Assembly (NCBI GenBank): GCA_945932505.1
Contig: CAMEQB010000002.1
Span: 1-56,840, forward strand
Direction: 5' to 3'
Source of the DNA: an uncultured Spirochaetales bacterium
GTDB taxonomy: Bacteria > Spirochaetota > Spirochaetia > Sphaerochaetales > Sphaerochaetaceae
Length of the DNA: 56,840 nt
Shown here: positions 1-56,840 of the stretch, piece by piece
Numbering within the stretch: the stretch's first letter is position 1
How the letters are laid out: every line of letters begins with the position of its first letter
Notes under the pieces: model-generated
Told to the model about the DNA's origin: nothing
Database searches by the model: none
Seen by the model: only the letters and a program-made list of their open reading frames with translations
Program-made: the position numbers and the translations under genes

Positions 1-145
1 TAGAAAGGCGGTGGAACCCCATGATTCCACTGCCTTTTCTGATTATTCTTGTATCATCTGGTCCTCTACTGATCGTCTTAGAGAAAGCATCTTCAAATAA
101 TCTTTCAGAAATACCTGAACCGGTATCAACCATAATAGAACACAT
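1..145 (-). CDS. asnB: Asparagine synthase (glutamine-hydrolysing), N-terminal fragment running off the window
   Basis: Reading the minus strand from ATG at 145 gives MCSIMVDTGSGISERLFEDAFSKTISRGPDDTRIIRKGSGIMGFHRLS: Cys2 class-II amidotransferase N-terminus plus RGPDD and HRLS motifs. SD GAGGTG just upstream. Absent from the ORF track because it is truncated. Confidence 0.8.
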   Translation of the reverse strand, partial: MCSIMVDTGSGISERLFEDAFSKTISRGPDDTRIIRKGSGIMGFHRLS

Positions 146-149
146 TTAA

Positions 150-2243
150 TCACCTCACACTAAACAATAGGTCACCATATACTGGTACCGGCCAATAGGA
201 AGAAGAACAAATTGTCTCCGCCTCGTCTACACTAGCTCTAAGTCTCTGCATCAAAGGAATGACACAGTCTCTTACTGAGTAGCTCTTCTCTTCTTCAGAA
301 GCGATACCCTTTGTCTTTACGATTGCGTAAGAGAGTTCCTCTGAAGCTGATGCAATGGCATCGGAAAGAGCACTGAGCTTACTGATAGTAGACTTCTCAT
401 ATCCAGACTGAGCGAATGCCTGATACTTCTCTTTCTTCATGAGAGTATCAAGGAGCTCTGAAGTGTAACCTTCGATAGCTGGAAGATAGTCTCTCTGAGC
501 CATATCAACCATTGTGTTGGCTTCAATAAGCACAGTCTTGGAGTAGTTTTCAAGAGTTGTCTCCACTCTACTCTTGATTTCCTTCTCGCTAAATATTCCT
601 TCTCTTGTCAAAAGATCAACATTCTTCTGATCAAGCATGTGAGGGATACAATCAGGAGTTGTCCTATAGTTGGAAAGACCTCTTGCCTCTGCTTCCTTTA
701 CCCATGCCTCGTCATATCCGTTTCCATTGAAGATAATTCTCTTATGAGCGATAAGCGTATCACGAGTAAGAGTATGGACATCGGTTTCGAAGTCTGTGCT
801 CTTCTCGAGAATATCTGCAAACTCACCAAGAACTGATGCAACAGCAGAGTTGATGTAGATATTTGCATCGCTGATGGATGCGGAAGATCCAAGCATTCTG
901 AACTCGAACTTGTTGCCTGTAAATGCAAACGGACTTGTTCTGTTTCTATCTGTTGTGTCTCTGAGGAATCTTGGGAGAACCTTTGCACCAAGCTTCATTG
1001 TCTTTTTCTTTGTTCCTTCATAGCTGTTGTCACTCTCGATGGACTCGATGATTCCTTCAAGTTCGTCACCGACAAAGATAGAGACTATTGCAGGAGGTGC
1101 TTCGTTGGCTCCAAGTCTATGGTCGTTACCTGCAGATGCTACAGATATTCTCAATAGGTCCTGATATTCATCCACTGCCTTGATTACAGCAGAAAGGAAA
1201 AGCAGGAACTGTGCATTTTCATATGGAGTTTCACCAGGGGACAGGAGGTTGATGCCGGTGTCGGTAGCCATAGACCAGTTGTTATGCTTTCCACTGCCGT
1301 TGACACCAGCGAATGGCTTCTCGTGAAGAAGGCAGACAAGGCTGTGTCTATCTGCTACTTTCTGCATCAATTCCATAGTAAGCTGGTTGTGGTCTGCTGC
1401 AATGTTGGTAGTGGAGAATATAGGTGCCATTTCATGCTGAGCAGGAGCGACTTCATTGTGTTCAGTCTTGGCAAGGATTCCATGCTTCCACAGTTCTTCG
1501 TTGAGATCCTGCATAAATGCAGCGACTCTTGGTTTGATTGAACCGAAGTAGTGGTCCTCCATTTCCTGTCCTTTGGGTGCTGATGCACCGAAGAGTGTGC
1601 GTCCTGTAAAGACAAGGTCTTTTCTCTTGAGGTACATTTCTTTATCAACAAGGAAATATTCCTGCTCTGGACCTACGCTTGTCTTTACGCTCTTTACATC
1701 TTCGTTGCCAAAGAGGCGAAGAATGCGAAGTGCAGATCTGTTGATAGCTTCCATACTTCTCAAGAGAGGAGTCTTCTTGTCCAAGGCTTCACCTGTATAG
1801 GAACAGAAAGCTGTAGGAATACATAGTGTGTTGTCTTTGATGAATGCATAACTTGTAGGATCCCAAGCTGTGTATCCACGTGCTTCAAAGGTTGCCCTGA
1901 GACCTCCTGAAGGGAAGGAAGATGCATCTGGCTCACCCTTGATAAGCTCTTTTCCACTGAATTCCATCATTACTCTTCCATCTGGGGAAGGTGTGATAAA
2001 TGAATCATGCTTTTCTGCTGTAATTCCTGTTAAAGGCTGGAACCAATGTGTGAAATGTGTAGCTCCATTTTCAACGGCCCAATTCTTCATAGCTTCAGCA
2101 ACTGCGTTTGCACAGTTGACATCAAGGGCAGCACCCTCATCGATTGTCTTTCTCAGGGAATTGTACACACTCTGGGAAAGGCAGGCTTTCATCATTCTGT
2201 CGTCGAAAACCAATGATCCGAAAATGTCAGTTACGTCTTTCAT
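150..2243 (-). CDS. glnN: Glutamine synthetase type III (GSIII)
   Basis: 697 aa; GSIII-type motifs (EHNEVAPAQHEMAPIF, HEKPFAGVNGSGKHNNWSM, RRLGANEAPPAI-like); SD GGAGG 7 nt upstream of ATG. Confidence 0.95.
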   Translation of the reverse strand: MKDVTDIFGSLVFDDRMMKACLSQSVYNSLRKTIDEGAALDVNCANAVAEAMKNWAVENGATHFTHWFQPLTGITAEKHDSFITPSPDGRVMMEFSGKELIKGEPDASSFPSGGLRATFEARGYTAWDPTSYAFIKDNTLCIPTAFCSYTGEALDKKTPLLRSMEAINRSALRILRLFGNEDVKSVKTSVGPEQEYFLVDKEMYLKRKDLVFTGRTLFGASAPKGQEMEDHYFGSIKPRVAAFMQDLNEELWKHGILAKTEHNEVAPAQHEMAPIFSTTNIAADHNQLTMELMQKVADRHSLVCLLHEKPFAGVNGSGKHNNWSMATDTGINLLSPGETPYENAQFLLFLSAVIKAVDEYQDLLRISVASAGNDHRLGANEAPPAIVSIFVGDELEGIIESIESDNSYEGTKKKTMKLGAKVLPRFLRDTTDRNRTSPFAFTGNKFEFRMLGSSASISDANIYINSAVASVLGEFADILEKSTDFETDVHTLTRDTLIAHKRIIFNGNGYDEAWVKEAEARGLSNYRTTPDCIPHMLDQKNVDLLTREGIFSEKEIKSRVETTLENYSKTVLIEANTMVDMAQRDYLPAIEGYTSELLDTLMKKEKYQAFAQSGYEKSTISKLSALSDAIASASEELSYAIVKTKGIASEEEKSYSVRDCVIPLMQRLRASVDEAETICSSSYWPVPVYGDLLFSVR

Positions 2244-2258
2244 TTCTTTGCCTCCAAT

Positions 2259-2310
2259 AAAAAAAAGGCAATGACACCTCTGGGTTTTATTCCAAAGACG
2301 TCATTGCCTT
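2259..2310 (-). terminator. Intrinsic terminator in the 5' leader of glnN (attenuator)
   Basis: Minus-strand RNA AAGGCAAUGAC...GUCAUUGCCUU (11-bp perfect stem) followed by a run of U, ending directly before the glnN SD. Confidence 0.85.
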
Positions 2311-2311
2311 T
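2294..2311 (-). promoter_or_regulatory. Candidate ANTAR-binding hairpin (P2-like) overlapping the 5' arm of the glnN leader terminator
   Basis: Minus-strand RNA AAAGGC-AAUGAC-GUCUUU: 6-bp stem and hexanucleotide loop with A at position 1 and G at position 4. Mutually exclusive with the terminator stem. Confidence 0.6.
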
Positions 2312-2512
2312 CTAACTGCACAATAGAACTTTTTCTTCTCTCGCGTCAACTCCCTTTTTTACTTTTTTGAAAATTATTTTTAGAGCCCGATACCTAATTT
2401 GTTTCAATAATAACAATTGAGTATACATAAAAATAAGATATTGTTTTTGAGGATTGACTAAAAATACCTATATGTGCTACCTACACATCAACTTTTTTAA
2501 TAGGGGCAAAAT

Positions 2513-3601
2513 ATGAAGTTGGAAGGGGAGGTCAGAATTCCGTCAGGGTGTGCCATCAGCGCAGCCATCAGCAGAAAAGGTAATCTCTTTACAGGAGAAG
2601 GCATGATAAAGGCCATGGAGGTAATGCATGAAAGATCTAATGGACTGGGTGGAGGTTTTGCTGCATATGGCATATATCCAGAGTACAAAGACTACTATGC
2701 TTTCCATATTTTCTACAGCGACAGAAACGCAAGGATTGAGACTGAGTCATTCTTGAAGGAAAGATTTGAGATTGTTCAGGCGGAAGTTATTCCCACCCAC
2801 CAGATCCCTGAGATTACAGACGTTCCTCTTATTTGGCGTTATTTCCTTTCACCACTTAGAAGTATCGTTGATAGAGAGATGCTGGATGAGGATGAATATA
2901 CAGTTAGAGCCGTTACTAAAGTCAACTCCACTATAGATGGTGCTTATGTCTTCTCTTCCGGCAAGAATATGGGTACTTTTAAGGCTGTAGGTTATCCTGA
3001 AGATGTAGGTGTCTTCTATAAAATCGACGAGATCGAAGGATATAGCTGGACAGCCCATGGCCGTTATCCTACCAACACCCCTGGATGGTGGGGAGGCGCT
3101 CATCCATTCTCTCTTCTGGATTTCTCTGTTGTACATAACGGCGAAATCTCAAGCTACGACGCCAATAGACGATTTGTCGAGATGTTCGGCTATCGCTGTT
3201 CGTTGCAGACTGATACTGAAGTAATCACATACATACTTGATTATCTCGTTAGACGACAGGGACTTACACCGGAAGAAGCCGCCAATGTAATCGCTGCTCC
3301 ATTCTGGTCTACAATCGAAAGTAAAGACGAAAAAGAGAGAAAGAGACTTACGTATTTGAGAACTATGTTCTCTTCTCTTCTTGTCACTGGACCATTCTCA
3401 ATTGTCTTTGGCTTTACTGGTGGTCTCATGGCCCTCAATGATAGACTTAAGCTAAGAAGTATGGTTGTGGGTGAGAATAAGGATATGGTTTATGTAGCCA
3501 GTGAAGAGGCTGCAATTCTCTCTGCCGATAGAAATGCCGGTGGTTTCAGATTCCCAATGGGAGGAGAGGCTGTTGTCATCAGGGTTGAAGGAGAGGTATA
3601 A
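2513..3601 (+). CDS. Glutamate synthase domain 1 (class II glutamine amidotransferase), split archaeal-type
   Basis: 362 aa; RIPSGCAISAAISRKG, RSNGLGGGFAAYGIYP, AHGRYPTNTPGWWGGAHPFS, VVHNGEISSYDANR, LQTDTEVI. Confidence 0.88.
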   Translation: MKLEGEVRIPSGCAISAAISRKGNLFTGEGMIKAMEVMHERSNGLGGGFAAYGIYPEYKDYYAFHIFYSDRNARIETESFLKERFEIVQAEVIPTHQIPEITDVPLIWRYFLSPLRSIVDREMLDEDEYTVRAVTKVNSTIDGAYVFSSGKNMGTFKAVGYPEDVGVFYKIDEIEGYSWTAHGRYPTNTPGWWGGAHPFSLLDFSVVHNGEISSYDANRRFVEMFGYRCSLQTDTEVITYILDYLVRRQGLTPEEAANVIAAPFWSTIESKDEKERKRLTYLRTMFSSLLVTGPFSIVFGFTGGLMALNDRLKLRSMVVGENKDMVYVASEEAAILSADRNAGGFRFPMGGEAVVIRVEGEV

Positions 3602-3602
3602 A

Positions 3603-5108
3603 ATGGCTATCAAAAGTGTAATATATCCAGAGTTCGAGGTTGTTAGATACGATAGATGTACACGCTGTGGCAGATGTATCAAAGAGTGTGCAAACGGAGT
3701 ACATTTTTTCTCTCAAGATAAGAAGATGGTGCTCAGCGACGACACCAAGTGCGTCGACTGTCTCAGGTGTATAGCATTCTGTCCTGAGCATGCAATAAAG
3801 ATCGTCAAGAGTGGTTGTACTTTCCGTGACAACGCAAACTGGAGACCAGGCATAGTAAGCGGAATCATCAAGGAGGCCAATACAGGTGGAGTTCTTCTAT
3901 CCAGTATGGGTAACCCTGAACCTTACCCTGTTTATTGGGATAAAATCCTTATAAATGCAAGTCAGGTTACAAACCCATCCATAGATCCACTCCGTGAGCC
4001 TATGGAGACAAGAGTATTTTTGGGTAAGAAGCCTGATAAAATCGAGAGGGATGAAGACGGGAACCTTGTAGATAACCTTCCTCCTCAGATGGAATTATCT
4101 CTTCCAGTCATGTTCTCAGCTATGAGCTATGGCTCCATCAGCTACAATGCCCACTCGGCACTGGCCCAGGCAGCAGAGGAACTTGGTATTTTCTACAACA
4201 CAGGGGAGGGTGGTCTTCACGAAGATTTCTATAAGTATGGAAAGAACACCATTGTACAGGTTGCCAGCGGTAGATTCGGAGTCTGGAGAGGATACTTGGA
4301 GGGAGGCGCCGCCATTGAGATCAAGATGGGGCAGGGGGCAAAGCCAGGTATCGGAGGACACTTGCCTGGAGCGAAGATTGTAGGCGATGTCTCAAGAACA
4401 AGAATGATTCCAGAGGGGACAGACGCCGTTTCTCCTGCTCCTCACCATGATATTTATTCAATCGAGGATTTGAGACAGCTTGTAATATCTCTCAAAGAAG
4501 CCACAGGATATAAAAAGCCAGTAATTGTAAAGGTTGCATCTGTCCATAACATCTCCGCCATTGCCAGCGGTATTGCACGTAGCGGAGCAGACATCATCGC
4601 AATCGATGGTTTCAGAGGTGGTACAGGAGCAGCTCCTACAGCCATCAGAGACAATGTAGGTATTCCTGTGGAACTTGCTCTTGCCTCCGTTGATCAGAGA
4701 TTGAGAGACGAAGGAATAAGAAATAATGTTTCTCTCGTTGTAGGTGGATCTATAAGAAACGCCTCCGATGTAGTCAAGGCTATAGCGTTGGGAGCTGATG
4801 CCGTTTATATTGCTACAGCTGCTCTTATTGCCCTTGGCTGTCACTTGTGTAGAAACTGCCAGAGCGGCAAGTGCTGCTGGGGAATCGCAACTCAGCGCCC
4901 TGACCTTGTTGAAAGACTTAACCCTGAAGAGGGAAAGGAGAGGCTTGTCAATCTTCTTTCAGCCTGGAAGGGGGAGATCAAAGAGATGATGGGTGGAATG
5001 GGTATCAACAGCATAGAAGCGTTGAGAGGAAACAGATTGATGCTTAGAGGTATTGGATTGACACAGAAAGAGCTTGATATTCTAGGCATAACTCATGCAG
5101 GAGAGTAA
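3603..5108 (+). CDS. Glutamate synthase FMN-binding domain (domain 2) with N-terminal ferredoxin-like 4Fe-4S motifs
   Basis: ORF track opens at 3501, but the in-frame ATG at 3603 follows the upstream stop. CTRCGRCIKECANGVHFF and CVDCLRCIAFCP clusters; GEGGLHEDFYKYG, KMGQGAKPGIGGHLPG, IDGFRGGTGAAP, C-rich CHLCRNCQSGKCCWG. Confidence 0.9.
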   Translation: MAIKSVIYPEFEVVRYDRCTRCGRCIKECANGVHFFSQDKKMVLSDDTKCVDCLRCIAFCPEHAIKIVKSGCTFRDNANWRPGIVSGIIKEANTGGVLLSSMGNPEPYPVYWDKILINASQVTNPSIDPLREPMETRVFLGKKPDKIERDEDGNLVDNLPPQMELSLPVMFSAMSYGSISYNAHSALAQAAEELGIFYNTGEGGLHEDFYKYGKNTIVQVASGRFGVWRGYLEGGAAIEIKMGQGAKPGIGGHLPGAKIVGDVSRTRMIPEGTDAVSPAPHHDIYSIEDLRQLVISLKEATGYKKPVIVKVASVHNISAIASGIARSGADIIAIDGFRGGTGAAPTAIRDNVGIPVELALASVDQRLRDEGIRNNVSLVVGGSIRNASDVVKAIALGADAVYIATAALIALGCHLCRNCQSGKCCWGIATQRPDLVERLNPEEGKERLVNLLSAWKGEIKEMMGGMGINSIEALRGNRLMLRGIGLTQKELDILGITHAGE

Positions 5109-5111
5109 AGA

Positions 5112-5828
5112 ATGATTGTTGATGCACAGGGAAAAGATTACAAAGAAGTAGACAGAATAATTAGAGAAAGTAAAGAAAATATTGAAGTCATCAATCCTTC
5201 TGGCCAGAGATTCATTGGAGCCGCTCTCCAGAAAAGAAGAGTCAATGTCTATGGAATAGCAGGAAATGCTCTTGGCTGTTACATGGACGGTGGCTTGATC
5301 GAAGTATTCGGAGACGCCCAGGATGCAGTGGGGGATACAATGAACGATGGAAGAATCATTGTCCATGGCTCTGTAGGGGATGCTCTGGGATATGCTATGA
5401 GAGGCGGCGCCCTCTTTGTTGAAAGAAACGCTGGATACAGAGCTGGAATACATATGAAGGCTTATGGAGAAAAGTCTCCTGTTGTAGTAATAGGTGGCCG
5501 TACTGGTTCTTTCTTGGGTGAGTATCAGGCGGGAGGTACTATTATAGTTCTAGGCCTTGAGAGAGGCGATATGCCTATCAGCGGATATTTCACAGGTGCC
5601 GGTATGTACGGAGGAAAAATAATACTACGTAACCCAGGAGAGGTGTTACTTCGCCCTGAGTGCGAGATGCACAAGGCTGAAAAAGAAGAGATAGAGAGTG
5701 TAAAAGAATCCATTGGAGAATGGTGTTCCATTTTTAATCGTGACGAAAATATGGTTTTTGATGCAGAATTCTATGTAGTTGAACCCAGAAAAGGGGCTGC
5801 TCCAAGACAGAGTTACGTCCCTAACTAG
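5112..5828 (+). CDS. Glutamate synthase domain 3 (GXGXG beta-helix)
   Basis: 238 aa; repeating G-x-x-GDA-G motifs (AGNALGCYMDGGLIEVFGDAQDAVGDTMNDGRIIVHGSVGDALGYAMRGG). Confidence 0.88.
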   Translation: MIVDAQGKDYKEVDRIIRESKENIEVINPSGQRFIGAALQKRRVNVYGIAGNALGCYMDGGLIEVFGDAQDAVGDTMNDGRIIVHGSVGDALGYAMRGGALFVERNAGYRAGIHMKAYGEKSPVVVIGGRTGSFLGEYQAGGTIIVLGLERGDMPISGYFTGAGMYGGKIILRNPGEVLLRPECEMHKAEKEEIESVKESIGEWCSIFNRDENMVFDAEFYVVEPRKGAAPRQSYVPN

Positions 5829-5837
5829 GAGGTATGA

Positions 5838-7046
5838 ATGAAATACACCAAAAATGACATTATAGCGCTTCTGGAAGAAGAGAATGTGGAGTTCGTCAGA
5901 CTGGAGTTTACAGATATATTTGGTCGCCCCAGAAGTATGACTGTAATGCCTGAAGAGTTTGAAAAGGCTGTAGAACATGGAATTTCCATTGATGGATCCG
6001 CAATCCCGGGCCTTGGTGGTGACAATATTCACTCGGATCTTTTTTTAAGCCCTGATTTGGATTCTATTTCTTATCTTCCCTGGCGCCCGGACCAAGGAAA
6101 AGCTGTCAGATTTTTCTGTAACGTAAAAAACCCCGATGGAACTTTTCATAACTGCGACTCCAGGTGGATACTAACAAAAGCCGTAGAGGAAGCGGAAAAA
6201 GAAGGGTACACCTTCTTTTTCGGCACTGAGTTCGAGTTCTATTTGTTTAAGACCGATGCCAAAGGCGAGAGTACTAGAATGCCTATCGACAACGCTGGTT
6301 ATATGGATTCAACTCCCGATGACAAGGGCGACAGCATCAGACGAGAAATATGTCTGCAGCTAAAAGACCTTGGAATGAAGCCTGAAGGCGCCCATCATGA
6401 AGAGGGGCCGGGGCAGAACGAGATCGACTTCGCTTACGCTTCTCCGCTTACTGCCGCAGACAATGCCGTAACATTTTGTCAGATTGTAAAGAGAGTATCC
6501 GCCCTTAACGGCCTCTCTGTAGATTTCTCTCCTAAGCCTCTCTCCGACAAGGCAGGAAACGGGCTTCATATAAATCTCTCCGTAAAGGGTGAAGGAGACG
6601 AGATATTGGAGCATATGATCGCCGGTATATTGGAGCATATTAAGGCTATGACTTTGTTCTTTAACCCTACAGAGTCTTCTTATCGCCGTCTCGGCTCCTT
6701 TAAGGCTCCTAGGTATATTTCTGCATCCCGTGGTAACAGATCTCAGCTAATACGTATTCCTGAAGCTAAGGACCCATATGTAAGGGCAGAGGTGAGAAGC
6801 CCGGACTCCGGGGCCAACCCTTATATAGCTTTTGCTCTTCTCATCTATGCAGGACTAGATGGCATCAAGAGAAAACTGCCACTTAAAGGTGGCTTGGATC
6901 AAAACCTTTATCTTTTGACTCCAGAAGAACTTAGAGGCTGGGATACTATTCCAAAGAGCTTGTTGGAGGCTAAGAACGAAGCTATGAAGAGTCAATTCTT
7001 GAAAACAGTATTACCTCAATCTGTCATTAAATATTATCTGAGGTGA
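5838..7046 (+). CDS. glnA: Glutamine synthetase type I (short form)
   Basis: 402 aa; DIFGRPRSMTVM, DGSAIPG, EEGPGQNEIDFAYASPLTAADN, NGLHINLS, ASRGNRSQLIRIPEA, EVRSPDSGANPYIAFAL. Confidence 0.93.
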   Translation: MKYTKNDIIALLEEENVEFVRLEFTDIFGRPRSMTVMPEEFEKAVEHGISIDGSAIPGLGGDNIHSDLFLSPDLDSISYLPWRPDQGKAVRFFCNVKNPDGTFHNCDSRWILTKAVEEAEKEGYTFFFGTEFEFYLFKTDAKGESTRMPIDNAGYMDSTPDDKGDSIRREICLQLKDLGMKPEGAHHEEGPGQNEIDFAYASPLTAADNAVTFCQIVKRVSALNGLSVDFSPKPLSDKAGNGLHINLSVKGEGDEILEHMIAGILEHIKAMTLFFNPTESSYRRLGSFKAPRYISASRGNRSQLIRIPEAKDPYVRAEVRSPDSGANPYIAFALLIYAGLDGIKRKLPLKGGLDQNLYLLTPEELRGWDTIPKSLLEAKNEAMKSQFLKTVLPQSVIKYYLR

Positions 7047-7049
7047 TGG

Positions 7050-7637
7050 ATGGAATTGAGGGAACTGGTATATTCCACGCTTATTGTCAGTACAACTCCT
7101 TCTTTTGCCTCCTTTGCCTCAGAGCTGTTGAGTCAGAACTCTTTTTATCCAGTGAAGAAAGTAAGCTCTGTAACTGAGGCAAGGCATGCCCTTTCTATAA
7201 GGAGTTACGATGTACTTATCGTAAACTATCCCCTTCTCGATGAGACAGGGTTGGAACTTTCTATGGAAATGAGCAGGGATTGTTCATCTGTAGTATTGAT
7301 GATGGTTCCTGCCACAATGTATGGAGACGTGGAGGCAAAGACAAGGGGGAGTGGCGTATTTCTTTTAAAGAAACCAGTCTCTCTCATCACCCTATCTCAA
7401 TCACTATCTTGGCTCCGTTCCGCCTCCGACAGAGTGAGAAGCGTTCAGAGCGGTAGAGTAAAGCTGGAAGAAAAGATAGATGAAATACGACTTGTAACAA
7501 GAGCCAAATTAATACTTATGGAGAACTTGAAGATGACTGAAGACGAGGCTCATAAGTATATAACCCACGAAGCAATGGATAGATGTATGTCAAAAAGAGA
7601 AGTTGCAAACACTATTCTCAATACATGGTCCAGATGA
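7050..7637 (+). CDS. ANTAR-domain RNA-binding antiterminator with N-terminal (pseudo)receiver domain
   Basis: 195 aa; C-terminal ANTAR-like KLILMENLKMTEDEAHKYITHEAMDRCMSKREVANTIL; N-terminal receiver-like fold. Confidence 0.85.
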   Translation: MELRELVYSTLIVSTTPSFASFASELLSQNSFYPVKKVSSVTEARHALSIRSYDVLIVNYPLLDETGLELSMEMSRDCSSVVLMMVPATMYGDVEAKTRGSGVFLLKKPVSLITLSQSLSWLRSASDRVRSVQSGRVKLEEKIDEIRLVTRAKLILMENLKMTEDEAHKYITHEAMDRCMSKREVANTILNTWSR

Positions 7638-7672
7638 TTTGTGTTTTATTCGTTTCTTTTCTTTATAATCCG

Positions 7673-7702
7673 TTGACCAAAGCTTTAAATATTTACTAAC
7701 AT
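7673..7702 (+). promoter_or_regulatory. Putative sigma70-type promoter for the rpsF operon
   Basis: TTGACC - 18 nt - TAACAT, about 60 nt upstream of rpsF. Confidence 0.5.
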
Positions 7703-7716
7703 AATCTTACCTCTTT

Positions 7717-7733
7717 ATCCGACGTGTTCGGAT
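7717..7733 (+). promoter_or_regulatory. Hairpin in the rpsF 5' leader (possible S6:S18 autoregulatory element)
   Basis: ATCCGA-CGTGT-TCGGAT, 6-bp stem in a roughly 55-nt leader. Confidence 0.35.
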
Positions 7734-7763
7734 CAAATTTATTATGTCCACAAGGAGGAATTC

Positions 7764-8051
7764 ATGATTTCAAATTATGAGTTCACAGTCATCTTCGACG
7801 CTAACGAAGATAAGACTAAAGCAGGACTTGAACTTGTCGAGTCCACCTTCTCAAAGTATGGTGTTGAAGTCACCAAGAAGGAAGACATGGGTGTCAGAAC
7901 ACTGGCATATCTCATCAACAAGCAGGAAAAGGGCCACTACGTCTATTTCGAAATCAAGGCTGATGGTTTGACAATTAAGAATATGTCAAGAGCCTTCGAA
8001 CTTTCTTCAGACGTCCTCAAGTACCTGTTCATCAATCCGGAAAAGAACTGA
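7764..8051 (+). CDS. rpsF: 30S ribosomal protein S6
   Basis: 95 aa; S6-like YEFTVIFD... followed by ssb and rpsR; SD AAGGAGG. Confidence 0.93.
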   Translation: MISNYEFTVIFDANEDKTKAGLELVESTFSKYGVEVTKKEDMGVRTLAYLINKQEKGHYVYFEIKADGLTIKNMSRAFELSSDVLKYLFINPEKN

Positions 8052-8063
8052 GGGTAGATATTC

Positions 8064-8573
8064 ATGTCAGACATCAACTGCGTAACACTCACAGGTAGAT
8101 TGACTAGAGACGCTGAGCTCAAATATACACAAAACGGTGGAGCTATAGTAAGGTTCTCCATGGCTGTCAACAGATCAAAGAGGAATGCTGACGGTAGCTG
8201 GGCTGAAGAAGCTTCATATTTTGATTGTGTCTATTTCGGCAAGGGCGCTGAAAGTGTCAACTCCTATCTATCCCGTGGTCGTCAGGTTGCCGTAAGCGGA
8301 GAGCTTAGACAATCCCGATGGGAACAGGATGGACAGACGAGAAGTAGGGTTGAGGTCTTTGTGAACAATCTTTCCCTACTGTCACAGGGTGGTTCAAAAC
8401 CTCAAGATGGAGATGGTGGTTCTACTTATCAGAAGCCTGCAACTCCATATAGAGAGAACCAGAACAGTTATTCAAAGCCTCAGAACCAGTATCGCCAGCA
8501 GCCTCAGTATCAACAGGCTCCTGTACAGCAGAATGGTCCAGAGGAATTTCAGGACGACGATATTCCGTTCTAA
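8064..8573 (+). CDS. ssb: Single-stranded DNA-binding protein
   Basis: 169 aa; INCVTLTGRLTRDAELKYTQNGGAIVRFSMAVNR; acidic C-terminal tip EEFQDDDIPF. Confidence 0.96.
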   Translation: MSDINCVTLTGRLTRDAELKYTQNGGAIVRFSMAVNRSKRNADGSWAEEASYFDCVYFGKGAESVNSYLSRGRQVAVSGELRQSRWEQDGQTRSRVEVFVNNLSLLSQGGSKPQDGDGGSTYQKPATPYRENQNSYSKPQNQYRQQPQYQQAPVQQNGPEEFQDDDIPF

Positions 8574-8587
8574 TTAAGGAGTAAAAA

Positions 8588-8869
8588 ATGAAAGACGATA
8601 GAGATTTTAACGAAATGGATAAAGGTGCACTCAAAGACAGAAAGATGGGTGTCAGAAAGGCTGGCTACAAGAAAAAGGTTTGTAAGTTCTGCCAGGGTGC
8701 TGCTCCAGCTGATTACAAGAACAGTGAAATGCTTAAGAGATACATCACAGAGAGAGGCAAGATTCTCCCTGCTCGCATAACTGGAACTTGTGCTAAGCAC
8801 CAGAGAGCTCTCAACAGAGAAATCAAGAGAGCAAGAACACTTGCTTATCTCCCATTCGAGAAGAAGTGA
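8588..8869 (+). CDS. rpsR: 30S ribosomal protein S18
   Basis: 93 aa; KVCKFCQG...[49 protein letters not shown]. Confidence 0.96.
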
Positions 8870-8873
8870 GGAA

Positions 8874-9833
8874 ATGGACGAAGGCTTAACTAAAAAGACA
8901 TCTAAGGATGTTTTTATAAAGGCATTTATTTCTATAGCGTTTTCTGTAGTTCTCCTATGCTTGGAGTTTACTTCGCTTATATTTACTTTGCCTTTATTGG
9001 CCTTTGTCGCTACTTCCCGGAGAGAGGACGGAGTGAAGGTTTTTCTTCCTACCGCCCTTATCCTTATTATTCGTTCCTTGTACTACAGTTGGGGTTTGGA
9101 TAATATGGGACTCTGGGTATGTATAGATCTATATGTCCCTTTGTCACTGTTAGTGGCAGGTTATGTATGGACTATATCAAAAGGAAGGTTGGAGAAGAGA
9201 CTGTTTTTGTCACTTCTTCCTGCTTTACTTGCCACAATCCTTTTTGGATTAGTGTTTTTTATGGATAGGGCGCTCTTTGATGCTTTCTACTCTAGCATGA
9301 AGGATGCGTTTGCCACAGTAATGGAAAGTGCTCTTGCTACACTGGGAATCGAAGCCGATATAGACTTCTTATTTCTTATGGTAAGCACGACGGTTGGAGT
9401 TTTCGCCTTTCCTACCATTACTGCAGCGGCTTGTGTCTCTTTCTTCTTTTATGAAGGTAAAAGACATTCAAGAGAAACTGCTCTTGACGATGTGGTTGCT
9501 TCCATTGAATTGAATACTAACCTAGTATGGGTTTTGATTCTTTCTTTGGCACTGTTGATGTCAAGTCGGTTTATATCCATGCCTCTGGTCTTTTCTATGG
9601 CTTTCTTAAGCCTAGTCTTGACCATGCTCCTAGTTTATTCGATACAAGGATTTTCTGTATTGATGGCTTGGATAAAAAATGGTGGTGTTAATATGAAGAG
9701 TACCACACTCTTTATAGTTCTTTTGATGCTTAGTTTATTTATGCCGGGACTAAATATAGTAGTTCTCTTTGGACTACCTGTTTTAGGACTCATTGAGAAC
9801 TTTTTCAACATTAAGACAAGGAGAAAGAAATGA
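8874..9833 (+). CDS. DUF2232/YybS-like integral membrane protein
   Basis: Track ORF begins at 8790; in-frame ATG 8874 (MDEGLTKKTSK) follows the rpsR stop with SD GAGGAA. Multiple hydrophobic helices; rpsR-rplI context matches yybS. Confidence 0.7.
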   Translation: MDEGLTKKTSKDVFIKAFISIAFSVVLLCLEFTSLIFTLPLLAFVATSRREDGVKVFLPTALILIIRSLYYSWGLDNMGLWVCIDLYVPLSLLVAGYVWTISKGRLEKRLFLSLLPALLATILFGLVFFMDRALFDAFYSSMKDAFATVMESALATLGIEADIDFLFLMVSTTVGVFAFPTITAAACVSFFFYEGKRHSRETALDDVVASIELNTNLVWVLILSLALLMSSRFISMPLVFSMAFLSLVLTMLLVYSIQGFSVLMAWIKNGGVNMKSTTLFIVLLMLSLFMPGLNIVVLFGLPVLGLIENFFNIKTRRKK

Positions 9834-10423
9834 AAATCATTCTCAACAACGATGTAGTACATCTCGGTGAAGAAGGCGACGTCGTAACAGTAAAAGACGG
9901 TTATGCTAGAAACTACCTCCTCCCTACAGGAGCTGCAGTAATCTACAACAAGGCAAATGCTGCTATGTTCCAGCAGAAGGCTGAGCAGATTGCAAAGAGA
10001 AAGGCTGAAAAGAGAGCAGCTTCCGCTTCTCTTAAGGAAAGACTGGACAATGTTACAATTTCTCTTGTTGTTACAGCTGGTGAGTCAGGAAAGCTCTTTG
10101 GTTCTGTTACATCTCAGATGGTTCAGGAAGCTCTTCTCAAGGAAGGATTCGAGATCGAGAAGAAGAAGCTTGATGTTCCTACACATGCTATCAAGATGAC
10201 AGGTACATATCACATTGTCGCTCACCTCTATGAGAACGACAAGGCTACTATCACTCTCAACGTTCTTTCAGAAGCTGAAGTAAAGGCTGCTGCAAAGAAG
10301 GCTGCTGAAGAAGCTAAAGCAAAGGCAGAAGCTGAAGCTAAGGCTAAGGCAGAGGAAGAGGCAAAGGCAGCTGCTGCTGAAGCTGAAAACGCAGAGACAA
10401 CAGAAGCACCTGTAGAGGGCTAA
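9830..10423 (+). CDS. rplI: 50S ribosomal protein L9 with extended C-terminal Ala/Lys/Glu tail
   Basis: 197 aa; MKIILNNDVVHLGEEGDVVTVKDGYARNYLLPTGAA. Confidence 0.95.
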   Translation: MKIILNNDVVHLGEEGDVVTVKDGYARNYLLPTGAAVIYNKANAAMFQQKAEQIAKRKAEKRAASASLKERLDNVTISLVVTAGESGKLFGSVTSQMVQEALLKEGFEIEKKKLDVPTHAIKMTGTYHIVAHLYENDKATITLNVLSEAEVKAAAKKAAEEAKAKAEAEAKAKAEEEAKAAAAEAENAETTEAPVEG

Positions 10424-10428
10424 TATCT

Positions 10429-11862
10429 ATGGCAGAGTCACAAGAAAACACATCCAAAATCAGGATGCTTCCTCATGATGATGAAGCGGAACGAGGTGTT
10501 CTTGGGGCTCTGTTACTGAATTCAGAGGTCTGGGACACAGTTTCATCGAGTCTCGAGGCCTCTGATTTTTATTCACCTTTCAATGGTAATATCTTTCAAG
10601 CTATCTCCGATATTATGGAGAGAGAAGGCTTGAAGAGTTTTGACGGTCTTATTCTCGTAGACTATCTGAAAAGAAAGAACCTCCTTGATAAGTGTGGCGG
10701 AGTAGGGTATATAGCTCAGCTTACAAATACACAGGTGGTTACATCCAATGTCTCTAGATATGTGGAGATAGTTCAGGATGCATCTAAGAGAAGAAGACTG
10801 TTTAGCGTTGCTACATCTCTAGAGAAGGATGTATTTGATCCATCTGTGAATATCGATGATTCTTTGGATGGTAGCTCTAAAGTTCTTACCGATGCACTGT
10901 TAAAGGGAATGAAAGAGAAATCTTCAGAGTATTCTCTGGGACGCATTTCTCAGTTTACTTTTGAAGAGATAACAAAGAAGATGGAAGGCACAGCCGAAAT
11001 CGATAGAATCGAAACAGGCTTTGATGTCCTAGACAAGTACACTAACGGTGGTTTTGCAAACGAAGAGTATGTAATAATTGGTGCTCGTCCATCTATCGGT
11101 AAAACAGCTTTTGCCCTCAGCATGATGTACAACATGATGAGAAATAATAAAAAGATTGCTTTCTTCTCTCTTGAAATGCCTGCCAAGTCAATAGCAATGA
11201 GACTCTTCGCCATCGACAGTAAGGTTGAACTTGCCAAGATAATCAAGGCTCAATTTATTGGAGATGAATTTGAGCGTATTATGGATAGCTGTGGCCGACT
11301 ATATGACTATAGCGATAATATGTACATCGTCGATGTCCCTAATATTTCTCTGACAGAATTGAGAGCTAAGGCTAGAATTCTTAAAAAAGAGAAAAACATC
11401 GATTGTATTGTCATCGACTATATTGGTCTTATTTCCGTCCCTTCTACTTATGCCAGCCAGAAGAAGTTCGAGCAGGTTTCAATGATATCTCTAGCTTTAA
11501 AACAGCTTGCAAGAGAGTTGAAGGTTCCTGTAATAGTTCTTTGTCAGGTAGGGCGTGAAAGTGAAGAGCAGGCTCCTATTCTTTCTAATTTGAGAGATTC
11601 AGGTTCTATTGAACAGGACGCAGACGTAGTATGCTTCTTGCATAGAAAAAAGAACCTTACTGAAGAAGAAAAACAGAGAAACCTTAAGGACTCTCAGGGT
11701 AGGGCAAATATTCAGGTAACTCAGTTTATTGTGGCTAAGAACCGTAACGGTGAAACAGGTACCTTTAAGATCGGTTATAATGGTCCTCTAACATATTATA
11801 ATGATGTCGATCAGAGTTCTGAGTTTATTGATTACGAGCAGAAAGTTCCGACAAAAAAATAA
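10429..11862 (+). CDS. dnaB: Replicative DNA helicase DnaB
   Basis: 477 aa; MLPHDDEAERGVLGALLLN, GARPSIGKTAFAL (Walker A), SLEMPAKSIAMRL, SNLRDSGSIEQDADVV. Confidence 0.95.
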   Translation: MAESQENTSKIRMLPHDDEAERGVLGALLLNSEVWDTVSSSLEASDFYSPFNGNIFQAISDIMEREGLKSFDGLILVDYLKRKNLLDKCGGVGYIAQLTNTQVVTSNVSRYVEIVQDASKRRRLFSVATSLEKDVFDPSVNIDDSLDGSSKVLTDALLKGMKEKSSEYSLGRISQFTFEEITKKMEGTAEIDRIETGFDVLDKYTNGGFANEEYVIIGARPSIGKTAFALSMMYNMMRNNKKIAFFSLEMPAKSIAMRLFAIDSKVELAKIIKAQFIGDEFERIMDSCGRLYDYSDNMYIVDVPNISLTELRAKARILKKEKNIDCIVIDYIGLISVPSTYASQKKFEQVSMISLALKQLARELKVPVIVLCQVGRESEEQAPILSNLRDSGSIEQDADVVCFLHRKKNLTEEEKQRNLKDSQGRANIQVTQFIVAKNRNGETGTFKIGYNGPLTYYNDVDQSSEFIDYEQKVPTKK

Positions 11863-11863
11863 G

Positions 11864-13186
11864 CTATAAGAATAGTGTTTCTACAATACCCCAAGCATTC
11901 ATTGCAATAATCAAAGTCCAAGCTATTACCATTCCTGAAATATGAAGAAATAGGTATGTGTTTGGCTTAAGTGGTCTATTTACTATCATTTCAGCAACTG
12001 TGATGATCATCTGCCCTCCGTCGAAGGTAGGTACTGGAATCAAGTTCCCGATAGATATGGATATGCTGATAATAGATAAAAGATATAGAAATGTCCTTAT
12101 TCCGCTTCTACTGCTTTCTGAGAAGGCAAGAGTAGATATTCTTCCAATATTCTTGGCGCTTGTAAATGGACCGCTTATTACTTCCAAGGCTTCTTTAAAA
12201 TTAAAGCTCAGTAATTTTATTATGGCTGCAGCTGTTCGCTTGGAGAGGTCAATTGTCTTATTAAATGCTGTAGTAAATGGTGTTGGAGAATCTGGAGAGA
12301 CTCTATAGTCAGTCTTCCAGGCAAAAGGAAAGCTGGTGCCATCTATCTTTACTTCCTTTCTTCCATTCTCTCCTTCAAATACCAAGTTGTAAGAATCAGA
12401 GTCGAGTAAATATAAGTCATAAGTCCACTCTATTTTGTGTCCATTGGCCTCAATAAGAGTGTCTCCTACTTCTATTCTCTCATCTTCGCTTCTACCTATT
12501 ACTGGCTCTTCTAAGTTTGCTATTCCATAACTATAGCCAGTGTCTAAGAGAGTAGGGGAGACAGTCACGGTCATTTCTTTATTGTCCCTGATGATATTTA
12601 ACTCTATATCTTCTCCTTTATGGCTAGAGAGCCAAGAAGAGAAGTCTTCCCAGTCAACAAAGTTTCTATTTCCTGATGATAGGATGATGTCACCTTTATT
12701 TATGGCTTCCTGCTTGATGTCTATGTCATATAGGGATTTGTAGTCAGAGATGGGAGCTACAATGAGACTATGGCTTATTCTTTTGACAGGAATAGCAGAT
12801 ACCAAAGTGAGTAGAAAAAAAGCTAACAAGAAGTTAGTTAAGGGGCCTGATAGAAAAATGAGAAACTTTCTCCATGGACTGATGGCGAAGAATGAACCCT
12901 TTTCTGCAGTATTTATCTTCTTGCTCTTATTGGATAGAGCGACTGTAAGATCTTCAGAACCTCCAAGTCTACAGTAGCCGCCAAAGGGAATCAAAGATAG
13001 GCGGAACTCTGTTTTTTTACCCCAATGGCGCCAAATAACAGGACCGATTCCAATACCGAATACTTCGACTTCAGCCCCAAGAATCTTGGCTGCAATATAA
13101 TGCCCTAGCTCATGAATCAATAAAACAACTCCTGTAGCTAGGAGTCCGATTATTAAATAAAGAACATAGAGAAGTAGGTCTATCAT
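11864..13186 (-). CDS. rseP: Site-2 protease RseP (M50 family)
   Basis: 440 aa; HELGHYIAAKILG (HExxH), FGIGIGPVIWRHWGKKTEFRLSLIPFGGYCRL, PDZ-like middle, PVPTFDGGQM. Confidence 0.9.
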   Translation of the reverse strand: MIDLLLYVLYLIIGLLATGVVLLIHELGHYIAAKILGAEVEVFGIGIGPVIWRHWGKKTEFRLSLIPFGGYCRLGGSEDLTVALSNKSKKINTAEKGSFFAISPWRKFLIFLSGPLTNFLLAFFLLTLVSAIPVKRISHSLIVAPISDYKSLYDIDIKQEAINKGDIILSSGNRNFVDWEDFSSWLSSHKGEDIELNIIRDNKEMTVTVSPTLLDTGYSYGIANLEEPVIGRSEDERIEVGDTLIEANGHKIEWTYDLYLLDSDSYNLVFEGENGRKEVKIDGTSFPFAWKTDYRVSPDSPTPFTTAFNKTIDLSKRTAAAIIKLLSFNFKEALEVISGPFTSAKNIGRISTLAFSESSRSGIRTFLYLLSIISISISIGNLIPVPTFDGGQMIITVAEMIVNRPLKPNTYLFLHISGMVIAWTLIIAMNAWGIVETLFL

Positions 13187-14265
13187 AGTGCATTTCTTGC
13201 AATTATTCTTGCTATTCTATCTTTTTCCATAGTCTCTTCATAAGTAGAGACTTTTTCTTTAAATATAGGATCCTCTATGGTTTTCTTTACTATTTCACTG
13301 ATCTTTGAGTATGGTATGATACCTTCCATAAATGCATTTACAGCAACTTCATCTGCTGCGTTATATGCAATAGTAGCGCTTCCATCCACCATAAGCGCTT
13401 TATATGCAAGATCCAGTAGCGGGAAACGAAGAGTATCAGGCTTCTCGAAAGTAAGCTTTAAGTTTGTAAAGGAGAGAGGAGATACTACATCCTCCAACTC
13501 TATCTTTCCATCTGACAGAGCAGAAATAATAGGAAGTGTCATATCTGGAGGAGACATCTGGGCATAAACTGCTCCTTCTTTTGTTCTGACCATAGAGTGG
13601 ACTACAGACTGACGATGGACAGTGACTTCTATATCTTCAGGCTTGAAACCAAAAAGAAATGAAGCTTCTATTACTTCCAGTCCTTTATTAGCAAGAGTAG
13701 AGGAGTCTATAGTTATCTTCTTGCCCATTTTCCATGTAGGATGATTTAAAGCTTCTTCTACAGTAACATTATCCAAGTCCATTCTATCTACAAAAGGACC
13801 ACCGGAAGCAGTAATGACAAGCGATGAAGCTTTATGTCCCTTCAATAGGTTATAGATAGCTGAGTGTTCGCTATCTACAGGTATTATTCTGACGTTTCTT
13901 TTCTCTGCTTCCTTGAAGATCCAAGTACCACCCATAACTACAGACTCTTTGTTTGATAGTGCGATATCGATACCAGAGTTGATAGCTGTAACGGTTGCAA
14001 AAAGTCCGTCTGCACCTGCAATGGCGTTGAGTACAATATCTGGGTGTGTGGCCTCAAAAAACTCTTCAAGTCCAGAATCCTCAATTGGATCAGTAATAAG
14101 AGTAGGACAATTAAACTCCTTACCAAGGAGAGTAAGTTTTTCTACGTTTTTATGGGCCGTCAGACCGACAACAATAAAACCTGGATTATTCTTTCTCAAG
14201 TAATTAAGGCATGTAGTACCTATACTGCCTGTAGAACCTAGAATAACTACTCTTCTCATAATCAT
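13183..14265 (-). CDS. dxr: 1-deoxy-D-xylulose 5-phosphate reductoisomerase
   Basis: 360 aa; VVILGSTGSIGTTCLNYL, ALSNKESVVMGG, PVDSEHSAIYNLL, ASGGPF, HPTWKMGKKITIDSSTLANKGLEVIEA. Confidence 0.96.
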   Translation of the reverse strand: MIMRRVVILGSTGSIGTTCLNYLRKNNPGFIVVGLTAHKNVEKLTLLGKEFNCPTLITDPIEDSGLEEFFEATHPDIVLNAIAGADGLFATVTAINSGIDIALSNKESVVMGGTWIFKEAEKRNVRIIPVDSEHSAIYNLLKGHKASSLVITASGGPFVDRMDLDNVTVEEALNHPTWKMGKKITIDSSTLANKGLEVIEASFLFGFKPEDIEVTVHRQSVVHSMVRTKEGAVYAQMSPPDMTLPIISALSDGKIELEDVVSPLSFTNLKLTFEKPDTLRFPLLDLAYKALMVDGSATIAYNAADEVAVNAFMEGIIPYSKISEIVKKTIEDPIFKEKVSTYEETMEKDRIARIIARNAL

Positions 14266-15101
14266 ACCATTATCTCAATAAGCATCGTAAAAATAGGAAG
14301 AGCGATTGAAATAGAGTCTATACAATCCAACATGCCGCCTCTTCCTGGAACTGTAACTCCTGCGTCCTTTACTCCTGCACTTCTTTTGAGCATAGACTCG
14401 AAAAGATCACCACATGTGCCAAATATAGCTGTAGGAAGAGCAATGAGGAACATATTAATTGGAGCAATATTTAGCATATTGGGGAAGAAAACCAAGAGAA
14501 TTGTCATAACCAAAGAGATTCCAAGTGTTCCGCCAATAAAGCCTGCAATAGACTTATTAGGTGAGCATTTGACAAGACCTTTGTTGTTCTTACCAAAAAG
14601 CATTCCGCTAAAATATGCCATTGAATCTGAACCAAAGACGATACCAAGGAAAATAAGGATGGCGTTTGGTCCTGGGTGCAAGAAGCAAAGCCTGATTCCA
14701 TATACCATAAAGAGGCTAGGGTAGCAGAGTGTAAGACAGGTTGCGGATATTCTCTCAATAGATCCGTTAAAGTTATCTTTTGCACCATGGATTACTTCAA
14801 CAAGGAAGGCAAAGCCTAATAAAGCTGCCAAAGTAAAGGCAATAAGACCATCAATGTGTATAAAATGATTATTTATAAGTTCAATTACTGGAAGCAACAT
14901 GCCTAGGTATCCAGTAAAAGGAACATCAATTTTCTTCTTTAATATATTATTATGGAGTTCCCAAGTACCAATAGCATTCACTGCGATAATGATGATGGCA
15001 AAAGCTAGATGATCCAAATAGGGAAGAAATACTGTAGAACAAATAAGAATCGGCAGTGCAACGGCTGCAGTGATTATTCTTGTTTTGAGAGAACTACTCA
15101 T
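14262..15101 (-). CDS. cdsA: Phosphatidate cytidylyltransferase
   Basis: 279 aa polytopic protein; SDSMAYFSGMLFGKN...SPNKSIAGFIGG...GDLFESMLKRSAGVKDAGVTVPGRGGMLDCIDSI. Confidence 0.93.
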   Translation of the reverse strand: MSSSLKTRIITAAVALPILICSTVFLPYLDHLAFAIIIIAVNAIGTWELHNNILKKKIDVPFTGYLGMLLPVIELINNHFIHIDGLIAFTLAALLGFAFLVEVIHGAKDNFNGSIERISATCLTLCYPSLFMVYGIRLCFLHPGPNAILIFLGIVFGSDSMAYFSGMLFGKNNKGLVKCSPNKSIAGFIGGTLGISLVMTILLVFFPNMLNIAPINMFLIALPTAIFGTCGDLFESMLKRSAGVKDAGVTVPGRGGMLDCIDSISIALPIFTMLIEIMV

Positions 15102-15784
15102 TTTGTTAATCCTCCATATTTTCGTGTCCTTGACTGGAAGTCAGATAAAATAGTGTCTACCATTTCTTCATCCCAATCTGGCCATAGTTTATCATAAAAA
15201 CCAAACTCTGAATAATTTGATTGCAATAATAAGAAACCACTGAGTCTCTCTTCACCGGCACTGCGTACAATCATATCTGGGAGAGGAACGGAAGGGTTAT
15301 CTACAAAAGAGAGTAGTGTTTCGGGAGTAAAAGAAGTAATACCTGCATTGATCGCTTTGTTTGCAGCTCTCGCTATTTCATCCCAGCCGCCATAGTTTAT
15401 AGCAAGCTGAACTGTAAGAGTGGAATTATTCTTTGTTGCTTCTACAGCCTTCATCAGTCCGTTATAAGCTGAGGTAGGTATTCCTTCTTTATTTCCTAAA
15501 AACAGAATTTTTATATCGAGTTTATTAAACTTAGGAATATTTGCCTGTACTTGCATAGATAAAAGACCCATAAGATAGTTCACCTCATCTTTGGGTCTTT
15601 TCCAGTTTTCAGTAGAGAAGCAATAGAGGGTGAGGAATCGAATTCCATTTTTGATGCATCCTTTAGCGACTCTTTCGGCGGCATAAGCCCCTTCTTTATG
15701 TCCATCAGTCCTTTTTAGGCCCCTTTGTTCAGCCCAACGACCGTTACCATCCATTATGCACGCAAGATGATTAAGATTCCCCAC
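15098..15784 (-). CDS. uppS: Isoprenyl (undecaprenyl) diphosphate synthase
   Basis: HLACIMDGNGRWAEQRGLKRTDGHKEGA, FSTENWKRPKDEV. GTG start at 15784 with SD GAGG fits better than the track start at 15850 inside frr. Confidence 0.92.
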   Translation of the reverse strand: MGNLNHLACIMDGNGRWAEQRGLKRTDGHKEGAYAAERVAKGCIKNGIRFLTLYCFSTENWKRPKDEVNYLMGLLSMQVQANIPKFNKLDIKILFLGNKEGIPTSAYNGLMKAVEATKNNSTLTVQLAINYGGWDEIARAANKAINAGITSFTPETLLSFVDNPSVPLPDMIVRSAGEERLSGFLLLQSNYSEFGFYDKLWPDWDEEMVDTILSDFQSRTRKYGGLTK

Positions 15785-15794
15785 AATTACCTCG

Positions 15795-16349
15795 TTAGAT
15801 CTCCATGATTTCTTTTTCTTTTGTCTCTGCAACTTTGTTGATGTCTGCAATAGCAGAATCTGTCAACTTCTGGATCTTTGTTTCGCCATCCTTCTGCTGA
15901 TCTTCTGAGATATCACCAGCCTTCTGCATTTTCTTCAGCTCTTCCATGGCATCGCGGCGAATATTTCTGACTGCGACTCTGGACTGTTCTGCTGTAGCTT
16001 TTGCCTGCTTGGCAAGTTCTTTTCTTCTTTCAGCTGTTAGGGCAGGGAAGTTGACTCTGATAAGCTTTCCGTCGTTGTTTGGGTTGAGACCAAGCTCAGA
16101 CTTCTGGATAGCTTTCTCAATTGCAGGAAGAACTGTCTTATCCCATGGCTGGATGACAACCATTCTTGCTTCTGGAACAGAAATGGAAGCGACCTGGGAA
16201 AGTGGAGTTTCTGCACCATAGTATTCGACTTTGATTTTATCGAAGAGAGCTGCAGAAGCTCTTCCTGTTCTTAACTGAGCATAGTCAGCCTGAAGGCTGG
16301 CTACGCTTTTCTTCATCTTTTCACTGCAGTTGTTGATTACGTTCTGCAT
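15795..16349 (-). CDS. frr: Ribosome recycling factor
   Basis: 184 aa; LRTGRASAALFDKIKVEYYG, LIRVNFPALTAERRKELAKQAKATAEQSRVAVRNIRRDA. Confidence 0.96.
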   Translation of the reverse strand: MQNVINNCSEKMKKSVASLQADYAQLRTGRASAALFDKIKVEYYGAETPLSQVASISVPEARMVVIQPWDKTVLPAIEKAIQKSELGLNPNNDGKLIRVNFPALTAERRKELAKQAKATAEQSRVAVRNIRRDAMEELKKMQKAGDISEDQQKDGETKIQKLTDSAIADINKVAETKEKEIMEI

Positions 16350-16358
16350 GACTTCTCC

Positions 16359-17213
16359 TTATTTGAGACCTGCCATAAAGACACTGTAGGAAACAAGTTC
16401 AATCTTTGCTCCAGCTGCCTTTCCGCAATCAGCAAGTGCCTGAGAAACGCTCTTGGAATCGTCCTTGACGAATGCCTGATCGAGGAAACAAACATCCTTG
16501 TAGAGCTTAGAGAGCTTTCCTCTTACGATGCCTTCCTTAACCTTGTCTGGCTTGGAAGCGAGCTTCTCGTCCTGAGCAACCTGTGCTCTGAAGATGCTGA
16601 GCTGCTCTTCTTCATATTCTTTTGGAACAACAGAGTCACAGAGGTACTGTGGCTTATATGCTGCTGCATGGAGAGCCAAGTCATGTGCAAGTTCCTTGAC
16701 ACTATCATTTTCAAATACTGCTGCATTGTCAGCCTTGAGAATGATAGAAACAGCAACTGCACCTTCGCCGTGTACATATGTTGCACAATATCCATTCTCA
16801 GGAATATCTGTAACTGTGAATGTAACAAGGTTCATGTTCTCTTTAATGATAGCGATAAGGCCATCTACCATACCCTTGAGTTCTTCGTTTGGTTCTGTGT
16901 AACCCTTCTCGAGGATAACAGAGCAGAGGTCTTCACCGAGCTTCTTGAAGTCATCGTTCTTAGCAACGAAGTCTGTTTCACAAGAAAGTGAAAGCATAAC
17001 AACCTTCTTTCCGTTGCTCTTAACAAAGACTCTACCATTCTCAGTTGCTCTGTCCTGTCTCTTTGCAACTGCTGCAAGTCCCATTTCCTTGAGGATCTTT
17101 TCAGCGCCGGCGAAATCTCCGTCAGCCTGAGTGAGAGCCTTCTTGCAGTCCATCATACCTGCTCCAGTGATATCTCTGAGCTTCTTTACATCTGCTGCTG
17201 AAATAGCTGCCAT
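16359..17213 (-). CDS. tsf: Elongation factor Ts
   Basis: 284 aa; VKKLRDITGAGMMDCKKALTQADGDFAGAEKILKEMG. Confidence 0.95.
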   Translation of the reverse strand: MAAISAADVKKLRDITGAGMMDCKKALTQADGDFAGAEKILKEMGLAAVAKRQDRATENGRVFVKSNGKKVVMLSLSCETDFVAKNDDFKKLGEDLCSVILEKGYTEPNEELKGMVDGLIAIIKENMNLVTFTVTDIPENGYCATYVHGEGAVAVSIILKADNAAVFENDSVKELAHDLALHAAAYKPQYLCDSVVPKEYEEEQLSIFRAQVAQDEKLASKPDKVKEGIVRGKLSKLYKDVCFLDQAFVKDDSKSVSQALADCGKAAGAKIELVSYSVFMAGLK

Positions 17214-17242
17214 AGTTTTGTTCTCCTTATACTGCGGATAAA

Positions 17243-18094
17243 TTACTTGTTGAAGTATTCCTCTTCTTCGGAATCTTCCTCTTCCTCTTCCTTCTCTTCA
17301 CTTGGTGTGTAGTTGGAATAGTCTTCGATGATTTCATCCTTCTCTTCTGGAGTTGGATTAGCTTCAGCCATCTCTTCTTCATCTTCGAGAGATTCGATGA
17401 TCTGGATACCAGCTTCACTGTCTGCGTCGATTACAGCGTTAGCGATAATCTCGACAAAGAGAGAAATTGCTCTGATAGCATCGTCGTTACCAGGAATTGG
17501 GTATGTGATGTCTGTTGGGTCACAGTTTGTATCGACGACTGCGATGACTGGGATTCCAAGTCTCTTAGCTTCTGCAACTGCAAGAGCTTCCTTCTTTGTG
17601 TCGATGACAAAGAGTGCACCAGGAAGATCCTTCATATCCTTGATACCGCCGAGGTCTCTTTCGAGCTTAGCCATTTCTTTTGTGCGGAGAGCGACTTCCT
17701 TCTTTGTGAGGGAATCGAATGTTCCGTCAGCCTGCTCTCTCTCAAGCTTCTTAAGCTTAGCAACAGACTTCTTGATTGTTGTGAAGTTTGTAAGCATACC
17801 GCCGAGCCATCTGTTGGAGACATAAGGCATACCACATCTCTTTGCTTCTGTCTCGATAGCCTGCTGTGCCTGCTTCTTTGTACCTACGAAAAGAATCTGC
17901 TTGTCGTTCTTTACCTGTGCTCTTACTGCTTCGTAAGCTTCAACGATACAAGCACTTGTCTTCTGAAGGTCGATGATATGGATTCCGTTTCTTTCTGTGA
18001 AAATGAAACGAGCCATCTTTGGATTCCATCTTTTTGTCTGATGGCCGAAATGTACGCCTGACTCAAGCAGGCTCTTCATTGTTACTACTGCCAT
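17243..18094 (-). CDS. rpsB: 30S ribosomal protein S2 with acidic C-terminal extension
   Basis: [41 protein letters not shown]. Track start is 18103; ATG at 18094 ([10 protein letters not shown]) is an alternative start. Confidence 0.94.
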
Positions 18095-18103
18095 AGTAGT
18101 CAC

Positions 18104-18220
18104 TCCTTTCGCAAACCCTTTTTACTTGGAATAATCCAAGTTTCGGTTCCCTTGCACTAGATCTCTTCCATACGGAAGGAAATTCGGCTGCTACGCAACC
18201 TGTAGTATGCTACAACATAA
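18104..18220 (-). promoter_or_regulatory. Structured rpsB 5' leader (candidate S2 leader)
   Basis: Minus strand contains hairpins CTTGGATTATTCCAAG and CTTCCGTATGGAAG upstream of rpsB. Confidence 0.4.
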
Positions 18221-18376
18221 TAAAACAATACTTCAAGTGCATATTATTGATGTTAAGTGAATAATTGTTGTCAATTTTTTGATTCTAAGTGTAACATATA
18301 GCTAAATATGTTGTTAAATAAATGGAATATAACCTTTTAGGTTTTATTATATTATCCGTAATACGGAGGGACGTTT

Positions 18377-19327
18377 ATGAAGAAGATGATTGTTGCCATA
18401 TTGGCAGTGACCCTCGTTTTTTCATTAATTGGCTGTGATGCGATGCTGAATGTAATGGATAAAATGAGTAATAACGTGGCAGGAACAGAGAAGAAAGTTG
18501 TTAATGACTCTCTCAATGCTGCAAAGCCTGTTCCTGGTAAAGTAAATAAATCAGAAACTATTGTGATTGATGGAAAATCGCAAACTACAACAAATTTCGG
18601 TGTAAAAGATGGTGAAGACTCAAAACCTCTTTTCTCAATAGTAGAGACAGTTGATGCTGGTACATCAAAATCAGAAACAAAGCTTACTCTTGGAGAAGGT
18701 GACAATAAGGTTGAGATTCCTTTGAATAATGAAACTGCTAAAAAGCTTTCTGAAGTAGAAGCTGTACTTACACCTACAGATCTTTCAGACGTAATCAATG
18801 GACTCAAGTCAGGCAGCAAGAGTGAAATTGAATCCGAACTCAAAAAGCCAGCAGATGAAGATTCCAAAAAAGCTGCAGAAGGAACCCAGAAAGTTCTAAA
18901 TGTTCTTATTGAATCCATGGACGTAGATCTTACTCCAAAAACACCTGAAGAAATTGAAGCAATCGAGGATCCAGAAGAAAAGAAAGCAGCTGAAGCTAAG
19001 AATAAGGCTTTGGAGACAGTAAACATGATTCTTGGAAATTCTGGCTCTGGCGAAGATCAGAAAGAGATGACTCAGGCAGACGTCGTCGTTCTTACTGCAT
19101 TAAACAACGTTTTGTTCAATAACGTAGAAGGCGTTGTTGGATCAATGGCTACTATTCAGGATAAAGATGCTTCAGAAGAGAAAAAGAATGAAGCTTCAGA
19201 TAAGCTTATGGAAACTGTTTTGAATGAAGCAACAACACTTGCCGATATCGTATCTGTTGTTCCTTCCGACATGGCAAGCGGTATTCTAGGTATGATGGAT
19301 ATACTCATGTCAACTTCTGGTAATTAA
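18377..19327 (+). CDS. Putative lipoprotein of unknown function
   Basis: 316 aa; signal peptide with lipobox-like LVFSLIGC; charged, soluble remainder. Confidence 0.75.
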   Translation: MKKMIVAILAVTLVFSLIGCDAMLNVMDKMSNNVAGTEKKVVNDSLNAAKPVPGKVNKSETIVIDGKSQTTTNFGVKDGEDSKPLFSIVETVDAGTSKSETKLTLGEGDNKVEIPLNNETAKKLSEVEAVLTPTDLSDVINGLKSGSKSEIESELKKPADEDSKKAAEGTQKVLNVLIESMDVDLTPKTPEEIEAIEDPEEKKAAEAKNKALETVNMILGNSGSGEDQKEMTQADVVVLTALNNVLFNNVEGVVGSMATIQDKDASEEKKNEASDKLMETVLNEATTLADIVSVVPSDMASGILGMMDILMSTSGN

Positions 19328-19343
19328 GGAAGGGGGAAAAGAA

Positions 19344-20606
19344 ATGAAAAAGATTATTACTATAGCACTAGTTCTTGTTGTTTCTATATCAATGGTATTT
19401 GCTGCTGATGCATTTGATGATTTTAAAGCTGATCTTAAAGCAAATGAAACCAAAGGTTTTTCAGAATCCTTAGAAGGATATAAGCCATCAAATCCACAGA
19501 GCATGGGTATGGGTGGTGCAGGCTTGGCAATCAATGACAGTTTGGATTCTCTTTTCTCTAACCCATCTATTCTTGGACAGGGGAAGGTAAGATTCTCTAT
19601 TCCTTCTGTAACTGTAACAGTAAACCACGTCTATGATTTACTTAAGAAGGGTGAAGATGGAAAGAGTTCTCTTGATAAAGTTCAGACTGCTACAAAGGAA
19701 GGAATAACAGAAAATATTTCTGAATTGGTTCCTGTAATATCTAGTCTTATCGGAACAGGTAAGAGTAAGATAGCTAGTGCTGAAGCTTCTGTTGGTATGA
19801 TCGCAAATGTCTTTGGCCTGGCAATGAACGTCAATGATACAGTACGCTCCTTTGATGGTACAGTTTTCGACGACTTGAAGATTTCTGCTGTCATGGGTCT
19901 TGGATTCGGTTTTGGAAGCGAAGACGTTAGATTTAATATTGGTTTCTCAGGAAAGCTAAATGTCAACGCATTCTCAAAGAGAATCTCAGTATCTGATGCA
20001 ATAAGTTTCAATGAAGATACTATTAATCAGCTTCCATTTGCCATTGGTTATGGCTTCCCATTCGATGCAGGCCTAACATTTAAGTACCATTCATTGAAAG
20101 CCACAGCAACACTTACAGATATCGATCTCTTCGGTCTTGGCGAATATAAGTATGATATGATTCTTGTTGAGGATGTTACAAAGAAGCTGAATACTATCGA
20201 TGCTATCTCTGGAGAAGCAACAAAGATCAGAGAAAACTCTGTATATCAGTTTACTCCTAAGATGAAGCTTAATGCTGGTATCGCTTTCGATACAGAGTCT
20301 TCAACTGGTATCAAGCTTGCTCTCGATGTTGTTGATATTCTCTCTATCCCAGATGCTTTGGATGCTGGATATAGCACAAAGGGTGTTATCCTTGGCCATA
20401 CAAAGATCGGTGCTGAGTTCTCTCTCTTTAACTTCCTTAAGGTTAGAGGTGGTCTCAACAGTGGTTACTTCACACTTGGTGGAACTGTTAACCTCGGCTT
20501 TATCACAATCGATGCCGCTTACTTCTGGGAAGAGCTTGGTGTCGTTGCAGGCGAGAAGGGGCTTGATGGTCTTTCAATCAGATTTAATATTGGTTGGGAT
20601 AACTAA
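19344..20606 (+). CDS. Putative outer-membrane beta-barrel protein (PorV/FadL-like architecture)
   Basis: 420 aa; cleavable signal (MVFAADA), MGMGGAGLAINDSLDSLFSNPS motif, alternating strand-like segments; 16 bp after the lipoprotein gene. Confidence 0.6.
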   Translation: MKKIITIALVLVVSISMVFAADAFDDFKADLKANETKGFSESLEGYKPSNPQSMGMGGAGLAINDSLDSLFSNPSILGQGKVRFSIPSVTVTVNHVYDLLKKGEDGKSSLDKVQTATKEGITENISELVPVISSLIGTGKSKIASAEASVGMIANVFGLAMNVNDTVRSFDGTVFDDLKISAVMGLGFGFGSEDVRFNIGFSGKLNVNAFSKRISVSDAISFNEDTINQLPFAIGYGFPFDAGLTFKYHSLKATATLTDIDLFGLGEYKYDMILVEDVTKKLNTIDAISGEATKIRENSVYQFTPKMKLNAGIAFDTESSTGIKLALDVVDILSIPDALDAGYSTKGVILGHTKIGAEFSLFNFLKVRGGLNSGYFTLGGTVNLGFITIDAAYFWEELGVVAGEKGLDGLSIRFNIGWDN

Positions 20607-20627
20607 TAAGTCTTTATATAAGGATTA

Positions 20628-20650
20628 CTGCCGGGAAACCGGCAGTTTTT
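20628..20650 (+). terminator. Intrinsic terminator
   Basis: CTGCCGG-GAAA-CCGGCAG-TTTTT. Confidence 0.85.
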
Positions 20651-20654
20651 ATGG

Positions 20655-21149
20655 ATGAAAAGAGTAGCAAATATTATTTTCATTATTCTTTCTATAGCAT
20701 TGGCTATAACTATTTTTATTTTTTCCAGCGATACAGGAGAAGAGTCAGGTTCCAAAAGCTCCAGCATTACTGAAATAATTCTCTCTATTTTTATCAGGGA
20801 CTTTCACTCTATGAGTCAAGAAGAGAGGTTAGGGCTCATTAATAAGTATTCTTTCTTAATCAGAAAGCTTGCACACTTTACTGAGTATGCTGCCCTTGGT
20901 TTCTTGTTGTATGGAGACTTTTATACATCTAACTCATCCTTTGCAAATAAGAAAAAAGTTGTAGTATGTGCTTCATGGCTTCTTGCAACTATTTACGCAG
21001 CAACAGATGAACTGCATCAGAAGTTTGTTGCTGGAAGAGGTCCTAGCATTAGAGATGTGATGATAGATAGCATGGGTGCTTTGTTTGGAATAATGGTTTT
21101 CATGCTTATCATTTTGATGATCGAAAAAATAAAGAATAAAACGAAATAA
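20655..21149 (+). CDS. VanZ-like family membrane protein
   Basis: 164 aa; FSSDTGEESGSKSS, LIRKLAHFTEYAALGFLLY, ATDELHQKFVAGRGPSIRDVMIDSMGALFG. Confidence 0.88.
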   Translation: MKRVANIIFIILSIALAITIFIFSSDTGEESGSKSSSITEIILSIFIRDFHSMSQEERLGLINKYSFLIRKLAHFTEYAALGFLLYGDFYTSNSSFANKKKVVVCASWLLATIYAATDELHQKFVAGRGPSIRDVMIDSMGALFGIMVFMLIILMIEKIKNKTK

Positions 21150-21152
21150 AAT

Positions 21153-21179
21153 ACCCCGACGAGTTTTCTCTATCGGGGT
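21153..21179. terminator. Bidirectional terminator-like hairpin
   Basis: ACCCCGA...TCGGGGT; on the minus strand followed by ATTTTATTT. Confidence 0.7.
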
Positions 21180-21300
21180 TACTTGTTAAACGCGCATACA
21201 GGACATCTCCTGTACGTCTGGGACAGTCCCTTCTGTGGCAACCTGGCAAAACCATTTAAGTCCGTAGCTTTAATCTAACATTGATTTCAATGATTGTAAA
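21153..21300 (-). ncRNA. Candidate structured RNA with c-di-GMP-I (GEMM)-like core and downstream terminator
   Basis: Minus-strand RNA CAAUCAUUGAAAUCAAUGUUAGAUUAAAGCUACGGACUUAAAUGGUUUUGCCAGGUUGCC resembles the GEMM core (GAAA-loop hairpin, AAAGCUACGG, UGCCAGGUUGCC), followed by hairpins and a terminator. Confidence 0.35.
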
Positions 21301-21671
21301 TATGAAAGTTATATAATTTTGTCGTTATTTTACTTAATTTTTTGAACAATCTATATAAGTTTGTTGTAGAAGATGACTACGACAAATGCTCAATGCTTAA
21401 CATTATTTTATTATTTGTAACGAAATATCTTAGTGTCGTAAGGATTAATGTCTCCTTGTATATTGATATTTTTTTATAAATATCTAATGGGGATTGTCAA
21501 CATTGTTTTAATAAATAAGGTGATAAATAATTTATCCAGTTGGTTTATCCTGAGTTTTATTGTTTATCATTTAAGTTTCTAATACATTTATAAAGGCTTG
21601 GTTGTATGTGAATTTGATGTATTATGAAACTCTAAGTTGTCACTTGTATTAGTTTTGGTTATTCTTTTCTT

Positions 21672-22445
21672 ATGTTTGGTTTCTACATCAAAAAAGCTTT
21701 CTTTGACGGATGGGACAATTTTATTCAGTTGGTCCTTCAGAATATCATTTATATTGTGTTCTTCCTTCTTATTGTAGGATCGGTAGTTGTCTTTGGTGAC
21801 AATATGGCACTCTTTTTGCCTGCAGCCATTGCAATTATCTTTTTATTTTGCCTATCAATGGGTGGAACATCTTCTGTAGTATATAACTGGTCTGAATATA
21901 AGAGTGAGACATGGCGACCATTTATGAAGGGAGTAGGAAGAAATATCAGGCACTCAATGGTTTTCTTTCTATGCTTAATGGTTCTCTTCCTTTTGTTTTT
22001 TCTCGTCATTCCATTCTATCTGTCATTTAATAATATTGTAGGAACAATCTTCGGTGTAATGATGGTATGGCTTTCTGTCTTCCTTTTGCTTGTTTTGCCA
22101 TACTATTTCCCTTTAATGAATCTTCTTCCTGGAGATGGACCTTTTAAGACGCTGAAGAAGTGTTTCATTGTTGCCGGAGATAACATCGGATACACAATTT
22201 TGTTATTGCTTCATAATCTTGTTGATATCATCCTTACGGTTGTGACTATGGGACTTCTTCCTGGTTGGTGTGGCCTTATGTTGGGTGGCCAAGATATGAT
22301 GAAGCTTTTGATGAAGAAGTATGATTGGATAGAAGAGAATCCAGACAAAAATAGAAAAGAGATGGATTGGTCTGAAATATTATATGATGAAAAGGAGACC
22401 TTGGGGCCAAGATCATTTAAGAATATGATTTTCCCTTGGAAGTAA
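21672..22445 (+). CDS. Integral membrane protein of unknown function
   Basis: 257 aa; about six hydrophobic segments. Confidence 0.6.
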   Translation: MFGFYIKKAFFDGWDNFIQLVLQNIIYIVFFLLIVGSVVVFGDNMALFLPAAIAIIFLFCLSMGGTSSVVYNWSEYKSETWRPFMKGVGRNIRHSMVFFLCLMVLFLLFFLVIPFYLSFNNIVGTIFGVMMVWLSVFLLLVLPYYFPLMNLLPGDGPFKTLKKCFIVAGDNIGYTILLLLHNLVDIILTVVTMGLLPGWCGLMLGGQDMMKLLMKKYDWIEENPDKNRKEMDWSEILYDEKETLGPRSFKNMIFPWK

Positions 22446-22446
22446 A

Positions 22447-22983
22447 ATGAGAGAAGTTGAACTTAAAGCTCATGTAGATGATTGGGCTATTGTAAAAGAA
22501 AAAATCGAATCGATCTGTGGATCAGGAAATATTGTTTCAAAACGTGACCAATACTTCCATAAGCCAGGAGAGAAGCATCAGGCATTCCGTATCAGGGATA
22601 ATAACGGAAGCATGGAGCTTACAAGTAAGCAGACTGGGCAGAATGAAAATGGTGAGAATAACCTTGAGTATGAATTCTCTGCTCCTATAGGTGAGTATGA
22701 TAAAGCAATAGGATTCTTTAAGAATCTTGGTTATGAACCATACTTTAGAAAGTATAAAAATGGTTGGGAGTGGACAATGGACGATGTCCACATCGAACTA
22801 CTTGAAGTCAATGATTTGGGTTTCTTCCTTGAAATGGAGATTCTTATTCCTTTTAATTCTTCGGAAGAGGATGTAAAGGACTCTCAGTTCCATTTGCAGA
22901 AACTCCTTGCCAAGTTTGGTATCTCAAAAGATCAAGTATGCTCTAAGAGTTATAGATCCATGATTCTTAAGGAGGATGATTAA
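22447..22983 (+). CDS. CYTH-domain protein (class IV adenylate cyclase / thiamine triphosphatase-like)
   Basis: 178 aa; REVELKAHVDD (ExExK-like), QAFRIRDNNGSMELTSKQ, NLEYEF. Confidence 0.82.
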   Translation: MREVELKAHVDDWAIVKEKIESICGSGNIVSKRDQYFHKPGEKHQAFRIRDNNGSMELTSKQTGQNENGENNLEYEFSAPIGEYDKAIGFFKNLGYEPYFRKYKNGWEWTMDDVHIELLEVNDLGFFLEMEILIPFNSSEEDVKDSQFHLQKLLAKFGISKDQVCSKSYRSMILKEDD

Positions 22984-23261
22984 TGGAGTTTAGAGCTAGT
23001 CATATCCTTGTTAAGGATCAAGGTAAAGCTGAAGAGATTTATAATAGAGTAAAGAATGGAGAGAGCTTTGCATCTCTTGCCCATCAATACTCAACTTGCC
23101 CAAGTAAAGAAAAGGGTGGCGATTTAGGCTGGTTTAAAGAAGGGCAGATGGTTCCTCCCTTTGAGAATGCTGTAAGGAAGATGAGTACTGGTAGTATATC
23201 AAAACCTGTAAGAACACAGTTTGGTTGGCACGTAATAAAGAAAACAGGAGTCAGAGGATGA
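22983..23261 (+). CDS. Parvulin-type peptidyl-prolyl cis-trans isomerase
   Basis: 92 aa; RASHILVKDQGKAEEIYNRVKNGESFASLAHQYSTCPSKEKGGDLGWFKEGQMVPPFE...TQFGWHVIKK. Confidence 0.93.
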   Translation: MEFRASHILVKDQGKAEEIYNRVKNGESFASLAHQYSTCPSKEKGGDLGWFKEGQMVPPFENAVRKMSTGSISKPVRTQFGWHVIKKTGVRG

Positions 23262-23695
23262 TTGTTATATATACAGATGGAGGCTGCTCAGGTAATCCAG
23301 GTCCTGGCGGATGGGCTTTTGTCGTCAGCGAGATGGGTGAGATAAAAGAATATCGAAGCGGTGGAGATAAAGCAACGACGAATAACAAGATGGAGCTTAC
23401 AGCTGTGATCAATGCCCTCAAATATGCAAAAAGCATTGGCGAGTGTGATATTACGATCCTCACTGATAGCCAGTACGTGAAGAATGGTATTACTCAGTGG
23501 ATATTCTCTTGGAAAAGAAATGGCTGGCGTACCAGCGGCAAGGCTCCTGTAAAAAATATGGAATATTGGGTGGAGCTTGATGCTCTTAACCAAGAGTTGA
23601 ATGTAGATTGGCAGTGGGTCAAAGGTCATGCTGGAATTCTTGGTAATGAAGAGTGTGACAGACTTGTAAGAATGGAGACTGCAAAGTATTTGTAG
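23258..23695 (+). CDS. rnhA: Ribonuclease HI
   Basis: MIVIYTDGGCSGNPGPGGWAFV, NNKMELTAVINAL, TDSQYVKNGI, VKGHAGILGNEECDRL; ATG overlaps the upstream stop. Confidence 0.96.
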   Translation: MIVIYTDGGCSGNPGPGGWAFVVSEMGEIKEYRSGGDKATTNNKMELTAVINALKYAKSIGECDITILTDSQYVKNGITQWIFSWKRNGWRTSGKAPVKNMEYWVELDALNQELNVDWQWVKGHAGILGNEECDRLVRMETAKYL

Positions 23696-23718
23696 TTTTT
23701 CTTGAATTAAAGACCGAG

Positions 23719-23750
23719 TGGTTGTTTCTTTTGAAGCAGCCATTTTTTTT
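23719..23750 (+). terminator. Intrinsic terminator downstream of rnhA
   Basis: TGGTTGTTT...AAGCAGCCA-TTTTTTTT. Confidence 0.8.
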
Positions 23751-23839
23751 CAAGGTTCAAACAAAGACTTTAATTTTATGAGCAATGTTTATATCAATTC
23801 CAAGAATTGGGTTATTCTTAGATATAAAGGAGTTGTTCT

Positions 23840-24517
23840 CTGGAATATGGTAGAAACATTGTGGTTAAAGGTGTTGGAAAAGCTAGTAAAAGACCCGATT
23901 TGATAGTAATAAACTTAGACTTAGATTCTTTTAGTAAATCCTACGAAAAAGCTATGTCTATTGCTTCCGAAAAACTGGAAGAGCTATATACATCTCTAGG
24001 AGGCATAGGTTTTGAAAGAAAGGATATAAAGACTGTCGGTTTCAATGTCAGAACAAAGAATGAGTATGTCAAAGACAAAAATGGTGATAGCGTATTGATG
24101 TTTCTTGGTTACGTTGTAGAACACTCTTTGAAGATCTCGTTTGACTTGGACATGAAGAAGCTTCCTGAGACATTGAGTGTTATATCAACATCTAAAGCAA
24201 AGCCTAGAGTAGATATTGCTTTTACATTGAAGGATGATAGCGAGATAAAAGAAGAAGCACTACGAAACGCTTCAATCAATGCTCGAAAGAAAGCAGAAAT
24301 ACTAGCCATTACATCTGGCGTGAAACTGGGTAAGCTCATTAGTATCGACTATAGCTGGAAAGATATTGAGCTTTATTCAGATACCAAGTGCTACGACTCC
24401 ATGCCTTCCATTAGCAAGATGGCAAGTATAGATATTGAGCCTGATGATATAAAGGCGGAAGATAGTGTTACTTTTACTTGGGAAATAGAAGTTGATGACT
24501 TATCCTACGATTTATAA
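23840..24517 (+). CDS. SIMPL (DUF541)-domain protein
   Basis: IVVKGVGKASKRPDLIVINLDL and SIMPL-like layout. Track start is GTG at 23861; CTG at 23840 is 7 nt after AAAGGAG and in frame. Start is uncertain. Confidence 0.7.
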   Translation: MEYGRNIVVKGVGKASKRPDLIVINLDLDSFSKSYEKAMSIASEKLEELYTSLGGIGFERKDIKTVGFNVRTKNEYVKDKNGDSVLMFLGYVVEHSLKISFDLDMKKLPETLSVISTSKAKPRVDIAFTLKDDSEIKEEALRNASINARKKAEILAITSGVKLGKLISIDYSWKDIELYSDTKCYDSMPSISKMASIDIEPDDIKAEDSVTFTWEIEVDDLSYDL

Positions 24518-25114
24518 TGTATCAGTGTTATTAGATTCTTCTTCCTCTGTTTCAGGGGAGGAAGGTTCTTCCTCTTTAGGCTTAAGAGAAGAATAGAGAA
24601 GGGCATAGAACTCGCTCTCTCTCGATAGATACTCGATGGCACTTAGGTTTTTGCCGTCGTAAAGAAGTATTGCTTTTGCTTCGTCTCTAGCTTCTTCTTT
24701 GTGTCCTAAAGAGTCATATAGAGATATTAGCCTTGTTCTTACATCAAGGTTTCCAGGGTTTAATTCTCTTACACTTTCCAGTACTTCTTTCTCTTTTTCT
24801 TCCTCTTGAGTGCTTTTGTATATAAGAGATTTTAAATATAGAAAACGAATATTATGGGGATATAATGATATGCCTTTCTCTACTTCTGTGAGAGCTTTAT
24901 CATACTCATTCGCTTCAAAAAGAGAATAAACATAATTCCACCTTACTCTCTCGTCTTCACTTTGAGAGAGAAAAGCGGAATATACTTCTGCCGCCTCCAT
25001 TCCCTTTAATCCTTCAGTATTGGACAGAGAAGAATAATCCTTCTCTGTCTGACAGGAAGAAAGAATAATAGAGACTAGAATAATGACGATACTAATTGAG
25101 TACGGTCTTTTCAA
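24512..25114 (-). CDS. TPR-repeat lipoprotein
   Basis: 200 aa; MKRPYSISIVIILVSIILSSC lipobox; TPR-like helices. Confidence 0.75.
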   Translation of the reverse strand: MKRPYSISIVIILVSIILSSCQTEKDYSSLSNTEGLKGMEAAEVYSAFLSQSEDERVRWNYVYSLFEANEYDKALTEVEKGISLYPHNIRFLYLKSLIYKSTQEEEKEKEVLESVRELNPGNLDVRTRLISLYDSLGHKEEARDEAKAILLYDGKNLSAIEYLSRESEFYALLYSSLKPKEEEPSSPETEEEESNNTDTL

Positions 25115-26144
25115 TTTCTATTACCTGATCTCTATAAAGGTTGACGATGTTTGAACCGTAGTCTGCAATTAGCTGAATCATATTTCTTGGCTCCGGCCCC
25201 TTGTCGACACCGTTGAGTCTGTCACCAGCGTCACCAAGTCCTGGAAGAATATAAGCCTGTTCATTAAGAATAGGATCCATCCAGAGAGTATAGACTTCAG
25301 CTTCAGGGATAGCTCTTGTAATTCTGAGAGCACCCTTGAGAGCAGAAATGACGTTGATGAACTTTATAGATCTTGGCTTTACACCATTTTCCTTTAGATA
25401 CTTTACGATAGTAACAAGAGAACCGCCTGTGGCGTTCATTGGGTCGGCGAAGATCAAATCTTTTCCATCGAGAGATTCTAGATTGAAGAAAGATCTATCC
25501 AAATCCAAGACATAGTCCATGTTATATTCTTTCTTGCTTTCATCTCTCTTGATCTTAAATAGTGCAAAAGGTGTGATGGTGTCATCAGAAGAGTAGTCCT
25601 GGAACTCCTTACTGATGATCATTGAAGGAAGAAGGGCGCCACGAAGCATGACGCACATTACACTTGAATGAGCCAGTTCGTCTACATCTGGAATCTTATG
25701 GACAGCATAGTTTCTCACAGGATTTGTAACAGGTGTCATCTGAATCATAGCTCTCTTGTTATTCAGATTCTTATCTGCAAAAGAGTGTGCGAACATCAAT
25801 TCATAAGCTCTCTGAATATAATACAGGAACTCTTCGTGTCCAGTTTCAGGGTTTCTCAGTTTTGCAATGATTCTACTTGCTTCCCCGTGCTGTTCCCTTG
25901 GTGTCTCGAAAGAGTAGACATGAATTCTATCGTTTACTGAGCAGATTTCTTTAAGCTTTGCGCCGATTTCAGCGGCAGAGTCACTTAGATCATCTTTTGC
26001 TTTTTTATCTGATGAATCATTGTCTATTCTTGAGCAGGCATCGAGGCTCTTATCATAGAGAGCGTGTACAGCTTGGATGTTACTCTTGTCTTCTTCTGTA
26101 AGAAAGCCGTCTAAATCTTCGGCATGAAGGATGATTTTATTCAT
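25092..26144 (-). CDS. upp: Uracil phosphoribosyltransferase-family protein, long form
   Basis: 350 aa; PRPP-binding loop LIFADPMNATGGSLVTIV, ISALKGALRITRAIPEAEVYTLWMDPILNEQAYILPGLGDAGDRLNG. Confidence 0.82.
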   Translation of the reverse strand: MNKIILHAEDLDGFLTEEDKSNIQAVHALYDKSLDACSRIDNDSSDKKAKDDLSDSAAEIGAKLKEICSVNDRIHVYSFETPREQHGEASRIIAKLRNPETGHEEFLYYIQRAYELMFAHSFADKNLNNKRAMIQMTPVTNPVRNYAVHKIPDVDELAHSSVMCVMLRGALLPSMIISKEFQDYSSDDTITPFALFKIKRDESKKEYNMDYVLDLDRSFFNLESLDGKDLIFADPMNATGGSLVTIVKYLKENGVKPRSIKFINVISALKGALRITRAIPEAEVYTLWMDPILNEQAYILPGLGDAGDRLNGVDKGPEPRNMIQLIADYGSNIVNLYRDQVIEIEKTVLN

Positions 26145-26345
26145 ACTTGTCTCCTTACATTATACTATAGTGCCAAGTGCCCTTACTCCTCAATTGGTAA
26201 TAATGATAAAGAGATGCAAAAAGTTAAAAGAGATGAAGATAAAAAAAGTCAGCCATTACTTTTTATTATAATTGGACCCATTTTCATTATGAATGGACTT
26301 TAACGAAAAAAATGATTTTGTTAGAATAATGAAAAGAGGTATAGC

Positions 26346-26975
26346 ATGAATCTAGTATTTCTTGGCCCTCCGGGAGCAGGTAAGGGCACAATAGCAGCTG
26401 TTGCGAAGAACGCATTGGGTGTTCCTCACATCTCTACTGGAGATTTATTCAGAGAGAATATAAAGAACGAAACTGAACTTGGAAAAGAAGTAAAGGCTAT
26501 TCTTGCTTCTGGTGGTCTTGTTCCAGATTCCGTCACTATCAAAATGGTCGAAGAGAGGCTAAAGAGAAGTGACTGTGATAATGGATATATCCTTGACGGT
26601 TTCCCTCGCACTATTCCTCAGGCTGAAGCTCTTTCAAAGATGAGCAAGATCGACGGCGTCATCAACTTCGTATTGAGCGAAGAAGAGATCATCAAGCGTC
26701 TCAGCGGCAGAAGAATGTGTAAGAGCACAGGACGTACATACCATATCCTTTTCAACCCTCCTAAGGTTGAAGGCATAGATGATGAGACAGGTGAAGAGCT
26801 TATCCAGAGAGATGACGACAAGCCTGAAGCAATCAAGCATCGCTTGGAGGTCTATAACGAATCTACAGCACCTCTTATCGACTACTATAAGAAGGAAGGT
26901 GTCGTTCTGGATCTTATCTGCACAAACGATCCTAAAGAGACTGAAGAGAACTTCTTTAAGCTTATAAAAAAGTAA
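26346..26975 (+). CDS. adk: Adenylate kinase
   Basis: 209 aa; FLGPPGAGKGTIA, HISTGDLFRENI, GYILDGFPRTIPQAEAL. Confidence 0.97.
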   Translation: MNLVFLGPPGAGKGTIAAVAKNALGVPHISTGDLFRENIKNETELGKEVKAILASGGLVPDSVTIKMVEERLKRSDCDNGYILDGFPRTIPQAEALSKMSKIDGVINFVLSEEEIIKRLSGRRMCKSTGRTYHILFNPPKVEGIDDETGEELIQRDDDKPEAIKHRLEVYNESTAPLIDYYKKEGVVLDLICTNDPKETEENFFKLIKK

Positions 26976-27000
26976 GGTTATGCGATTAACCTATGACAAA

Positions 27001-27035
27001 AATCACCCTGGGCTGTAATATAGTTCGGGGTGATT
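27001..27035 (+). promoter_or_regulatory. Hairpin sequestering the SD of the GH13 gene
   Basis: AATCACCC...GGGTGATT, 8-bp perfect stem; 3' arm contains GGGGTGA just upstream of ATG 27039. Confidence 0.55.
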
Positions 27036-27038
27036 GTT

Positions 27039-28889
27039 ATGAATGACATTAAAGCATTTTCTATAGTTAGTTCTGAATTCGTTTCTCCTCTTTTCCCATC
27101 CAAGGGTGAGGATGTAAAACTCTCCGTCGCTTTTTCCAGCGCTCCTGATGCTGTGTTTATTAAATACGATACAGATATGGGCCTTGTTTTCATGAAAGAG
27201 ATGGAGAAAGACGGAGAAGTTAATGGGGCCGTAAAATACTCTCAAACTGTTCCTGTCACTACAGATGGAGAGAAGTTTAGATGGTTCTTTGTATTCTTTG
27301 AAGACAACAAAAGCTACTATGTTGGAAAGAAGGGTATAACACGATATACACCTAGCCAGAGCGATCGTTTCTCCATTATTCCTTCTCTTGAAGCTCCAGA
27401 ATGGGTAGCTTCCTCAACCTGCTACCAGATATTCCCTGACAGGTTTTGTAACGGGGATCCGAGGGTTGGCGCAAAAGAGGGGGAGTATGAGTTTGATGGA
27501 GGCTCAGTCACTACTCCAGAGTGGACAGATGAGCCCAAAGACTGGAATGAAAGTAGATGTTGTGACTTCTACAACGGGGATTTAAAAGGCATCGAGGAAA
27601 AAGCCGATTACTTATCTTCTCTTGGTATTACAGCTGTTTATCTTAACCCGATATTTTCATCAAAAAGCGTACATAGATATGACACTGTAGATTTCGCCCA
27701 TATCGATGAAAAGCTTGGTGGTGACAAAGCTCTGTCGGAAATGGTGGAGACTCTCCATAAAAAGGGAATCAAGGTGATTCTTGATATATCCATCAACCAT
27801 ACAGGTCTCGATGCCATCTGGCTAAAAAAGGCAAGAGAAGATGAGAACAGTGATGAACACGATTTCTATTACTTCAACGAGGATGGATCGGTGGCCTGCT
27901 GGCAGGATGTAAAGACTCTTCCTCAGCTTAGGTATTCTTCCTCTCTATTACGTGACTATATGTATAGAAATGAGAATTCTATCATGAAAAAGTTCCTTCT
28001 CCCTCCTTTCAATATCGACGCATGGAGACTAGATGTAGCTCCAGAAGTTGGGAGAAGAGGCGAAGACCAGCTTTGTAAAGACGTATGGAGAGAAGTAAGA
28101 AAGGAGATGCACAAAGTAAAGAAGGATGTGTACCTCGTTGGAGAAGACTGGGACGATACTGCTCCATATATGGATGGTGATATCTGGGACGGAACTATGA
28201 ACTACTATGGTTCTGGACGTCCTCTTAGAAGTTGGATGGGGCAGAGAGATAGGTTCTTATCTGAAGGAACAGGTCACAGTGCTGGGGAAGAGGAGCCATG
28301 GAACGGAGAAGAAGAAAGTGAAGGACTGATGGAAGCTATGTACTCTGTCTCCGATCAGAACGTATTTTTCCAGATGAACCTCTTCGATTCTCACGATACT
28401 CCGAGACTTCATAATGACAAAGCTGTTTTTGATAGAGATATATATAAGGGCGTTGTGATGGCTTTATATATGCTTCCAGGTATGCCTAACCTCTACTATG
28501 GAGACGAAGTCCTGCTAAATGGAAAACTTGGAAGCAATGAAGGCGCAAGATATCCAATGGAATGGAGAGATGAATATCAAGATAAAGATATGCTCTCCTT
28601 CTATAGCAAAATGGGAGAGGCAAGAAAAGAAGAGTGGCTTGGTTTCTCTTCTTATTCCGTCATCCCTCTGGATGAGAAAGCATTCGCCATCCTTAGGTTT
28701 ATTGAAGGAAAAGCTTTGGTAAGTGTCATCAATAGAGGCGAAAGTAGAGAAGTGTCTCTTCCCTTGTTCCTTCTTCCTTCCAAGAATATTAGTGTGGTTG
28801 TGGGAGATGGAAAAGTATCAAGAGAGAGTGATTCACTTAGAATTTTACTTAAAGATAAAGAAAGCCTGTTGATAAGACTTGAAAACTAA
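27039..28889 (+). CDS. Alpha-amylase-family (GH13) glycosidase, cyclomaltodextrinase/neopullulanase-like
   Basis: CYQIFPDRFCNGDP, GDLKGIEEKADYLSSLGITAVYLNPIF, ISINHTG, AWRLDVAPEVG, LVGEDWDD, FDSHDTPR. ATG 27039 preferred over GTG 27030. Confidence 0.92.
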   Translation: MNDIKAFSIVSSEFVSPLFPSKGEDVKLSVAFSSAPDAVFIKYDTDMGLVFMKEMEKDGEVNGAVKYSQTVPVTTDGEKFRWFFVFFEDNKSYYVGKKGITRYTPSQSDRFSIIPSLEAPEWVASSTCYQIFPDRFCNGDPRVGAKEGEYEFDGGSVTTPEWTDEPKDWNESRCCDFYNGDLKGIEEKADYLSSLGITAVYLNPIFSSKSVHRYDTVDFAHIDEKLGGDKALSEMVETLHKKGIKVILDISINHTGLDAIWLKKAREDENSDEHDFYYFNEDGSVACWQDVKTLPQLRYSSSLLRDYMYRNENSIMKKFLLPPFNIDAWRLDVAPEVGRRGEDQLCKDVWREVRKEMHKVKKDVYLVGEDWDDTAPYMDGDIWDGTMNYYGSGRPLRSWMGQRDRFLSEGTGHSAGEEEPWNGEEESEGLMEAMYSVSDQNVFFQMNLFDSHDTPRLHNDKAVFDRDIYKGVVMALYMLPGMPNLYYGDEVLLNGKLGSNEGARYPMEWRDEYQDKDMLSFYSKMGEARKEEWLGFSSYSVIPLDEKAFAILRFIEGKALVSVINRGESREVSLPLFLLPSKNISVVVGDGKVSRESDSLRILLKDKESLLIRLEN

Positions 28890-28935
28890 ATTGTTTACTT
28901 CGATTCTCTATGCAATAATTGAAGTGGAGGAATTT

Positions 28936-29907
28936 ATGAAAAGAATAGTCCTTTTGTTGGTATGTTTATTATCTCTATCAATGGTTTTCGCTGCATTCGA
29001 CAAGAATGAAAGTGACAGACTCTTTTATGTAGAGAATGATTATGAAGCGGATTTTGCATATTTGTCAGAGGCGTTGAAGAGTGCCAAGAATAATGAAGAG
29101 AAGGCTGAAATACTTTGGAGAATGAGCCGCACAAGACTCACTCTTACTGATGAAAACAAAGAGAGTATGACAGAAGCAGAGAGATTTGCAGGGTATGGAG
29201 ACTACGGCGCAGACGATAAGCCAAAGAGCAGCGATACTTCATCTGCTTTCTACTATGCCTATGAATCTCTTAAATGTGCCGAGACTCCTAATGGATATCA
29301 CTGGAAGGCAAGTGCCGTAGGTAGGGCCGGTCAGGAGCATGGAGCATTAAACAGCCTTGGAAAAGCAGATCCTATGAGAAAGCTTGAGACAAAGGCTCTT
29401 GAAGGTTTCTCTTCTTTCCCTCTGGAGACAGACAGCTGGTATGTACTTGCAATCCTATATCGTTCTCTTCCTGGTAAGCCGATCAGCTTTGGTAATGACA
29501 ACTTTGCCATCTCTTACATGAGAAAGTGTCTTATGACTCAGGATATGGAGAGGACTAACGGCACAAACTACCTGGAACTTGCAGAAGAGTTATATAAGAG
29601 AGATTGGGATGCAAAGAAAAGAGCCAAAGAGTTCCAGTCTATGTTGAAGAACTGGGATAAGAACCAGAGTAAGGGATGTACAGAGTATAACAAATACTAT
29701 GAAGGATACCTTTCTCAGCAGGGTTCTCCTTTCTGGGTTGCTGCAGATCTATCAAGTATTTCTGATAGACAGGAAGCAATCGCACTTCTGCAGTATGGAA
29801 TATCAATAATCGATTGGAAATATCCTCAAGTTAAGGGAGAGTTAAGAAAAGCGAAGCTTGAGAAAGAGAGAGAAAAGCTTGAAGCTAAGCTGAAAGAATG
29901 GACTTGA
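28936..29907 (+). CDS. Exported TPR-like protein of unknown function
   Basis: MKRIVLLLVCLLSLSMVFAAFDKNE signal peptide; SD GGAGG upstream; track start 28879 lies inside the GH13 gene. Confidence 0.65.
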   Translation: MKRIVLLLVCLLSLSMVFAAFDKNESDRLFYVENDYEADFAYLSEALKSAKNNEEKAEILWRMSRTRLTLTDENKESMTEAERFAGYGDYGADDKPKSSDTSSAFYYAYESLKCAETPNGYHWKASAVGRAGQEHGALNSLGKADPMRKLETKALEGFSSFPLETDSWYVLAILYRSLPGKPISFGNDNFAISYMRKCLMTQDMERTNGTNYLELAEELYKRDWDAKKRAKEFQSMLKNWDKNQSKGCTEYNKYYEGYLSQQGSPFWVAADLSSISDRQEAIALLQYGISIIDWKYPQVKGELRKAKLEKEREKLEAKLKEWT

Positions 29908-29922
29908 TCCAAAGTAGAGCGT

Positions 29923-29956
29923 GGCCACCTGGGAGACTGGGTGGTCTCTTTTTTTT
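29923..29956 (+). terminator. Intrinsic terminator
   Basis: GGCCACC...GGTGGTC followed by TCTTTTTTTT. Confidence 0.85.
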
Positions 29957-30037
29957 GCTCCAATTTAGTATTTATAGGACAAAAAGTGTGGAACGATATA
30001 GGTTTTTGGAGGAAATTAATTAAAAATTGTTGAAAAG

Positions 30038-30062
30038 TGGGATAAAGTGGGATAAAGTGTCA
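30038..30062 (+). promoter_or_regulatory. MraZ-binding boxes (tandem TGGGA, 10-bp period)
   Basis: TGGGA-TAAAG-TGGGA-TAAAG-TGTCA immediately upstream of mraZ. Confidence 0.75.
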
Positions 30063-30099
30063 TGTAAGAATGGGGAATAACCCAATCTCGAGGTGGAAG

Positions 30100-30561
30100 A
30101 TGCATCTTTTGACAGGAATGTACACAGCAAGGGTTGATGAAAAGGGTCGCCTTTCTTTGCCTTCACGTCTAAGAGCTGCTCTATCATCTGAGGAAGTTGT
30201 TGTTCTTCCGGGGCTTGATGGAAACCATCTGATGCTGATGACTCCCGACTACTTTGAAAATCAGTTTTGTGTCCAAATAATTTCTACTCCTTTGGCACTT
30301 ATGGACAAAGAAAAAAGGCAGTTGATGAGAAAAATAATATCCCCCGCACAGTATCTAGATGTCGACAGCGCCGGAAGAATCAACATCCCCCAGTCTCAAA
30401 GAGAGAGTGTAGGGATAAGCAATAAAAGCGAATGCCTTTTGATGGGGACTGGATATGCAGTTGAAATCTGGAACCCTGAGGTTTTTGCAAAAGAAGATGA
30501 AGACTGCACCGAGTCAGTTTCAGACTTGGCTCAGAAAATATATGAAGAGGAGAAGAACTGA
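30100..30561 (+). CDS. mraZ: Transcriptional regulator MraZ
   Basis: LLTGMYTARVDEKGRLSLPSRLRAAL; SD GAGG before ATG 30100 (track start 30070). Confidence 0.92.
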   Translation: MHLLTGMYTARVDEKGRLSLPSRLRAALSSEEVVVLPGLDGNHLMLMTPDYFENQFCVQIISTPLALMDKEKRQLMRKIISPAQYLDVDSAGRINIPQSQRESVGISNKSECLLMGTGYAVEIWNPEVFAKEDEDCTESVSDLAQKIYEEEKN

Positions 30562-31448
30562 TGGAGTTCCTTCATTATCCTGTAATGCATCAAGAAGTTT
30601 TAGATAATCTCACCATTCCTAAAGAAAGGGATGCGGTGATGATTGACTGCACCACAGGAGAAGGTGGACACACAAAGCTCTTCTTGGATACATATCCAAA
30701 CCTCAAAGTAATTGGAATCGATAGAGACAAAGAGATTCAGAAGAAAGCCATTGAAAGATTCAAGGATTACGGAGACAGATTCACTCCTGTCAATTCTTGG
30801 TTTAACGATTATCTCTCCGAAAGGGAAAGCGAGAGCGCAGATGCAATTCTCTTTGATCTTGGAATTTCAATTTTCCACTATGAAGAGTCTATGAGAGGCT
30901 TCTCTTTCAGAAAAGAAGAAAAGCTTGATATGAGATTGGACGAGAGTCAGAGACTAAGTGCAGAGACTATTGTAAATGAGTATCCGGAAGAAGCTCTGAG
31001 CGATGTCATCTACAAGTATGGCGAAGAAAGATACTCGCGAAGGATAGCTAGGACAATAGTCGAGAAGAGAAGAGAGAAGAGAATCGAGACTTCTAAAGAG
31101 CTGGCGGATATTATTTATGGCTGTGTCCCTCGTGAATATAGATATGGACGCATTCATCCTGCAACAAGGACATTCCAGGCTTTGAGAATCGAAGTGAATA
31201 AGGAACTGGATAGAATAAGTCCTGCTCTTGAGAATGCTTTGAGAGTTCTTAACAAGGGTGGAAGAGTCGCTGTAATAACTTTCCATTCTTTGGAAGATAG
31301 AATCGTAAAGTGGTATTTCAAAGATCGATATGAAAAATATGGAGACATATCAATTCTGACGAAGAAGCCGATAGTGCCTACAGACAAAGAGTGTGATGAG
31401 AATCCACCTTCAAGATCTGCAAAACTTCGTGTAGTGGAGAAAAAATAA
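30561..31448 (+). CDS. rsmH: 16S rRNA (cytosine1402-N4)-methyltransferase
   Basis: 295 aa; HYPVMHQEVLDNL, DCTTGEGGHTKLFL, FDLGIS, RGFSFRKEEKLDMRLD, ATRTFQALRIEVNKEL, FHSLEDRIVK. Confidence 0.95.
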   Translation: MEFLHYPVMHQEVLDNLTIPKERDAVMIDCTTGEGGHTKLFLDTYPNLKVIGIDRDKEIQKKAIERFKDYGDRFTPVNSWFNDYLSERESESADAILFDLGISIFHYEESMRGFSFRKEEKLDMRLDESQRLSAETIVNEYPEEALSDVIYKYGEERYSRRIARTIVEKRREKRIETSKELADIIYGCVPREYRYGRIHPATRTFQALRIEVNKELDRISPALENALRVLNKGGRVAVITFHSLEDRIVKWYFKDRYEKYGDISILTKKPIVPTDKECDENPPSRSAKLRVVEKK

Positions 31449-31449
31449 T

Positions 31450-31713
31450 ATGAAGTACAGGGAAAATGTAAGACATGAACTAGATCGTAGAGCCAAGGTC
31501 ATCATAATCCTTGGAATAGTATTGAGCTTTCTTGTGATAATGGTACCCCTATGGCAGAAAGGTTCTGCAGCCACTATCTCAATGAAGACGATGAAGGCGG
31601 AAGAGAGACTTGATGGCTTAGAGAAGGAAGAAAGAGTTCTTCTATCATCGCTAAGTACAGTTGAAGACAACACCATAAGGGAAGAAGTTGCCCTTGCAAT
31701 GGCAGACTTTTAA
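31450..31713 (+). CDS. ftsL: FtsL-like cell division protein
   Basis: 87 aa bitopic protein with one TM segment and coiled-coil between rsmH and ftsW. Confidence 0.6.
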   Translation: MKYRENVRHELDRRAKVIIILGIVLSFLVIMVPLWQKGSAATISMKTMKAEERLDGLEKEERVLLSSLSTVEDNTIREEVALAMADF

Positions 31714-31758
31714 TTCTAAATGGGAGACAAAGACTCCCGCTTAATCTAAACTTAAGAC

Positions 31759-32901
31759 ATGAAAGAGCAGAGCATCAGTTATTATGACGACTATGTAGAC
31801 GACAATTATGTAGTGAAAGAAGGGGAGGGCTTCTTCTCTCCTTTCACTTTTTTATGCTCTGTTTTGGTTTTATCACTATTTGGCTTTATTGCGCTTTTAT
31901 CCAGCACCATGGACAAAGCTATCGCTGAGGGTGTTCCGTTCTATAGTTATTTGGGAAAAGAGTTGTTAGGTGCAGTGTTGGGGCTGGTATTGGGTATTCT
32001 TACATATCTTGTTCCAGATAATATCCTCAATAAGATACACTTTGTTACATGCCCGATTTCAATTGTTTTATTGACTCTATCTAAGTTTGTTTCGCACTTG
32101 AGTTTTCTTTCTTTCTCAGGTGGAGTCTTCTCATTATTTACACTTGTATATTTTATTGCTTGGAGCGTTCCTGTTGTTATGGAAAAGGAAAGAAAGGGCT
32201 TTCCTCTCCTAGCCATCATCCCGTTCTCTATTATATATCTTGCATTCATCGGTTATACTGCAGGTCTGGGTTGGTATGTTGTGGGCTTAGTAATAATTAT
32301 TGCCACTGCTTCCCAGTTTGAAGCAGGAAAGGGATATCTCTTTTTCTTTGTCCTTACAGGGCTTGTGATACTTTTTCTACTCTCCATGATTCCTAGTGTG
32401 TTCAATAGCGTCTCTTCATCAGTTCTTCCTGTAAATGACACCTCTCTTTATAACAAGGATCTACTTGTTTCAAGAATGGCTATAAAAGACGGAGGCATGT
32501 CAGGCTCTGGACTTGGACAAGGCCTATATAAGTTGGGAGCTTTGGAGACACCTCATAAAGAGTTTATCTTCGCAACAATCTTTGAGGAGACCGGTCTTAT
32601 TGGCCTCAGTCTTATTCTTTTTCCTTCAATTATCATATTGATTGTGGGTATAAGGACAGCAAACAGAGCTAGAAGCAAGAAAGAGTTTTCTGTATCTGCC
32701 ATAGTTATAGGTGGTGTATCGTTAATAGTATTTGCCGTTCTATTAAATATTCTCCGTGTCATGGGCTTCAATCCATTTGGAGGCTTGTATCTACCATTCT
32801 TCTCATATGATCCCCTCAGCGAAGCTTTATTTGTATTTTTAAGTGTAATTCTATATAGACTTATATATAGAGAGGGAAGGGAGAAAGATGACAAGGAGTA
32901 G
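31759..32901 (+). CDS. ftsW: SEDS-family protein FtsW-like, with altered conserved motifs
   Basis: 380 aa; about 10 TM; GSGLGQGLYKLGALETPHKEFIFATIFEETGLIG corresponds to the canonical GxGLGxSxxKLxYLPEAHTDFIFAIIxEELG. Confidence 0.85.
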   Translation: MKEQSISYYDDYVDDNYVVKEGEGFFSPFTFLCSVLVLSLFGFIALLSSTMDKAIAEGVPFYSYLGKELLGAVLGLVLGILTYLVPDNILNKIHFVTCPISIVLLTLSKFVSHLSFLSFSGGVFSLFTLVYFIAWSVPVVMEKERKGFPLLAIIPFSIIYLAFIGYTAGLGWYVVGLVIIIATASQFEAGKGYLFFFVLTGLVILFLLSMIPSVFNSVSSSVLPVNDTSLYNKDLLVSRMAIKDGGMSGSGLGQGLYKLGALETPHKEFIFATIFEETGLIGLSLILFPSIIILIVGIRTANRARSKKEFSVSAIVIGGVSLIVFAVLLNILRVMGFNPFGGLYLPFFSYDPLSEALFVFLSVILYRLIYREGREKDDKE

Positions 32902-33619
32902 AAAAATCTTTTTTATGTCTTTTTCTCTTTTAACTATCATATTCCTTATTCTCTCAGCGTCCATTGTAGGACGTTTTACTATTAAGAGCGTCGAAGTGAA
33001 AGAAATACCTGAGACATGGAATGTAATGTCACTATTACTAAGAGAAAAGGGACGAAATGTATTGTCTCTTAATAAGAGGGGAATAAAGAAAGAAATAGAG
33101 AAGCTTATATACATAGAAAGGGCTGATGTTGGAGTTCACGACAATGTTCTTACTGTCACTGGCATTCTACCTCAATGTGGCGTGCTTCTTTATGATGGGA
33201 GAAGAACAGCATTTGTAGGAGAGTGTGAAAAGGGAGAAATCGACAGTAAGGATTATATTGCCTTACAGGGTGGATTTCTCACTCTGGAAGTTACTCCTGT
33301 ATTGTTTGATATAATATTGGGTTCAAATGATGAAAAATATACATCTTTAATGATGACACTGTCACACGCTTTTGAATCTTCTGGCTTGATAACAAATGCC
33401 GAATATGACAATAATAAACCTAGTATATTCTCAGGCTCGTTGACTCTTTACTTAGATAGTGTAGAAGCAGTTCTTATCATTAAGGATCTAAGGAAAGTCG
33501 ATAGACTTGAAGAGTGTCTTGAAATAATCAAAGAGGATTATATTTCCTCTAATGATAGAATGTTAGAGAGAGCTAAGGAATATGTCCTTGACGACTCTCT
33601 CATGGTAGTAAAGAGGTAA
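32888..33619 (+). CDS. ftsQ: FtsQ/DivIB-like cell division protein
   Basis: 243 aa; N-terminal TM and POTRA-like segment (FTIKSVEVKEIPETWNVMSLLLREKGRNVLSLNKRGIKKEIEKL); dcw position. Confidence 0.65.
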   Translation: MTRSRKIFFMSFSLLTIIFLILSASIVGRFTIKSVEVKEIPETWNVMSLLLREKGRNVLSLNKRGIKKEIEKLIYIERADVGVHDNVLTVTGILPQCGVLLYDGRRTAFVGECEKGEIDSKDYIALQGGFLTLEVTPVLFDIILGSNDEKYTSLMMTLSHAFESSGLITNAEYDNNKPSIFSGSLTLYLDSVEAVLIIKDLRKVDRLEECLEIIKEDYISSNDRMLERAKEYVLDDSLMVVKR

Positions 33620-33623
33620 GGCT

Positions 33624-34853
33624 GTGGCTGCAGACAAAACGATAGTAGGATTGGATATAGGTACAAGTTCCACAAGAGTCGCCGTCGGTTCTGTCTCCAG
33701 AGATGGACAGCTGGTGATAGAGAGTGTTGTCGAACGCCCAAGCGAAGGTGTAAAGAACGGCTCTATTGTCAACATTGAACAGACAATGAAGACAATAGGA
33801 AGTGTAATTGGTGAAGCTGAAGTACAGGCCGGTACAGAGATTTCATCTGTCATCATCGGTATCGGAGGGGACCAGATCAAAGGCATAAAGAGTAATGGTG
33901 TCGTAGGTATCAACTCCAAAGACCAGGAGATAACCAAAGACGATATCAGACGCTCCATCGATGTTGCCAGAAATATCCAGCTTCCTCAGAATACAGAGAT
34001 CCTTCATTCTCTTGTCCAGGATTTCTATGTGGATTCACGCTCTGGCATCAAGGACCCTGTAGATATGCTGGGACATAGGTTAGATACTAAGATTCTCCTT
34101 GTCTTGGGTTCTTCTCCAATAATCCAGAATCAGAAGAAGTGTGTACATAAAACTGGTCTTCAGGTTCAGAAAGTTGTGTTCCAGACTCTTGCAGATGCAG
34201 AAGTGGTTCTATCCCCTGAAGAGAAAGATATGGGAGCCATCGTCATTAATATCGGATCTGGGTCTACAAACTATATAGCATACGCCGGTGGTGCACCTGT
34301 ACATGTAGGTGGCATAAATCGTGGAAGTGACCTTGTTACTTCCGATATCGCATACCTATTCCAGCTTCCAAAGGCTGCAGCTGAGTCACTAAAGCTTACT
34401 GACGGTTCCTGCTATAGCCCTGGAATAGACGAAAACGACATGATGGTCACACCTGCTCTTGGGGGTAAGCCGGCTATCAGAATGCCTAGGAAAGAGTTTG
34501 CAAAAGTAATAGAAGCAAGAATGGCAGAGATACTGTTGATGATTCAGCAGGATTTACAAGATAACCAGATTCAAGGACCTTTCGGTGCAGGAATAGTTCT
34601 TGTAGGTGGTGGAGCATTAATGGGAGGAGTGACAGAGTTGGCTGCAGAGATATTCCGTCTTCCTTCCCGTATCGGATTCCCTGAGGCTATAAGCGGATTG
34701 GACAGGACATATATCGATCCAAAATATTCAACAGTCTTGGGTCTATTTAAGAGTGAGGCCAAAAGATTTCGTGACAACAACGATATTTCTGGCGTCAAAG
34801 AGAAGAAAGGCTTCGGATCAAAAGTCAAGAGCCTCTTTGGTAAGTTATTTTAA
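33624..34853 (+). CDS. ftsA: Cell division protein FtsA
   Basis: 409 aa; TIVGLDIGTSSTRVAVG, GIGGDQIKGIKSNGVVGI, GAIVINIGSGSTNYIAY; GTG start. Confidence 0.94.
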   Translation: MAADKTIVGLDIGTSSTRVAVGSVSRDGQLVIESVVERPSEGVKNGSIVNIEQTMKTIGSVIGEAEVQAGTEISSVIIGIGGDQIKGIKSNGVVGINSKDQEITKDDIRRSIDVARNIQLPQNTEILHSLVQDFYVDSRSGIKDPVDMLGHRLDTKILLVLGSSPIIQNQKKCVHKTGLQVQKVVFQTLADAEVVLSPEEKDMGAIVINIGSGSTNYIAYAGGAPVHVGGINRGSDLVTSDIAYLFQLPKAAAESLKLTDGSCYSPGIDENDMMVTPALGGKPAIRMPRKEFAKVIEARMAEILLMIQQDLQDNQIQGPFGAGIVLVGGGALMGGVTELAAEIFRLPSRIGFPEAISGLDRTYIDPKYSTVLGLFKSEAKRFRDNNDISGVKEKKGFGSKVKSLFGKLF

Positions 34854-34862
34854 GGAGCTGAG

Positions 34863-36125
34863 ATGAGCTTTAATTTATTTGATATTGAAGACACTACTAC
34901 AGGAGAACAGGCTACACCTACAATAATCAAAGTCGTTGGAGTAGGTGGAGGCGGTGGCAACGCTGTAAACAGAATGATTGCCAATGGTCTGAAGAAAGTA
35001 TCCTTTGTTGCATTGAATACTGATGTTCAGGCTCTACAGCGCTCTAATGCCCAGACAAGAATCGCCATAGGTAAGGAGCTTACAGGAGGACTTGGTGCCG
35101 GTGGTCAGCCAGAAATCGGAGAGAAGGCTGCACAGGAAAGCAAGGAAGAGATCAAGAAAGAGCTTGAAAATGCAGATATGGTCTTTATTACAGCAGGTAT
35201 GGGCGGTGGAACTGGAACAGGTGCCGCTGCTGTAGTTGCTGAAATAGCAAAGAGCTGCAACGCTTTGACAGTTGCAGTTGTAACTACTCCATTTACATTC
35301 GAAGGAAAGAAGAAGTTAAGTCTTGCTGAGCAGGGTATCGAGAAACTACGTAAGAGTGTAGATACTCTCATCATCATTCCTAACCAGCACTTATTGAATG
35401 TTGTAGAGCAGAACACTCCTATCAAGAAAGCATTCCTTCTTGCAGACTCCGCCCTATTGCAGGCTGTACAGGGCATCTCGGACCTTATTACTGAGCCAGG
35501 TGAAATCAACATCGACTTTGCAGACGTAAAGACAGTAATGAAGGGTAAGGGTGACGCTCTTATCGGACTTGGATTTGGAGAAGGAACAAATAGAGCTGTT
35601 GAAGCAGCAAAGCAGTCTATCAACAACCCGCTATTGGAGAATGCATCTATAGAAGGTGCAAAGGCAGTACTGGTCAACATTGCTGGTGGTGATAACCTTA
35701 CACTCCAGGAGTATCAGGATGTAGTTGAGCTCATTACTGCAAACGTTGACGAAGAAGCTCTTATTACTGCAGGTCAGTCCTATAACCCTGCACTTGGAGA
35801 GAGAATCAGAGTCACTGTGGTCGCTACAGGCTTCGAGCATCGCTCTGTTAGCACTGGTGCCAATGCTGCAGAGATCTTCGGAACAAAGAATGGAAAACCG
35901 GAAGAAGAAAACAATGAAGTTCCTCAGTTCAATAGGCGTCACGAAGAGGCTCCTCAGAAGAAAGAGAACAGCTATGAAAGAGAAAAAGAGAGCAATAAGG
36001 ACTCCGGCGTAATCAACATTAATCGTTGGACAGACCTTAAGAACCAGCTTAATCTCAGAAGCAGTAATTCTACTGATTATACAACACCTTCTATTTTGAG
36101 AATGAAGAACGATGATGACCAATGA
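34863..36125 (+). CDS. ftsZ: Cell division protein FtsZ
   Basis: 420 aa; [63 protein letters not shown]. Confidence 0.97.
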
Positions 36126-37038
36126 GTATGACCTAAGTAGTGTAGACAGGGAACTAGTCAGATCTTTTGGAGACACTATCAGTTATTCTTTTCGCCTCTC
36201 GGAGAAAACCCGGGAGGTTTATTGTAGGGAAGCATCCCTCTTTCTTACTTTTCTCAATAAGAACAATTTAAAGCTGGAGGAAGTGACTCCAACACTCATT
36301 GAGAAGTACGTAATAGAACGAGAAGATGAAAATGGAATACAGACTAGGACTGCCGGAAAGGTCTTGTCTTCTCTCCGTACTTTTTTTAAATTCCTCAAGA
36401 ATGAGAAAATAGTGGAATCGAATCCTGCAAAGCTGGTGGAGAAGCCAAAAGACCCGGTAGTACTTCCAAAAACTATAAGCGAAGATGAGATTGAGGAGCT
36501 GTTGAACCAATTTGACGATGATTTACTTGGGCGTCGTGATTATGCTCTATTTGAGCTCATATACTCTTCTGGCATGCGTATCAGCGAAGCAGTATCTTTA
36601 GATGTAAGTTCATGGAGACGGGAAGAGAAAGCTATAAACGTAATAGGAAAGAGAAATAAAGAGAGAATAGTCTTTGTTGGTGATATTGCCTTTGATGCAG
36701 TGGAGGAGTATTTATGGAATGTAAGGCCGAAGCTCCTTTCAAAGAAGAATCAGAAAGAACAGGCCTTATTTCTTAATAGAAGGGGAGGTAGGCTTACCCG
36801 CCAGGCAGCACACTTACGCTTTCAGGAGTGTACAAAGACCTTGGGCTTGGACGCCACTATCCACACTCTGCGTCACTCTTTTGCTTCCCATATGATAAAA
36901 AACGGTGCTGACATAAGAAGCGTGCAGGAGATGCTGGGGCATAGTGACATCAAGACTACCCAAATCTACACCCAACTTGATACTTCTACGCTTCTTGAAG
37001 CCTATGACAAGTTCTCTCCCTTTGATGATGAAGAGTAA
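36112..37038 (+). CDS. Tyrosine recombinase XerC/XerD-like (copy 1)
   Basis: 308 aa; R-H-x-x-R-H/W-Y signature: [51 protein letters not shown]. Confidence 0.92.
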
Positions 37039-37076
37039 TTTTTGTTCAAAATAAGGGAAAACTGCGTTTTATTAGT

Positions 37077-37754
37077 ATGAAGCGGAAAAAACTGAATATA
37101 GAATCCTTCTCATACTATGGAGCGGAAATAAGATATATCGGAGCCCTTCCTGATGAAAATACTGTCTTTCTTTCAGGAGGAAAGAGTATGGGGAGAGAAG
37201 GGATAGTTGCAATGTATCGCTCAAGCTTGGAGGCTGCGGCAAATGAATGGAGCGTCTCTTATATTCCAGGACTCCAATACTCAGAAGCTGTAGAGAGAGG
37301 ATTATATGAGAGAGATAAGGGCGCTCTCTTTGCCTTTGTACCTATGGGAATAAAGTGCGCGTCCCTTTCTCTTATCTCTAGGTGTCTTGTAACTGGAGGC
37401 GGTGTCATATCCACAGTCAATGACGATTCTGTCTTCTCTTTAGAAGCTTTATCATCTTGTCGTAGCTTGGCTCACTCTCTTTCAAGAGCTACAATAATAG
37501 GTAATGAGAACCTCTCATCTATACCTTATTCTATAATGAGTGCGTTGGATGAAGGTAGGGACGTGGGAGTGTTGGAAAGTGCACTGAATGGTAAAGGAGT
37601 CAGAAACCTGGTACGGGAGGGAGCTCCCATAGTAAGGAGTTTTTCTGATTTTCTATCTACTCCACGTTATATATCTTTTCCATATTCAAAAGGAAAGTAT
37701 GGCATAATGGGAGAGCGTTTCGGGCTATTGGATATAGAAAGACATGAAAAATAA
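37077..37754 (+). CDS. Divergent DprA/Smf-like Rossmann protein
   Basis: 225 aa; gapped resemblance to DprA: GVISTVNDDSVFSLEALSSCRSLAHSLSRATIIG, LDEGRDVGVLESALNGKGVRNLVREGAPIV; xer-hslV context. Confidence 0.6.
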   Translation: MKRKKLNIESFSYYGAEIRYIGALPDENTVFLSGGKSMGREGIVAMYRSSLEAAANEWSVSYIPGLQYSEAVERGLYERDKGALFAFVPMGIKCASLSLISRCLVTGGGVISTVNDDSVFSLEALSSCRSLAHSLSRATIIGNENLSSIPYSIMSALDEGRDVGVLESALNGKGVRNLVREGAPIVRSFSDFLSTPRYISFPYSKGKYGIMGERFGLLDIERHEK

Positions 37755-38685
37755 CGAGTACATAGAAGAATTCTTAATCTATGAAAAAAAGATAAAGGCA
37801 CTCAGTGACAATACTGTCAAAGCCTATAACTTTGATTTGGATATTCTTTCATCCTTTTCTGGAGAAAGGGAATTGGATTTTCCTTCCTTTTCCAATGAAG
37901 ACGCCAGGGAATTTATGCGTAAACTGGAGAAAGATGGTAGAGCTGAGAAAACTAGGCTCAGAATCCTTACTTGCTGCCATACTTTCTTTACATACCTTGA
38001 AAAATCAGGAGAAGTGGATTTTAATCCCTTCGATTCCATCTCTCTTCGCTCTGGTGGTAGAAGGCTTCCATCTGTCTTGACAGTAGATGAAGTTAAAGAG
38101 CTTTTATCCCTTCCTGTGAACAACTTCAAGGACGAGAGGGACCATATACTCTTTCTCTTTCTATACAACACCGGCTGTAGAATAAGCGAAGCTTTGAGTG
38201 TAGACGTAGATGATATAGAGTGGGGTGAGAGAAGAATAAAGATAATGGGAAAGGGAAGCAAGGAAAGATTTGTTTTTCTTTCAAAGAAAGCCCTTACTGA
38301 GATCAAAGACCAGTACTTACCCCAAAGAGAAGCTTACTTAGTGGAAAAAGGGAAAGGCGGAGAAAAAGCATTGTTTATTGGAGAAAGGGGAGGAAGGTTG
38401 CCGTTTTCCTCTTCTCATATTATCTTCGATGAATATAGGGAAAAACTTGGATGGCAGAAAGATTTCACTCCTCATACTTTGAGGCACTCTTTCGCCACTC
38501 ATCTTATGGATAAGGGTGCTGACATAAGACTTGTCCAAGAGTTACTCGGACATGAAAGTATTTCTACTACACAGATCTATACGCACGTCTCCAGAGCCAA
38601 ATTGAAGAAAGTGTATATGGATACGCATCCACATGGTAAAGGAAATAAAAAGAATGACAGGAACGACAATTGTAGCAGTTCGTAA
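37744..38685 (+). CDS. Tyrosine recombinase XerC/XerD-like (copy 2)
   Basis: 313 aa; [65 protein letters not shown]. Confidence 0.93.
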
Positions 38686-39190
38686 AGGTGGAAAAGTTGC
38701 TATCGCAGGTGATGGCCAAGTTACTCAGGGAGATACTGTAGTAAAGGGGAATGCTCACAAAGTAAGAAGACTCTATGATGACAAGGTCATCATTGGATTT
38801 GCAGGCAGCACTGCAGATGCCTTCACTCTATTTGAACTATTTGAGGGTAAACTCAAGCAGTTTAACGGAGACCTCACAAGAGCTGCAGTAGAACTGGCAA
38901 AGCAGTGGAGAATGGACAAGCAGCTTAGAAACCTTGAAGCAATGATGCTTGCTTCTGATGGAAATAAGATGTTTATGATCAGCGGTGTAGGTGATGTCCT
39001 TGAACCGGAAGGGGATGTACTTGCAATTGGAAGCGGAGGAAACTTTGCCCGTGCTGCAGCTACAGCTTACTTGGATGCAAATGTAGACTGGGATGCAGAG
39101 ACAATCGCAAAGAAGAGTATCAGCATCGCAGCTGATATCTGTATATACACAAATCACTCTATAATTACTGAAGTCAAGGAAGGAAAGTAA
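38633..39190 (+). CDS. hslV: ATP-dependent protease subunit HslV
   Basis: [37 protein letters not shown]; start could be 38633 or 38654. Confidence 0.95.
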
Positions 39191-40533
39191 TGGAGCTTTT
39201 AAACGAAAGAACACTAGATAATATGACTCCAAAAGAGATTGTGGAGTCATTGGATAAATATGTAATCGGGCAGAATGATGCAAAAAGAACAATTGCAGTA
39301 GCGCTACGTAACAGAGTAAGAAGAAAGAAACTTCCTAAAGAGATCAGAGATGAAGTCTCTCCAAAGAATATTCTTATGATCGGAAGCACCGGTGTGGGTA
39401 AGACTGAGATTGCCAGAAGAATCGCAAAACTTGCCGATGCACCATTTATTAAAGTCGAGGCTACAAAATACACAGAAGTGGGATATGTAGGAAGAGACGT
39501 CGAGTCAATGGTCAAAGACCTTATGGCTGCCGCTGTTTCTATGGTCAAGGAAGAAATGGCAAAGGCTAGGGAAGGTGAAGTTGATGAGAATGTAGAGTCA
39601 AGGCTTCTTGATCTCTTACTTCCTTCTCTTAACGTGAAGGACGACGAGAACGCTCGAGAGACTAGAGAGAAGTTCAGAAAGATGCTTCGTGACGGTGTCT
39701 TCGATAACAAGGAAGTGGAGATGAACGTAAGCTCTCCGCGTCCTAACATCAACATCGTGGGCGGTGGAAATATGGAGGATCTGCAGAATGCCATGAACTC
39801 TCTTGGTTCCATATTTTCCGGTCAGAGTGGTCAGCATAAGAGAAAGATAACTATTAAGAGAGCCAGAGAAATTATCAAAGAAGAAGAGATGGACAGAGTC
39901 GTTGACATCGACAAGGCTGTGGATGAAGCCAAGGAGAGAACTGAGCAGATGGGTATCATCTTCATCGATGAAATCGACAAGGTTGCATCCAGAGGCAATA
40001 CAAGTGGTGCAGATGTTTCCCGTGAAGGTGTCCAACGTGATATTCTCCCTATTGTCGAAGGAACAAAGGTCAGTACACGCTGGGGTGTAATCGACACGAC
40101 AAACATCCTCTTTATTGCAGCAGGAGCCTTCTCACTCTCAAAGCCTAGCGACCTTATTCCTGAACTTCAGGGTAGATTCCCACTCCATGTAGAACTTCAT
40201 GACCTGACTGAAAATGATTTCTACAAAATCCTTACAGAGCCTCAGAATGCCATTACAAAGCAGTATAAGGCCCTTCTCTCCACAGAGAATGTGAACATCG
40301 AATATGAAGATGAAGCACTGAAGGAGATTGCCAGAATCGCAGCAGAAGTCAACCAGTCAAACGACAACATCGGAGCAAGAAGACTTCATACAGTTATGGA
40401 GAAACTGCTAGAAGAGTTAAGCTTCTCTGCCAATGAACTCTCCGGTCAGACAATCACGATCACTAAGGGATACGTGGATGAAAGACTGAAGAACATTGTA
40501 GAGAATCAGGATCTTTCAAGATATATTCTCTAA
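39190..40533 (+). CDS. hslU: ATP-dependent protease ATPase subunit HslU
   Basis: 447 aa; MTPKEIVESLDKYVIGQNDAKRTIAVALRNRVRRKKL, GSTGVGKTEIARRIA, FIDEIDKVA. Confidence 0.97.
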   Translation: MELLNERTLDNMTPKEIVESLDKYVIGQNDAKRTIAVALRNRVRRKKLPKEIRDEVSPKNILMIGSTGVGKTEIARRIAKLADAPFIKVEATKYTEVGYVGRDVESMVKDLMAAAVSMVKEEMAKAREGEVDENVESRLLDLLLPSLNVKDDENARETREKFRKMLRDGVFDNKEVEMNVSSPRPNINIVGGGNMEDLQNAMNSLGSIFSGQSGQHKRKITIKRAREIIKEEEMDRVVDIDKAVDEAKERTEQMGIIFIDEIDKVASRGNTSGADVSREGVQRDILPIVEGTKVSTRWGVIDTTNILFIAAGAFSLSKPSDLIPELQGRFPLHVELHDLTENDFYKILTEPQNAITKQYKALLSTENVNIEYEDEALKEIARIAAEVNQSNDNIGARRLHTVMEKLLEELSFSANELSGQTITITKGYVDERLKNIVENQDLSRYIL

Positions 40534-40552
40534 TTTATGTTATCATTGGTTT

Positions 40553-41638
40553 ATGCAGTATATAACCATTGTTGCAGATAGCTATGAAGAAGCGGCGGAA
40601 AAAGCGAGAAAAGAGTATGGCGATGCCATACGTATTCATTCCCGCCGCGATTTTACAACTCCAGGTGGTCTCTTTACACGAAAGATGAAAAAGTGTGAGA
40701 TCACTTGTTATATCTCAACCTCTCCACTGGAAGAAAAGACAGTGGGACAGAGAGATATGAATGAATTTGAGAAAGAAGCAAAGACTCCAGACCCACATAA
40801 GCTTACAACGCAAGAACGTCTTAATACAGAGATACATCGAGGCACGGAGGAAGGATATAAGAAAGCTGAAAGGCTTTTGGAGGAAAACTATATTTCAGGC
40901 CCATTGAGGGAAAAGCTTTTGGAAGGACTTTCTTGTACAAGTGACGAGTGCTCCAGAATACTAAGTGAAAGAATACTTGAAAATACAAAGATGGATTATG
41001 AAGCACAGATTCATCCTTCCCGTGTGGTAGTTTTCTTGGGTCCTACAGGTGCAGGAAAGACTACAACCCTGGCAAAGGTTGCTTGGCTATACAAATCCAG
41101 TGGCAAGAAAGTTGGAATCATAACTCTGGATGCATATAGAGTAGGCGCCTATGAGCAGATAGCCGCCTTTGGTGAAGGGTTGGGTATTCCAGTAGAGAAA
41201 GTCGTTAGAGAAGACCAATTGATGGTAGCTATGGAGAAGTTTTCATACTTCGATCTTGTTCTTGTAGATACTATGGGGTTAAGTAGTAAAGACTTGGAGC
41301 TTAATCTTAGACTAAAGGGGCTGGGCTTACAGCTTTCAAGACTCAACACTACTTTTACACTGATAGTCTCTGCAAGCATGAAAGAAGAAGATATGATGAG
41401 ACACTACGAACGATATAAAGATGACTTCTCCATCACTTCAATAATCGTAACAAAACTTGATGAGTCTATAACAATCGGAAACGCCCTCTCTTTTGCATAC
41501 TCAATTAATAAGCCTATTCTCTTCTTCACTGACGGGCAGAAAGTCCCTGAAGACTTGGAGAAGGCATCTACAGAGGTGATACTTGGTAACTTAAGAGGTT
41601 TCGGCCTTGATATGAGGGCATATAGGGGACAGCTTTGA
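40553..41638 (+). CDS. flhF: FlhF-like SRP-type GTPase
   Basis: 361 aa; VVFLGPTGAGKTTTLAKVAWLY, GIITLDAYRVGAYEQIAAFGEGLGIP, LVLVDTMGLSSKD, IIVTKLDES. Confidence 0.82.
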   Translation: MQYITIVADSYEEAAEKARKEYGDAIRIHSRRDFTTPGGLFTRKMKKCEITCYISTSPLEEKTVGQRDMNEFEKEAKTPDPHKLTTQERLNTEIHRGTEEGYKKAERLLEENYISGPLREKLLEGLSCTSDECSRILSERILENTKMDYEAQIHPSRVVVFLGPTGAGKTTTLAKVAWLYKSSGKKVGIITLDAYRVGAYEQIAAFGEGLGIPVEKVVREDQLMVAMEKFSYFDLVLVDTMGLSSKDLELNLRLKGLGLQLSRLNTTFTLIVSASMKEEDMMRHYERYKDDFSITSIIVTKLDESITIGNALSFAYSINKPILFFTDGQKVPEDLEKASTEVILGNLRGFGLDMRAYRGQL

Positions 41639-42550
41639 TTATATTTTTCCGCTGTTTTTCATAACTTTTTCGATTTTTTCCACCAGAACTGGTATCTGGG
41701 AGGTGTCACTCCAAAGATAGTAAGAGCCCACTGATATTCCATCCAACATACGGGATGGAAGAGTAAGGGCTCTTTCTGTTGTTACAGAAGAGGGTGGCGT
41801 AATAAACCTTACAAGGTTATTTAATACTTCTTCGTCCACTTTTCCGTCGTACGCCACGATAAAGCCCTTATTTGAGATAATGGCTGCATCCTCATCTATC
41901 TCCATCTCTTTTTTTACTTCTTCAAGAATGGCTTGAATTTCAGAATCCAAGGTAAGAGTTATTGATGAACCATGGACTGTTGTTTTGCCTATCTCACCCA
42001 TGGCTTTCAATGTATCATTGAAGAGCTCTTCTATTCCTCCATTTCCTTTTGTAGGCGTAGGAGCGTAGCCAAGAATAGATGAGGCGATATTATATGGGTA
42101 GTGCCTAGTCTCTTTTTCAGAGAACTCGATATAACTAGAAAGAGATTCCTCTTTTATTCTTACGTTGATCATATCTATTTGAGGATTTGTTATTGATGAA
42201 GTGAGAGGAATGAAGGTTTCTCCTTTTTCTAATAGTGACGCTATCTCGACGGCATCGTAATCTGAGTAATCTGAAAGGAAGGATGATATCTGCTGGATCT
42301 TATCTTTTTCTGTTCTTACAGTAAAACCATAGTCTGGAGCTTGGATTGCTAGAATTCTACCGTTTCTATCATAGATAGTCCCTCTTATATTGGTTGTAGA
42401 TACAATAGGATCTTTGTATCCCCAAGAAACAAGTTCTTCGCTTAAGCATAAAGATATGGCTCCATAGATGATAAGAGCTACTAAAGCTAAGGCTAATAGA
42501 ATAAGAATGACCCCTCTGGGCTTGTTGCCATTGTCTTCCATATTAAACAT
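41639..42550 (-). CDS. Class B PBP-like protein retaining the pedestal/dimerisation region but lacking a transpeptidase domain
   Basis: 303 aa; N-terminal TM, NIRGTIYDRNGRILAIQAPDYGFTV, KETRHYPYNIASSILGYAPTPTKGNGGIEELFNDTLKAMG, SITLTLDSEIQAILEEV; no SxxK, SxN or KTG motif. Confidence 0.75.
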   Translation of the reverse strand: MFNMEDNGNKPRGVILILLALALVALIIYGAISLCLSEELVSWGYKDPIVSTTNIRGTIYDRNGRILAIQAPDYGFTVRTEKDKIQQISSFLSDYSDYDAVEIASLLEKGETFIPLTSSITNPQIDMINVRIKEESLSSYIEFSEKETRHYPYNIASSILGYAPTPTKGNGGIEELFNDTLKAMGEIGKTTVHGSSITLTLDSEIQAILEEVKKEMEIDEDAAIISNKGFIVAYDGKVDEEVLNNLVRFITPPSSVTTERALTLPSRMLDGISVGSYYLWSDTSQIPVLVEKIEKVMKNSGKI

Positions 42551-42571
42551 AATAGTTTTGAGAGTGGAGTT

Positions 42572-44068
42572 TTGTCGATAGTGAGTAGAAGCGATTATGA
42601 TGATATGCCCTCAAATGGGGGAGGAAGAAGAGGAAAAGGCAACAAAAGTCTTACTTTAGGTGTCTTGATCTGTATTCTTGTTATTTTGATCATTATTGTG
42701 GTCAGACTAATATTTAAACCAGAAGAGAAATTGGAGGTTTTACCTCCAAATGCTGTAGTGAAAGAAAACTCAGTTACAAACGAAGTATCGGAAGAATCAG
42801 CGACTCCGACTCTTGATGATAATGCTATTGATCTGACTGTGGAGAGTGTTGACGTCGTAGTGGAAGATCCTCTTTCTTCTGAAATAGACGAAACATCAAG
42901 TCTGGAAACAGATAGTGAAGAAGAAATAATCCATGATGAAGAGTCTCAAACCATAGAGGGACAAGACGGTTTTCTTGAGGATACCATTGAAATCGAGGGC
43001 GTTGTAGAAGAATCTAGCGTAGAAACACTGGATGAGACTAATGCAGAAGAGAATGCTGAAGTCCATACACCTCTAGTCGACGAAGAACCTATGGTAGATG
43101 GAAGCGAAGAGGGTAGTCTTGAAAGGGAGATAGTAGAAGATTTCAGTGAAATAGATACTCAAAGCGAAGAAATAGAGACAGAAAACGAGGACGTTATTCC
43201 TGAAACTTCAGAGATAGTAACAGAAGACTATGGTAGTGGAGAAATAAATGATGAAGAGTCTTTTATTGTTCTCGATACACCAAGCGAAGAAAAAGTGGAG
43301 GATGTCACCGAGGAACCAATAATTGTTCCTGTTGTTGAAGATACTATTGATGAACCAATAGAAGAAGTTGAGGAAGAAAGCTTACCTTATGACCCATTTA
43401 TGGAGGAAGATGTAGAGACTTTAAGAAAGGGTCTTGGAGACTTGTTATCAAGAATAGACTTTAGCCTTATTCTCGCTGAAGACGAGCAGACAGTTGAAGA
43501 AGAACTTCCCATAGAAGAATCTATTAATGAAGAAGAGATAGAAAATGGCGACGTTGATATTCCTGTATTCTCTAATGAAAGCGAGAATTTGGTTATTAAG
43601 GAAGCCCAGACAGAGATTGATGACGAAAAACCTCAAATTAACGATAATGATGGGGAATCAATAATCGAGAAAGAGACTCAAAACGATAGTAGCGAAGAAT
43701 TGATCCAAGAAGTATTACTTGATGAAGTAGAATTAGAAGAGAGTTTGAAAGTATCAAAGACCCTTGCTATTGAAGAAAAGAGCGCTTCTATTATTCAGGG
43801 TTCCATTGTAATAGTGGACGGAGAGAGTGTCACTCTACTTTCTACTCCTGGAAAAGCTGTAAAGAGTCCTATTGATGGAGTTGTAAAAGAGGCAAAGAGA
43901 GTAGAAGGGAAGAAGACTATCTCTATTGAGACGGAGGAGGGAGATGTATGGAGATTCTCCGGCTTTGAGAGAGTGAATGTAAAACTCAATCAAAGTGTAA
44001 GAGAGGGGGAAGTTCTTGGAAGCGTCGGAACATCTTCTGGCTCTTCTATCGATATTTCAATCTTATAA
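42572..44068 (+). CDS. Membrane-anchored protein with long Glu/Asp-rich linker and degenerate LytM/M23-like C-terminal domain
   Basis: 498 aa; TM near residues 28-48; C-terminal TPGKAVKSPIDGVVKEAKRVEGKKTISIETEEGDVWRFSGFERVNVKLNQSVREGEVLGSVGTSSGSSIDISIL. TTG start in the track; GTG 42581 is an alternative. Confidence 0.6.
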   Translation: MSIVSRSDYDDMPSNGGGRRGKGNKSLTLGVLICILVILIIIVVRLIFKPEEKLEVLPPNAVVKENSVTNEVSEESATPTLDDNAIDLTVESVDVVVEDPLSSEIDETSSLETDSEEEIIHDEESQTIEGQDGFLEDTIEIEGVVEESSVETLDETNAEENAEVHTPLVDEEPMVDGSEEGSLEREIVEDFSEIDTQSEEIETENEDVIPETSEIVTEDYGSGEINDEESFIVLDTPSEEKVEDVTEEPIIVPVVEDTIDEPIEEVEEESLPYDPFMEEDVETLRKGLGDLLSRIDFSLILAEDEQTVEEELPIEESINEEEIENGDVDIPVFSNESENLVIKEAQTEIDDEKPQINDNDGESIIEKETQNDSSEELIQEVLLDEVELEESLKVSKTLAIEEKSASIIQGSIVIVDGESVTLLSTPGKAVKSPIDGVVKEAKRVEGKKTISIETEEGDVWRFSGFERVNVKLNQSVREGEVLGSVGTSSGSSIDISIL

Positions 44069-44096
44069 TTATCGAAGATATAAAGAATAATTGTAC

Positions 44097-44132
44097 AAAA
44101 GATGAGCTCCCCGAAGGGAGCTTATCTTAGAA
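44097..44132 (-). terminator. Intrinsic terminator downstream of secA
   Basis: Minus strand AAGATAAGCTCCC-TTCG-GGGAGCTCATCTTTT. Confidence 0.8.
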
Positions 44133-46892
44133 GTTTCTACCACAGCAGTTCTTATACTTTTTACCGCTTCCACATGGACAAGGATCGTTTCTTCCTACCT
44201 TTGGAGTGGCTCGACGTACTGTAGTGTTACTTGCCTGGGCCTCTGACGCAACTGCGGTTCCCTTTCTTTCCATCTGGGATAGTGATGCTGAGTCGACATG
44301 GTTTTCTTTCAGCTTCTGCTGTTGTCCTCTATCCATAGGTCTAGGTCCTTGAATCTGGAATCTAACGAGAATAGCAGCCTTACATACAGCTTCTGTTATT
44401 GCTTCAAGCATTGAGTCAAATGCATCGGAGGCTGTGTTTTTATACTCTACAAGAGGATTCTTCTGAGCGTAGCTCATAAGAGAAGCTGCATCTCTCAGTT
44501 CGTCAAGCTGATCCAAGTGGTCAATCCATCTCTTATCGATATTCTTCAGGTACATATACCTAAGATAATCGTTGAAGAATTTTTCTCCTGCAAAGTCACG
44601 TTTTTTATCTAGGAGCTCAGATAGCTTTGTTTTAAGAACTTCTTTGTCCTTCGTATCTTCCGGTGGAAATTGTACAGAGTAAACTCTCTGGAGTCCTTCT
44701 CTGAACTTATCTTCATTGCCTTCAGCCTCATCAAAGATATCGTCGATAAGATCATTGTTTTTTTCTTTGACTCTATCTGTAAGATGCTCTTCTGTAAGAA
44801 TTTCATCTCTCTGCTGGTATATGAAGTTTCTCTGTTCGTTTAGTACGTCATCGTACTCCAATAGTCTCTTTCTAATGGCGAAGTTTCTCTCTTCAACCTT
44901 CTTCTGTGCGTTCTCTATAGCTGAATCAAGCATCTTGTGGTGTATTGGTTCACCTGTATTCATACCAAGCTTACCAAGCATCTCTTTCATGCCTTCTTTA
45001 GCAAATAGACGCATAAGTGAGTCGTCAAGGGAAACATAGAACTGGCTGACACCTGGATCTCCCTGTCTTCCGGCTCTTCCTCTCAGCTGGTTGTCGATAC
45101 GTCTTGACTCGTGTCTCTCACTTCCTATGATATATAAACCGCCAAGAGCCTTGACTTCATCTGAAGCCTTCTTCCAAAGAGGCATTATCTCTTCCTTTGC
45201 TTTCTTCAGCTCTTCTGGAGTAGCTTCAGTTCCCACCTTCTTCATTGCAAGATGGTCAGGAGAACCACCAAGCTTAATATCTGTTCCTCGTCCAGCCATG
45301 TTGGTTGCGATGGTTACAGCGCCTTTTCTTCCAGCTTCGCCGATGATATAAGCTTCTCGCTCATGGTTCTTTGCGTTCAATACTTCATGTGGAATGCCTG
45401 CTCTCAACAGGAGCTTAGAAAGAGCTTCAGATTTTTCAATGCTGGCTGTACCGATCAAAATCGGCTGTCCCTTTGCATGCACCTCTTTTGTCTTCTCTAC
45501 AATGGCTTTAAACTTAAACTCTTCATTGTAGAAGGTAAGATCCTCCAGGTCCTTTCTCTGTAGAGGTAGGTGAGTAGGGAGAACAACTACATCAAGGTTA
45601 TAAATCTGCTTGAACTCCAAGGCCTCTGTATCTGCAGTACCTGTCATACCAGATATCTTGTCATACATTCTGAAGAAGTTCTGGAATGTAATTGTTGCGA
45701 AAGTCTTACTGTCTCCCTTTACTCTTACATTTTCTTTTGCTTCTATTGCCTGATGTAAGCCTTCACTATATCTTCTTCCTGGTAGGACTCTTCCTGTAAA
45801 CTCATCAACTATCTGGATTTCTCCGTCTTTGATAATATAGTCTACATCAGCCTTATATAGGTATTCCGCCCTAACAGCCTGAGTTACATAGTGTACCATC
45901 TCGAAGTTGGCGTCGTCATAGAGTGAGACCACTGTATTTCCATTCTCATCCTTACCTGGAACAAGAATGCCAGTCTTCTTCAGTAGCTCCTCCATCTTTG
46001 TCATACCTTGTTTTGTAAAGGTTATGTTCTTATTCTTTTCATCGATTTTGAAGTCACCTCTTTCATCGAAGGAGCTATATAACTCTCTGTCCATCTTATC
46101 TATTTGTGACAGTTCATAGTATTTACCAGTCTCTGGGTCTTTTTCACACTCTTTGAAGAATGGGACAATAGACTTTGCAGCTCTGGCCTTTGGCGTGTCG
46201 TCTTCAGCTTGACCGCTGATGATGAGAGGCGTTCTGGCTTCATCGATCAAAATAGAGTCGATTTCGTCGATGATGCAGAAGTGATGGCGAGGCTGAACCT
46301 TTCTATCCATGGTCTGCTTCATATTGTCTCTCAGGTAATCGAAGCCGAACTCATTGTTTGTTCCGTATGTGATGTCTGCCGAATATGCTATTCTCTTAGT
46401 CTCATCATCTTGGCCAGGAACTATTACTCCTACAGTCAAACCCAAGAATTTATAGATCTGGCCCATCCATTCAGCGTCTCTCTTAGCCAGGTAATCGTTG
46501 ACAGTGACCACATGGACACCCTTACCCTCAAGAGCGACTAGATATGCTGCAGGTACACTGGTAAGTGTCTTTCCTTCACCTGTCTTCATTTCAAGAATAG
46601 AACCTTGATATAGGATGGTGGCACCCATAATCTGTTCGTCATAGTGTTTCTCTCCGATACATCGTCCTGCAGCCTCCCTAGCGAGTGCGAAGGCTTTTGG
46701 AAGGATTTCATCGAGACTTTTTCCATTCTTTACTTCTTCTTTCCATTTATTTGTGAACAATGGGAAGTCTTCATCTTTTAGACTTTCAGCCCAACTATAT
46801 TCTTTCTTTACTGACTCCAAAATAGGTGTCAATCTCTTGATGTCTTTCTGCTGCTTGGTTCCTCCAAACAGCTTTGTTAAAAAATTAGCCAT
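44127..46892 (-). CDS. secA: Preprotein translocase ATPase SecA
   Basis: [54 protein letters not shown]-terminal [16 protein letters not shown] 46892 preferred over track start 46940. Confidence 0.97.
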
Positions 46893-47014
46893 AGAATAAG
46901 AATAACTAATTTTTTTATCAAAGGGTAGAAGTAACCACAAATAGGTTATATTGGTTTTAATAAGTAGGTAGATTCACACTCCCAATCGGGTTAAAATGAC
47001 ACAAGGAGGCATAA

Positions 47015-47539
47015 ATGGATTGGACTCTGGCTGTAGGCAGCCTTAATTTTGGTATATTTGATCTTGTTACAGTTGCTATTGTGCTTATTTCAGGCATTGC
47101 AGGAATCGCATTGGGCTTTTCCCGTTCTGCTTTGAAAATGCTTTCATATGTTCTTTCTTTTCCTTTGGCTCTTTTATTTGTAGAGCCTTTGTCAGCGTTT
47201 ATAAGACAGTACATTGAAATGAAGCAAATCTGGGCTAGTCTATTATCCTACGTCATACTCTGTCTCTTTATTTTCCTCTTGATAAAGGGACTAGGAAACT
47301 TATTGGGCATGGCCTTCGATACTCTCTCTCTTGGCTGGCTTGACTCTACACTAGGTTTCTTCTTCTGTGGATTTATTGCCTTTATGCTTGTCTTTATATT
47401 ATTGGAGTTGGCTTCACTTCAGCATTTTGTTGATCTAATGCCTTTAAAAGAAAACAGCATCATCTACACAAAGTTCTTCTGTAGAGTATTCCCAACAATA
47501 GACAGAGCACTCAAAGGAGCAATAGTTGCCATTAGATAA
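47015..47539 (+). CDS. CvpA-family membrane protein
   Basis: 174 aa; four TM; GIAGIALGFSRSALKMLSYVLSFPLALLFVEPLSAFI; KGLGNLLGMAFDTLSLGWLDSTLGFFFCG. Confidence 0.82.
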   Translation: MDWTLAVGSLNFGIFDLVTVAIVLISGIAGIALGFSRSALKMLSYVLSFPLALLFVEPLSAFIRQYIEMKQIWASLLSYVILCLFIFLLIKGLGNLLGMAFDTLSLGWLDSTLGFFFCGFIAFMLVFILLELASLQHFVDLMPLKENSIIYTKFFCRVFPTIDRALKGAIVAIR

Positions 47540-48683
47540 TCTTTTTCATATTCAGAATAAGACTGCTCAAGATATTCTGAATAGTTATTCCTCAGGTCTT
47601 CTTCCACAATCATTATTATTCTATGGCCCTAAAAACTCAGGGCGTCTTACTGGAGCCATGGATCTCTCTTTCTTTCTTACAGGAGATGAAGATAAGAGAG
47701 ATATTCTTCGTTCCAATTCCATCATCTATCTTCCATCTAGGGAGATGAGTGGTAGAATAAGGACTGCTTTGGAGCTGTTTAAGACGCAGAGGACAAGAAG
47801 TGCCAGATTGTTTCTGATAGAGAGTATCAGACTGGCATTAATGCAGTATCATCCTGCGCTCTCCGCTTCTGCAACCAGCACCTCCAGTTCATATTTCTCA
47901 CTATCTGGAGAGATAGACGAAGTGCTATTGAATCTCGAAGACGATAGAGATTACTCCGATAAAGAGATAAACGAAATAGTAAAAAGCCTAGATAGATGTC
48001 TCGATCCTCGCTTCCTATACTGTGGTAAAAAGAGCCCCAGTACAGTGACCATAGACCAGATCAGGGCGGTACAAGAGTATTTTTCGCAGCTAGGAGAGGA
48101 GAAAGTCGTAGTATTTGAAAATGTAGAGGATGCAACAGACGGAGCAAAGAACAGCCTCTTGAAGATGCTGGAGGAGCCGGAGGAGAAGAGTCATATGATT
48201 CTTCTTTCATCGAATCCTCAGAAATTGTTGGAGACTATTCTCTCCAGAGTTAGGAAATTCCAGTTTCCACCTCTAGGAGAGAAGAAGACTGCAAGTCTTA
48301 TTAAAGAGAAGTTTGGAGTCTGGGAAGAATATCCATCCTTTGATTCTTTTTTCTTTGAGAAGGGAAGCGGAGAAGAAGCCAGGAAAGAGTTCGATAGAGA
48401 CTTGAATGCGGTATCGGAGGCGTTGATATCATCGAAGCCTTTAGTCGGAGAAAATGAAGAAGAAATACTTTCTTCATTGGAAAAACTCTCTGCTTGGAGC
48501 CACTTTGTTGAAAGTTTGTTATATTTATTAGAAAAGGCTTGGAAAGAGGGCAGGATAAACAGCATCAACGCCAAGAGAAAGGCAGAGATCCTCAATTCTT
48601 ATACTATCTCCACCGATGTTTATAACATGGGACCAAGAATGGCCTTTGATTTACTTTTAAGGGAGGCAATCAGTGTCAAATAG
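47526..48683 (+). CDS. holB: DNA polymerase III delta-prime-like subunit
   Basis: 385 aa; QSLLFYGPKNSGR, TVTIDQIRAVQEYFSQ, KVVVFENVEDATDGAKNSLLKMLEEPEEKSHMILLSSNPQKLLETILSRVRKF. Confidence 0.85.
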   Translation: MPLDNLFHIQNKTAQDILNSYSSGLLPQSLLFYGPKNSGRLTGAMDLSFFLTGDEDKRDILRSNSIIYLPSREMSGRIRTALELFKTQRTRSARLFLIESIRLALMQYHPALSASATSTSSSYFSLSGEIDEVLLNLEDDRDYSDKEINEIVKSLDRCLDPRFLYCGKKSPSTVTIDQIRAVQEYFSQLGEEKVVVFENVEDATDGAKNSLLKMLEEPEEKSHMILLSSNPQKLLETILSRVRKFQFPPLGEKKTASLIKEKFGVWEEYPSFDSFFFEKGSGEEARKEFDRDLNAVSEALISSKPLVGENEEEILSSLEKLSAWSHFVESLLYLLEKAWKEGRINSINAKRKAEILNSYTISTDVYNMGPRMAFDLLLREAISVK

Positions 48684-49848
48684 ATTACTTAGGAGGGTGT
48701 CTGAAGATCTTTCTTCATGCCCTGAAAAGGAGTTGAAAAATCTAATCTTGCAGGCCCTGGAAGAGAGCGATATATATTCGGCTCTCTTTAATAGCCTTGA
48801 TGAGGGACATGTAATAATCGATGAGAAGGGTGTTGTAATAATGGCCAATCAACGTGTTTTCTCTCTTGTCCCATATCAGAGAAAATATAGAAACCGTCCT
48901 CTGGAAGGAATGACGCTGAGAGAGTGTATCTCAGACGAAGACTTATGTAGTTATGTTGAGAATGTAATAAAAGGTAAAGACAAGGGAGAGGACAGAGACT
49001 TTACTATTCAAGTCGGGGCTGAGCTAAGGACACTTAGAGTTTCATTTAGACGCCTCTATTCTACATCTAATCAGTACATGGATATCATCATATCCGATAT
49101 CTCGGAAGATATAAGAAAAGAAACAAGACTGAGACGAAGTGAAAGCCTGGCTAGTATGACTACTATGGCGGCAGGGGTAGCACATGAAATAAAGAACCCG
49201 CTTGCAGCCATGCAGATACATACTCAGCTAATGAGAAAAGCATTCCAGCGCTATGGATCCTTGGACGAAGAAAAGGCTGACAAATACTTATCTGTCATAG
49301 AAGAAGAGACGGAGCACTTAAATAAAATAGCCGTGGACTTCTTATATGCAGTAAAACCACTGGATGTTGAATTGAGACTTGGGTCTCTTAATGAAGAGAT
49401 AGATGAAGTTGTATCTTTCCTTCTTCCTGAAGCGGAAGAAAAGAATATAAATGTAGAGACGAAGCTGGATCCATTTATTCCACGAATCGAGTTTGACGCT
49501 AGGCTTATTAAGCAGGCTCTCCTTAATCTTGTTCAGAACGCTTTTGCTGCCATGGATAATGGTGGAAAACTCTATATCTACAGCAAGAATGAAGGAGACT
49601 TCATTTCACTAAGAATAAAAGATACAGGTTGTGGAATACCGGAGGAGAAGCTCTCGAAGATATTCGAGCCTTATTTCACTACAAAGGCCAGTGGAACTGG
49701 GCTTGGTCTGACTCTGGTTTATAAGATAATGAAGGAACATAATGGAGATATCCACGTAAAGAGTGAAGAGGGAAAGGGAACCGAGTTTATTCTGGAGTTC
49801 CCTGTTCCTGTAAGTGAACGAAGAGCATTGGAGGGAGGAAAAGAGTGA
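48673..49848 (+). CDS. PAS-containing sensor histidine kinase (NtrB-like)
   Basis: 391 aa; AAGVAHEIKNPLAAMQIHTQLM H-box, ALLNLVQNAFAAM, DTGCGIPEEKLSKIFEPYFTTKASGTGLGL; GTG start. Confidence 0.92.
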   Translation: MSNRLLRRVSEDLSSCPEKELKNLILQALEESDIYSALFNSLDEGHVIIDEKGVVIMANQRVFSLVPYQRKYRNRPLEGMTLRECISDEDLCSYVENVIKGKDKGEDRDFTIQVGAELRTLRVSFRRLYSTSNQYMDIIISDISEDIRKETRLRRSESLASMTTMAAGVAHEIKNPLAAMQIHTQLMRKAFQRYGSLDEEKADKYLSVIEEETEHLNKIAVDFLYAVKPLDVELRLGSLNEEIDEVVSFLLPEAEEKNINVETKLDPFIPRIEFDARLIKQALLNLVQNAFAAMDNGGKLYIYSKNEGDFISLRIKDTGCGIPEEKLSKIFEPYFTTKASGTGLGLTLVYKIMKEHNGDIHVKSEEGKGTEFILEFPVPVSERRALEGGKE

Positions 49849-51209
49849 AGACAATACTAATAGTAGATGATGAAAAAAACATTGTCAGCGGTCTAGAAGA
49901 AGCTTTCACTTTAGAGTCCTATAATGTCTTGACGGCTTATGACGGTAAGGAAGCTTGGGATAAAGTCAACACTAATAACGTTGACCTTGTGATCACAGAC
50001 CTGAGAATGCCCATGATGAATGGAAACGAGCTTGTGGAGAAAATCAGCTCTTCTTATCCTACACTTCCTGTTATAGTACTTACAGGCCACGGAACAATAG
50101 AGACTGCTGTAGAATCTATGCGTCGCGGTGCAGTAGATTTCTTCACGAAACCAGTAGACTTGGATAAGCTCTTTCTTGTTGTAAAGAAGTGCCTTGCAAA
50201 CAGCGAACTTCAGGAACAGAACAAAAAACTTACTGAAGAAATAGAGAAACTAAAGAACCAGCAGAAATACTCCAAGATAATCGGAAAGAGCGGCAAAGTC
50301 GCAACATTGATGGAGACGATAAACCAAGTTGCTCCCAGTAAAGCCACTGTTCTTATTACCGGTGAAAGCGGAACAGGAAAGGAGCTGGTTGCTGATGCCA
50401 TAGAGTCTCTCTCTACTCGTCATGGTAAGCCATTTATCAAAGTGCACTGCGCTTCTCTCTCTTCAACTCTCCTTGAATCTGAGCTTTTCGGCCATGAGAA
50501 AGGAGCCTTTACTGGTGCTACCAGTCAGAAAAAAGGAAGATTTGAGCTTGCTGACGGAGGAACTCTCTTCCTGGACGAAATCGGGGAAATCGATGCAGCT
50601 ACTCAAGTCAAGCTGTTGAGAGTCCTACAGGAGAGGGAGTTTGAGAGAGTAGGTGGCGAGAAAACAATAAGTGTTGATGTAAGAGTCATTGCAGCTACCA
50701 ACAGAGATCTGAAAGAAGAAGTAAGAAAGGGTAACTTCAGAGAAGACTTATACTTCAGACTCGCTGTAGTTGAGATCAGCGTGCCTCCTCTCAGGGAACG
50801 AAAAGAGGATATAGACCTTCTCTCTCTTTCTTTTGTAAAGGAAGTTGCAAAGGAAAATGGCAGGGAAATAGACGGCATTTCACCTCATGCCAGAAAGGCT
50901 CTCTTCAGCTACTCATGGCCTGGCAATATCAGAGAGCTTAAGAACTGTATGGAAAGCGCTGTTGTCATGGCCAAGGGAAAGACCATCGAATATGATGACC
51001 TTCCTTCCCATATCAGAGGTGAAAGCGATAAAGAGAAGTCTATATCTCTCGATCTCCCGATTTCTATGGAGGATGCAGAGAAGGCTATCATTATGGAGAC
51101 CATCTCTTTTGCTGGCGGCAATAAGACTAAGGCTGCAGAGATATTGGGAATAGGAAGAAAGACTCTACATAGAAAGCTCTCTGAATGGAAGGTCTCCGAT
51201 GACGATTGA
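49845..51209 (+). CDS. Sigma54-dependent response regulator (NtrC family)
   Basis: 454 aa; receiver DLVITDLRMPMMNGNELV, GESGTGKELVADAIES, GAFTGA, Fis-type HTH NKTKAAEILGIGRKTLHRKL. Confidence 0.95.
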   Translation: MKTILIVDDEKNIVSGLEEAFTLESYNVLTAYDGKEAWDKVNTNNVDLVITDLRMPMMNGNELVEKISSSYPTLPVIVLTGHGTIETAVESMRRGAVDFFTKPVDLDKLFLVVKKCLANSELQEQNKKLTEEIEKLKNQQKYSKIIGKSGKVATLMETINQVAPSKATVLITGESGTGKELVADAIESLSTRHGKPFIKVHCASLSSTLLESELFGHEKGAFTGATSQKKGRFELADGGTLFLDEIGEIDAATQVKLLRVLQEREFERVGGEKTISVDVRVIAATNRDLKEEVRKGNFREDLYFRLAVVEISVPPLRERKEDIDLLSLSFVKEVAKENGREIDGISPHARKALFSYSWPGNIRELKNCMESAVVMAKGKTIEYDDLPSHIRGESDKEKSISLDLPISMEDAEKAIIMETISFAGGNKTKAAEILGIGRKTLHRKLSEWKVSDDD

Positions 51210-53277
51210 GGATGTTTTCTCACCCTTCGGCATTCTGAAGAAAAAGCTAGGCCTTTATACTTATAGAGAAGACCAGGAAAAGATGGCGACCTTGGTCGAG
51301 ACTGCCTTTGAAAATGGAGTCCCTGCCGTTGTTGAGGCTGGAACCGGTATCGGTAAGTCTTTTGCCTATCTTGTTCCTGCCTTTCTTCTCTTGGAGCGTA
51401 ATCCAGAATCGAGAGTAATTGTGGCCACCAGTACAATTCCTTTACAGAAGCAGCTCTACGACAAGGATGTGCCTTTTTTGATGGATGCCCTCTCTATGCA
51501 TCCGAAAGTTGCAATTCTCTACGGTAGGGCAAATTATCTATGCCTCCGTAAATATAGAGCCCAAGAAGCAGAGACATCTCTTCTCACAGAAGACAAAAAA
51601 TCAGGAGAAGGAAAACTAAGAGACTGGGTTGAAACAACATTTACTGGAAGTAGGTCTGACATTACAGACAGCAGAGTGGCATACTTGATGAGAGAGCTTA
51701 TGAGCGACGAAGATGACTGCTTAGGCCGTACTTGTCCTTTCTATGATGAATGCTTTTTTTATAGAGCAAGGAAAATCGCTCAAAATGCCAGACTTATCAT
51801 CACAAACCACCATATAGTTTTGTCTGATGCCGAGATTAGGTGGGAGAATGGAGAAGACTTCTCTGAGCCTACTATACTTCCTGGTTACACGCACTTGGTC
51901 ATAGACGAAGCCCACCACATTGAAAGTGAAGCTACAGATTCATTCAGCAATAAATACTCATTGGCTCAGGTAAGGTTTAACTGCGATAGTCTCAAGAGAA
52001 AAATGGGGAGATATGGAAATATAAGCTTAATAGAGTTTTTGTCTCCCTATGAAAGAGAAGATGCCAGAGGCGAGGGTAGGATACTGTTGAAGGCCCTTGA
52101 ATCCTTAGTGGCTGAAGCCGAAGAGTATGACGGAGTATTGAAAAGAGTCCTTACTTGTTTTCCAGATAGAAGAGCCATGCTTTTTAGAGAAGAGTTCTTC
52201 GCCCGTTTTAGAAACACTATTAGTGTGGGTGAAGAAGTTGCATTGATGATGAGAAATTTGGGCGAGAGAATCATGAGCATCTGGGAAAGCGACGCGGAGG
52301 AAGTGAAGCAATATATCGACAGAGCAAATAGATATGGCAATGCTCTATGCTATTTGTCTGATGTGCTTCGTTCTTGGATTCGTTTTAACGATTATGATAA
52401 CTATATTCCTTATGCCACTGACGGCCCGGACGGCTCTCCTATAATCTCTATTGCCCCAATGGAAGTGGGGCCAAAACTAAAAGAGAGACTTGTGGACCAG
52501 CTGGATAGCCTTATTTATTGCTCTGCAACTTTAAGTGTGGGCAAGAATTTCGACTACTTTTCAAAGAGATCCGGACTAGCGGGTAATAACCTTGTTCTTA
52601 AAGGGCTATATCCTTCTCCCTTCGATTTCCAGCACCAACTTATGTATCTAATACCTCAAGACGGAAGAGAATGGAAGAAAAATGACGACAGTTATGTGGA
52701 GTATGCTTCATCTATCATCAAAGACTCTATCCTCTCCAGTGGTGGAGGAGCATTGGTCCTCTTTACTTCTTTTTCTATGATGAATGAGGTTTATGATAGA
52801 GTTTCCAAAGAGATAGGAGACGACATGGAGCTGTTGCTGCAGAATCCTAATACAAGTAGGCATGTACTGCTTAATAGGTTCAAAAACAGCGAGGATGCTT
52901 CTCTCTTCGCCACATCTTCCTTCTGGGAAGGAATAGATGCCCCGGGAAACACGCTGAGACTTGTAATAATAGTGAAGCTCCCATTTGAAGTGCCTTCAGA
53001 TCCTATAAATATGGCTCGAAGTAGATATATAGATATGCATAGTGAGAAGGGATCATTTATGACTCTTACAGTTCCTAACGCCGTAATAAAGATGAAACAG
53101 GGGGTAGGAAGACTGATAAGAAATGAAGAAGACAAGGGCATTGTCATGATCCTTGACGGAAGAATCGTAAAGAAGGGATATAGATTTATGATGTTCTCTT
53201 CTCTTCCTGATGGATACTATCCTGAAGACACTATGGTTGAAAATATTCCTTCTAAGATAGAGAATTTCTTGTATTGA
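51199..53277 (+). CDS. dinG: DinG-family ATP-dependent helicase
   Basis: 692 aa; VVEAGTGIGKSFAYLVPA, C-rich ECFFYRARKIAQNARLIITNHH, VIDEAHHIE (DEAH), VLFTSFSMMNEVYDRV, FWEGIDAPG, GVGRLIRNEEDKGIVMILDGRI. Confidence 0.9.
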   Translation: MTIEDVFSPFGILKKKLGLYTYREDQEKMATLVETAFENGVPAVVEAGTGIGKSFAYLVPAFLLLERNPESRVIVATSTIPLQKQLYDKDVPFLMDALSMHPKVAILYGRANYLCLRKYRAQEAETSLLTEDKKSGEGKLRDWVETTFTGSRSDITDSRVAYLMRELMSDEDDCLGRTCPFYDECFFYRARKIAQNARLIITNHHIVLSDAEIRWENGEDFSEPTILPGYTHLVIDEAHHIESEATDSFSNKYSLAQVRFNCDSLKRKMGRYGNISLIEFLSPYEREDARGEGRILLKALESLVAEAEEYDGVLKRVLTCFPDRRAMLFREEFFARFRNTISVGEEVALMMRNLGERIMSIWESDAEEVKQYIDRANRYGNALCYLSDVLRSWIRFNDYDNYIPYATDGPDGSPIISIAPMEVGPKLKERLVDQLDSLIYCSATLSVGKNFDYFSKRSGLAGNNLVLKGLYPSPFDFQHQLMYLIPQDGREWKKNDDSYVEYASSIIKDSILSSGGGALVLFTSFSMMNEVYDRVSKEIGDDMELLLQNPNTSRHVLLNRFKNSEDASLFATSSFWEGIDAPGNTLRLVIIVKLPFEVPSDPINMARSRYIDMHSEKGSFMTLTVPNAVIKMKQGVGRLIRNEEDKGIVMILDGRIVKKGYRFMMFSSLPDGYYPEDTMVENIPSKIENFLY

Positions 53278-53284
53278 GAGAGTT

Positions 53285-54319
53285 ATGGATAGAGATGAAG
53301 TAAATGCAAAGATCAATGGATTCTATGCCTTCCGTACGGGATGGCCGGAGTATCGTAACTCTATATTTCGTGACAAAGTAGAGATCGTTACAAATGGAAG
53401 AGGGCGGATAATCGGAGTTACAAATCCTTTGTCCCTTAGATACGCTGTCATTCCTCCCACTGCCGAGGGAATACAGATTATAGAAATAGGGAAGAATGCA
53501 TTCTCAGAGTGCAAGAATCTTAGATCCATCAGGTTTTCTAATAATCTTGAGTACTGTGCTGACGGTGCTTTTTCAGGAACAGAAAGCCTTGAAGAGTGTG
53601 TGTTTACTTCTAAAGAGATAGAATTTGGAGAGGGAGTATTCTCTTCTTCCGGTATTAAGAGCTTTTCTTTTCCTCCAGAAAATACAGAAGTTCCTGCAAA
53701 ATTCTTTCAAGATGCCAATCGTCTATTTTCTGTTTCACTCCCTCATGGGTTAAATAGAATCGGGACTCTCTCTTTTTCTGGTACAAAGAACCTGAGAAGT
53801 ATAGACTTGGGTTTTAGAATTAAAGAAATCCCAGATGGGGCTTTTCTTGGTAGCGCTATAGAGTCTATATCTCTTCCTCACTCTATTAAGCGTATCGGTG
53901 TCGCTGCCTTCTCCTCTGCATCCAACTTGAAATCTATCTGGTATGATGGAGTCAAAGATGAGTTTAGAAATCTCTCTTTCGGCCTCCATTGGAACAAGGG
54001 AATAAGAAAAGACGCTGTTCTATATATTAAAGATGATAGGGGAGGCTGGGTTGATGCCTTCAGCCAAGAAAGAAAAGAAAAAGAAGAGAAAATAAACAGG
54101 AAAGACGAAGAGATAGAAAAAAACTTGAAAGTTCTTGGCTTCGATACTCTTCCGACCCTTGAGGAGCTAAATAAGAGATATAGACTTCTCTCTCGTAAAT
54201 TCCATCCTGATTCAATTTCATCCTTGGGTTTAGATCAAGAGTATTTGGATTTTGCTTCTAGACGCTTCCAGGAGATACATGAAGCCTACTTGGACATAGT
54301 CAAACTAATAAAAAAATGA
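53285..54319 (+). CDS. BspA-type leucine-rich-repeat protein with C-terminal J domain
   Basis: 344 aa; LRR_5-like repeats (IEIGKNAFSECKNLRSIRFSNNLEYCADGAFSGTESLEECVF...); C-terminal PTLEELNKRYRLLSRKFHPDSISSLGLDQEYLDFASRRFQEIHEAYLDIV with HPD. Confidence 0.85.
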   Translation: MDRDEVNAKINGFYAFRTGWPEYRNSIFRDKVEIVTNGRGRIIGVTNPLSLRYAVIPPTAEGIQIIEIGKNAFSECKNLRSIRFSNNLEYCADGAFSGTESLEECVFTSKEIEFGEGVFSSSGIKSFSFPPENTEVPAKFFQDANRLFSVSLPHGLNRIGTLSFSGTKNLRSIDLGFRIKEIPDGAFLGSAIESISLPHSIKRIGVAAFSSASNLKSIWYDGVKDEFRNLSFGLHWNKGIRKDAVLYIKDDRGGWVDAFSQERKEKEEKINRKDEEIEKNLKVLGFDTLPTLEELNKRYRLLSRKFHPDSISSLGLDQEYLDFASRRFQEIHEAYLDIVKLIKK

Positions 54320-54337
54320 GGGAATTTCTTCCCTCAT
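54310..54337 (-). terminator. Intrinsic terminator downstream of groES
   Basis: Minus strand TGAGGGAAGAAATTCCCTCATTTTTTTA. Confidence 0.8.
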
Positions 54338-54358
54338 CAGCGCACTTAAGTCTATCTG

Positions 54359-54622
54359 TTACTCAATGATAGCAAGGATATCGCCAGCACCAAGGATGAG
54401 ATACTCCTCTCCATTGTCCTTGATCTGTGTTCCTGCATATTTATCATGTAGAACCTGCTGACCGACTTTGACCTTGATTGATTCGTCGTCGCCTACAGCT
54501 ACTACAGTAGCAATCTGTGTCTTTTCCTGTGCTGTCTGAGGAATAAAGAGTCCGCCAGCTGTCTTGGTCTCTGCTTCCTTAGCCTTAAGAAGAACTCTGT
54601 CTCCAAGTGGAATAATCTTCAT
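54359..54622 (-). CDS. groES: Co-chaperonin GroES
   Basis: 87 aa; [46 protein letters not shown]...[21 protein letters not shown]. Confidence 0.96.
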
Positions 54623-54837
54623 TTTTCTATACCTCTTGTTATAAGTTTTCTATTTTTTAGTTGTGTTTGACCACAAGTGAAAATATAACTACACAACACG
54701 TTATCGACAAGAGAAAAATGATAAGTTTTCATTTTCTGTTTTGTTTTTTTCTATCTATAAAATATGTGGAAAAAATGTAGTTTTAACTCTTGTCATATGA
54801 AGAATCATTATTATCTTTATAGCAATGGGTGTAAAAA

Positions 54838-55206
54838 ATGGAAAGAAATGCATTGGCAAAGAGTGTTTCCAATAAAGGAGAAGTAGGTGGGAAGATATTG
54901 AAAGATATCTTTGAAAGCTATGCCTCCATTTTCCTTCCTAGACTTGGAACGAAATGCCCAAAGTGCGAAGAGTTTAGAGCTTTCTTCCGCTATCAGCTGG
55001 CAACATATCTTTCTTTGAAAAAGAATTATACCCTTGCTCTCCCTGAAGGCGATATGGTTTCAGATTTGATTCTGGATACATATGAAGAGTTTGAAGAAGA
55101 TGTCTCTTCTTCCCAGATTCCTCTGTCAAACGAAGGAAGAGTGAATATGCTTCTGGAGATCAAAATCCAATTTCCGTGCCAAAATGACCCTCTAGAAGAG
55201 AATTAA
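54838..55206 (+). CDS. Small protein of unknown function with a CPKC motif
   Basis: 122 aa ORF; KCPKCEEFRAFFRYQLATYL; no recognised family. Confidence 0.5.
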   Translation: MERNALAKSVSNKGEVGGKILKDIFESYASIFLPRLGTKCPKCEEFRAFFRYQLATYLSLKKNYTLALPEGDMVSDLILDTYEEFEEDVSSSQIPLSNEGRVNMLLEIKIQFPCQNDPLEEN

Positions 55207-55382
55207 CAGCCTTCTGTGTCAAATTGTCTCAAAATGTAGCTTTTTCTTTTGTGCTGTGTCAAAAAGATACGATTTACATATACAGTACAAATATATAAAT
55301 ATAATTAATTCCTTTTAATATAATTAAATACTTAATATTGGCACAAATGTTTCATGTGTATAAGTGTTAAGGAGAAACCAAT

Positions 55383-56255
55383 ATGGCCGATGTAAAAAAC
55401 ACTAAATACTCTGATTCTGATAACGAAGTACTTTCAACATATTTGAAGACTATCGACAAGATCCCACTTCTTACATATGACGAAGAGTATGAACTTGCTC
55501 TCAAAGCAAAGAATGGTGACAAGAAGGCCAGAGAGAAACTAATTAACGCTAATCTCAGATTTGTCGTATCTGTAGCAAAGAAGTTCAGAGGACAGGGTAT
55601 GCCTCTTGAAGACTTGATCAACGAGGGCAACATCGGTCTTATGACAGCTGTTGATAAGTTCGAGCCAGAGAAGGGATATCACTTTATTTCATACGCTGTC
55701 TGGTGGGTAAGACAGGCTATCCTTAAGGCTCTTGCAGAGCAGTCAAGACCTGTAAGACTTCCTTTGAATAGAAGCAATGAACTTATTCAGATTGTAAGGG
55801 CAAAGAATGATCTTATCCATAATAAGGGTATAAGCGATCCCACAGTAGATGAGATAGCTGCAGCTTCTGGCTTGGATGTAACTCTTGTAAAGAACCTCTT
55901 GGAAGTGACAAGAGATATGATCAGCTTCGATAGTCCTATTAAGGGAGACGAAGAGGGGGACAGTAGCTACTTTGACTTTGTTGAGGATAAATCTCAGTCT
56001 CCTGAAGATGATGTTGTAAATCACATGATGGAGAAAGATGTAAGAGGCCTGTTGTCTGTTCTTGGAGACAAGGAGCGAGATATCATCGAGAAGAGATATG
56101 GCTTTAACGGCAACGAGCCAATGAGCCTCAAGGCAATCGGTGATGAGTATAACCTTACCAAGGAAAGAATCAGACAGATAGAGAAGGCTGCTCTCCAGAA
56201 GCTTAGAAATAATGGAGAAAGTGTGGGCCTAGAGTATTACTCAGAGGCAATGTGA
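55383..56255 (+). CDS. RNA polymerase sigma-70-family factor (RpoD/RpoS/RpoH-like)
   Basis: 290 aa; LINANLRFVVSVAKKFRGQGMPLEDLINEGNIGLMTAVDKFEPEKGYHFISYAVWWVRQAI; region 4 LKAIGDEYNLTKERIRQIEKAALQKLR. Confidence 0.93.
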   Translation: MADVKNTKYSDSDNEVLSTYLKTIDKIPLLTYDEEYELALKAKNGDKKAREKLINANLRFVVSVAKKFRGQGMPLEDLINEGNIGLMTAVDKFEPEKGYHFISYAVWWVRQAILKALAEQSRPVRLPLNRSNELIQIVRAKNDLIHNKGISDPTVDEIAAASGLDVTLVKNLLEVTRDMISFDSPIKGDEEGDSSYFDFVEDKSQSPEDDVVNHMMEKDVRGLLSVLGDKERDIIEKRYGFNGNEPMSLKAIGDEYNLTKERIRQIEKAALQKLRNNGESVGLEYYSEAM

Positions 56256-56262
56256 TAAAATT

Positions 56263-56298
56263 AAGAGCTGGGGGAGACTTCAGCTCTTTTCTTTTACA
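56263..56298 (+). terminator. Intrinsic terminator downstream of the sigma factor
   Basis: AAGAGCTG...CAGCTCTTTTCTTTT. Confidence 0.8.
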
Positions 56299-56382
56299 CT
56301 TTATTTATTGCATTTTTACAATTCATTAATGCTTTATATAGAGACAATTGCATTAAGAATGTTTTCAGAACGAGATTTTTGA

Positions 56383-56411
56383 TTGACTGTAATTTGTTTA
56401 ACTTGTAACAT
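56383..56411 (+). promoter_or_regulatory. Putative sigma70 promoter upstream of ppdK
   Basis: TTGACT - 17 nt - TAACAT. Confidence 0.55.
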
Positions 56412-56467
56412 TGAATTTGCGATTAAACAAAAATCTATTAAAAAACTTAATAAACAGGAAATTTTCA

Positions 56468-56840
56468 ATGGCAGACAAAAAGTATGTTTACTTCTTCGGT
56501 GATGGAAAAGCTGAAGGCAGAGGCGACATGAAAGATCTCCTTGGCGGTAAGGGTGCTAACCTTGCAGATATGACAAGTATCGGACTCCCTGTTCCTCCAG
56601 GATTCACAATCACAACAGAAGCTTGCGATTTCTTCGATAAGCATAATGGAACTTATCCAAATGGAATGAGAGATGAAGTTCTTACCAACCTTAAGAAGCT
56701 TGAAGACCTTATGGGTGCTAAGCTTGGTGACAAGAAGAATCCTCTCCTTGTTTCTGTACGTTCAGGTGCTGCACAGTCAATGCCTGGTATGATGGATACT
56801 GTCCTTAACCTTGGTCTCACACCTGATTCACTTCAGGCTC
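56468..56840 (+). CDS. ppdK: Pyruvate, phosphate dikinase, N-terminal fragment truncated by window end
   Basis: ATG at 56468: MADKKYVYFFGDGKAEGRGDMKDLLGGKGANLADMTSIGLPVPPGFTITTEAC...LLVSVRSGAAQSMPGMMDTVLNLGL. Not in the ORF track because it is open-ended. Confidence 0.93.
   Translation, partial: MADKKYVYFFGDGKAEGRGDMKDLLGGKGANLADMTSIGLPVPPGFTITTEACDFFDKHNGTYPNGMRDEVLTNLKKLEDLMGAKLGDKKNPLLVSVRSGAAQSMPGMMDTVLNLGLTPDSLQA

Follow-up and report, generated by a model that had tools for sequence, protein, structure and literature searches.

The window analyzed here, a 56,840-nucleotide stretch of genomic DNA from an uncultured spirochaete of the family Sphaerochaetaceae, encompasses a dcw region in which the gene order is the same as in walled relatives, namely, mraZ, rsmH, ftsL, ftsW, ftsQ, ftsA, ftsZ, xerC, xerD, hslV, hslU, flhF, ftsI (in the convergent orientation), a LytM-like gene and secA (Table 1). 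The arrangement in the window differs from that in the walled relatives at two junctions: only 45 bases separate ftsL from ftsW, a gap that in the relatives is occupied by a Mur ligase and mraY, and cvpA directly follows secA, which in the relatives is found beside murG. Because the order of the genes is conserved whereas the gaps are devoid of mur genes, the gene located beside dcw, flhF and secA can be assigned, by synteny, as the ortholog of ftsI in a dcw region that was stripped of the wall genes but kept the division genes.

Table 1. Features of the division gene region (coordinates in the window)
Feature	Coordinates	Strand	Basis
mraZ and rsmH, which open the dcw cluster	30070..31448	+	comparison with relatives
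FtsL-like ORF, transmembrane (TM) segment and coiled coil	31450..31713	+	position and PLWQ motif common to relatives; no Pfam match
Junction at the site of a murF-like ligase and mraY in walled relatives, both missing here	31714..31758	.	synteny
FtsW (SEDS) homolog with a degenerate active site, in which Glu268 (codon 32560-32562) takes the place of Asp	31759..32901	+	PF01098, TIGR02614
FtsQ-like ORF	32888..33619	+	weak POTRA_1 match that misses the cut-off (E 0.04); tblastn match in a Sphaerochaeta-like relative (E 1e-4)
ftsA and ftsZ	33624..36125	+	tblastn, 55-72% identity to relatives; order conserved
Two XerC/XerD-type recombinases, between ftsZ and hslV	36112..38685
Small ORF flanked by the recombinases	37077..37754		no Pfam match; gene order conserved in relatives
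FlhF-type GTPase	40553..41638
FtsI ortholog without the catalytic transpeptidase core, 303 aa	41639..42550	-	ATG start, no internal stop, PF03717, AF2, Foldseek, alignment
TP domain remnant, residues 203-299, without the excised active-site core; keeps the first helix, strands 1-2, the last strands and the C-terminal helix	41654..41944	-	AF2 and alignment with 8 catalytic relatives
PBP pedestal (anchor and head), residues 53-200; RGTIYDRNG, RHYP and GGIEE motifs	41951..42394	-	PF03717
TM helix, residues 12-36	42443..42517	-	AF2/DSSP
LytM-like (M23) degenerate protein, divergent from ftsI, without HxH zinc ligands	42572..44068	+	sequence
secA-cvpA junction; murG adjoins secA in walled relatives	46941..47014	.	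synteny

Among the other genes of this region, the one for the FlhF-type GTPase is kept beside ftsI. The LytM-like protein on the other side of ftsI contains a very acidic middle region and evolves fast; the LysM repeats found in its relatives were not detected in the window's protein. This protein is not a newly dead enzyme given that it is degenerate already in the walled relatives.

Domain architecture of the FtsI remnant

The preliminary description of this gene, made from the sequence alone, had reported an intact reading frame with a clean start, encoding a PBP without a transpeptidase (TP) domain, and both observations hold: the frame runs uninterrupted from the ATG to the stop codon, and the protein matches PBP_dimer (PF03717; residues 55-166, E = 1.4e-11, 45.6 bits against a cut-off of 24.4), whereas no PF00905 domain was detected in a Pfam search of the protein, and none of the patterns SxxK, [SYC]xN and [KH][TS]G occurs anywhere along its 303 residues. 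A TP domain hidden by a frameshift was looked for as well, but no PF00905 match was found in six frames of the entire assembly, which is 82% complete. Comparison of full-length and short forms among the relatives showed that the window's genus (hereafter g1) has only the short form, and the pedestal residues R56, G57, R149, E174 and G194 are invariant among 29 g1 sequences.

The AF2 model of the remnant, built from 29 aligned sequences of the genus (pLDDT 85, pTM 0.73), confirmed the class B PBP fold proposed in the preliminary description. In a Foldseek search against the PDB, the top matches were all class B PBPs, including S. aureus PBP1 (E = 2.7e-13), PBP2x, SpoVD, and FtsI of the P. aeruginosa FtsWIQBL complex (8bh1), and a profile search yielded the same assignment. 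Past the pedestal, the model contains a helix (203-216), five strands (222-226, 231-235, 247-251, 272-274 and 277-281) and a final helix (286-299).

In an alignment of 43 TP-minus FtsI proteins with 8 catalytic relatives, the TP-minus sequences fill 92% of the columns in the pedestal, 71% in the N-terminal part of the TP domain and 64% in its C-terminal part, but only 14% in the core that carries the three catalytic motifs. The core residues that are invariant in the catalytic relatives are retained at 1% among the TP-minus proteins; none of the 43 contains any of the catalytic motifs, whereas all 8 relatives contain all three. The catalytic core missing from the window's protein amounts to ~240 residues. 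Given the high fill at both ends of the TP domain and the low fill in between, the alignment indicates that the domain was hollowed out internally rather than simply truncated at the C-terminus. The earlier proposal that PPSSVTTERAL stands in place of PGSTFK is not supported: in the alignment with the full-length relatives, the segment with SxxK is simply missing. The TP remnant is most clearly recognizable in genus g45, in the stretch from YPFYDLN to NPRYLVFVGS and QNKL. Taken together, the AF2 model and the alignment identify the last ~95 residues of the window's protein as leftovers of both ends of the TP sheet, not an unrelated tail. Some of the remnants from other genera also lack part of the pedestal head, namely, those from g46 (L106, L109, L110), g27 (L107) and g38 (L108, L111).

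FtsW and the peptidoglycan pathway across the family

The FtsW of the window shows significant similarity to the SEDS profile PF01098 (88 bits, cut-off 26.4), which assigns it to the SEDS fold, and scores 114.7 bits against TIGR02614, for which the cut-off is 337.5. Across the family, intact contigs of walled genera encode a single SEDS protein scoring ~250-310 bits, whereas in TP-minus genera, the scores do not exceed ~154 bits. In g46, no FtsW was detected in the SEDS search, and yet, a degenerate TP-like region is kept in the FtsI of this genus.

The SEDS aspartate, the putative catalytic residue (D297 in E. coli and D275 in P. aeruginosa FtsW; PMC10390529, PMC7614612), is embedded in the sequence PEVQSDFIFA in the walled relatives. 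It is present in all 6 walled FtsW proteins compared, but in only 9 of the 54 TP-minus ones, where glutamate (13 proteins) or K, Q, P, L, I, T, V, M, A, S, R or Y otherwise occupy this position. The equivalents of R127, E141, K144, R236 and Q368 (numbering of the Sphaerochaeta-like FtsW) are retained in none of the 54. Judging from these replacements, the window's FtsW has lost the SEDS active site. The glycines of ECL4 that precede the aspartate, the EE pair and the PFFS motif show 93-100% retention in the same 54 proteins. In E. coli, the FtsI anchor touches ECL4 of FtsW (PMC10390529), and in P. aeruginosa, FtsL packs against the anchor and head of the FtsI pedestal (PMC7614612); the conserved FtsW loop is the contact site of FtsI, FtsL and FtsB in the published structures and models.

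The survey of wall synthesis genes included 139 genomes from 22 genera of the family, draft MAGs among them, and covered Mur ligases, MraY, MurG, polymerase and transpeptidase. The pedestal profile matched 130 of the 139 genomes, including all 75 with a completeness of 90% or more and no more than 5% contamination. PF00905 was found in 59 genomes, as one protein in each, but neither in the window's genome nor in any other g1 genome. At least eight genera possess only FtsI remnants; we examined g1, g27, g28, g32, g38, g42, g45 and g46, and found that the representatives of these genera also lack MurC-F, MraY and MurG. This refines earlier reports that the group lacks PBPs, in that one set of genera encodes exactly one catalytic FtsI and another set encodes none.

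In the selected genomes searched for PF08245, the walled ones yielded 5-6 Mur ligase matches and the TP-minus ones 1-2. The four TP-minus matches that were examined (in G000, the window's genome, G014 and G031) are FolC or PgsB, which rules out residual Mur ligases for these four. MraY was identified in 4 of 4 walled genomes but in none of 13 TP-minus genomes above the cut-off (with one sub-threshold match), and PF00953 glycosyltransferases are absent from the TP-minus genomes searched. For MurG, none of 9 walled genomes scored below 229 bits, and none of 21 TP-minus genomes scored above 49 bits. Replacement of the missing activities by other enzymes was rejected because GT51 polymerases are absent from all 139 genomes and L,D-transpeptidases (YkuD) were found in only two. 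By the combination of Mur ligases, MraY, MurG, polymerase and transpeptidase, the window's genome does not qualify as that of a peptidoglycan producer. With the mur, MraY, MurG and TP genes missing, we infer that the TP-minus genera make no peptidoglycan. In the part of the literature covered by our search, no account of peptidoglycan-free Sphaerochaetaceae was found.

Selection, repeated loss and possible intermediate forms

In the comparison of the window with genome G013, the dN/dS ratio was 0.08 for the FtsI remnant, 0.11 for FtsW, 0.34 for the LytM-like neighbor, and 0.01-0.03 for FtsZ, HslU, FlhF, SecA and FtsA; for the tail of the FtsI remnant, the values ranged from 0.10 to 0.22 over pairs. 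Thus, the remnant is under purifying selection, which is looser than that on the housekeeping genes. On the SecA tree, the TP-minus genomes require three state changes, and their monophyly, that is, a single ancestral loss, is rejected by the AU test (p-AU 4e-33, or 4e-4 without the long-branched g46). Because this result comes from one gene and a quick tree, we claim at least two independent losses but not the exact number.

These data weigh against the possibility that the remnant is a decaying, functionless gene on its way out after the loss of the wall, which we consider unlikely. The TP core is indeed gone, the deletions in the pedestal head in g27, g38 and g46 indicate continuing erosion, and four g1 assemblies yielded no pedestal match. 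However, these four assemblies are only 78-89% complete, whereas the gene is kept in all 75 near-complete genomes, it was retained following each of the at least two independent losses, and its dN/dS is low, in line with the preliminary description, according to which this is not simply a decayed gene.

Two genomes of genus g26, the sister group of g1 (G063 and G065; loci L119 and L120), encode FtsI proteins of 474 and 480 amino acids, in which the TP domain is largely kept but dead at the active site, with YEPGMIIE in place of the YEPGSVFK of the relatives. Both genomes encode a MurF-type ligase, MraY and MurG, and the FtsW of G065 retains the SEDS aspartate. By these features, they resemble a transitional stage, with crosslinking the first activity to be lost. 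G065 also carries one of the family's two YkuD matches.

A proposed structural role in division

We consider it probable that the window's gene encodes a pseudoenzyme FtsI, retained as a structural component of the divisome by a bacterium that has ceased to make peptidoglycan. The preliminary description had already suggested a retained structural PBP subunit devoid of catalysis, in a lineage that kept FtsL, FtsQ and FtsW but has no PBP activity, and the absence of a TP from the genome and the dN/dS of the remnant support this suggestion. The TP mini-sheet leftovers, the de-catalyzed FtsW, the disappearance of the lipid II pathway and the repeated occurrence of this state, as read from the genomes, extend it. 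The division genes ftsL and ftsQ, both tentatively assigned, as well as ftsA and ftsZ are kept, the lipid II genes are missing, and, as far as can be judged from sequence, every catalytic center tested is lost. The pedestal of the remnant would still dock on FtsW and FtsL, with the remaining TP strands and helix probably capping the linker and letting the pedestal fold. FtsQ, FtsL, FtsW and FtsI, and probably FtsB, would form a non-catalytic scaffold that connects the periplasm with the FtsA/FtsZ ring and directs constriction in the absence of wall synthesis. The interface regions are conserved, and binding of the remnant to FtsW, FtsL and FtsB at the septum is predicted, as are assembly of the scaffold, its septal localization and its part in constriction. 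With no serine nucleophile motif left, the remnant is predicted not to bind beta-lactams (Bocillin). The retention of the aspartate in 9 of the 54 TP-minus FtsW proteins is a counterpoint to this reading. Furthermore, the loss of part of the pedestal head in g27, g38 and g46 and the failure to detect FtsW in g46 indicate that the head, and possibly FtsW as well, is dispensable in some genera.

With somewhat less confidence, we favor the broader view that the peptidoglycan pathway was lost independently in several lineages of spirochaetes, which divide by means of a de-catalyzed FtsW-FtsI core divisome, a natural split of the structural role from the enzymatic one, in which, as G063 and G065 suggest, the transpeptidase died first. 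In walled cells, the enzymatic and scaffold roles of FtsW and FtsI are hard to separate because both are essential; evolution appears to have split them on more than one occasion, with the minimal parts still required for division left in place, and the retained residues point toward the FtsI-FtsW-FtsL interface.

Recruitment of the FtsW-FtsI pair to another activity, such as moving or polymerizing a different lipid-linked saccharide, would account for the conservation of the FtsW fold and of the EE and glycine motifs, with the pocket altered rather than vanished. However, the residue at the aspartate position varies freely, unlike what would be expected of a new conserved active site, and the PF00953 glycosyltransferases are absent too, so that this scenario appears about as improbable as decay. 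Slightly less probable still is that the non-catalytic FtsI activates a working FtsW that makes uncrosslinked glycan. Such an arrangement is likely in G063 and G065, where a dead TP coexists with the MurF-type ligase, MraY and MurG, and the FtsW proteins that keep the aspartate are compatible with it, but in the window's genus, FtsW has neither a substrate, in the absence of MraY, MurG and Mur ligases, nor an active site, having lost the aspartate along with several other invariant residues. An assembly error, contamination or MAG incompleteness hiding a full-length FtsI and mur genes can be all but dismissed because, although the window's genome (1.81 Mb) is in 202 contigs and 82% complete, dozens of genomes, several of them 95-99% complete, have this short form at the equivalent syntenic position, and the mur genes are missing within contigs in which the flanking genes are in order.

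The proposed pseudoenzyme FtsI shares with catalytic class B PBPs (FtsI of the P. aeruginosa complex 8bh1, PBP2x and S. aureus PBP1) the N-terminal TM helix, the pedestal with RGxIYDRNG and GxE, and the fold, and with the catalytic FtsI of its relatives, the genomic place. Unlike these enzymes, it lacks SxxK, SxN, KTG and the surrounding core, and resides in a genome without the lipid II pathway. The closest parallels are B. subtilis PBP2B S309A, a catalytically dead protein that supports division structurally (PMC5656894), and C. difficile SpoVD S311A (PMC12713402); in both, as we propose here for the remnant, the structural contribution to division can be separated from catalysis. Those, however, are engineered point mutants in walled cells where another PBP catalyzes, whereas here the domain was excised naturally and no transpeptidase is left in the genome. 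SAR202 bacteria have been described as lacking peptidoglycan along with ftsW and ftsI (PMC11994032). These and other peptidoglycan-free bacteria with FtsZ resemble the TP-minus genera in that FtsZ and FtsA are kept, as judged here from the genomes, but in the latter, ftsW and ftsI are kept as well, as apparent pseudoenzymes.

Among spirochaetes, Bullifex porci and Sphaerochaeta are not helical and have reduced PBP sets; beta-lactams do not affect B. porci, and a single TPase is retained in S. coccoides (PMC7738495, PMC4423922). In contrast to the TP-minus genera, which have neither the pathway nor a TP, these bacteria keep murA-G and mraY, and for this reason, B. porci is unlikely to belong to g1. 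A family with walled, intermediate and wall-less members could serve as a test set for how a diderm loses the wall and yet divides with FtsZ. The window's genome also encodes a PgsB-like poly-gamma-glutamate synthase (G000:C93, C36; L098), which is patchily distributed among both walled and wall-less relatives, and poly-gamma-glutamate was therefore rejected as a wall substitute specific to the wall-less genera.

Follow-up and report, generated by a model that had tools for sequence, protein, structure and literature searches.

A class B penicillin-binding protein lacking its active site and a degenerate FtsW are retained in a spirochaete genus predicted to be free of peptidoglycan

The divergent gene pair and the division gene cluster

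The DNA analyzed here, referred to as the window, is a stretch of 56,840 nt from a genome that belongs to Candidatus Ornithospirochaeta, a genus of gut spirochaetes (genus g1, family f1). It carries a divergent pair of genes, one for a truncated penicillin-binding protein (PBP) and one for a LytM-like protein, as well as a series of cell division genes. The features are listed by position in the window, with strand.

31450-31713, plus strand: 87-aa transmembrane protein with a conserved PLWQ-G motif, candidate FtsL (position, transmembrane segment)
31759-32901, plus strand: FtsW (SEDS) with a degenerate catalytic cavity, catalytic Asp replaced by Glu (PF01098; residue table)
32888-33619, plus strand: FtsQ-like protein between ftsW and ftsA (AF2, Foldseek, POTRA_1 in homologues)
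33624-34853, plus strand: FtsA (Pfam; dN/dS 0.025)
34863-36125, plus strand: FtsZ with conserved C-terminal peptide (Pfam; dN/dS 0.012)
41639-42550, minus strand: truncated class B PBP (FtsI/SpoVD-like orthologue), 303 aa, homology-supported start 42541
41642-41983, minus strand: residual transpeptidase edge of the PBP, residues 190-303 (AF2 secondary structure, alignment to PBP C-termini, intermediate homologues)
42053-42388, minus strand: pedestal (PBP_dimer) domain of the PBP, residues 55-166 (PF03717 match; RG.I.DR.G motif)
42551-42571: intergenic gap between the called starts, overlapped by one sigma-70-like site per strand
42572-44068, plus strand: LytM-like (M23) protein without zinc ligands, 498 aa, homology-supported start GTG 42581

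The preliminary description had presented the PBP-like and LytM-like ORFs as divergent, membrane-anchored and both non-catalytic. Pfam and motif comparison confirm this, and both proteins have an N-terminal hydrophobic segment. The starts given by the ORF finder are 21 bases apart. Alignment with relatives supports slightly internal starts, a Met at 42541 (MEDNGNK...) for the PBP and a GTG at 42581 (MSRSDYDDM...) for the LytM-like protein, and with these a gap of about 39 bp is more likely. A consensus scan found sigma-70-like sites with a 10/12 match, one on each strand inside 42525-42578, and four sites in the PBP/LytM region where 1.7 (sd 1.6) are expected. These consensus-level sites are compatible with overlapping promoters and shared control of the pair, but they are no evidence for either.

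The genus was sampled with the window's own genome and 35 congeners, which are incomplete MAGs (75-99%). A short PBP gene of about 280-340 aa is found at the locus in the own genome and in 32 of the 35 congeners, i.e., wherever the contig extends over the locus (33 genomes); the three misses are contig ends. The gene lies between a convergent flhF and the divergent LytM-like gene, near secA, and where the contig allows, about 10 kb from ftsW. The flhF gene (window 40553-41638), for a flagellar-type GTPase, is extremely conserved in the genus (dN/dS 0.014-0.024).

In pairwise comparisons with the nearest relatives of the window, dN/dS is 0.08-0.12 for the PBP, 0.10 for FtsW, 0.15 for the FtsQ-like protein and about 0.3 for the LytM-like protein, and with such low values these genes are not pseudogenes. 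Since homologues of the pair are found at the same locus throughout the genus and are under constraint, neither ORF is an assembly accident, and a pseudogene or assembly artefact is ruled out. The close divergent spacing had also been offered as evidence of a new module. However, this arrangement of the PBP and LytM genes is of ancient origin, and other families of the class have it with active enzymes. By itself it thus gives no support to a new module, and a novel module defined by the arrangement is rejected.

The truncated PBP and the degenerate LytM-like protein

A Pfam search of the window PBP detected the pedestal domain PF03717 (E=1.4e-11, 45.6 bits against a cut-off of 24.4), but no match to the transpeptidase domain PF00905 at E<=10. 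In the alignment with homologues the RG.I.DR.G motif of the pedestal is nearly invariant, and the columns of the SxxK, SxN and KTG motifs are empty in the window protein. The nearest PDB relatives by sequence are class B PBPs. In an AF2 model (mean pLDDT 83.9) a transmembrane helix forms the N-terminal anchor, and residues 51-301 align to PBP chains from the pedestal to the C-terminal helix. One such alignment is to 7rcz 56-581, with Z 14.3 and an rmsd of 3.5 A over 236 residues, and Foldseek returned PBP matches with E down to 5e-12. Because the model spans a whole PBP from pedestal to C-terminal helix, the central part of the transpeptidase domain has been removed and its edges kept: the remnant has the first helix and two strands as well as the last strand and helix, and the SxxK, SxN and KTG regions are gone. 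The protein, the sole class B PBP of the lineage, has therefore had its active site excised, and the anchor, the pedestal and the transpeptidase edges remain.

In G038, G051 and members of the family genera g27, g29, g31, g33, g37, g41 and g42, the gene at the equivalent position encodes a full-length PBP (about 540-560 aa) in which SVFK, SxN and KTG are present, and the locus order around the full-length orthologue is the same in G038, G051 and family members. Thus the short gene of the genus is its syntenic orthologue. PBPs of intermediate length (368-391 aa as called) are found in g34 and g39 and have the same C-terminal strand and helix (e.g. PKYIVFMGTVNP...LASQSKI), so that the C-termini of the short and full-length proteins are linked by sequence. 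Downstream, the genes for these transpeptidase-less intermediates (L137-L139) have other neighbours, and no ftsZ-hslUV synteny is present in the stretch examined; the divergent LytM-like gene is still next to them.

The LytM-like protein consists of a transmembrane segment, a long acidic segment and a C-terminal degenerate M23 domain (PF01551, E=3e-8). In the window protein other residues stand at the zinc-ligand positions H..D and HxH, and the C-terminus reads SSIDISIL. The ligands are likewise replaced in the genus and in all the family members read, also where the PBP looks active, and are intact in M23 proteins at the same divergent position in L102 and L104, which are from other families. 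The degeneration of this protein had been taken as part of an undescribed non-catalytic system. It is family-wide, however, and relatives with a degenerate LytM include ones with complete PBPs, active-looking FtsW and MraY. LytM decay is consequently not coupled to the truncated PBP. From the distribution of intact and replaced ligands, the gene pair is ancient, with LytM decay first and PBP decay later.

The LytM-like protein also has a YDD motif near its N-terminus. Among the 53 window genes only FtsW and the LytM-like protein have YDD within the first 30 residues, in the cytoplasmic tails encoded at 31759-31830 and 42581-42620, respectively, and the motif is present in the LytM-like N-termini of most family members read. 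The shared motif may possibly hint at shared docking of the two proteins. LysM repeats appear to have been lost from the window lineage (with G013, G005 and G030), in which a long acidic low-complexity segment is found instead.

FtsW, the division core and loss of the peptidoglycan pathway

FtsW is present in all 36 genus genomes. The window copy matches PF01098 with 88.1 bits (cut-off 26.4), and its best NCBIfam match is ftsW at 114.7 bits, which is below the equivalog cut-off of 337.5. The catalytic position was set by alignment to solved FtsW and RodA, and the D of the (H/Q)xDF motif was taken to be the catalytic Asp. In E. coli FtsW the catalytic Asp is D297 (PMC8765783). Among 26 genus members this position is D in 9, E in 5, Q in 3, L in 3, A in 2 and V, I, S and K in one each; in the outgroup it is D in 14 of 14. 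An R-W pair, a QPSE stretch and two arginines that are invariant outside the genus are lost within it, and the structural glycines and the EE.G motif are still present. The altered FtsW reported in the preliminary description thus holds as regards a degenerate cavity, but the Glu variant is not diagnostic, because the position is variable within the genus; Asp-to-Glu as a diagnostic trait is rejected, with nine different residues found there. Overall sequence drift of FtsW and of the PBP is fast in the genus. Judged by its residues and its distribution, the FtsW of the genus is disarmed yet kept.

In relatives mraY adjoins ftsW. In the genus the 87-aa gene comes immediately after mraW and precedes ftsW. 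The 87-aa gene is conserved in 22 loci, and Pfam FtsL_2 was detected in one of five homologues, below the cut-off (E=0.0028). The ORF at 32888-33619 is supported by its fold as an FtsQ with a transmembrane segment, a POTRA domain and a beta domain: in the AF2 model (pLDDT 88.6) all five Foldseek matches at E<=1e-3 are FtsQ, and the top structural alignment is FtsQ of the FtsBLQ complex, with Z 9.5 and a poor overall rmsd of 8.4 A over 216 residues. POTRA_1 is detected in 8 of 19 homologues (best E 9e-7), and in the window copy at E=0.04, under the cut-off. In two members (G001, G014) the protein is shortened and has no evident POTRA. The dN/dS values indicate that FtsQ, FtsW, the PBP pedestal, FtsA and FtsZ are retained under purifying selection, with FtsA and FtsZ, both intact, being highly conserved.

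The ftsI and mur genes had been described as missing from the window; genome profile searches extend the absence of mur genes and ftsI activity, and of crosslinking enzymes, to the genome and the genus. The transpeptidase PF00905, the class A PBP glycosyltransferase PF00912 and MraY were each detected in 0 of 36 genus genomes, as compared with 24 of 24 for both transpeptidase and MraY in the other families of the class that were sampled. Alternative crosslinking by L,D-transpeptidases (YkuD) is ruled out, with PF03734 in 0 of 36. Mur-ligase matches number 0-2 per genome in the genus and 4-6 elsewhere; four such proteins from three genomes were examined for Mur ligases hidden as weak matches and are FolC and PgsB-like. 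Genome profile searches can miss degenerate copies, as shown by PF00905 remnants in G278 and G340 that were seen only by hmmscan. In 139 family genomes the transpeptidase is found in 59 and MraY, over the cut-off, in 62, and the two largely coincide. By its gene content Candidatus Ornithospirochaeta has lost the peptidoglycan pathway. The proposal of a wall-scaffolding system is therefore not supported, as there is probably no wall to scaffold.

The PgsB-like poly-gamma-glutamate synthases are encoded at L132:313-1251 (contig C93 of the own genome) and L134:793-1899, with 148 and 219 bits against a cut-off of 222.7. They may possibly provide a substitute envelope polymer in a lineage without peptidoglycan.

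In a four-gene tree (FtsA, FtsZ, HslU, HslV) the members of the genus group in a single clade, with g29 as its sister. G278 and G340, two genomes of g29, encode a class B PBP of 472-478 aa without SxxK, SxN and KTG (L140:10946-12364 and L141:1708-3144); residual PF00905 is detected by hmmscan at 30.7 bits in G278 and 18.0 in G340. MraY is still present in both, and their FtsW has almost the full set of cavity residues, the catalytic Asp among them. These two genomes may possibly make peptidoglycan without penicillin-sensitive crosslinking. A PBP-only tree grouped them with the genus (0.94), a grouping that is contradicted by the four-gene tree and by an AU test (p 0.0018) and is likely to be attraction between relaxed genes. 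Thus the PBP active site has been lost at least twice, in g29 without loss of MraY.

A putative non-enzymatic division complex

The best explanation of these findings, and one considered probable, is that the peptidoglycan-free genus has a divisome in which the FtsQ-(FtsL)-FtsW-FtsI core is kept as pseudo-enzymes and would serve as a scaffold or signalling complex. In other bacteria the PBP pedestal contacts extracellular loop ECL4 of its SEDS partner and so couples PBP and SEDS (PMC8765783), and S. aureus PBP1 retains regulatory functions after loss of its activity (PMC9426605). By analogy with the FtsWIQBL complex, the truncated PBP would dock with its transmembrane helix and pedestal on ECL4 of FtsW and on FtsQL. 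FtsA and FtsZ would recruit this FtsQ(L)WI pseudo-enzyme complex, which could couple the Z-ring to constriction of the membrane, perhaps the outer membrane, instead of to septal wall synthesis. The degenerate LytM protein, which is divergently encoded and has the N-terminal YDD motif in common with FtsW, probably belongs to this machine as an NlpD-like accessory of older origin. Several points count against this explanation. The catalytic Asp is still present in 9 of the 26 FtsW sequences, and LysM repeats persist in most LytM-like proteins of the genus, which is odd if there is no GlcNAc polymer. In addition, the sequences of FtsW and the PBP drift fast, the FtsQ-like protein is shortened in G001 and G014, the assignment of FtsL is weak, no FtsB was identified, and the genus genomes are incomplete.

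It is unlikely that the truncated PBP and the LytM-like protein instead form an envelope tether, from the inner membrane to the outer membrane or a capsule, that is unrelated to division and close to the fts genes by inherited synteny. In g34 and g39 the pair is retained without the fts/hslUV neighbourhood in the stretch examined, the LysM and M23 architecture resembles that of envelope proteins, and the PgsB-like genes hint at a capsule. However, relatives have a single class B PBP, which pairs with their single FtsW, and it is to this PBP that the truncated protein is orthologous by synteny. The part retained is the pedestal, i.e., the part that binds FtsW, and FtsW, FtsQ, FtsA and FtsZ are all kept.

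A second alternative, for which the case is weaker still, is that FtsW, with the pedestal-only PBP as its activator, continues to polymerize some other lipid-linked substrate into a glycan-like product without peptide crosslinking. The retained SEDS family match, the Asp in the nine genus members and the LysM repeats would fit such a polymer, as would the two sister-genus genomes in which the PBP is non-catalytic, the FtsW motifs are intact and MraY is present. In the genus itself, however, the R-W pair, QPSE and the two cavity arginines have been lost along with the Asp, MraY is absent, and the catalytic position varies freely. That the genes are vestigial, in slow decay and with no present function, is very improbable, for despite fast drift, lost catalytic residues and further shortening in some members, dN/dS is 0.08-0.15 and the ORFs are intact at the locus in all covering genus genomes, with homologues down to 20-30% identity.

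The pseudo-enzyme core proposed here can be compared with several known systems. It resembles the FtsWIQBL core of P. aeruginosa (8bh1, 8p1u) in having FtsW, an FtsI pedestal with transmembrane helix and FtsQ, and the gene order ftsW-ftsQ-ftsA-ftsZ is common to both. It differs in that the transpeptidase active site and the lipid II pathway are missing from the genus and the catalytic residues of FtsW are degenerate; the FtsL is tentative, and FtsB was not identified. Degenerate LytM activators of the NlpD/EnvC type have a non-catalytic M23 domain and are anchored to the membrane. The LytM-like proteins of the genus are similar in both respects, and most homologues also have LysM, but the anchor is a transmembrane segment, the window copy has no LysM repeats, and the cognate enzyme of such activators, Amidase_3 (PF01520), was detected in 0 of 36 genus genomes by profile search.

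Bullifex porci and Sphaerochaeta are wall-reduced spirochaetes with few PBPs that keep murA-G, murJ and mraY (PMC7738495, PMC4423922). B. porci has murotetrapeptides, spherical cells and growth unaffected by beta-lactams (PMC7738495), and S. coccoides encodes one transpeptidase (PMC4423922). The wall-reduced Sphaerochaetaceae, represented here by family genomes that are not equated with the named species, share the degenerate LytM-like neighbour; unlike B. porci and Sphaerochaeta, which keep mur genes and mraY, the genus has no MraY. With peptidoglycan-negative bacteria and mycoplasmas (PMC8406291, PMC8475190) it has in common the loss of peptidoglycan synthesis genes. The peptidoglycan-negative bacteria surveyed lose the SEDS and bPBP genes as well (PMC8406291), whereas the genus retains FtsW, the FtsI pedestal and FtsQ. 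Loss of peptidoglycan genes is thus already known; what is apparently new is that a disarmed FtsW and FtsI are kept afterwards, of which no description was found in the open-licence literature.

A broader claim, towards which the evidence leans only slightly, is that in peptidoglycan-free bacteria FtsQ(L)WI is used as a cytokinetic complex with no enzymatic function at all, reached by stepwise loss of catalysis at least twice in one family. If so, wall synthesis can be separated from a structural or signalling role of the septal synthase. Such a role of FtsW and FtsI is hard to test where the enzyme activities are essential, and the genus would be a natural separation-of-function experiment, in which the enzymes are lost and the complex retained. 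The sister genus would represent a halfway state, with FtsW motifs intact, the PBP disarmed and MraY present, and the cultured coccoid relative Bullifex porci offers an entry point in the laboratory. The genus is predicted to be insensitive to beta-lactams.

A minor observation concerns a 225-aa ORF at window positions 37077-37754, in the slot between xer1 and xer2 that is occupied by DprA in relatives (G038, G282, G179). The window copy has no NCBIfam or Pfam match and its dN/dS is 0.045; it is probably a strongly diverged DprA-like protein.
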